From the NCBI GenBank assembly GCA_946631895.1, contig CAMPAN010000010.1, forward strand, positions 1 to 35,244: 35,244 nucleotides of DNA, given 5' to 3'. Positions 1-35,244 of the stretch are shown here, one piece after another. Position numbers and translations under genes: made by a program. The notes under the pieces were generated by a model. That model did no database searches. It was given only the letters and a program-made list of their open reading frames with translations, and was not told the origin of the DNA. This DNA is from an uncultured Clostridia bacterium. Its GTDB lineage: Bacteria > Bacillota > Clostridia > Christensenellales > CAG-138. Position 1 is the stretch's first letter; each line of letters begins with the position of its first letter.

Positions 1-55
1 GGACTTAAAATCCGTCGGGGAAACCTTGCGGGTTCAAATCCCGCCAATCGCACCA
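1..55 (+). tRNA. tRNA-Leu(TAA), 3' part only (truncated by window start)
   Basis: Anticodon loop cTTAAaa, long variable arm, T-loop GGTTCAAATCC and 3' CCA; 5' half is outside the window. Confidence 0.8.
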
Positions 56-56
56 A

Positions 57-90
57 AACCGGATCGTCCCTTGCGGGCGATCCGGTTTTG
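57..90 (+). terminator. Rho-independent terminator after tRNA-Leu
   Basis: AACCGGATCGtcccttgcgggCGATCCGGTT hairpin followed by T-rich tract. Confidence 0.75.
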
Positions 91-218
91 GTTATGCTGT
101 GATCAGGAGGGATTTGACGAACGTCCGCAAAAAATAAACCCTGCCGATCGACGTCGACAGGATTTATGCTCTGTGTAAACAGCGTACAAACGCAGCATGC
201 TGCAGACGGGCCTGTCCC

Positions 219-1223
219 TTATCCCATATACTTTGCAAAGTCTATGGGCGCGGTCAGCGCATACTCCGACTCGTCCAGACAGGCCTGAATCGCGTTTGTG
301 TCGGTTCCTGCTTTTTTCAGGTCCTCCACTCTCGTGTACCACAGCGGTTTCAGGCAGCGATACAGCATCAGCGCCGTATTCTTTTCGGTATCCGAAAACC
401 GATAATACGCGGAAGCGATCCTCAACGCTTCACAGATCCCGGAAACGCCGTTGCTTTCCCGCATCAGGTAGTTCAGAAAGACGTCCCTGCCGCAGAGATT
501 GAAGTCATACACGCCGACGAATCTGCCCTCATCGTCCAGCAGAATATTGGACGCATTGAGATCGGCCTGAAAAACGGAGGTCGGAAGCGTTTTATAAACC
601 GGTTTGAGCGCGGTTCTGTTCTCTGTCCACAGGCGCCAGATCCTTTCCGTCTGTTCCCTGAATCCTTCCGGAAGCGTATCCGCGTATTCCTTCCATGCCA
701 TAGCATTGTCAAGCACTTCGTCTCTCTTGTCGCCGGGGCAGAATGTTTCAAACAGGCAGTATGCCGAAGGATACTCCGTATAATCGAAATACTGCGCCGC
801 TACCCTTGCCGTCATCCGCCAGATGTCCTGCTTATACCGGTCATACAGCGCTTCGTCCTGCCCGAAGTCCTCCGAAAAGCGGTCTTCGGCAGGATGGAAC
901 GGCGCAAATTCTTCGGCATGCGCCGCGCATCTGTGTCCTTCGTAATCCACGATAGGGAAATCGCCCGCTTTGCTCCCGAAGATCCTCGGGCAGCAGTAAC
1001 CGAGTTTCCGATACTCCTCCACGGTTCTCTGCCAGACGGCGATCTTTTCGGGGAATGTAAAATCGTTATCGGCAAGTTTCAATACGACCTTGCCTGCCGA
1101 TGCCATTTCGACGATAAAGGTTGCTCTGAAATCCGCGTCGTCCAGGCTCGTATCGATCCGTTGAACGGCGACCGGCGTATCGTCGAAGAACAGTAACAGA
1201 ATGTTTTCGATCTCATGATCCAT
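219..1223 (-). CDS. Aminoglycoside phosphotransferase (APH)-like / phosphotransferase family protein
   Basis: 334 aa ORF with Brenner-like motif FQADLNASNILLDDEGRFVGVYDFNLCGRD; promoter TTGATG-17-TATAAT on minus strand. Confidence 0.7.
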   Translation of the reverse strand: MDHEIENILLLFFDDTPVAVQRIDTSLDDADFRATFIVEMASAGKVVLKLADNDFTFPEKIAVWQRTVEEYRKLGYCCPRIFGSKAGDFPIVDYEGHRCAAHAEEFAPFHPAEDRFSEDFGQDEALYDRYKQDIWRMTARVAAQYFDYTEYPSAYCLFETFCPGDKRDEVLDNAMAWKEYADTLPEGFREQTERIWRLWTENRTALKPVYKTLPTSVFQADLNASNILLDDEGRFVGVYDFNLCGRDVFLNYLMRESNGVSGICEALRIASAYYRFSDTEKNTALMLYRCLKPLWYTRVEDLKKAGTDTNAIQACLDESEYALTAPIDFAKYMG

Positions 1224-1258
1224 ACGTTTTCCCTCGCGCTGCTTGTATGATTGCGCTG

Positions 1259-1287
1259 ATTATACCATATCCTTTTGCGTGCATCAA
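1259..1287 (-). promoter_or_regulatory. Sigma-A-like promoter for phosphotransferase gene
   Basis: Minus strand TTGATG (1287-1282), 17 nt spacer, TATAAT (1264-1259). Confidence 0.6.
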
Positions 1288-1292
1288 TGCAG

Positions 1293-1328
1293 AAAACCTC
1301 TTTTGTCCCGAAAGGCAAAAGAGGTTTT
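1293..1328 (-). terminator. Terminator downstream of tRNA-Val
   Basis: AAAACCTCTTTTGtcccgaaaggCAAAAGAGGTTTT hairpin. Confidence 0.75.
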
Positions 1329-1330
1329 AC

Positions 1331-1407
1331 TGGTGGGGATGTAGGGGCTCGAACCCTAGACCTCTGCGATGTGAACACAGCGCTCTGACCAGCTGAGCTA
1401 CATCCCC
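1331..1407 (-). tRNA. tRNA-Val(CAC)
   Basis: Reverse complement GGGGATGTAGCTCAGCTGG...CTGTG-TTCACAT-CGCAG...GGTTCGAGCCCC...ACCA; anticodon CAC, encoded CCA. Confidence 0.93.
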
Positions 1408-1417
1408 GTGCCCGATT

Positions 1418-1446
1418 ATTATACAAAACGAACGTCGGAATGTCAA
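1418..1446 (-). promoter_or_regulatory. Consensus promoter for tRNA-Val
   Basis: Minus strand TTGACA-17 nt-TATAAT just upstream of the tRNA. Confidence 0.8.
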
Positions 1447-1475
1447 TACCGATTTTTCCGGTTTGCACAGCCGGT

Positions 1476-2081
1476 CTACAGCGAGAGGATCGCGCCGAGC
1501 GCGCCGCCCGCAAGGATGAAAAACAGCGGGTGGATCTTCGCGGTCTTTTTGAAGAATGCGAAGAACAGGAACACGCCGTAGATGCCGAGCTTCAGAAGCG
1601 TCAGCCGATCCGCAGAAAAGCGGAACTGCAGGAAGTTCGCTTTCACGCCGATCGCCACGAGCAGCAGTGAAAAGCCCGCCGCCGTGATGAGTCCGATCGC
1701 CGCCGGACGCAGCGCTTTGAAGAGGCTCTGGACGAGGTAGGAATTGTAATACTTTTTGATCGCCTTAGCGATCAGCACGATGATGATGACCGACGGCGTG
1801 ACCAGCCCGATCGTGGCAAGGATGCCGCCGGGGATCCCCGCGACATGATACCCCACGTACGTCGCCGCGTTGACGCCGATCGGACCCGGCGTCGATTCCG
1901 CGATCGCGATGATGTTGGCAAGCTCCGCCTCGGTGATCCAGCCGTATGCCGCGCCCATGTCGCGGATGAACGGTACGGTGGCAAGCCCGCCGCCGACCGC
2001 AAAGAGTCCCGTCTTGAAGAATTCGAGAAACAGCAGCAGGAGGTTCCGAAGATACATCAGCATTTTTTGAGCCCTCCCCAC
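1476..2081 (-). CDS. Chromate transporter, short-chain (single CHR domain)
   Basis: Membrane protein with FFKTGLFAVGGGLATVPFIRD and AIAESTPGPIGVNAATYVGY CHR-type motifs; true start likely the internal MLMYLRN, still overlapping the upstream gene. Confidence 0.88.
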   Translation of the reverse strand: MGRAQKMLMYLRNLLLLFLEFFKTGLFAVGGGLATVPFIRDMGAAYGWITEAELANIIAIAESTPGPIGVNAATYVGYHVAGIPGGILATIGLVTPSVIIIVLIAKAIKKYYNSYLVQSLFKALRPAAIGLITAAGFSLLLVAIGVKANFLQFRFSADRLTLLKLGIYGVFLFFAFFKKTAKIHPLFFILAGGALGAILSL

Positions 2082-2590
2082 GCAAGTCCCGTGATCGCCG
2101 CGCCGAGCACGATGAACACCGGCGAAACGCCGCCGACCGCCACGAACAGGAACGCCAGGAGAAAGAGCACGAAGGTCGTGACGTTCGTAACGCTCTTTCT
2201 GAACAGCTTATAGACCGACGCCGTGATGAGCGCGCAGACCGCAAGGCGGATCCCCGCGAAGATGTGCTCGACGATCTCGTACTCCATCAGCGGTTTCAGC
2301 ACCGCCGCGATCAGGATAATGAGGATCGTCGGCACCGTGATGACGCCGAGCGTCGCCACGATCGAGCCGATGAGCTTCCGCACCTTATAGCCGACGAACG
2401 TCGCGGTGTTGACCGCGATGACGCCCGGAGTGCACTGCGCAACCGCCATATAGTCGGTCAGTTCGTCTTCCGTGATGATCCCGTTCCGTTCGACCAGCTC
2501 GCGGATCAAAAGCGGCAGCATGGAGTAGCCGCCCCCGATCATCAGCGAACCGATCTTCAGAAACATCAGATACAGCTTGAAAAGGCTCAT
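2057..2590 (-). CDS. Chromate transporter, short-chain (partner subunit)
   Basis: 177 aa; FLKIGSLMIGGGYSMLPLL and AVAQCTPGVIAVNTATFVGY motifs; overlaps both neighbours. Confidence 0.88.
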   Translation of the reverse strand: MSLFKLYLMFLKIGSLMIGGGYSMLPLLIRELVERNGIITEDELTDYMAVAQCTPGVIAVNTATFVGYKVRKLIGSIVATLGVITVPTILIILIAAVLKPLMEYEIVEHIFAGIRLAVCALITASVYKLFRKSVTNVTTFVLFLLAFLFVAVGGVSPVFIVLGAAITGLAWGGLKKC

Positions 2591-3921
2591 TCGATCCCCC
2601 CCGTATATCCCGCAACGAATGCGAAGAAGTATGCAACCCAGCCCGCGGCAAGCAGCAGCGTGACGATTGCGTCGACCCAGCGCTTTCTGATCCGGACGGC
2701 AAGCGCGATTCCGAACGGCGCCGTCATCGTAATGATCCGGGCGGCGTCCGACGTGCGTCCCACGGCGACAAGCATCGGCAGCGTCACCGCCATCAGCAGC
2801 GTATACGAACCCGGAATCGCGTCCACCGAAAGCAGCAGCATGACAATTCCGAAAACCAGATATACCGCTTCCGTCAGGTACGTTCCCGCAAGGATCGCGC
2901 CGGAATGGTTCCCGACGATCAGCGTCTGATCGAAGGCGGCGTCCGTAAAGCGGAACAGATCGCTCATGCCGACGATGTTCGATCCGACCGACGCGCGATA
3001 GAGCGAGTACGGATCGCCGAAGCGCAGTAGCGCGTACAGCAGCACCAGTACGATGCCGACGGGGATCAGCAGCATGGAAAGGACGTTACCCGCCTGTCTC
3101 CAGCCGTACCCCTTCCCCCGCTCGCGGTCAAACCGCGCGTTGCCGATCAGATACGAGACATAGGCAAAGACGATCGGGAAGAACAGGAGCACGCCCTGCG
3201 CGCTCGTCAGAACCGCAAGCATTGCGAACAGGTTTGCGAGCGGGAACATGCGCTTTCTCAGGAACAGCAGACAGAGGATCGAAAACAGCAGAAAGAGTCC
3301 GTCCGGCACGGTTGCCATCAGCACGAGCGAAAACGGCATCAGCAGAAAATACCGGACCGAGCGGCGCGCGGTCTTGCGGTCGTAATCCTGCTGCACCAGA
3401 TAGTACAGCGCGACCACGGCGAGCGCCGTGAAGAAATACGAGCCGAGGAAGCGCGCGTGGTTGAAGTTCAGCGTGAAGATCCAGAAGATGTACGACAGAT
3501 ACCCGTAAAGCGGGAACGCCGCCTCCGGATGGTAGAAGTCGAGCCAGAGCCGCTGGATCTCAAAGAACGTCCCGGTGTATCCGAACAGGCGGAAGTGGAC
3601 GATGTAGGTCAGCGGAAACTCCAGAAGCCGCACCGCCAGAATGAGCAGGAACAGCTTGAACAGCTCGCGCGTTCCGCAGCGCCGGAACGTTCGGTCGCCC
3701 TCGCGCTTCAGGCGCTGCTCCTCCTCCCCCATCGCCGCCGAGGACAGCACGGGGATCACGCGGATGCACGCTGCGCCGAACAGCACGGTCAGAAGCGCCG
3801 AAACGGCGATCGTCTCCCAGTAGCGCGGCATGTCGGCATACAGCGAAAGGCCGTACAGGAAAGCGAGTACGGCCAGTATGGTGATCTGTATGCAGAGGTT
3901 GAAGATGTTTCTTCTTCGCAC
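2587..3921 (-). CDS. Multi-pass membrane protein, PIG-V-like / GT-C mannosyltransferase-like
   Basis: 444 aa with many TM segments; FPLYGYLSYIFW, FLLMPFSLVLMATVPDGLFLLFS reminiscent of PIG-V/GT-C proteins. Confidence 0.6.
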   Translation of the reverse strand: MRRRNIFNLCIQITILAVLAFLYGLSLYADMPRYWETIAVSALLTVLFGAACIRVIPVLSSAAMGEEEQRLKREGDRTFRRCGTRELFKLFLLILAVRLLEFPLTYIVHFRLFGYTGTFFEIQRLWLDFYHPEAAFPLYGYLSYIFWIFTLNFNHARFLGSYFFTALAVVALYYLVQQDYDRKTARRSVRYFLLMPFSLVLMATVPDGLFLLFSILCLLFLRKRMFPLANLFAMLAVLTSAQGVLLFFPIVFAYVSYLIGNARFDRERGKGYGWRQAGNVLSMLLIPVGIVLVLLYALLRFGDPYSLYRASVGSNIVGMSDLFRFTDAAFDQTLIVGNHSGAILAGTYLTEAVYLVFGIVMLLLSVDAIPGSYTLLMAVTLPMLVAVGRTSDAARIITMTAPFGIALAVRIRKRWVDAIVTLLLAAGWVAYFFAFVAGYTGGIE

Positions 3922-3924
3922 GGG

Positions 3925-4419
3925 TTATCGCAATGCTTTCGGCTTGCCGAGAATCTCGGAAAACAGTACCCCGCGGACGATATCGTCCGGCTCGAGGCTG
4001 AGCGGCGTACCGCCGGTTATCGCTGCAGCGGATGCGGATCCTTTGCGTTCTTCGGGACGCAGGGCGCAATCGTCATGTTCCGGATGTCCACCGTTCTGCG
4101 CCTTCGGATCGTCGGGACGCAGCGCGCAGAACTCATGTCCCGCGTGCATCTTCTGTGCTTTCTGCGCGGTCTTCGGCTGCACGCGCGCTTCAAGGCGCAC
4201 CCGCTCCTCCGACCGCGGACCTTCCTGTGCGGGCGTCGGAATCCGCACGGAGGGTCTTACCGGCGTCGGAGTCTGCTGCAGCGGCGGGACCGGGGCGGCG
4301 TTCTGCCGCTCCCGCGCCGCACGTGCCTGCGCTTCTTTCTGTTTAGTTGCCGCAGCATTCCTCGTCACGGCAATGACGATACCTATGACGATCAGCGGAA
4401 GGAGCGCAAAGACAGGCAT
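3925..4419 (-). CDS. Hypothetical single-pass membrane protein with duplicated H-x-x-CALRP motif
   Basis: N-terminal TM (FALLPLIVIGIVIAV), Pro/Gln/Ala-rich linker, two CALRP motifs, C-terminal DDIVRGVLFSEILGKPKALR; tightly packed between floA and the GT gene. Confidence 0.7.
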   Translation of the reverse strand: MPVFALLPLIVIGIVIAVTRNAAATKQKEAQARAARERQNAAPVPPLQQTPTPVRPSVRIPTPAQEGPRSEERVRLEARVQPKTAQKAQKMHAGHEFCALRPDDPKAQNGGHPEHDDCALRPEERKGSASAAAITGGTPLSLEPDDIVRGVLFSEILGKPKALR

Positions 4420-4422
4420 GGT

Positions 4423-5430
4423 TTAATGTCCTTTCTTATCCGTTACGGGGGCTGCCGACTTGCCGATGGCGTTGCGCATCTCGGTGTCGGACATCACGTT
4501 CTTCATGTTGTAGTAATCCATGACGCCGAGCTTGCCCTCTCTTAATGCTGCGGAAATCGCCTGCGGGACCTCTGCCTCCGCCTCGATGACACGGGCGCGC
4601 ATGCGCTGGACCTCTGCGACGTTCTCCTGCTCCTGCGCGACTGCCATGGCGCGGCGTTCCTCCGCCTTTGCCTGCGCGATGCGCTTGTCGGCTTCCGCCT
4701 GGTCGATCTGCAGCTGCGCGCCGACGTTTCTGCCGACGTCTACGTCTGCGATGTCGATGGAAAGGATCTCGAACGCGGTGCCCGCGTCAAGGCCCTTCGA
4801 AAGCACGGTGCGGGAGATGGAGTCCGGATTCTCGAGAACTTCCTTGTGGCTGGACGCCGAACCGACGGTGGTGACGATGCCCTCGCCGACACGCGCGATG
4901 ATCGTTTCCTCGCCCGCGCCGCCGACCAGACGGTCGATGTTTGCACGGACCGTGACCTTCGCCTTTGCGCGAAGCTCGATGCCGTCCATTGCGACCGCCG
5001 CGATGATCGGGGTTTCGATGACCTTCGGGTTGACGCTCATCTGAACCGCGTTCAGAACGTCGCGTCCTGCAAGGTCGATCGCGCAGGAGCGCTCAAAGTC
5101 CAGCGGAATGCCGGCGCGCTGCGCGGCGATCAGAGAGTCGACCACGCGGTTCACGCTTGCCTTGCCGCTCATTTTGCCGCCCTTTGCAAGATAGTGCGCT
5201 TCGAGTTTGTTCATCGGGATCTTGAGACCCGCTTTGGTTGCCTTGATCATCGGGTTCACGATGTCCGCGGCGTTGACCTTGCGGATCCGCATGCCGACGA
5301 GCTGGAACAGTCCGATCTTGACGCCGGACGCGCTTGCGGAGATCCACAGACCGAGCGGCACGAACGAGAAGAAGATGATCAGAAACACGACGACTGCCGC
5401 GCCGATGATCCAGGGAATGAACATTTCCAT
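4423..5430 (-). CDS. floA: Flotillin-like protein FloA (UPF0365/YqfA family)
   Basis: 335 aa; N-terminal hairpin [24 protein letters not shown], Ala/Glu-rich coiled coil ([35 protein letters not shown]). Confidence 0.93.
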
Positions 5431-5443
5431 AAGTTTCCTCCTG

Positions 5444-5650
5444 TTATTGTTTTAATAGCTGCAAAAGTTTCAAAACGCCCGTGATGAGCAGAATCGCTGC
5501 GGGGATCGCAACGACGAGCGCGATCCATTGTCTGCGAACGGTTTTCGGCGGTGCGGAATCCGGCGGTTCGGAAGCCTCCGGCTTTATGACGCCGCACTTC
5601 GGGCACACGTCCGTCGTGTACAGCACGCCGCATTTTTTACAATACTTCAT
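5444..5650 (-). CDS. Small zinc-ribbon membrane protein
   Basis: 68 aa; N-terminal [18 protein letters not shown] zinc ribbon plus C-terminal TM. Confidence 0.7.
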
Positions 5651-6168
5651 TGCACCGTGATCTTGGTACCGTCCACCTTCAGCACCGTGATCTCGCTGTC
5701 ACGGTCGATGAAGGTCGCCTGCGTCTCGACCGAATACCGCTGTCCGTCGATGACGGCGATCCCGCTCGGACGAAGCGGCGTCAGCGTTTTGCCGGTCCTG
5801 CCGATCAGATGCTCCAGAGATCCGGACGAGGGCTTCACCGCCTCCGCTTCGATCCGGTCCTTCAGAACGATCGGCGAGCGGAACAACAGTCCTTTCTTCA
5901 TGGATTTCATAAAGACAATGACCAGTGCAATCAGGATCGCGCCGAGAACGGCTGTCACGAGGATTGCGGTCAGCGGTTTTGCGGTTAAGAACTGGATCAC
6001 GCAGACAGCGATCAGGCACAGAACGCCGCAGATGCCGGAAACGCCGAAGCCCGGCATGAAGAGCTCCGCGATCAGGAACGCAAGCCCGAGGATGCTCAAA
6101 ATCAGGCACGGCACCCATAACGCGCCGAATACTGCTTCCATTCGATTTCCTCCCGTTTCTTTTTTCAA
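5647..6168 (-). CDS. NfeD family membrane protein
   Basis: 173 aa; TM segments then OB-like domain LIGRTGKTLTPLRPSGIAVIDGQRYSVETQATFIDRDSEITVLKVDG; linked to floA. Confidence 0.88.
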   Translation of the reverse strand: MKKETGGNRMEAVFGALWVPCLILSILGLAFLIAELFMPGFGVSGICGVLCLIAVCVIQFLTAKPLTAILVTAVLGAILIALVIVFMKSMKKGLLFRSPIVLKDRIEAEAVKPSSGSLEHLIGRTGKTLTPLRPSGIAVIDGQRYSVETQATFIDRDSEITVLKVDGTKITVQ

Positions 6169-6213
6169 GCATAGTATAGCATAACGGCGCTGTGAATAAA
6201 AGTGTTTTTTTAT

Positions 6214-6242
6214 TTGTTATCTGCGTCTATTTATGCTATAAT
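6214..6242 (+). promoter_or_regulatory. Promoter for CDF transporter
   Basis: TTGTTA-17-TATAAT upstream of ATG at 6265. Confidence 0.6.
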
Positions 6243-6264
6243 GCGGAAATAAGAGGTTATATTT

Positions 6265-7452
6265 ATGATTCGTCTTCTTGCAAAGCTGCTGATCCGCGAA
6301 AAACCGTCCGATCCGCCGGAGCGCGTACGCGCCGCATACGGCGTGCTTTCCGGCTGCTTCGGGATCTTTCTGAATCTCGTGCTGTTTACTCTGAAGCTCG
6401 TATTCGGGCTCATTGCGCACGCGGTTTCGCTGACCGCCGACGCATTCAACAACCTCGGCGACGCAGGCTCCTCGGTCATTTCGCTGATCGGCTTCCGGCT
6501 CGCCGCGAAAAAGCCGGACCGCGATCATCCGTACGGTCACGGACGGATCGAGTATGTTGCGGGGCTGCTCGTTTCGATCGCGATCCTGCTCATGGGCTGG
6601 TCGCTGTTCCGTAACGCGCTCGGCGTCATCCTCCACGGCGGAGAACCTGCCTATACGGAGCATTTTGTGCCTTCCGTGTGCATCATGGCGGGCGCGATCC
6701 TCGTGAAACTCTACATGTTTTATTATAACCGCGCGCTCGCGAAACGATTCCGTTCGCCTGCGCTGAATGCGGTGTCGTTTGACAGCCTCAGCGATACGGC
6801 GGCGACGACCGCGGTACTCATCTCCGCGCTTGTCACACACTTTGTGAAGCTGCCCGAATGGGTGCGTCCGGACGCGTGGTGCGGACTGCTCGTCTCCCTG
6901 TTCATTCTGTATACCGGATTGAAGTCCGTCCGCGAGACGGTCGCTCCGCTTCTGGGCAAGCGTCCCGATCCCGCTTTTACGGAAGCGATCGAACGCGCGA
7001 CGCTGTCCTTTGAGGGCATCGGCGGCGTGCACGACGTCATCGTACACGATTACGGTCCCGGGCGCGTCTTCGTTTCGCTGCACGCGGAGGTTCCCGCAAA
7101 CGGCGATATCTGTGAGATCCACGACGTCATCGACAACGCGGAAAAGTATCTGTCCGAGCAGTTCCGCGCAAACGTGACGATCCACATGGATCCGATCATC
7201 ACCGACGATCCGCTCAGCGCGCGCCTGAAAGAACAGACGGCAAAGATCCTTTCCGGGATCGATCCCTCGCTCTCGATGCACGATTTTCGCGTGACGCGCT
7301 CGCCCGACGGCAGCACGCTGCTCTTTGACGTCGCCGTCCCGTTCGCCTGCCCGATGACGGACGAAGCGCTCTCCGGACAGATCCTCTCCGCGATCGAATC
7401 GCAGCTCCCCGGCTGCCGCGCAGATATTACCGTCGAGCGCACCGAAGGCTGA
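6265..7452 (+). CDS. Cation diffusion facilitator (CDF) family transporter
   Basis: 395 aa; SLTADAFNNLGDAGSSVISLIGFRLAAKKPDRDHPYGHGRIEYVAGL is the canonical CDF motif. Confidence 0.93.
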   Translation: MIRLLAKLLIREKPSDPPERVRAAYGVLSGCFGIFLNLVLFTLKLVFGLIAHAVSLTADAFNNLGDAGSSVISLIGFRLAAKKPDRDHPYGHGRIEYVAGLLVSIAILLMGWSLFRNALGVILHGGEPAYTEHFVPSVCIMAGAILVKLYMFYYNRALAKRFRSPALNAVSFDSLSDTAATTAVLISALVTHFVKLPEWVRPDAWCGLLVSLFILYTGLKSVRETVAPLLGKRPDPAFTEAIERATLSFEGIGGVHDVIVHDYGPGRVFVSLHAEVPANGDICEIHDVIDNAEKYLSEQFRANVTIHMDPIITDDPLSARLKEQTAKILSGIDPSLSMHDFRVTRSPDGSTLLFDVAVPFACPMTDEALSGQILSAIESQLPGCRADITVERTEG

Positions 7453-7456
7453 TCTG

Positions 7457-7485
7457 TAGACAACCGTGTCGTATCATGCTATACT
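7457..7485 (+). promoter_or_regulatory. Promoter for phosphodiester glycosidase operon
   Basis: TAGACA-17-TATACT. Confidence 0.5.
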
Positions 7486-7517
7486 GATTTTAATCTGCAC
7501 ATCAAAGGTGTTTTGAC

Positions 7518-8609
7518 ATGCGTAAAACCGTCCTCTGTATTCTGCTTACGGCATTTGTATTCTGTACCGCCTGTTTGCCGTCCGGTCAGCCGGAAGGCGA
7601 CGCCGTCTCTCCCGCTTCGCCCGTACCGGCGCCGCTGACGACTGCAGCGCCCGTTTCGGAAGCGGAAACCGTGTCGATACAGACGGTCGCGCCCGTTTCG
7701 GAAGCGGTGACGCTGCCGCCGGTGCCTACCCTCTCTCCCACACCCGAACCGACGCCGACGCCGACGCCGGAGCCGACCGCCGTTCCGGAACGAATCGGCG
7801 TTATTCGCTATGCGCTTACGGATCTTTTTTCCGAACCGGTCGTCGATACCGACGATACCTATCGCGACGGGCATCACTGCATCACCGTGACCCGTACCGA
7901 AACAACGGAACGCACCGGTAAATCCCTGGTCTATTTTGTCGTCGATATCTATGTCGAACATGCCGAAAGCATCATGCGCGCCGTCGGTGGAAAGAGCTTC
8001 CAGCAGCTCTCCGCAAAGCCCATGGAGACGTTCGCCGCCGAAACCAACGCCGTCGTTGCCATGTCCGGAGACTACTGCACGCCGAAGGACCGCGCATACG
8101 TCGTCGTCAACGGCGAGGTCGTGTTCCAGTCCGCAAAATTCCGGTACGATCTCTGCGCGCTCTTCCGCGACGGGACGGTCATCACGTATGCGCCGAACGA
8201 GATCCAGCCGTCGTTCCTTGAGGCGAAAGGCGTCTGGCAGACGTGGAACTTCGGACCGATGCTTCTCGATAAAGACGGGGAACCCATGAAGAAGTTCAAC
8301 ATGCCGGATCACATCGACGGTCCGAATCCGCGCGCCGCGTTCGGCTACTATGAACCGGGGCATTACTGCTTCGTGCTGGTCGATGGGCGGCAGAACGGAT
8401 ATTCGGTCGGGTTGTCGCTTGCCGAGCTGTCGCTTCTGATGAAAGACCTCGGCTGTACCGCCGCATACAATCTGGACGGCGGGATCTCGGCGCAGCTCGC
8501 GTGGCACGCAAAGCGCATCAATCATCCCGGCAAGAATCGTTCCATTGTCGATATCGTGTATGTTCCGTACCCGACGGATGCGCCTTCGGAGGAGACTGAC
8601 GAGCCATGA
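7518..8609 (+). CDS. Phosphodiester glycosidase (NAGPA-type) family lipoprotein
   Basis: Signal peptide with lipobox-like FCTAC, Thr/Pro linker, NAVVAMSGDYC, NPRAAFGYYEPGHYCFVLVDGR, CTAAYNLDGGISAQLAW motifs. Confidence 0.83.
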   Translation: MRKTVLCILLTAFVFCTACLPSGQPEGDAVSPASPVPAPLTTAAPVSEAETVSIQTVAPVSEAVTLPPVPTLSPTPEPTPTPTPEPTAVPERIGVIRYALTDLFSEPVVDTDDTYRDGHHCITVTRTETTERTGKSLVYFVVDIYVEHAESIMRAVGGKSFQQLSAKPMETFAAETNAVVAMSGDYCTPKDRAYVVVNGEVVFQSAKFRYDLCALFRDGTVITYAPNEIQPSFLEAKGVWQTWNFGPMLLDKDGEPMKKFNMPDHIDGPNPRAAFGYYEPGHYCFVLVDGRQNGYSVGLSLAELSLLMKDLGCTAAYNLDGGISAQLAWHAKRINHPGKNRSIVDIVYVPYPTDAPSEETDEP

Positions 8610-9562
8610 AACCGGTCCTTTGTCTCGGCGATATCTGCGCCGATATCATCATTCCCTACGCGGACGCTCTGAAAGCGAAATCCGATCCTGCATCCTGTCT
8701 GAATGCCGACGTGCGACCCGCAGAGGGCGGCAGCGCCGCGAACACCGCCTGTGCGATCGCACGGCTCGGCTTGCCCGTGCTGTTTGCCGGAACGTGCGGA
8801 CAGGACGCGTACGGACAGATGCTGAAAGCGGGACTTATACGCGAAGGCGTCGATACGTCGCTTCTTCGGATGGATCCCGGTATGCCCACGCAGCTCGTTC
8901 TGCTCGTGCTGAACGAACAGGGCGAACGCACGGCGTTTGCCTGTCCCGCGCATCTCGGTTCGCAGCACGCGATCCTCGAAGACCAGATCCCGGACGATAT
9001 TGCGGACCGCATTTCGTGGCTGCACTGCAACGGCATGATGCTGCGCGAAAACCCCGCCGCGAAGACGCAGCTTCGTCTGATGCGCGCGTGCCGCGACGCG
9101 GGGATCCCGGTGTCGTTCGACATCAACGTGCGTGTGGAAGCGCTGAAGAATCCGACCTTCCGGGAAAACCTCATGCAGGCAAAGCTGTTTGCGGACACGA
9201 TTCTGGGCTCGGCGATCGACGAGATCCCTCTGCTTGCGGAGGAGCGCGACGCCGAGCTTGCCGCCGAAAAGCTCGCGAAAACCGGCGCGACGGTCATCTC
9301 GCGCAGCGGCGATCAGGGCGCGGACCTGTACCGGAACGGAACGCGCATCCACGCCCCCGCCTTCCCCGTCGCCGTCGTCGATACGGTCGGCGCAGGCGAC
9401 ACCTTTGACGGCGCGTTCATTGCGGCGAAGCTGTGCGGGCTTTCCGACGCCGACGCGCTCAAGGAGGCAAACGCCGCCGCTGCCATCTGCGTCTCGAAAG
9501 CAAGCGGCAGAGGCTCGCCCCTGCGGGCGGAGCTCGACTCGTTCCTGGCGTCGGGCGATTGA
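8606..9562 (+). CDS. PfkB family carbohydrate kinase
   Basis: 318 aa; GGSAANTACAIARLG and DTVGAGDTFDGAFIAA motifs; ATGA overlap with the previous gene. Confidence 0.9.
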   Translation: MKPVLCLGDICADIIIPYADALKAKSDPASCLNADVRPAEGGSAANTACAIARLGLPVLFAGTCGQDAYGQMLKAGLIREGVDTSLLRMDPGMPTQLVLLVLNEQGERTAFACPAHLGSQHAILEDQIPDDIADRISWLHCNGMMLRENPAAKTQLRLMRACRDAGIPVSFDINVRVEALKNPTFRENLMQAKLFADTILGSAIDEIPLLAEERDAELAAEKLAKTGATVISRSGDQGADLYRNGTRIHAPAFPVAVVDTVGAGDTFDGAFIAAKLCGLSDADALKEANAAAAICVSKASGRGSPLRAELDSFLASGD

Positions 9563-9578
9563 CAAACGACGTTCTTCA

Positions 9579-9606
9579 CGCACCGGAAACGGTGCGTTTT
9601 TCTTTT
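9579..9606 (+). terminator. Rho-independent terminator
   Basis: GCACCGgaaaCGGTGC followed by GTTTTTCTTTT (starts cGCACCG at ~9580). Confidence 0.85.
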
Positions 9607-9687
9607 GCGCGGATCGTCCGTCTTGTCCGAGGAACCGCGCTTATGTAAGATAGTTGCGGAATATATGTAAAATCCGTCCTGCGTCGA

Positions 9688-9716
9688 TTGACATGCCTTG
9701 CAGACTGTGTTAATAG
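9688..9716 (+). promoter_or_regulatory. Promoter of gntR-ABC operon
   Basis: TTGACA-17-TAATAG. Confidence 0.6.
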
Positions 9717-9728
9717 TATTAGTACAGT
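9704..9728. promoter_or_regulatory. 25-bp palindromic operator candidate (GntR/YtrA)
   Basis: ACTGTgtTAATAgTATTAgtACAGT, both 5+5 nt arms perfectly complementary, overlapping the -10. Confidence 0.65.
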
Positions 9729-9749
9729 TGATACAGAAAGGAGCATGCC

Positions 9750-10139
9750 ATGTTCACCATCGACAAACTGTCGCGAACGCCGATCTATGAACAGCTGATC
9801 GCGCAATTCGAGTACGGGATCCTGTCCGGCGAGATCGCGGCAGACGGAAAGCTGCCGTCCGTGCGCGAGCTGTCGCAGGCGCTTTGCGTCAATCCGAACA
9901 CGCTGCAGCGGGCGTTCAACGAGATCGAAGCCCGCGGGCTGTGCTATTCCGTGCCCGGCAGCGGCAGATACATTGCCAAAGACGCGCTGGAGCGGCTCAA
10001 GGCGGGCATCGACCGTTCGCTTGCCGAGTTCGTCACCATGACCGAGCTTCTGAAAGCGCGCGGCGTTTCCGAACAGCTTTTGAAACAAACCGTGGAAACC
10101 GTCTATCAATCCAAATCCGGAAAGGAGACCGAATCATGA
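9750..10139 (+). CDS. GntR family transcriptional regulator (YtrA-like)
   Basis: 129 aa; PIYEQLIAQFEYGILSGEIAADGKLPSVRELSQALCVNPNTLQRAFNEIEARGL wHTH; SD GAAAGGAG. Confidence 0.92.
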   Translation: MFTIDKLSRTPIYEQLIAQFEYGILSGEIAADGKLPSVRELSQALCVNPNTLQRAFNEIEARGLCYSVPGSGRYIAKDALERLKAGIDRSLAEFVTMTELLKARGVSEQLLKQTVETVYQSKSGKETES

Positions 10140-11047
10140 TTACCATAACGGATGTGATCAAGCGATTTGACCGCAAGGTCGTGCTCGATCATCTGAACTG
10201 TACGATCCCGGAGGGCTGCGTTTACGGGCTTGTCGGCTCGAACGGCTCCGGAAAATCCACCCTTTTGCGGCTGATCTCCGGCATCTACCGTCCCGAGGGC
10301 GGCACGATCACGATCGACGGACAGCCGGTTTTCGACAATCCGGATGTCAAGAAACGGATCTCCTTTGTTCCGGACGAGCTGTTTTTCCTGCCGCATACGG
10401 ATCTTCGGCGCATGGAAAAGCTCTATGCCTCGGTCTTCGAAGGCTTTTCGCATGAGCGTTTCGAAGCGCTGCTCAAGGACTTTTCGCTCAATCCGAAAGC
10501 GAACATCAATACGTTCTCGAAGGGCATGCGGCGTCAGGCGGCGACGATTCTTGCGCTTTCCTGCCGTGCGGACTTCATTCTCTTCGACGAGACGTTCGAC
10601 GGGCTGGACCCGGTCATGCGCAACCTCGTGAAGAACCTCCTGTACCGCGAGGTAATCGAACGCAGGGCGACGGTCGTCATCACGAGCCACAGCCTGCGCG
10701 AGCTCGAAGACACCTGCGACCAGCTGGCGCTTCTGCATCAGGGCGGCATCATCTTTGAAAGCGACGTCGATCACCTCAAGACCTCGCTCTTTAAGGTGCA
10801 GGTGGCGTTCGAGGGTGATTACGACCGGACGCGCTTCGAGGGCGTCGATGTGCTGAACTTTACAAAGCGCGGCAGCGTGGCGTCGATGATCGTACGCGGC
10901 GACCGCGCCGAAACCGAAGCGAGGATCACGGCGATGCATCCGGTGCTGTTCGAGATCCTGCCCCTCTCGCTCGAGGAGGTCTTCGTCTATGAGATGGGAC
11001 AGCGCGGCTATGAATTCTCCGAAGTGCTGAAACAGGAGGTGCAGTAA
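10136..11047 (+). CDS. ABC transporter ATP-binding protein
   Basis: Start ATG overlaps gntR stop (ATGA). Walker A GSNGSGKST, signature-region FSKGMRRQA, Walker B FILFDETFDGLD. The supplied ORF (9884) over-extends upstream. Confidence 0.93.
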   Translation: MITITDVIKRFDRKVVLDHLNCTIPEGCVYGLVGSNGSGKSTLLRLISGIYRPEGGTITIDGQPVFDNPDVKKRISFVPDELFFLPHTDLRRMEKLYASVFEGFSHERFEALLKDFSLNPKANINTFSKGMRRQAATILALSCRADFILFDETFDGLDPVMRNLVKNLLYREVIERRATVVITSHSLRELEDTCDQLALLHQGGIIFESDVDHLKTSLFKVQVAFEGDYDRTRFEGVDVLNFTKRGSVASMIVRGDRAETEARITAMHPVLFEILPLSLEEVFVYEMGQRGYEFSEVLKQEVQ

Positions 11048-11048
11048 G

Positions 11049-13184
11049 ATGAAACGGGCTTTGATCCATCGCGGATACTTCCGTGAACTGTTCCGTCAAC
11101 TCCGCACAAAGGGTCTCGTCGGCACGATCATCCTTGCCGGATTGAATCTTATCATCTTTTCCGCACTGATCATGCGCGATCCGGTGAGCGCGTCCGTGAC
11201 GCATTACGACCCGCGGCTCATGGCGCTGCCGATGCTGCTGTTCCTCTATGTGATGTCGCCGATCATGGTGTTCGGCGCGTTCCGCTGGCTCAACAAGCGC
11301 GTGCAGAGCGACTTCTACCACGCGCTTGCGCTGACGCGCGTGCAGACGTACGCGTCCACCGCCGCGGCGATCTTCCTCTGGATTCTGATCGCGCTCGGTT
11401 CGTATGCCGTCGTCAACGTGCTTCTGTTCACGGTCTTCGGGCTGCCGATCAACTATCTGCTGTACCTCTGCGTATTTCTCAACATGCTGATCGCGGCGAT
11501 CGGGATCGTTTCGGCGTTCATGATCGGCAGCGCGCTCTGCGGAAGACGGTTCCCGGCATTCTTCCAGTCGGTCACGGTGCTGTTTCTGCCGCGTATTCTG
11601 CTCACCGCGTTCCGGATGTTCGTGGAAGCGGACAGCGGGCTTACGACGCCGTTCTCCATGCTGCCGTTTTTCCTGAATCCGGAATTCAACATTGCGGCGA
11701 CGCCGATCCATTCGCTGATCTACGGCATCAACTTTGCGAACGTCCCCGCCATGCTGTATTCGCTCGTCTACGGCGCGCTGCTTCTGACGCTCGGCAGCAT
11801 CGCCTTCAAAAAGCGCAAATCCGAGCTTGCGGAGAATCCGTACGCGAGCAGGGTTCTGCAAACGGCGGCGCGCGTCGTCTTCGGCATGCCGCAGCTCCTA
11901 TTCGTCATCATCATTCTGAACCTGAAGGTCTGCTGGAAATACAATATGCAGTCCTTCGAGCAAACGGTGCTGCTCCCGCTGATCGTGACGGCGTTCTTCT
12001 TCTCCTTCGTCTTCTACTGCCTCTACGAGCTGATTTCGTCCAGAAAGATGAAGCCGGTTCTGAAAGCGATGCCGTTCTACGGGATCTGCGTCGTTCTGGC
12101 GCTGTTCTATATCTTCGTCCCGAACTGGGTCGCTTCGGCGCGCACGCCCGTCTCGCTTGAAAAGGAGGAGATCCGGTCCTATCAATTCAACGACGAATCT
12201 TCGCTGCTGATGCCGAAATCCGTGCTGGGCGCGGAAAACTATCCGGACTATCTGCTGCACCGGCACAGGTTCGATCTCCTCAAGGGCAAAGCGCTCGTTG
12301 CCGCGCAATCGCAAAAGAACGCCAAGGTCATTGATTACAGTGACTTTTACGACACGCTCGTCGTCGTCCGGAACGGCGGTCTGTTCCGCAAGACGGTTGC
12401 GATGCAGCCGAGCGCCATGCAGAACAGCAAGGATCAGCTTGCAGAGATATGTCTCGAGGATCCGTCGTTTTATGAAGCGCTCGCGACCTATCCGAAAGGT
12501 ATGATCTGGTATTCGTGCGAGGGACTGACGGCGGCGGAATCGAGAAACGTCGGACGGCTGTTCCGCGAAGACTTTGCAAAGCTGAATGCGGATGAGCGCA
12601 TTTCGCTGATTCAGAACTCCGGCGATCTCAGGCTCCCCACGGGTCCGATCTCTGCGTCCGATCTCGATATCACGCTGTATGTCTCCCGCGGGACCAGCAA
12701 TTATTATGTCAGGTACCGGGTCGGCGAGCTGACGCCGAACGCCGCAAAAGCGCTGCTGGGATACCTCAACGCACGTTACGAGAAGAACGTGCGGGAAGGG
12801 CTGCGCGAGTTTGTCAACTGGATGGAGCATCCCTCCAATATGCCGGAAAACGACGTCTTCTATATCGGCACCTACAACGTACAGACCTACCGTCTGCTCT
12901 CTTACGACGATTCGAAGAAGAATCTGACGCCGAAGGAAAGCCATCCCGAGGCGTATCAGATCCTGAAAGCGCTCTGCGACGCGCCGCTTGCAGAGGATAC
13001 GGAGAACTGCGTTTCGGTCCGGTTCATGAACTACACGGGCAATTTCACCGGGATCGTTTCGGCAAACGATTTCCGGTATCCGACCGCAGTCTTCAAGGCG
13101 GACGATCCGCTGATGCAGGCGATCATGCAGATGATCACCGGCGACTCCCTCGAAGACTTTACGCTTTCCTATGACGGCGTCTGA
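11049..13184 (+). CDS. ABC transporter permease with large C-terminal soluble domain
   Basis: 711 aa; N-terminal multi-TM region and long extracytoplasmic C-terminus; immediately follows the ATPase. Confidence 0.85.
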   Translation: MKRALIHRGYFRELFRQLRTKGLVGTIILAGLNLIIFSALIMRDPVSASVTHYDPRLMALPMLLFLYVMSPIMVFGAFRWLNKRVQSDFYHALALTRVQTYASTAAAIFLWILIALGSYAVVNVLLFTVFGLPINYLLYLCVFLNMLIAAIGIVSAFMIGSALCGRRFPAFFQSVTVLFLPRILLTAFRMFVEADSGLTTPFSMLPFFLNPEFNIAATPIHSLIYGINFANVPAMLYSLVYGALLLTLGSIAFKKRKSELAENPYASRVLQTAARVVFGMPQLLFVIIILNLKVCWKYNMQSFEQTVLLPLIVTAFFFSFVFYCLYELISSRKMKPVLKAMPFYGICVVLALFYIFVPNWVASARTPVSLEKEEIRSYQFNDESSLLMPKSVLGAENYPDYLLHRHRFDLLKGKALVAAQSQKNAKVIDYSDFYDTLVVVRNGGLFRKTVAMQPSAMQNSKDQLAEICLEDPSFYEALATYPKGMIWYSCEGLTAAESRNVGRLFREDFAKLNADERISLIQNSGDLRLPTGPISASDLDITLYVSRGTSNYYVRYRVGELTPNAAKALLGYLNARYEKNVREGLREFVNWMEHPSNMPENDVFYIGTYNVQTYRLLSYDDSKKNLTPKESHPEAYQILKALCDAPLAEDTENCVSVRFMNYTGNFTGIVSANDFRYPTAVFKADDPLMQAIMQMITGDSLEDFTLSYDGV

Positions 13185-13236
13185 CGCAACGGAAAAGCCG
13201 GACGCCGAACGCGCGCGTAAAGTCCCGCATATAAAA

Positions 13237-13266
13237 GAAAGCTCTCCTTTCCGGAGAGCTTTTTTG
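13237..13266 (+). terminator. Rho-independent terminator (possibly bidirectional)
   Basis: AAGCTCTCCtttcCGGAGAGCTTTTTT-type hairpin, A-rich 5' and T-rich 3' flanks. Confidence 0.8.
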
Positions 13267-13274
13267 TATGGACC

Positions 13275-13841
13275 TTATTTTGCGGCGGTGCGCTTTTCGA
13301 CAAATGCGAGAAAGAACAGATACGCGCCCGCAAGGACGAGGATCCCGGCGACGATATAGTACCGTGTGGACGAGACCTTCGGCGAGGGGTCGATGAGCTC
13401 GGAAATATCCGTCAGCCCCATATAGCGGTCCTGAAACACGGCTTCATAATGTCCGTCGACCGGATAGACGTAGACGTACCGCTTGATCTCGGTGCGCTTT
13501 GTGACTTCGTTGGTCTCCTCCGGTATTTCGGTCATGCTTGCCTGTTCGGCGCGCATTTCATCGTACTTATAGGAATAGTAATCGTCTGCGTCGACGTTGT
13601 TTTCGAGAACGATCTCGCCGTATCTCGGATCAATGTGACGGTACATAACGATGTACTGAGTCAGATTGTTTTCGTCCTTTTCCTGCCGTGCGTCAAACGC
13701 TTCGAACGTCAGTTCTCCGAGCGACGTCAGCCCCGGGATCACTGCGGGCTGCATCGATACGCGAATGCCGACGATCAGCAGAATGACCGCCCCGATGATG
13801 CACAGCGTTGCCAGAATGATGAAAAACGGTTTGCGTTTCAT
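13275..13841 (-). CDS. Hypothetical membrane protein (two TM segments flanking a soluble domain)
   Basis: 188 aa; N-terminal IILATLCIIGAVILLIVGI and C-terminal YIVAGILVLAGAYLFFLAF TM. Confidence 0.75.
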   Translation of the reverse strand: MKRKPFFIILATLCIIGAVILLIVGIRVSMQPAVIPGLTSLGELTFEAFDARQEKDENNLTQYIVMYRHIDPRYGEIVLENNVDADDYYSYKYDEMRAEQASMTEIPEETNEVTKRTEIKRYVYVYPVDGHYEAVFQDRYMGLTDISELIDPSPKVSSTRYYIVAGILVLAGAYLFFLAFVEKRTAAK

Positions 13842-13878
13842 ATGCCTGTCCTCTCTTCGCGGCTTTCACCGCATGCGT

Positions 13879-16236
13879 TCATGATTTCAAGGTCACGACC
13901 GTGACGCCCGCGTCGCCTTCGCCGTAGGCGCCGATGCGAAAGCTTTTCACGCGCGGATGGGTCTTCAGATAGTTCTGCACGCCCGCGCGCAGTGCGCCGG
14001 TGCCCTTGCCGTGGATGATGTTGAATTCGGTTCTCCCGGTGCGCACGCAGTCGTCGATGAACGCGTCGATCTCGAGAATCGCGTCGTCCACGAGGAAGCC
14101 TCTGAGATCGAGCTCGTATTTGACGGTCTTGATGTCCGTCATGATCTCACGCGGGCGCGTCACCGCGCGCGGCGCTTCCTTTTTCTGTGTTGCGATGCGG
14201 AGATCGCCGAGCGGCACAAAGACCTTGATGGGTCCTGCCTGCACCTGCACCTGTCCGCGCGCGTCCTGCGGTCTGACGACCGTTGCGGTGTTGTTGAGAC
14301 TGACCACAAACACAGTCTGTCCGCGGATGACGGAAGACGGTGTTTCGCCCTCGTCGCCGTTCGATTCGATGCGGTCCGACAGCGCTTCCGAGGATTTCCG
14401 CAGTTTGTCCCGCGAGGATTGGATCGCGCGTTCGAGCGCTTTGGTGTCGATGTTTTTGACCTGTCTGAGCTCCGTGATCAGCGATTCCATTTCGTGCTTG
14501 GTCGAAGCGACAAAGCTCTTCGCTTCCTCCCTTGCCTTTTCCCGGATCGCCGCGCGGTCGTCACGGAGTTTTTTGCGCTCGTTCTCGAGCGCGATGCGTT
14601 CCGCTCTCGCCTTTTCGAGCTCTTCGGTGAGCTCGGTCGCCTGCTGTTCGGCGAGCTTCCGCTGCTGTTCCGCGCCGGAAAGCACGTCCTCGAACGCGAC
14701 GTCCTCGCGCTTCAGATACTCCTTCGCCTGTTCGATGATCGCGTCGTCGAGCCCGAGGCGCTTGCTGATTTCGAACGCGTTGGACTTGCCGGGTATGCCG
14801 ATATAGAGCTTATAGGTCGGGCAGAGACGGTCCACGTCGAATTCCATCGACGCGTTCTGCATGCCCTCGTGCGTCAGCGCGAAGGCCTTGATCTCGGAAT
14901 AGTGCGTGGTGGCGAACGTGGTCGCGCCCGCTTCCTGCAGATGCTTCAGGATCGCCTGCGCCAGCGCTGCGCCCTCGTTCGGATCGGTGCCCGCGCCGAG
15001 TTCGTCCAGAAGCACCAGCGTATCGTCTCCCGCTTCCTTCAGGATGCCGACAAGATTCGTCATATGCGCGGAGAACGTGGACAGCGACTGCTCGATGGAC
15101 TGCTCGTCGCCGATGTCCGCAAAGACCTCGCGGAACACCGCGATCTCGCTCGATTCGTCCGCCGGGATGAACATGCCCGCGCTCGCCATCAGCGTGAACA
15201 GACCGACGGTTTTCAGCGTGACCGTTTTGCCGCCGGTGTTCGGACCGGTGACGATCAGCGTATCGTAGCCGTCGCCGATCCACACGGAGATCGGAACGAC
15301 GGTGTTTTTGTCGATCAGCGGGTGTCTGCCGTTTTTGATGCGGATGAGGCTTTGGTCGTTCAGCTTCGGACAGTACGCGCGCATGTCGCGCGCAAGGATC
15401 GCCCTTGCAAAGATGCAGTCGAGATTGCCGAGGAGCATCAGGCTCTGATACAGCTCGTCCGCATACGGCGCGATGAGCGCGGTGAGCCCCGCAAGAATGC
15501 GTTCAATCTCGCGCTTCTCCTCCGCCTGCAGCTGCTTATATACATTGCCGAGCTCGACGACCGCGGCGGGCTCGATGAAGACGGTCTGTCCGCTGCCGCT
15601 CTGATCGTGGATGAGTCCGCCGATCTGCGCGCGGTGCTCCGCCTTGACGGGGATCGCGTAGCGTCCGTTGCGTACGGTGACGATCGGCTCCTGGAGATAT
15701 TTCTGATACAGCGGGCTTTTGATGATGCTGTTCAGTTTGTCCTTGACGCGCTCCGCGGTGATGCGAAGCTGTCTGCGAATGCGGGCAAGCTCGGGCGAAG
15801 CGTTGTCGAAGATCTCGTCTTCGCTCAGAATACAGCGCGCGATCTCGCTCTCGATCTCGCTGTGCGCAGAGAGCGGATTTGCCAGCCGGTGCAGTTCCTG
15901 CGCGTCCTCCGCCGCAAGCAGATGCTCCCTTGCGCGGCGGCTTGCCTTGAAGCACGCGGCAAGGTTCAGAAGCTCTGCGGGCGACAGCGCGTATGACGCG
16001 CGTACCCGCTGCAGCGTCACGCGCGCGTCCGGGAACGTATCGATCGGACTTCCGCCGATGCGCCGGCAGATCGCGTCCGCTTCCCACGTCTGCTGCAGAA
16101 GCATTTGCGCGCGTTCGAGATCGTCGGTCGGCGAAAGCTGCTCAACGAATTCGCGCCCGATGTCAGACGCGGTATGGGTCGCACATTGGGCGCGGATCTT
16201 ATCGAATTCTAAACTTTTTAATGCTCTTTCGTTCAT
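13879..16236 (-). CDS. mutS2: Endonuclease MutS2
   Basis: 785 aa; VTGPNTGGKTVTLKTVGL Walker A, DELGAGTDPNEGAALA, C-terminal Smr domain (LDLRGFLVDDAILEIDAFIDD...IIHGKGTGALR). Confidence 0.96.
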   Translation of the reverse strand: MNERALKSLEFDKIRAQCATHTASDIGREFVEQLSPTDDLERAQMLLQQTWEADAICRRIGGSPIDTFPDARVTLQRVRASYALSPAELLNLAACFKASRRAREHLLAAEDAQELHRLANPLSAHSEIESEIARCILSEDEIFDNASPELARIRRQLRITAERVKDKLNSIIKSPLYQKYLQEPIVTVRNGRYAIPVKAEHRAQIGGLIHDQSGSGQTVFIEPAAVVELGNVYKQLQAEEKREIERILAGLTALIAPYADELYQSLMLLGNLDCIFARAILARDMRAYCPKLNDQSLIRIKNGRHPLIDKNTVVPISVWIGDGYDTLIVTGPNTGGKTVTLKTVGLFTLMASAGMFIPADESSEIAVFREVFADIGDEQSIEQSLSTFSAHMTNLVGILKEAGDDTLVLLDELGAGTDPNEGAALAQAILKHLQEAGATTFATTHYSEIKAFALTHEGMQNASMEFDVDRLCPTYKLYIGIPGKSNAFEISKRLGLDDAIIEQAKEYLKREDVAFEDVLSGAEQQRKLAEQQATELTEELEKARAERIALENERKKLRDDRAAIREKAREEAKSFVASTKHEMESLITELRQVKNIDTKALERAIQSSRDKLRKSSEALSDRIESNGDEGETPSSVIRGQTVFVVSLNNTATVVRPQDARGQVQVQAGPIKVFVPLGDLRIATQKKEAPRAVTRPREIMTDIKTVKYELDLRGFLVDDAILEIDAFIDDCVRTGRTEFNIIHGKGTGALRAGVQNYLKTHPRVKSFRIGAYGEGDAGVTVVTLKS

Positions 16237-17567
16237 TTGTGGATCTGATTCATGTCGCCGACGGTGACCCGGAGTTCCAGCGTTTCGCCGTTGCGCTCCA
16301 CTTTGAGCGTAACCACGTCGCCGACCTGCTTCGCACGGATCGCCAGAACGAACTCGTCCTGCGTCATTTCCTTGTCGTCCAGGCTGATGAGCCGGTCGCC
16401 CTTCATGACGCCGGCGGCTTCGGCGGGACCGCCCTCGGAAACGCTGTAGATATAGACGCCGGGGGTTTTGATCAGCGCGGTCGGTTCCAGATACGTAACG
16501 ATGGTGATGCCGATGCCGGGGCGTACGGTGGAACCGTTCTGAATCAGCGATTCCGCAATCTTCATGACGTTGTTGATCGGCAGCGCAAAGCCGATGCCCT
16601 CGGAGGAGATGGCCTGACCCATTTCGTCGATGCCTGCGGAGGTGTACTTCGCGCTGGTGACGCCGATGACCTCGCCGCGCATATTGATGAGCGGACCGCC
16701 GCTGTTGCCCGGGTTGACTGCGGCGTCGGTCTGCATGTATTCGTTGACAAAGCCCTCGATATTGATTTCACGCGAAAGCGCCGAAACGATGCCGAACGTG
16801 ACCGAGCCGGAAAGCTCGTCCGCGCTGATCGGATCGCCGATCGCAAGCACGAATTCGCCGACGCGCGCCTTCGAAGAATCGCCGATCGGGAGCGCCGTCA
16901 GTCCCGTTTCGTCGATGTGCAGAACCGCAACGTCCGTCTGAATGTCGCCGCCGACGAGCTGCGCCTCGACCAGTTTGCCGTTTGTAAGCGAAACATACAG
17001 CTTTTCCGCGCCTTCGACGACGTGGTGGTTCGTGATGATGTAGCCGTTTTCGGTATAGACAAAGCCGGATCCGCTGCCCGCGAGCTTCGGTTCTCCCGCG
17101 GATCCCTTCGGACGCTGATAGTTGAGGACGCCGATGACGCCGGGCTGCACCGCCTCGACGACGTCGGGAATGCCGTCAAACTCTTTGAAATCGAACGGCT
17201 GCGCAAGATATGGATCGATATCCGTTTCGGGAACGATCGCGGGCATCGGCGTAGCTGCGGTCTCCGGTTCGACAGGCGCCGGCGTTTCGGCGGATACCTG
17301 CGGCTGCTCGGAAACTGCCGGCTGTTTTTCAACCGACGGGTCCCTTTGCGCAGGGACGCACGGATTGACGACATACTGCCCTGCATAGTCGGAAAGCGCT
17401 TTCCACGCCTGTCCGTCGTTCGTCAGCGCGAAGAACGCGCCTGCGCCCAAAAGCAGTGCGATGATGACGCACAGAATGATGACAAGGATGTTGCCGCCGC
17501 GGCGCGCGCGCCGGACCGACGCCGTGTTTTTGTAATCACAGGGATACGGTATTATTTTGCGAAACAT
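16233..17567 (-). CDS. Trypsin-like serine protease, HtrA/DegP family with PDZ domain
   Basis: Start MFRKIIPYP with SD GGAGGT; triad motifs ITNHHVVEGA, DVAVLHID, NPGNSGGPL; C-terminal PDZ. The supplied ORF start at 17969 is out-of-frame overlap with the kinase gene. Confidence 0.93.
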   Translation of the reverse strand: MFRKIIPYPCDYKNTASVRRARRGGNILVIILCVIIALLLGAGAFFALTNDGQAWKALSDYAGQYVVNPCVPAQRDPSVEKQPAVSEQPQVSAETPAPVEPETAATPMPAIVPETDIDPYLAQPFDFKEFDGIPDVVEAVQPGVIGVLNYQRPKGSAGEPKLAGSGSGFVYTENGYIITNHHVVEGAEKLYVSLTNGKLVEAQLVGGDIQTDVAVLHIDETGLTALPIGDSSKARVGEFVLAIGDPISADELSGSVTFGIVSALSREINIEGFVNEYMQTDAAVNPGNSGGPLINMRGEVIGVTSAKYTSAGIDEMGQAISSEGIGFALPINNVMKIAESLIQNGSTVRPGIGITIVTYLEPTALIKTPGVYIYSVSEGGPAEAAGVMKGDRLISLDDKEMTQDEFVLAIRAKQVGDVVTLKVERNGETLELRVTVGDMNQIHK

Positions 17568-19014
17568 TGCGTTTACCTCCGTCGGATACTCGTTTTGAAG
17601 CGCTTGCGCGCTCAAGGGTAAAGGTGAACTGGGTGCCGCGTCCGCGCGCGCTCCGCACGGTGATCGACTGTCCGTGGCTCTCGATGATGCGTTTGACGAT
17701 CGAAAGCCCCAAGCCGGATCCCATCTGCGGCGCGGGCGTGTGCGCCTTTTCGACCTTATAGAATCGGTCAAAGACGTGCGGCACATCCTCCTGCGGGATG
17801 CCGATGCCGTTGTCCCGGACCGTGACATAAACGGTCTTTCGCATGGAGTAGGTCGACACCGCGATCGAATGTCCTTTCGGCGAATATTTGATCGCGTTGT
17901 CGATGAGATTCCGGAGAACCTGACCGATCTGCGCCTGATCCGCATAGACCGCGCACTGCTCCTGCGCAAACCGGACTTCCATTTCCATTTCGTTCTCGAC
18001 GAGCCGCGCTTCGAACGTCAGAAGCGTCCGGCGGATGAGCTCGTTGATGTCGAAGACCTCGAAATTCAGCTGGATCGTGCCGGATTCGATCCGGGCGAGA
18101 TCGAGAAGGTCGTTGACCAGCGTGACCATGCGGCGCGTTTCGTTCAGCACGATGCCGATGTATTCCGGATAGTTTTCCGGCGGGATGGTGCCGTCCTGCA
18201 TCGCCTCGAGAAAGCCCTTCATGGACGTCAGCGGAGAACGGAGCTCGTGGCTGACGTTTGCGACGAAGCTCCTGCGCGTCTCTTCCAGTCCGCGCAGCTG
18301 TTCCGCCATTTCGTTGAGGCTTTCGCCGAGCTGTGCCGCTTCGTCCTTTCCCTCCACCGGGATCCGCGTCGAAAAATCTCCGCGCGAATAACACTGCACC
18401 GCATGATTCATTTCGATGAACGGATTGATGACGCGATAGGACGTATAGTACGAAACGACGCCGGAGCCGATCAGCGTGACCGCGCAGATCAGGACCGTCC
18501 AGAGAAGAATGTTTCCGAACGCCTCGCGGATCGGCGACAGGTCGCCGGTGACGACGAGCAGACCTTCGTCCGGCGTGTCCAGTGCGGTGCTGTATACGCT
18601 GAGCACGGGGAAATCCCCGCGCTTATAGTAATGCCGGATCGTTTCGCCGAGCGGATTCGCGCTGTCGGCAATGCGTTCGTACGCCGTATCCGAAAGCGGC
18701 TGCGACGCGTAGCTCTCCCACCGCGCGTCCGCAAAGTATGCCGTCACGTCGTTGTGCGTACCGATGCGTTCGACCAAAAGATCGTTGTCGGCGGCGATAT
18801 AGCGGAGATGCGTTTCGGTATCCGCTTTGCCCGATGCGATCACGGAACGCGCGTTTTGCGCGTATCGATTCAACTGTGTTCCGTACTCCCCAACCATTCC
18901 CGCGTATACGACGGCTGCAAGCACGGCGCCGATCAGCAGAACTGCGACCGTTACCGTGAGGCATTGCATAAACATCATGCGCGAAAAAATGGTACGGAAC
19001 CGATTCTTACGCAT
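17536..19014 (-). CDS. Sensor histidine kinase (HAMP-HisKA-HATPase_c)
   Basis: 492 aa; FVANVSHELRSPLTSMKGFLEAM, NLIDNAIKYS, DNGIGIP, GSGLGLSIVKRI. Confidence 0.95.
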   Translation of the reverse strand: MRKNRFRTIFSRMMFMQCLTVTVAVLLIGAVLAAVVYAGMVGEYGTQLNRYAQNARSVIASGKADTETHLRYIAADNDLLVERIGTHNDVTAYFADARWESYASQPLSDTAYERIADSANPLGETIRHYYKRGDFPVLSVYSTALDTPDEGLLVVTGDLSPIREAFGNILLWTVLICAVTLIGSGVVSYYTSYRVINPFIEMNHAVQCYSRGDFSTRIPVEGKDEAAQLGESLNEMAEQLRGLEETRRSFVANVSHELRSPLTSMKGFLEAMQDGTIPPENYPEYIGIVLNETRRMVTLVNDLLDLARIESGTIQLNFEVFDINELIRRTLLTFEARLVENEMEMEVRFAQEQCAVYADQAQIGQVLRNLIDNAIKYSPKGHSIAVSTYSMRKTVYVTVRDNGIGIPQEDVPHVFDRFYKVEKAHTPAPQMGSGLGLSIVKRIIESHGQSITVRSARGRGTQFTFTLERASASKRVSDGGKRNVSQNNTVSL

Positions 19015-19022
19015 GTACCCCC

Positions 19023-19706
19023 TCAGCTGCGGACGTCAAATTTATAACCAACGCCCCAGACCGTGCGAAGCTGCCAGTTCTCGCGCTCGCCGAGCTTCTC
19101 GCGGATGCGTTTGACGTGTACGTCGACCGTTCGGGAATCGCCGAAGAAATCGAATCCCCAGACCTGCTCCAGAAGCTGTTCGCGCGTGAACACGCGGCCG
19201 CTGTGCGACGCAAGGAAGTACAGAAGCTCGATCTCCTTCGGCGGCATTTCGAGCTGCTCCCCGTCGAGCGTGACGGAATAATTCTCAAGCGAGATGGTGA
19301 GGTCCGGCAGCGTGATCGTGCGTTCGCTCTCGGATGCGGGCGCAAACCGGCGGAGCACCGCCTTGATGCGCGCGACAAGCTCGTTGGAATCGAACGGCTT
19401 TGCGATATAGTCGTCCGCGCCGAGCTCCAGACCGCGCACACGTTCGCCCGTGTCGCCCTTCGCCGTCAGCATGATGACCGGCGTGGAGCCCTCCTGCCGG
19501 ATCTCGTGCAGGATCGTCCAGCCATCCTTTCCGGGCAGCATGACGTCGAGCACGACGAGCGTGGGCTTCGTGTTTTTGAACGCCTGCATCGCTTCATAGC
19601 CGGTCGTGCAGGTCGCAACCTGGAAGCCCGCCTTCTTGAGATATAGTTCGATGATCGCCAGAATGTTTCTGTCGTCGTCGATGACCAAGATCGTGTTGTT
19701 GTCCAT
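19023..19706 (-). CDS. OmpR/PhoB family response regulator
   Basis: MDNNTILVIDDDRNILAIIELYL, receiver LDVMLPGKDGW, C-terminal wHTH SRTVDVHVKRIREKLG; SD GGAGGT upstream of the MDNN start. Confidence 0.95.
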   Translation of the reverse strand: MDNNTILVIDDDRNILAIIELYLKKAGFQVATCTTGYEAMQAFKNTKPTLVVLDVMLPGKDGWTILHEIRQEGSTPVIMLTAKGDTGERVRGLELGADDYIAKPFDSNELVARIKAVLRRFAPASESERTITLPDLTISLENYSVTLDGEQLEMPPKEIELLYFLASHSGRVFTREQLLEQVWGFDFFGDSRTVDVHVKRIREKLGERENWQLRTVWGVGYKFDVRS

Positions 19707-19717
19707 GAATACCTCCG

Positions 19718-20131
19718 TCAATCTTTCACTGTAACCGTAATGCCGTTTTCCCGAAGAAGCGCCGCGGTGACGCCGTCGCCTTCCCTGAGCGTTCCGGAAA
19801 ACGTCCCGTCATAGATCAGGCCGCATCCGCAGGACGGACTGCGTGCCTTGAGGATCGCCCGATCGCATCCGTAAAGACGCGCAAGACGAAGCGTTTCGTC
19901 TGCACCTCTCCGAAACGCTTCGGTGACGTCCCCGCCGTCGCGCGAAACAACGCGTGTTCCGTCCGCCGACCGCTCCGAAGGAATGCGCGGACACGGAAGT
20001 CCGCCGAGCATTTCCGGACAAACCGGAATTGCTTCGCCCCGCTTCATAAGCGCGACGATCTCTTCGTTCGGAACGGTTTTGCCGTCATATCTGCAACGAT
20101 ATCCGGCAAGGCATGCGCTGACGATAATCAT
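19718..20131 (-). CDS. DUF523 domain-containing protein
   Basis: 137 aa; VSACLAGYRCRYDGK, CPEMLGGLPCPRIPSE, AILKARSPSCGCGLIYDGTFSG. Confidence 0.9.
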   Translation of the reverse strand: MIIVSACLAGYRCRYDGKTVPNEEIVALMKRGEAIPVCPEMLGGLPCPRIPSERSADGTRVVSRDGGDVTEAFRRGADETLRLARLYGCDRAILKARSPSCGCGLIYDGTFSGTLREGDGVTAALLRENGITVTVKD

Positions 20132-20206
20132 CCTATGCTACCTTTCTATAGGTAGATATATATTAACACAACATTCGATTTTTGTCTATACTTTGTTCAT
20201 AAAAAA

Positions 20207-20237
20207 CGAGCCGGCAAATGTTTCCGGCTCGTAAAAA
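20207..20237 (-). terminator. Terminator of glycosyltransferase gene
   Basis: CGAGCCGGcaaatgtttCCGGCTCG with poly-T on the minus strand. Confidence 0.75.
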
Positions 20238-20249
20238 GCATCCGATTCC

Positions 20250-21407
20250 TCAACGGTTTTCCCGCTTTTTTCGCTCGATCAGCGCTTCGTAGCGCGAAAG
20301 AACCTGCCCGACAATTCCGCTCCAGGGCACGGGGATCGTCTCCCTCGCGCGCGCGCCGACTTCCTTAGCCGTCAAAAGCGCGCGCGCCATGCAGGCGGCG
20401 ATATCCTCCGGCGTGTTTTCGCAGAGAAAGCCGTTGAAGCCGTCGGTCACGCCGTCCGCCGCGCAGGATCCGCGGATCAGGATGCTCGGCGTTCCCGCCG
20501 CAGCCGCTTCCCGCACGACCATCGGTGCGTTGTCGTAAATCGACGGAAAAACGAACAGATCGGCTCTTGCATACAGTCCTTTCAGGACTTCGCGATCGGC
20601 GATGTGTCCGGTGAAAACCGTCTCTCCGGAAAGTCCGAGTTCTTCGGACAGCGCCTGCATCCGCGCCGCGTCCGGTCCCTGCCCCGCAAAGACGATGCGG
20701 AAGTCCGCGCCGGTCTTTTTATAGAGCGCCGCCGCCCGCAGAATGCTGTCCGTATTCTTCTTGAAGTTCTGCTGTCCGACGAACAGGAACACGCTGCCGC
20801 CGCCGAGATGAAAACGCTTTTCGGCTTCCCCTGCGTCCTCCTGCGTCGGATACCAGAGGTTCGTGCCGTTCGGCATCACGACGATCTCCCCTTTGAATCC
20901 GTAGCCGCGCAGGACCTCCGCCGTCGCGTCGTTGACGGTCCACACCTCGTCGCACTTCTCGAAAAACTGCACGACGCGCTGCACCACCGCCCCGGCGATC
21001 ACCTCGCTGTGCGTTTTTGCAAGGATGTCGTCATAATACTTGGAATGCAGCGTTGCAACCAGCGGAACGCCGCGCAGCCATGCGATGCGTGACGCTTCGA
21101 TCGCGGAAACGAACGGCGTATGGGCATGGACGATATCGAACTGGATCCGGTTGAGATCGTGCAGAAACGCAAGGTCGAACGCGGGCAGTCCGACGCTGTA
21201 CGCCTCGTTCGGGATCGGAAGGCTTGCGTATTTCATGACCGGGAAGGTTTCCGGTTCCGCGTTCTGATACGCTCTGCCCGCGTTTTTCGGCGCGATATAG
21301 TATGCGGTGTGTCCGCGCGCGGAAAGCTCTTCGCAGTAGGAACGCACGACCCTGCCGACGCCGTCGATGTGCGGCGGGTAGCTTTCGCTGAATTCTCCGA
21401 TGATCAT
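20250..21407 (-). CDS. Glycosyltransferase family 4 (GT-B)
   Basis: MIIGEFSESYPPHIDGVGRVVRSYCEEL, FVGQQNFKKNTDSILRA, FVFPSIYDNAPMVVREAAAAGTP motifs; start trimmed to 21407. Confidence 0.9.
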   Translation of the reverse strand: MIIGEFSESYPPHIDGVGRVVRSYCEELSARGHTAYYIAPKNAGRAYQNAEPETFPVMKYASLPIPNEAYSVGLPAFDLAFLHDLNRIQFDIVHAHTPFVSAIEASRIAWLRGVPLVATLHSKYYDDILAKTHSEVIAGAVVQRVVQFFEKCDEVWTVNDATAEVLRGYGFKGEIVVMPNGTNLWYPTQEDAGEAEKRFHLGGGSVFLFVGQQNFKKNTDSILRAAALYKKTGADFRIVFAGQGPDAARMQALSEELGLSGETVFTGHIADREVLKGLYARADLFVFPSIYDNAPMVVREAAAAGTPSILIRGSCAADGVTDGFNGFLCENTPEDIAACMARALLTAKEVGARARETIPVPWSGIVGQVLSRYEALIERKKRENR

Positions 21408-21509
21408 ATCGCTGTCCTTCCTTAAATTTTTCTGAATTATACCACAAACGAAACCGGATTTCAACCGGTTCCGCAGAATTCGATCGGACACGTCCGGATT
21501 CGACGCGAT

Positions 21510-22745
21510 TCAGTTTCTGACGACCTGGAACAGATAGAATTTGAGGTAATCCGTCTCCGGCACATTCCGGAGGATCGGATGGTCCGGCGCCTGCTGCCGC
21601 TGTTCGATCTGCCGGAGCTGGACGCCTGCGTCCGCGGCTGCGCGGTCCAGCATGCGTTCAAAGAGCTCGGACGGCATGAAATGGCTGCACGAAGCCGTTG
21701 CGAGATAGCCGCCCGGCGGCAGCAGCTTCAGCGCCGCGGAGTTGATCTCGCGATAGCCGCGCTCCGCGCTGTTCACCGTCTTGCGCGATTTGGTGAACGC
21801 GGGCGGATCGAGGATGATGAGATCGTACGGCTTTTTGCCGGATGCGAGAAGCTCGGTCAGAAGATCGAATACGTCCGCGGTGACGAACTCCATGCGGTCC
21901 GCGAGACCGTTGCGCTCCGCGTTGGCTTTCGCCATGGCGATCGCCGTCTCGGAGATGTCGACGGCGGTCACATGCGCCGCGCCGCCCGCCGCAGCGTTCA
22001 GCGCAAACGAGCCGGTGTGCGTGAAGCAGTCGAGCACGCTGCGTCCCTTTGCGATCTTTCTCAGCGCGAGACGGTTGTATTTCTGATCGAGGAAGAAGCC
22101 GGTCTTCTGCCCGTTTTCGACGTCGACAAGGTATTCGATGCCGTTTTCGACGATCGTCGTGACCGCGCTTTCGGGCGTTTCAAGACCCGGGATCAAAAAC
22201 CAACCCTTGCCCTGCTCCATGCCCTCGAGGGAACGGATCGCGACGTCGTTGCGCTCGTATACGCCCCGGATGCCTGCGCCGTCCGCATTGAGCTCTTCGA
22301 TAAGCAGCGGGAACAGGACCGGCTTGATCCGCTCGATGCCGATCGACAGCGTCTGCGCAACGAGGAGATCGTTGAACCGGTCGACGGTCAGCCCCGGAAA
22401 CGCGTCCGCTTCTCCGAAAATCACGCGGCAGCAGGAGCAGTCGTCGCCCATCACGGTCTTGCGATAGTCCCACGCATAGCGGATGCGGCGGCGCCAGAAC
22501 GCCTCGTCGAACCGGTCGTTTGCATTGCGCGAAACGAGACGGATGCGAATTTTGGACCGGAGGCTCAGAAAGCCCGTGCCGAGATATTTGCCCTTTTCGG
22601 AAACCGCGTCTACCAGCGCGCCGTTTTCCGGATCGCCCTCTACGGACAGCACTTCCGCTTCATAGATCCACGGATGCCCGCCTTCGACCCAGCGCGTGCC
22701 CTTTTGCGTGATCGTGCATTTCGGGAACTCCCGTTGTGTTTTCAT
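21510..22745 (-). CDS. Class I SAM-dependent rRNA methyltransferase (RlmI-like, PUA + MTase)
   Basis: GTRWVEGGHPWIYEAEV, VLDCFTHTGSFALNAA, DLIILDPPAFTKSRK, TASCSHFM; TATACT box just upstream argues for the MKTQREF start. Confidence 0.9.
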   Translation of the reverse strand: MKTQREFPKCTITQKGTRWVEGGHPWIYEAEVLSVEGDPENGALVDAVSEKGKYLGTGFLSLRSKIRIRLVSRNANDRFDEAFWRRRIRYAWDYRKTVMGDDCSCCRVIFGEADAFPGLTVDRFNDLLVAQTLSIGIERIKPVLFPLLIEELNADGAGIRGVYERNDVAIRSLEGMEQGKGWFLIPGLETPESAVTTIVENGIEYLVDVENGQKTGFFLDQKYNRLALRKIAKGRSVLDCFTHTGSFALNAAAGGAAHVTAVDISETAIAMAKANAERNGLADRMEFVTADVFDLLTELLASGKKPYDLIILDPPAFTKSRKTVNSAERGYREINSAALKLLPPGGYLATASCSHFMPSELFERMLDRAAADAGVQLRQIEQRQQAPDHPILRNVPETDYLKFYLFQVVRN

Positions 22746-22833
22746 ACTTTCGACCGCCTTTGCTTTGATTATCATGAGTATACCACATCGAATTCCGATT
22801 CTCAATCCGTAATTGCCGTCAGTTCACAAACAA

Positions 22834-22864
22834 AAAAACGGTCCCCCGCAAAGGGAGACCGTTT
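22834..22864 (-). terminator. Terminator of hydrolase gene
   Basis: ACGGTCcCCCgcaaaGGGaGACCGT hairpin with 7 A on plus (T-tract on minus). Confidence 0.75.
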
Positions 22865-22877
22865 CGGAAACAGGCGG

Positions 22878-24920
22878 TTACTTGAACGCAACCATGGTGT
22901 TTGCGATCGTCATGGTGGTCATCAGGAACGCATTCAGGAATGCCGGAACCCAGATGTTGCCGGTCTTCTTGTAGAGATTGCGAGAAATGACCGCCGCGAT
23001 CGACAGCGTCGGGATCATCGCGACGAGCACGATGCCGGACAGTGCGGAACCCGGGAACGCCGCTACGCCGGTGGTGAACAGCTTGCCGTACTGATAGACC
23101 AGCCAGAGGAAGCCGCCGCCCGCGTTCAGCGCGATCGCAAGCAGATAACCCTTGATGCCCTGCATCTTCTCGGTGTTCGTGTTGATCGTGATCGACGCCG
23201 TGGAGATGATGTAGAACGCAAGGAACGTCGGCAGATACCGCAGGATGACCGGTACGATGTTGAAATCGAAGGTCTTGAACGCGAAGGTCCAGATACGGAA
23301 GTCCGCCTTGAAGATGAGATCCATCAGGAACAGCACGCCGTATGCGACTGCATACGTGATGATTGCGATCAGCAGCGAGATGACGATCTTGACGGGGTTG
23401 AACGTGACGCCGTAATGCCTGAACGTGACGCCCTTGTTCGCTTTGCTTGCCACATAGACGACGCTCATGGCGAGCAGCGCGATCGCCGCGCAGCCGAGCG
23501 TCCAGTACGCGATGCTGTTGACGCCGAGCGCGGACCAGTACTTGCCGGTCTCGTACATCGGGAAATGCGCAACCATTGCGAGCGCCGCGCCCGCGACCAT
23601 TACGAAGATGCTGCCGACGAGCAGGTTCCTGCGGTTCTGCTTCTGCGTAAAGCTCAGGATGAATCCGACGAGACCCGCAATGCCGAGCGCGCAGCCCGCA
23701 TAGAACAGGATGTTGACGAGATCGGATCCCGCCCCGCCGTCCATCAGCGGCGAGAAGAAGATGCCGGGCAGCAGGATCAGACAGAACAGAAGCGCAAACG
23801 TGCCGAACTTGGAGCTTGCGTCCGTCACGGACGGCAGCGGCTGAAGCTCCGATTTCGCCTTGTTGAAGAACGGAAGCTCGATGAGCAGGGATGCGACGCC
23901 GATGATCAGGAAGACGAAGCCGACGAGCGCGACGCACTCGAAGATCTCCTTGAGCTGCCATACCTGACTGGTTGCGGCGATGTCTCTGATGTCCGCGTTA
24001 TAGTCCTTGAACGCTTCGGTGTAGAACTCGACGGCATTCGCTGTCGTGATCTTGCTGAAATGGTTCCACGGATGGGTCTGCGCCGGCTCATAGATGATGC
24101 GCTTGCCGCCGTCGGAGGTCTCGTACCAGGTATTCGCCTGCGCGGATTCCGTCTGCTGCAGGAATGCAAGTCCGTCCGGTGTGGAGACATAATCCTTGTG
24201 ACGGACCGTGCCGGCGGGTGCGTCCGGCGCGTTGAAGAAGAATTCATCGTACTGCGCCGCTACTTTGCCCATCGTGCGTCCGCCGCCCAAAGCATCCGCC
24301 GCTGTGACGTCAACGCCCATAAATCCGGTGTAGGAGAAGTCGGAACCCTCGGTGAGACCGCAACAGATCTTGCGGATGCCGGTCTCCATCGCTTCCTGTT
24401 CGTCCATCGCAAGCGCCATCGTGCTGCCGAAGCCGCCCATCGAATGACCGGTGACGCCGATGATGCCGTTGCCTGCTTCGTCCTTCAGAACGTACGGCTG
24501 CTCGTACATATACGCGACCGCGTCGTGCATGGAGTTGACCCAGAACGGGAACCACATGCCCGTAAAGGTTTCGCCGCCGAACGCCGCATAGACTTCGTTA
24601 TTCAGATCGGAATGGCCGTGGTCATACTGGTCGAGCGCAAGCACCACATAGCCGCGGCGCGAAAGCTCGATCGCGTTTGCGTCCTGCATTTCGGCGGAGT
24701 TCAGATAGCCGTGCGTGACGACGACCGTCGGACGCGGATTGTCCGCACCTGCTCCTTTCGGCATGTACAGAAGACCGCTGAGCTTGCCGTTTGCCGTCTC
24801 AAACGAAATACGGCTGATTTTCGTTCCCTCAGCGCCGGAGTTGAATACGCTTGCGAGAACGCTGCCGATCAGAATCAGCGCTATGCCGATGCAGATCGCG
24901 ATCAATGCTCTTTTTTTCAT
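22878..24920 (-). CDS. Alpha/beta hydrolase fused to C-terminal polytopic membrane domain
   Basis: MKKRALIAICIG start with SD-like GGAGG; VVTHGYLNS, IGVTGHSMGGFGSTMAL nucleophile elbow; about 10 hydrophobic segments in the C-terminal half. Confidence 0.8.
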   Translation of the reverse strand: MKKRALIAICIGIALILIGSVLASVFNSGAEGTKISRISFETANGKLSGLLYMPKGAGADNPRPTVVVTHGYLNSAEMQDANAIELSRRGYVVLALDQYDHGHSDLNNEVYAAFGGETFTGMWFPFWVNSMHDAVAYMYEQPYVLKDEAGNGIIGVTGHSMGGFGSTMALAMDEQEAMETGIRKICCGLTEGSDFSYTGFMGVDVTAADALGGGRTMGKVAAQYDEFFFNAPDAPAGTVRHKDYVSTPDGLAFLQQTESAQANTWYETSDGGKRIIYEPAQTHPWNHFSKITTANAVEFYTEAFKDYNADIRDIAATSQVWQLKEIFECVALVGFVFLIIGVASLLIELPFFNKAKSELQPLPSVTDASSKFGTFALLFCLILLPGIFFSPLMDGGAGSDLVNILFYAGCALGIAGLVGFILSFTQKQNRRNLLVGSIFVMVAGAALAMVAHFPMYETGKYWSALGVNSIAYWTLGCAAIALLAMSVVYVASKANKGVTFRHYGVTFNPVKIVISLLIAIITYAVAYGVLFLMDLIFKADFRIWTFAFKTFDFNIVPVILRYLPTFLAFYIISTASITINTNTEKMQGIKGYLLAIALNAGGGFLWLVYQYGKLFTTGVAAFPGSALSGIVLVAMIPTLSIAAVISRNLYKKTGNIWVPAFLNAFLMTTMTIANTMVAFK

Positions 24921-24978
24921 GTTGTTTCCTCCCTCTGATTGATATGTTTCTTTCGGGAATCGTTTCCTCGGGAAACAT

Positions 24979-25016
24979 TCTGTAATCAGTATACCGCGTT
25001 GTTCGGAAAAGCGCAA
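24979..25016 (-). promoter_or_regulatory. Promoter of hydrolase gene
   Basis: Minus strand TTGCGC-17-TATACT. Confidence 0.45.
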
Positions 25017-25055
25017 GAGATATTATATAATCTTCGGTATTTCTTAACAGATTTG

Positions 25056-25084
25056 TTGCATCGTGCGCGTTGATTTGTTATACT
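25056..25084 (+). promoter_or_regulatory. Promoter of MarR gene
   Basis: TTGCAT-17-TATACT. Confidence 0.55.
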
Positions 25085-25118
25085 GAAACGGGAATGAACG
25101 ATACGGGAGAAAAGAATC

Positions 25119-25604
25119 ATGAAGCTTGAATGGATGGGCGACCACCGCGACGTCGTCGAAGCGCTGATTCACTACTGCAACATCTACGCCGGCGTATACC
25201 GGATCGAGAAGATGCAGTATGAGGGCATAACCTATTCTTATTCACAGATTCAGGTGCTGGAATACCTTCTCGAAAACGAGGAGCGCAACGAAAACATGTC
25301 CTCCATCGCGCAGCGTCTCGGTATTACGCGCAGCAATTTCACAAAGATCATCAACCGCCTGGAACGCAAGGGACTGGTTGAACGCGTACGCGCGCCCGGC
25401 AGCCGCCGTGATCTTTGTGTCTGCGTCAACGATCTCGGCAGAACGCTCTACGAAGACTACGCGAAAGGCGTTCTGAAACGGCATTTCGAGCCGATGTTCC
25501 GCGATCTCGACAAGCTCACCCCCGAATCCCGCGCGATCGTGCGCGACGCGCTGATGGACGCCATGGGCGGCGTGCGTCCGAAACGCACGGAAGAAACAAA
25601 ATAA
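25119..25604 (+). CDS. MarR family transcriptional regulator
   Basis: 161 aa; NMSSIAQRLGITRSNFTKIINRLERKGLVERVRAPGSRRDLCVCVNDLG winged helix. Confidence 0.92.
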   Translation: MKLEWMGDHRDVVEALIHYCNIYAGVYRIEKMQYEGITYSYSQIQVLEYLLENEERNENMSSIAQRLGITRSNFTKIINRLERKGLVERVRAPGSRRDLCVCVNDLGRTLYEDYAKGVLKRHFEPMFRDLDKLTPESRAIVRDALMDAMGGVRPKRTEETK

Positions 25605-25618
25605 TGATACAGCGTATG

Positions 25619-25651
25619 AAAAAGGATCCGGAAACACCGGATCCTTTTTTC
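25619..25651 (+). terminator. Bidirectional terminator between convergent genes
   Basis: AAAAAGGATCCGGaaacaCCGGATCCTTTTTT. Confidence 0.85.
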
Positions 25652-25653
25652 GG

Positions 25654-26943
25654 TCAGAGTATGTAATCGGTGATGCAGTCGTACCAGTGCACGCAGGTTT
25701 CGCCGTCGACGGTGATGCGCTCGTTTTCGGGCAGCAGTTCCGTCCAGGGGCGCTTGTAGCTTTCCTGCATCCAGTCATTCCGGTTGAAGCGGCGCCAGAG
25801 CACCGTTCTGCCGTTCCGGTCGAGATACTGCTCGGTCAGTACGCCTTCCTCATACGCGCCCGCGTCGATCACGCAGATCGTGTCGTAGGTCTTTCCGTTG
25901 ATCTGAACCTCGTACCGTCCGACGACGTCCAGCATAAACGGCTCTTTCGCGGTCGTGATCACGCTGCCGTGCTTTTGGATCAGTCCCTTCGGCGCGATAT
26001 GCGTTTCGTTGCCGCAGTTGTCCTTGCCGAAGCCCCAGTTATCCAGAAATCCGTCGCCGTCGAGGAAGGTGTAAAGCTTCTTCACGCCGTCCTCCTCGTG
26101 ACTTTCCGCCAGATAACGACAGTGCGTGTCCGTGAGCTGCGCGACGAACCGGCGCTTTGCGACGTCCGCGCCGTCGATTTTGTTGCAGTCCATCGGATCG
26201 TACTCGACCGCTTCGATCTCAACGCCTTCAATCCCGTGGACCTCCGCCCGACCGGTCACTTCCAGATCGCACTGCTCCGTGCGTTTGCGCTTCGGAAAAT
26301 CGTACATCGCCCAGCTGCACGTTTCGCCGGGCTTCGGCACGATGAACCATCCCATGAGTTCTTCCCAGCAGACCGCGAACGGTTCGCCTTCGGCTTCTTT
26401 GATCTGATAATCCGGCAGATACTCCGGCATAAACTTTCGATTGTTCTTCATCACAATTTCTCCTTTCGGTTTTTCGGGGTACAGCGCTCTGAACTGCTGT
26501 TTTGCGTGGAACAGACGGCTTTTAACGGTCCCGACAGGGATACCGAGCCGGCTTGCGATCTCCGCCTGCCTTAAATCCTTAAAATAGCTGAGATACAGGA
26601 TCTGCTTGTCGGTACCGCCGAGGCGATCGAGCGTTTCCTGCACGACCGTCCGTGTCGTAACGCCGCGGATACCGGTCGTCAGCGCAGTTTCGTCAAGCGA
26701 TTCCAGCGGGATCTCCATGCGCTTTGCCTTTGCCCGGAAATAGTCGTTGCACTTGTTCCGGGCGATGCCGAGGATCCACGGCTTGAACGACGCTTCGCTG
26801 CTGACCGTGTTCCGGTTCCGGTACGCCGCCGTCAGCACCTCCTGGAGGAGATCCTCCGCGTCCGGAAGATTTCCGATGCGGAATTTCACAAAGCGCTCCA
26901 GCGGCGGCAGATGCGCCGTGAGGAGCGTTTCAAAGTCGGTCAT
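25654..26943 (-). CDS. ECF-type sigma-70 factor with ~265 aa C-terminal extension of unknown function
   Basis: Sigma2 (DAEDLLQEVLTAAYRNRNTVSSEASFKPWILGIARNKCNDYFR) and sigma4 (LYLSYFKDLRQAEIASRLGIPVGTVKSRLFHAKQQF) followed in frame by MKNNRKFMPEYLPDYQIKEAEG...; start MTDFETLL with SD GAGGTGAG. Confidence 0.88.
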   Translation of the reverse strand: MTDFETLLTAHLPPLERFVKFRIGNLPDAEDLLQEVLTAAYRNRNTVSSEASFKPWILGIARNKCNDYFRAKAKRMEIPLESLDETALTTGIRGVTTRTVVQETLDRLGGTDKQILYLSYFKDLRQAEIASRLGIPVGTVKSRLFHAKQQFRALYPEKPKGEIVMKNNRKFMPEYLPDYQIKEAEGEPFAVCWEELMGWFIVPKPGETCSWAMYDFPKRKRTEQCDLEVTGRAEVHGIEGVEIEAVEYDPMDCNKIDGADVAKRRFVAQLTDTHCRYLAESHEEDGVKKLYTFLDGDGFLDNWGFGKDNCGNETHIAPKGLIQKHGSVITTAKEPFMLDVVGRYEVQINGKTYDTICVIDAGAYEEGVLTEQYLDRNGRTVLWRRFNRNDWMQESYKRPWTELLPENERITVDGETCVHWYDCITDYIL

Positions 26944-27041
26944 GTTCTCACCTCTTTTCCTTTGCTTTGAGGACGTCTTCACCTATATGGTCGCAAAAGA
27001 AAGCCGAAAGGTTCACAAAAGAAAAAAAATATAAGAATATA

Positions 27042-27824
27042 TTATCGGGTCTGTTCGAGCGCCTGCGCAAGCACGTCTGTGTACCGCTGCACCGTGGGTC
27101 CGAGCGATCTGAGCCACGCTTTGGTGTCCGGGTCGTCTCGATAGCGCAGCGGATCGCGCCGGATCGCAAGCGTGCGTTTCAGCGGTTCGTCGTCCGGGAA
27201 GATCCGCTCGGAAAGCGCCCACTCCCCTGCCCGGGTTTTGGAAATGACCGTACCGAAGCGCAGCGTATAGACACATCTTGCAATGTCCAGCAGCCATCCG
27301 CAGGAATACAGGCTGTCGTCCGTTTCGACGGCGCACCGGCGGATCCCGTCGAGATGAAGCCGGATCGCGGCGATCAGCTCCTCGCGCGCGGGCGCTGTAA
27401 ACAGGCTGCGGTCGCCGCTGCCGCAGACGCAGACGCCGTCGTGCAGTAGCTCGTACCGCGCGAATGGGTCGAGACAAAACCGGTCTGTGACGCGCTGACC
27501 GGACGTGCCCCAGTAAACAAGCCGCGAAAACACGTCGTTTTTGTATTCCCGGCGATTCACGATCACGCCCTCGAACGCGCGGAAATACGGATTTTCCGGA
27601 TGCTGCGCGCAAAGCGTCTGCCGAAGCGTCAGAAGCGCTTCCGCCTGCTCCTCCGTGATCGGATCTTCCGAAAACGCGATACAGTCGATATCGCTCCAGC
27701 CTAAATGAAAATCATCGAGCACAACGCTGCCGTACAGCCAGAAGCCGTACAGCGGGCGTGCAAGCACGGCGGAGATCTGCTCCGCCATCGTTTCCGCGGA
27801 TTGTCGCAATGCTGTCTGTTTCAT
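27042..27824 (-). CDS. Nucleotidyltransferase, aminoglycoside adenylyltransferase (ANT/AadA)-like
   Basis: MKQTALRQ start; GSVVLDDFHLGWSDIDCIAF (GS...DxD), C-terminal helical domain with FCLDPFARYELLHDGVCVCG. Confidence 0.75.
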   Translation of the reverse strand: MKQTALRQSAETMAEQISAVLARPLYGFWLYGSVVLDDFHLGWSDIDCIAFSEDPITEEQAEALLTLRQTLCAQHPENPYFRAFEGVIVNRREYKNDVFSRLVYWGTSGQRVTDRFCLDPFARYELLHDGVCVCGSGDRSLFTAPAREELIAAIRLHLDGIRRCAVETDDSLYSCGWLLDIARCVYTLRFGTVISKTRAGEWALSERIFPDDEPLKRTLAIRRDPLRYRDDPDTKAWLRSLGPTVQRYTDVLAQALEQTR

Positions 27825-27829
27825 AGGGA

Positions 27830-28657
27830 TCAGAGCGCGTCCTTGGGACAGTTTTTGACGCATTCCATGCAGAGGATGCACTCCGTCCCGTTCTCGCGCT
27901 TTCTGGAATTGTCGGTCACTTCGACGTTCATCGGGCAGACGCGTTTGCATTTGCCGCAGGAGACGCACTTCTCCTTGTCGCACCTGACGCGGAACAGCGA
28001 AAAATAGCTCATCGGCTTCAGAAAAACCGTGATCGGGCAGATATATTTGCAGAACGCGCGGTTGTCCCTGAACGCGAACGCGAGCGCGATGCCGACGCCG
28101 TAATAGACGAGATTACCGATGAGAAACGCCCAGAACATGATGCGCTCGATATTCCCGACCTTCGCAAGGAACAGCGCGGCGACGAAGATCAGCGAAGCCG
28201 CAAACGTGATATACCGGATCCATCCGAGCTTCTTCCGCGGCTGTTGCGGGACCTTGTACGGCAGAAAATCAAGCACCATCGCGGTCCAGCAGGCGTAGCC
28301 GCACCAGCCGCGTCCGAAGATCAGCGGTCCGAAAATCTTCGCGACGGCGTAATGGATGGTCGCCGCCTCAAACACGCCGGTGAACAGATAGTACCAGAAG
28401 CCTTCGATCTGCATGTTCTCGCCCTTGATGAAGCCGAGATAGACCAGCATATAGAGCCCGACGAGCAGTTGCACAACGCGCCGCGCGTGCTTGTATTTCC
28501 GGATATAGAGGAAGATGCCGAGCGCGATCGAGATGCCGATATAGCTGAAATTGAACAGATAGAACAGGTTGTGTTTGGTCAGCCAAAGCGTGATCGCCAC
28601 GGCTTCGAAGATCACAAAGATCAGGATGGGATGCAGATATTTCTTTACGGTATTCAT
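27830..28657 (-). CDS. 4Fe-4S membrane protein (NapH/CcoG-like)
   Basis: Multi-TM region, GRGWCGYACWT, and two clusters CVSCGKCKRVCPMNVEV / CILCMECVKNCPKDAL. Confidence 0.85.
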   Translation of the reverse strand: MNTVKKYLHPILIFVIFEAVAITLWLTKHNLFYLFNFSYIGISIALGIFLYIRKYKHARRVVQLLVGLYMLVYLGFIKGENMQIEGFWYYLFTGVFEAATIHYAVAKIFGPLIFGRGWCGYACWTAMVLDFLPYKVPQQPRKKLGWIRYITFAASLIFVAALFLAKVGNIERIMFWAFLIGNLVYYGVGIALAFAFRDNRAFCKYICPITVFLKPMSYFSLFRVRCDKEKCVSCGKCKRVCPMNVEVTDNSRKRENGTECILCMECVKNCPKDAL

Positions 28658-28763
28658 AACGACGCCCCTCGGAAAACGATTGCTATTATCATACCATGAA
28701 ACGCGTCGGAACGCAATGGGGGCGCGGGTTGCGGATATCAAAGGACAGCATGGCAAACATGAA

Positions 28764-29111
28764 TTATCGGCGTATCATAATGCCTTTCATATACTGCGTT
28801 TCATTATGTGTCCGATATACTTCCGTTTTCTCTTCTTCCGTGCAGCCAATCAGTATTTTGATTTCCGAATCCCGCTTCATTAAATCAACAATACACATGA
28901 CGGCGTCGATCTTCCTGTCACCGCTTCCGACCCATACATCAATTCCTGCGCCATCCATAGAAGCGGTGTTTTTCAGATATCCGTAATCGACCTTATAAAT
29001 GAAATCCGGAAATCTCGGATGCGCGGATCCTTTGGGTCTGTCGATCACGATTTCCGAATTGCTTACCAATTCATCCAACGTATTCCAAAAAGCGACATTA
29101 TACTCATTCAT
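28764..29111 (-). CDS. Small inorganic pyrophosphatase-like protein
   Basis: MNEYNVAFWNTLDELVSNSEIVIDRPKGSAHPRFPDFIYKVDYGYLKNTASMDGAGIDVWVG; PPase-like order of motifs, only 115 aa. Confidence 0.6.
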   Translation of the reverse strand: MNEYNVAFWNTLDELVSNSEIVIDRPKGSAHPRFPDFIYKVDYGYLKNTASMDGAGIDVWVGSGDRKIDAVMCIVDLMKRDSEIKILIGCTEEEKTEVYRTHNETQYMKGIMIRR

Positions 29112-29207
29112 TTTTGCGTCCTCAGATTTGGTTGAAAACCCTTGTTGTGAACAACTATCCACGAAACCATTCTTCTCAAAATCGATGTAAACTGTGATTG
29201 AATGATC

Positions 29208-29567
29208 TCATTCTTCGTCCATATTCTTTTTCACCGTCTTGCAGGAAGCTGCCAGCATGACTCGTATCGAGGCGCATTGCTCGTTCAGAGCTTGATACAA
29301 GGGTTCTTCGATATAGTTTGTGCGGTGCAGCAATTCCAGCCAATAGCCGGTCTCGCTCGCTTCTTTCAATGCAATCTCCAGTTTGGAAATGAAATCCTTT
29401 TTGCCCTGCGCGTACTTGGCTTCATAAATATTGGCGCCGATGGATGTCCCGGAACGTCCTATTTGATTTGCGATGACGGACTCATGTTTTGCTTTCAGGT
29501 CTTTAACAAGAGCGATGATCCTAACGGAGAAGTCCATGGATAGATCCCGCAGTTTTGATTCGGACAT
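29208..29567 (-). CDS. Four-helix bundle protein (S23 / IVS-encoded / Avd-like family)
   Basis: 119 aa; SVRIIALVKDLKAKHESVIANQIGRSGTSIGANIYEAKYAQGKKDFISKLEIALKEASETGYWLELL; SD GAGGTGAT. Confidence 0.9.
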   Translation of the reverse strand: MSESKLRDLSMDFSVRIIALVKDLKAKHESVIANQIGRSGTSIGANIYEAKYAQGKKDFISKLEIALKEASETGYWLELLHRTNYIEEPLYQALNEQCASIRVMLAASCKTVKKNMDEE

Positions 29568-29595
29568 ATGATCACCTCATTGTTTCTATGTTTCG

Positions 29596-29624
29596 ATAAT
29601 ACCATTTTGAAAAGCGATTGTAAA
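29596..29624 (-). promoter_or_regulatory. Promoter of four-helix bundle gene
   Basis: Minus strand TTTACA-17-TATTAT; the -35 directly abuts the terminal CATCAC of the repeat array. Confidence 0.6.
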
Positions 29625-29800
29625 GTGATGCATGCGCCGAAGGCGCAAGTGATGTTTTTGCCGCAAGCGGCAAAAGTGATGCTGCTCCATGCTGTCGCCG
29701 TGATGTGATGTGTTCCGCTCACGTGCCGAAGGCACACATCACGTCCGCAGGACACATCACGCCGAAGGCACATCTCGTTCCGCGCCGGCGGAACACATCG
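29625..29800. repeat. Array of short distinct palindromes separated by GTGATG / CATCAC
   Basis: GTGATG at 29625, 29649, 29676, 29700, 29705; CATCAC at 29737, 29755, degenerate at 29771 and 29796. Hairpins 29633-29647, 29656-29675, 29723-29735, 29743-29753, 29761-29769, 29777-29794. Confidence 0.85.
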
Positions 29801-29802
29801 TT

Positions 29803-29844
29803 GAAAAAAGCGTTTTTTGCCGATCGGCAAAAAACGCTTTTTTC
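29803..29844. terminator. Perfect 42-nt palindrome; terminator of the tRNA array
   Basis: GAAAAAAGCGTTTTTTGCCGA|TCGGCAAAAAACGCTTTTTTC, immediately 3' of tRNA-Gly. Confidence 0.8.
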
Positions 29845-29845
29845 T

Positions 29846-29919
29846 TGGAGCAGGTAACGGGACTCGAACCCGTGATCTCAGCTTGGAAGGCTAATGTGTT
29901 ACCGCTACACTATACCTGC
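29846..29919 (-). tRNA. tRNA-Gly(TCC)
   Basis: GCAGGTATAGTGTAGCGGTAACAC...CTTCCAA...GGGTTCGAGTCCCGTTACCTGCTCCA. Confidence 0.94.
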
Positions 29920-29922
29920 TTG

Positions 29923-30006
29923 TGGTGCGGACGAAGAGACTTGAACTCATACGCCTATGGCACCGGAACCTAAATCCGGCGCGTCTGCCAATTCCGCCAC
30001 GTCCGC
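29923..30006 (-). tRNA. tRNA-Leu(TAG)
   Basis: GCGGACGTGGCGGAATTGGCAGACGCGCCGGA-TTTAGGT-TCCGG...GTCCGCACCA with long variable arm. Confidence 0.94.
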
Positions 30007-30015
30007 AGAATTGTC

Positions 30016-30091
30016 TGGTGACCCGTCGGGGATTCGAACCCCGGACACCTTGATTAAAAGTCAAGTGCTCTACCGACTGAGCTAACGGGTC
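30016..30091 (-). tRNA. tRNA-Lys(TTT)
   Basis: GACCCGTTAGCTCAGTCGGTAGAGCACTTGACTTTTAATCAAGGTGTCCGGGGTTCGAATCCCCGACGGGTCACCA. Confidence 0.96.
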
Positions 30092-30092
30092 A

Positions 30093-30167
30093 TGGCTGGG
30101 GTGGCGCGATTTGAACGCACGAATGACGGAGTCAAAGTCCGTTGCCTTACCGCTTGGCTACACCCCA
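30093..30167 (-). tRNA. tRNA-Gln(TTG)
   Basis: TGGGGTGTAGCCAAGCGGTAAGGCAACGGACTTTGACTCCGT...GCCACCCCAGCCA. Confidence 0.95.
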
Positions 30168-30210
30168 AAGTTGCTTTTGAGCCGGGTCTTTCGGCCCGGC
30201 TCACGAGCAA

Positions 30211-30288
30211 TGGGGTGGATAGTGGGACTCGAACCCACGACCTCCAGAGCCACAATCTGGCATTCTAGCCAACTGAACTATATCCACC
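30211..30288 (-). tRNA. tRNA-His(GTG)
   Basis: G(-1)GTGGATATAGTTCAGTTGG...CCAGATTGTGGCTCTGG...CTATCCACCCCA. Confidence 0.95.
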
Positions 30289-30346
30289 ACGTACGCTCAT
30301 CGCAAGGATTCGCACCCCCGAGGCGTTTCCCCCGGGGATGCGCCGT

Positions 30347-30423
30347 TGGCGCGCCTGCAGGGATTCGAACCCGGGACCTACGGCTTAGAAGGCCGTTGCT
30401 CTATCCTGCTGAGCTACAGACGC
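30347..30423 (-). tRNA. tRNA-Arg(TCT)
   Basis: GCGTCTGTAGCTCAGCAGGATAGAGCAACGGCCTTCTAAGCCGT...CAGGCGCGCCA. Confidence 0.94.
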
Positions 30424-30442
30424 ATCGCAGTTCCGAATTCAT

Positions 30443-30471
30443 ATTTTAACAGAAGAATCCGGTTCTGTCAA
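30443..30471 (-). promoter_or_regulatory. Promoter of six-tRNA array
   Basis: Minus strand TTGACA-17-TAAAAT. Confidence 0.75.
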
Positions 30472-30482
30472 TGTTTTTTTGA

Positions 30483-30983
30483 TTATTTTCCGCAGCACTT
30501 TTTGTACTTCTTGCCGCTGCCGCAGGGACACGGATCGTTTCTTCCGACCGTGGGCGGTGCGACGAAGACCTTCTCCGCGCGGTACTGCTTGGTAAGCTCT
30601 CTGCGCTGTTCCTCGGTGCGGACGCCCTCCCATTCCGGCAGGTTAAAGAGCCAGTCCGCCTTCGCGTTGTGCATGTTGATGAACAGCCGGTCGAAGTCGA
30701 AATCCAGCGTGATCTCGCTGTCCTCGGTGAGTGCCATGAGGTCCTTTTCGCCGTCCGAAAAGCTCGTGTTCGCGCCGTCCAGAAATCCCGTAAAGGTGAC
30801 CGGATCCATGTCGAACTGCGCCGCGACTTCCGAGAGCTTGCCTGCGAAAACCGTTTCGTGGTTTGCAAGGATCTTTTTGTAGTTCTGCTTCTCCGCCTCA
30901 AAGTAGGTGTTCCAGAACGCGTTGTATTCTTCCTGCGTCCGCTGCGACTGTGCAACGTTTTGCCATGTTTCGTATAAACTCAT
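30483..30983 (-). CDS. SEC-C motif (zinc-binding) protein
   Basis: C-terminal [27 protein letters not shown] start better spaced from SD AAAGGGG than the upstream ATG at 30989. Confidence 0.87.
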
Positions 30984-30985
30984 AA

Positions 30986-31510
30986 TCATTCCCCTTTCAG
31001 AAACGTTTCCGATTGTAACAGATAAGTATCATTTAAGCAAGCGTTTTTTTCGATCGTTTCGAGAATATTGCGGTTCCATAGCAGCAGCGCGTCCTCCCCC
31101 GTGTCCGTATAGTAGCGCTTGCGCCGTCCCTGTTGAAGGAAACCCATCTCGTCGTACATGCGCTGCGCGACCGTGTTGTGCTCGCGGACCTCCAGCGTCA
31201 TCATCTCCGCGCCGAACGACGCCGCCGCGCGCATCGCCGCGTGCAGAAGCTGCTTGCCGTATCCGTGACCGCGGAACGCCGGATGGATCGCAATGTTCGT
31301 GATGTGCGCTTCCTCGAACATCACCCACATGCCGCAGTAGCCGATGAGCTCGCCGTCCTTTTCGAGAACGGTATAGTGCGCGACGCGGTTCTTGAGCTCG
31401 CCCATCAGCGAGCGGAACGACCAGGGCGTGCGGAACGACAGCACTTCGATCTCATAGACCGCCTTGACGTCGGCTTTTGTCATTGCCCGTGCCGTGATCA
31501 TGCTTTCCAC
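30986..31510 (-). CDS. rimI: Ribosomal protein S18-alanine N-acetyltransferase RimI
   Basis: GNAT motifs [43 protein letters not shown]; adjacent to tsaB. Confidence 0.92.
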
Positions 31511-32085
31511 ATCCGTTCCGCCTGCGAGAGCTTCAGATAGAGCGGGGCGATCTCCTTCTCCCCCGTCCGCGTTGCCGCGATCCGCGCGACGTTCGCCGCG
31601 GAAGGCAGCTTCGGGTCCTCCGTCGCCGTGCCGGTCATGCGGCAGGATGCGGGAAGATCCGCCGTGAATTCGGCGATCACGCAGGCGCAGGGCGGCTTTG
31701 CTGCTGCGCCGTTTTCAAAGACTGCGCCGTAGCCGTTGCCGTTGCGCGCGTCGATCAGCGCGCAGACCGTTTCGTTCCGGTACGGGTACGCAAGCGTTTC
31801 CAATGCGTCGACCGCGACGACCGGCTTTTTGTGCGCGGCGCCCAGAGCGTTCGCCATGCAGACGCCGATGCGCACGCCGGTGAACGAGCCCGGTCCGACG
31901 TCCGCGGCAAACGCGTCCATATCGGCGGTGCGCAATCCGTGCGCGGACAGCAGTGCTTCGGCAGCAGGAAGAACCGATTCGGCATGCCGCCGGTCGGTGT
32001 CGATCACGGTTTCATACACATCGCCGTCGAGATACAGCGCAACGGACGCGACCGCATCGGTCGTTTCAAACGCAAGAATCTTCAC
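31498..32085 (-). CDS. tsaB: tRNA threonylcarbamoyladenosine biosynthesis protein TsaB
   Basis: KILAFETTDAVASVALYLDG, DVGPGSFTGVRIGVCMANAL; GTG start at 32085 with SD GAGGAGG. Confidence 0.92.
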   Translation of the reverse strand: MKILAFETTDAVASVALYLDGDVYETVIDTDRRHAESVLPAAEALLSAHGLRTADMDAFAADVGPGSFTGVRIGVCMANALGAAHKKPVVAVDALETLAYPYRNETVCALIDARNGNGYGAVFENGAAAKPPCACVIAEFTADLPASCRMTGTATEDPKLPSAANVARIAATRTGEKEIAPLYLKLSQAERMWKA

Positions 32086-32517
32086 GAAAAACCTCCTCAT
32101 ACCGTTTGCCGTGCGGCTCGATCGCAACGGTGCGCGCGTTGATGCCGGAGCCCTCGATCAGAACGTCGAGTCGTTCCGCGGGCAGCGCTTCGGGCACAAG
32201 ATTCGCCCACTCCATCAGGATCATCGCGTCCTCGGCAAGATAGTCCTGAAATCCGATCGCATAGAGCTCGTCCGCGTCCGAAAGGCGGTACGCGTCGAAA
32301 TGAAAGAGCTTCGGTTCGGTCGGGTACTCGCAGACGATCGTGAACGTTGGGCTGGACACATGTTCGATCCCGAACGCCCGCGCCACGCCGCGTGCGAACA
32401 CGGTCTTGCCCGCGCCGAGATCGCCGTACAGCGCAATGAATCCGTGCTTGCCGCAGCGCAAAGCGACGTTCTCGCCAAGCGCAAGCATTTCGGCTTCGGT
32501 TTCAATCGTGCGGCGCA

Positions 32518-32518
<1 letters not shown>
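32066..32518 (-). CDS. tsaE: tRNA threonylcarbamoyladenosine biosynthesis ATPase TsaE
   Basis: ALYGDLGAGKTVFARGVARAFG, SSPTFTIVCEY, HFDAYRL, LMEWANL; ATGA overlap with tgt stop. Confidence 0.94.
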
Positions 32519-33642
<1,124 letters not shown>

Positions 33643-34668
33643 TTATTCAATAAACATGGCGTCGCCGAAGGAAAAGAAGCGGTAGCGCTGCTCCACGGCG
33701 TGGCGGTAGACTTCCAGCATCTCTTCGCGCGAACAGAGCGCCGACACCAGCATCAGAAGCGTCGATTCGGGCAGGTGGAAGTTCGTGATCAGCGCGTCGA
33801 CCGCCTTGAACCGATAGCCCGGCGTGATGAAGATGCTCGTTTCGCCGATGCCCGGATGCACGACGCCCGCGTCGTCGGTGACGCTTTCGAGCGTGCGCGT
33901 CGTCGTTGTGCCGACGCAGACGATCCTGCCGCCCGCTTTTCGCACGCGGTTGATCGTGTCCGCCGCTTCCTGCGTGACCTCGTAATGCTCGCTGTGCATG
34001 TGATGCTCCTCGACATTTTCAACCGAGACCGGACGGAACGTACCGAGCCCCACGTGCAGCAGAACGTCCACGATCGGGATGCCCTTTGCGCGGATCCGAT
34101 CCAACAGCTCGTCGGTAAAGTGCAGTCCCGCGGTCGGCGCGGCGGCGGAGCCGAGCGTTTTACTGTAGACCGTCTGATAGCGTTCGCGGTCCTCGAGCCG
34201 TTCGGTGATGTACGGCGGAAGCGGCATCTGCCCCGCGCGGTCGAGCACCTCCTCAAAGATGCCGTCATAGAGGAGCCGCACGCGCTTGCCGCCCTCGAGC
34301 GGAAGATCGCCGATCACCTCGACGGAAAGCTCGTCGTTCACACGGTAGACAAGTCCCTGCTTTGCGCGCTTGGCGGGCTTACAGAGGCATTCCCAGTCGT
34401 CGCCCTCGATGCGGCGCAGCAGCAGAAATTCCATCGAACCGCCGGTCTCCTCCCGCACGCCGATGATGCGGGCGGGGATCACGCGCGTGTTGTTGCGTAC
34501 GAGCACGTCGGTCGGACGGAGCTTATCGAGGATATCGGTAAACACGCCGTCCTCGATTTCGCGCGTGTCGCGATGATACGTCAAAAGCCGCGACGCGCTG
34601 CGCACCGCGGTCGGAGTCTGTGCAATCAGCTCCTTCGGGAGATCATAGTAAAAATCGCTGGTTTTCAA
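33643..34668 (-). CDS. queA: S-adenosylmethionine:tRNA ribosyltransferase-isomerase
   Basis: [57 protein letters not shown]; likely TTG start at 34668 with SD GGAGAGG. Confidence 0.95.
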
Positions 34669-34757
34669 TCGGACGCCTCTCCATACATTTTCGATGATAT
34701 TATACATAGCAAACCGCAGGAAATCAAGTGCAACGGCGGAAACAAAAGAAAAAGGCA

Positions 34758-34786
34758 TTGACATTCGGGTTTTGATTTGTTATAAT
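34758..34786 (+). promoter_or_regulatory. Perfect consensus sigma-A promoter for tRNA-Ser genes
   Basis: TTGACA-17-TATAAT. Confidence 0.9.
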
Positions 34787-34799
34787 GCGCAATGCGCGA

Positions 34800-34887
34800 G
34801 GAGATGTGTCCGAGTGGCTTAAGGAGGCGGTCTTGAAAACCGTTGACGTGAAAGCGTCCGTGGGTTCAAATCCTACCATCTCCGCCA
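34800..34887 (+). tRNA. tRNA-Ser(TGA)
   Basis: GGAGATGTGTCCGAGTGG...GGTCTTGAAAACC...TACCATCTCCGCCA, long variable arm. Confidence 0.95.
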
Positions 34888-34904
34888 TTTTCTCGATATA
34901 GCAC

Positions 34905-34997
34905 GCGGAAATACCCAAGTGGCTATAAGGGGCTCCCCTGCTAAGGGAGTAGACGGTCTGAAGCCGTGCGTGGGTTCAAATCCCACTTTCCGCGCCA
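34905..34997 (+). tRNA. tRNA-Ser(GCT)
   Basis: GCGGAAATACCCAAGTGG...CTCCCCTGCTAAGGGAG...CACTTTCCGCGCCA. Confidence 0.95.
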
Positions 34998-34998
34998 C

Positions 34999-35040
34999 GT
35001 CGTCGCGGGCTTCGCTGAGCTCGCGACGACTTTTTTGTTT
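34999..35040 (+). terminator. Terminator of tRNA-Ser operon
   Basis: GTCGTCGCG...CGCGACGAC followed by TTTTTTGTTT. Confidence 0.85.
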
Positions 35041-35193
35041 CACAAACAAGTCATCGCATCGCCTTGCTTCGCCGCTCCTCCTTTCCGCAAGCGATCACAC
35101 TTGCTGCGTCTGCTCGGTTGTAAACGCCCTCGCAACGACTCCGCGGCGCTACCAATCGCTTGCGGGCAAGTCCGTTATCATCACTCGTACCAC

Positions 35194-35234
35194 GTCGTCG
35201 CAAGTCTCACATGGCTTGCGACGACATTGTTTTT
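35194..35234 (+). terminator. Second terminator-like hairpin sharing the same stem sequence
   Basis: GTCGTCGCAAGtctcacatggCTTGCGACGAC followed by ATTGTTTTT. Confidence 0.65.
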
Positions 35235-35244
35235 ACAGGAGAAA

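Follow-up and report, generated by a model that had tools for sequence, protein, structure and literature searches.

The S23/IVP four-helix proteins have solved structures and no assigned job, and heptamer repeats and the Gut-1 RNA have long been orphans. REP/BIME sequences, together with RAYT, are made of short word-plus-hairpin units in inverted pairs, which occur as dispersed copies and have a cognate protein gene. Mazel in 1990 and Elhai in 2008 reportedly described cyanobacterial repeats of two sorts, tandem heptamers (STRR) and small dispersed hairpin repeats. The intervening sequences (IVS) of 23S rRNA, for example in Coxiella, encode S23/IVP proteins and are cut out by RNase III (PMC4990558), and Gut-1 (RF01706) is a listed noncoding RNA of unknown function from human gut metagenomes (PMC2864571). 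Homing of the BPP-1 diversity-generating retroelement (DGR) needs a DNA hairpin with a GRNA loop, and group IIC introns are often located downstream of terminators (PMC3240598). In a search of open-access papers, no account of a linkage between an S23/IVP gene and a hairpin array was found; in a CRISPR-discovery paper, the legend of a figure on genes associated with arrays includes '23S rRNA IVP' in its list of domain abbreviations.

The window, i.e. the whole stretch of 35,244 nucleotides that was analysed, was described in an earlier note as containing a 119 aa four-helix-bundle gene whose promoter abuts an array of at least six self-complementary hairpins punctuated by GTGATG or CATCAC. All these features are confirmed, and are listed here with their surroundings.

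29208..29567, minus strand: four-helix-bundle gene, 119 aa, PF05635/TIGR02436 (profile matches)
29596..29624, minus strand: promoter TTTACA-17-TATTAT, touching the last CATCAC word
29625..29706, minus strand: second arm, inverted units with CATCAC on the gene strand (stems TTTTGCCG, TGCGCC)
29707..29718, minus strand: distal closing-stem partner GCGGAACACATC
29719..29802, minus strand: first arm, units of word and hairpin in which the gene strand reads GTGATG or a variant (stems GTTCCGC, GCC, GTCC, GTGCC)
29788..29799, minus strand: 5' arm GATGTGTTCCGC, common to hairpin 1 and the closing stem
29803..29844, no strand: hairpin 0, 21-bp perfect palindrome, terminator-like, left end of the unit (palindrome search; relatives)
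29846..29919, minus strand: tRNA-Gly(TCC), final gene of the tRNA cluster (ARAGORN; same-genus comparison)
28764..29111, minus strand: probable passenger gene, 115 aa, with a weak inorganic-pyrophosphatase-like match (PF18823, E 2e-6)
about 28729..29827: stretch present in the window and missing at the same site in the same-genus genome G330 (same-genus comparison)

The protein belongs to the S23/IVP four-helix-bundle family by its fold and by the curated profile cut-offs: it matches PF05635 with E 7.7e-27 and 94 bits (cut-off 33.8), and TIGR02436 with E 1.2e-30 and 105.9 bits (cut-off 24). The six hairpins of the array (29625-29802) are perfect and have the stems named previously, the word being GTGATG in one half and CATCAC in the other, and the array folds better than 200 of 200 dinucleotide shuffles (z -4.0 as DNA, -3.0 as RNA). 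The arm of hairpin 1 can also pair with a sequence 92 nt away, so that the closing stem competes with the first hairpin. Hairpin 0, 42 nt in all, resembles a tRNA terminator.

Sequence comparison within the genus places the insertion point at the CCA end of tRNA-Gly(TCC). At this site G099 and G325 have no array, and G330 has no four-helix gene; the passenger gene falls within the stretch that G330 is missing, and other terminators come after tRNA-Gly in the same-genus genomes. A small ATGATG-type array remnant is kept there in G330. The idea of a mobile element that inserted beside the tRNA cluster is supported.

Like an IVS, the element appears to be small and selfish, encodes the same protein family, has a stable-RNA gene context and hairpin ends, and lacks a recombinase. 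Unlike the IVS, which lie inside 23S rRNA genes, it lies behind tRNA-Gly, and its relatives follow either a tRNA CCA end or the end of a protein gene; the word-hairpin arrays and the passengers are further differences. The inverted pairs of word-plus-hairpin units in the window are like those of REP/RAYT; the protein, in contrast, is unrelated, a four-helix bundle that has no nuclease domain, and a Y1 association is not found (see below). Nor is the cassette in the window an insertion sequence, for it contains just the four-helix gene and the weak pyrophosphatase-like gene and no transposase of its own; no recombinase or nuclease was found within the cassette. As judged from its sequence, the cassette works somewhat like REP-RAYT or IVS, with full membership in neither.

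The survey of relatives comprised 297 genomes of the order and 80 further loci from named genomes, which gave 148 oriented loci; many of the sequences are metagenome-assembled genomes (MAGs) with contig breaks. The distribution of the four-helix protein is patchy (76 of the 297 genomes), with up to five copies per genome, many of them decayed. Each locus was scored for linkage by the 6-mer that yields the most word-hairpin-word units in its flanks. At least three units were found at 69 of 140 related genes, as compared with none of 140 shuffled flanks and none of 71 control stretches from the same loci. The layout is conserved, the forward units being about 230-150 bp and the inverted units about 130-45 bp upstream of the gene. 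A closing stem of at least 9 bp is present in 29 of 36 elements (2 of 180 shuffles), and the covariation of stems claimed from the single locus is seen as double changes in 22 of 57 consensus pairs. Therefore, the linked two-part system proposed in the earlier note is borne out across many genomes, and none of the three outcomes that it had named as refuting, namely no linkage, no covariation, or a dispersed repeat unrelated to the gene, was observed.

The word varies between elements (GTGATG, ATGAAG, GTGAAAT, and others). On the protein tree it requires 15 changes, against 59.7 for shuffled labels and a minimum of 8, a co-evolution signal that is inflated by near-copies. In the 49 rows with a tRNA, the word requires 6 changes (26.1 shuffled), whereas the kind of tRNA requires 36 (38.1 shuffled) and thus does not cluster. 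Related elements therefore keep their word and change their address. From the co-evolution of word and protein, we infer that the protein may bind word-hairpin DNA. Candidate sites in the protein for co-variation with the word are positions 26-33, 57, 64, 71, and 95-97.

Some relatives occur outside this setting. L321 (MT835815), a human faecal phage-like contig filed as phage, has a tRNA-Arg, a terminator, a GTGATAT/GTTATAT array and a 61% identical gene; a comparison of the four-helix protein with viral contigs gave no matches. The gene also has relatives in MAGs from distant taxa (L147, L151, and L159 of Lentisphaeria, and L165 of Acholeplasmataceae), which possibly reflect horizontal transfer or an error of binning; GTGCAG is the word of the arrays in L165, and L147 has no arrays. 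In the 1.1-Mb genome G209, there are 24 matches of ATGATG triple-word arrays and the four-helix gene was not found; across the 297 genomes, the ATGATG pattern is drowned by coding repeats.

The association with tRNA genes is directional. A tRNA end is found within 900 bp upstream on the same strand for 70 of 136 genes and on the opposite strand for two, with none in 110 shifted control windows, and the target tRNAs are of 18 kinds. Pairs of elements that are at least 82% identical and located at different tRNAs can be aligned from the CCA end through the stop codon of the gene, which indicates that the terminator hairpin travels with the unit. The common terminator core TTTGTCTAC..GACAAA has 12 occurrences in 12 genomes (0-3 per genome), and all 12 are at array left ends. 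A host-wide terminator style was considered as the source of this hairpin and rejected on these low copy numbers and on the restriction to arrays.

A defined right end was revealed by tandem units; it consists of two YACCTTTT boxes about 30 bp apart and ends in ...CA. The boxes are present in L097, L108, L113, L117, L163, L174, L307, L308, and L315. Since the right end is recognisable in about 8 of the 127 loci with enough sequence and none is found in the window, this part of the description applies to a subset of the elements. The first strict search never placed it on the opposite strand, and because a genome-wide search for the pattern was mostly at background, only cases with context were used. 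Complete cassettes have the order tRNA, hairpin 0, array, passenger, right end, and ordinary terminator in L307 (1059 bp) and L308, while L315 (652 bp) is complete without an array. In L097, L117, L312, L313, and L314, too, there is a plain terminator after the right end, as would be expected from downstream displacement of the old terminator by the insertion. Three cassettes lie in tandem at L174/L216 (contig C91 of G062), the third directly after the start codon of a dead gene copy, and at L223/L113 (G335) a second cassette with arrays, a promoter and a different gene lies behind the first.

With a terminator on one side and a promoter on the other, the hairpins might instead be a host-beneficial insulator or operator, which separates tRNA transcription from the downstream gene and does not move. 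This is highly improbable, considering the patchy occurrence (76 of 297 genomes), the decayed copies, the 18 kinds of tRNA, the near-identical units at different tRNAs, and the displaced terminators.

The passengers vary widely: among 60 downstream reading frames there are matches to 65 Pfam families, most commonly methyltransferases and acetyltransferases, and the passenger start overlaps the stop of the four-helix gene as ATGA in 18 of 96 cases. Arrays without the four-helix gene are also found, in agreement with the earlier comparison to MITEs. In L227, L233, L244, and L245, an array with a promoter lies between a tRNA and a different gene, and one-armed arrays are found at the 3' ends of protein genes, including rsmG (in the window's genome), guaA and an rlmD-like gene. 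At several protein-gene sites, the host gene itself contributes to hairpin 0: for rlmD in L195, for example, the left arm is formed by the terminal part of the gene and the right arm by the reverse complement of that part. Palindromes of this kind, which join the terminal part of an rlmD-like reading frame to its reverse complement, lie at array left ends upstream of the four-helix gene in L195, L205, L207, L208, L211, L185, and L123, and in the imperfect copies the differences are mostly G-T type changes. Perfect palindromes could in part result from template-switch repair instead of selection.

In the window's genome, the window array is the sole GTGATG-hairpin-GTGATG site, none being found elsewhere. 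A second, one-armed array with GTGATAT words (L235, contig C114, about 1500-1580, minus strand) is located directly at the rsmG 3' end, with the left arm of its hairpin 0 within the end of rsmG, and scores 71 bits against the Rfam Gut-1 model (cut-off 50). GTGAAAT-type arrays reach 76.9 bits with this model, their first arm being matched on the gene strand and their second arm on the opposite strand; the window array is subthreshold (28.2 bits at 29731-29803, minus strand; gathering cut-off 50). Gut-1 matches are found in 75 of the 297 genomes, often more than 10 per genome, and they co-occur with the four-helix gene (both, 56; array only, 19; gene only, 20; neither, 202; odds ratio 30, p 4e-27). 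By these matches in sequence and structure, the orphan Gut-1 RNA of Rfam is the same array as that of the cassettes; unlike in its listing, it corresponds here to a single arm of a DNA element, with matches on both strands. This identity, as well as the terminator in the unit, the passenger genes, and the word-protein co-evolution, extends what was noted from the single locus.

Whether the array is recognised as DNA or as RNA may be approached through its loops. On the word strand of both arms, 176 loops are TN(N)C and 3 are GN(N)A. Each unit is thus oriented, and since the arms are inverted copies in both word and loop, one transcript cannot show both alike. The complementary strand has C(GNA)G and C(GNNA)G loops, which are unusually stable in single-stranded DNA. 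The array is located after the terminator and before the promoter, whose -35-like box is separated from the last word by 0-3 nt in 35 of the 49 detected. Loop polarity and placement appear to favour recognition at the DNA level over the RNA level. Alternatively, the array may act as a structured transcript bound by the protein, e.g., a decoy or a processed sRNA. The description of Gut-1 as a noncoding RNA with covariation (PMC2864571), the presence in the family of proteins encoded in 23S rRNA intervening sequences, and an RNA fold better than that of shuffles are consistent with this; as the reverse-complementary arms could not take the same form in one transcript and the array follows a terminator and precedes the promoter, we regard it as rather unlikely.

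The predicted model of the protein (pLDDT 95) is closest to structure 2rld (TM 0.9), and also resembles 2gsc. The four-helix fold is like that of Avd of the DGRs (4dwl, 8ub7; TM 0.76), a system that uses DNA hairpins with GRNA loops; unlike for Avd, with which identity is 13%, no requirement for a reverse transcriptase is seen. Counted by hand from the listed genomes, a reverse transcriptase is present in 26 of the 76 gene-bearing genomes and in 45 of the 221 that lack the gene; for a Y1 transposase, the numbers are 31 of 76 and 78 of 221, respectively. Neither enzyme is required, and Y1 is not associated with the four-helix gene. No reverse transcriptase was found in G284 (98% complete, 2 contigs, 4 gene copies); in the window's genome (63% complete) there is no match to RVT_1, hence no sign of a DGR, and no Y1 transposase.

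These counts bear on two further explanations. The protein could be an Avd-like accessory to a reverse transcriptase acting in trans, with retrohoming to hairpins as in DGRs or group IIC introns. Besides the fold, the GN(N)A loops of the CATCAC strand recall the GRNA loop of the BPP-1 homing hairpin, and the position of the arrays recalls that of group IIC introns downstream of terminators (PMC3240598). Considering how few of the gene-bearing genomes have a reverse transcriptase, and that no TR/VR pair was noticed, this explanation is very unlikely, and the reverse-transcriptase partner suggested earlier by analogy with Avd is not upheld. Alternatively, a Y1/HUH transposase may move the arrays as dispersed repeats of the REP type, and the four-helix gene may be a mere passenger. 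The inverted word-plus-hairpin pairs and the one-arm arrays at gene 3' ends do resemble REP/BIME layouts, but the lack of association with Y1 and the tracking of the four-helix protein by the word leave this explanation with very little probability.

We consider it probable, on the sequence comparisons above, that the locus is a small mobile cassette behind a tRNA CCA end, composed of an array and a matched four-helix protein that would act as its binding and marking factor. A strong hairpin, which is also the tRNA terminator, forms the left end and is followed by a two-armed inverted array in which each unit is a short heptamer-like word plus a DNA hairpin; the promoter adjoins the last word, and after it come the four-helix-bundle gene and then a passenger gene. 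Some of the relatives also have the defined right end, beyond which lies the displaced original terminator. By analogy with its structural relative Avd, the protein is probably an oligomer. It would be a word-specific factor that recognises the word-hairpin units of its own array in the form of hairpin or cruciform DNA, acts there as a repressor of its own promoter, and marks the cassette for movement, while cleavage and joining would be performed by an enzyme from outside the cassette.

Beyond the order, ten plasmid-borne relatives from Cyanobacteria, Bacteroidota, Spirochaetota, Chloroflexota, and Monoglobus were sampled. Clear tandem heptamers lie upstream in nine of ten relatives (28-42 of 42 lag-7 matches; controls, 15-18), and the tenth has a short stretch; heptamers lie downstream too, as the reverse complement in most. 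Both sides have them at L316-L320 and L323-L327, a Nostoc example being ATTCGTA / TTACGAA. Among the clostridial loci without hairpin arrays, about nine of 34 also have heptamers. It thus appears that the clostridial array is a heptamer array with interposed hairpins. The heptamer arrays that flank relatives of the gene in Nostoc, Dolichospermum, and others are like STRR, from which the clostridial arrays differ in having hairpins between the words. To our knowledge, no report ties the cyanobacterial heptamer repeats to a four-helix protein. In L318, L320, and L324, the gene is within restriction or methylase operons, flanked either by hsdS and hsdR or by genes for a helicase and a DNA methylase, and in L327 it is behind a helicase gene; a defence context is possible for these four.

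The two-part system of the earlier note is, on the sequence evidence, real and wider than proposed: a mobile cassette with a matched array and protein. The recurring word-protein pairing gives the Gut-1 RNA and the S23/IVP family their first context, and such a matched pair makes S23/IVP, the heptamers, and Gut-1 testable. It is quite possible, though not the likelier case, that they are facets of one phenomenon, namely a class of mobile systems that extends across phyla and pairs a nuclease-free four-helix protein with its own heptamer word, with tandem arrays on both sides in most bacteria, and with hairpins between the words and spread as tRNA-end cassettes in gut Clostridia. If the cassette interpretation is true, the Rfam annotation of Gut-1 would change from an RNA to a DNA element, and the shuttling of single genes (acetyltransferases, methyltransferases, nucleotidyltransferases, and others) between tRNA ends would be a common process in gut and rumen Clostridia.
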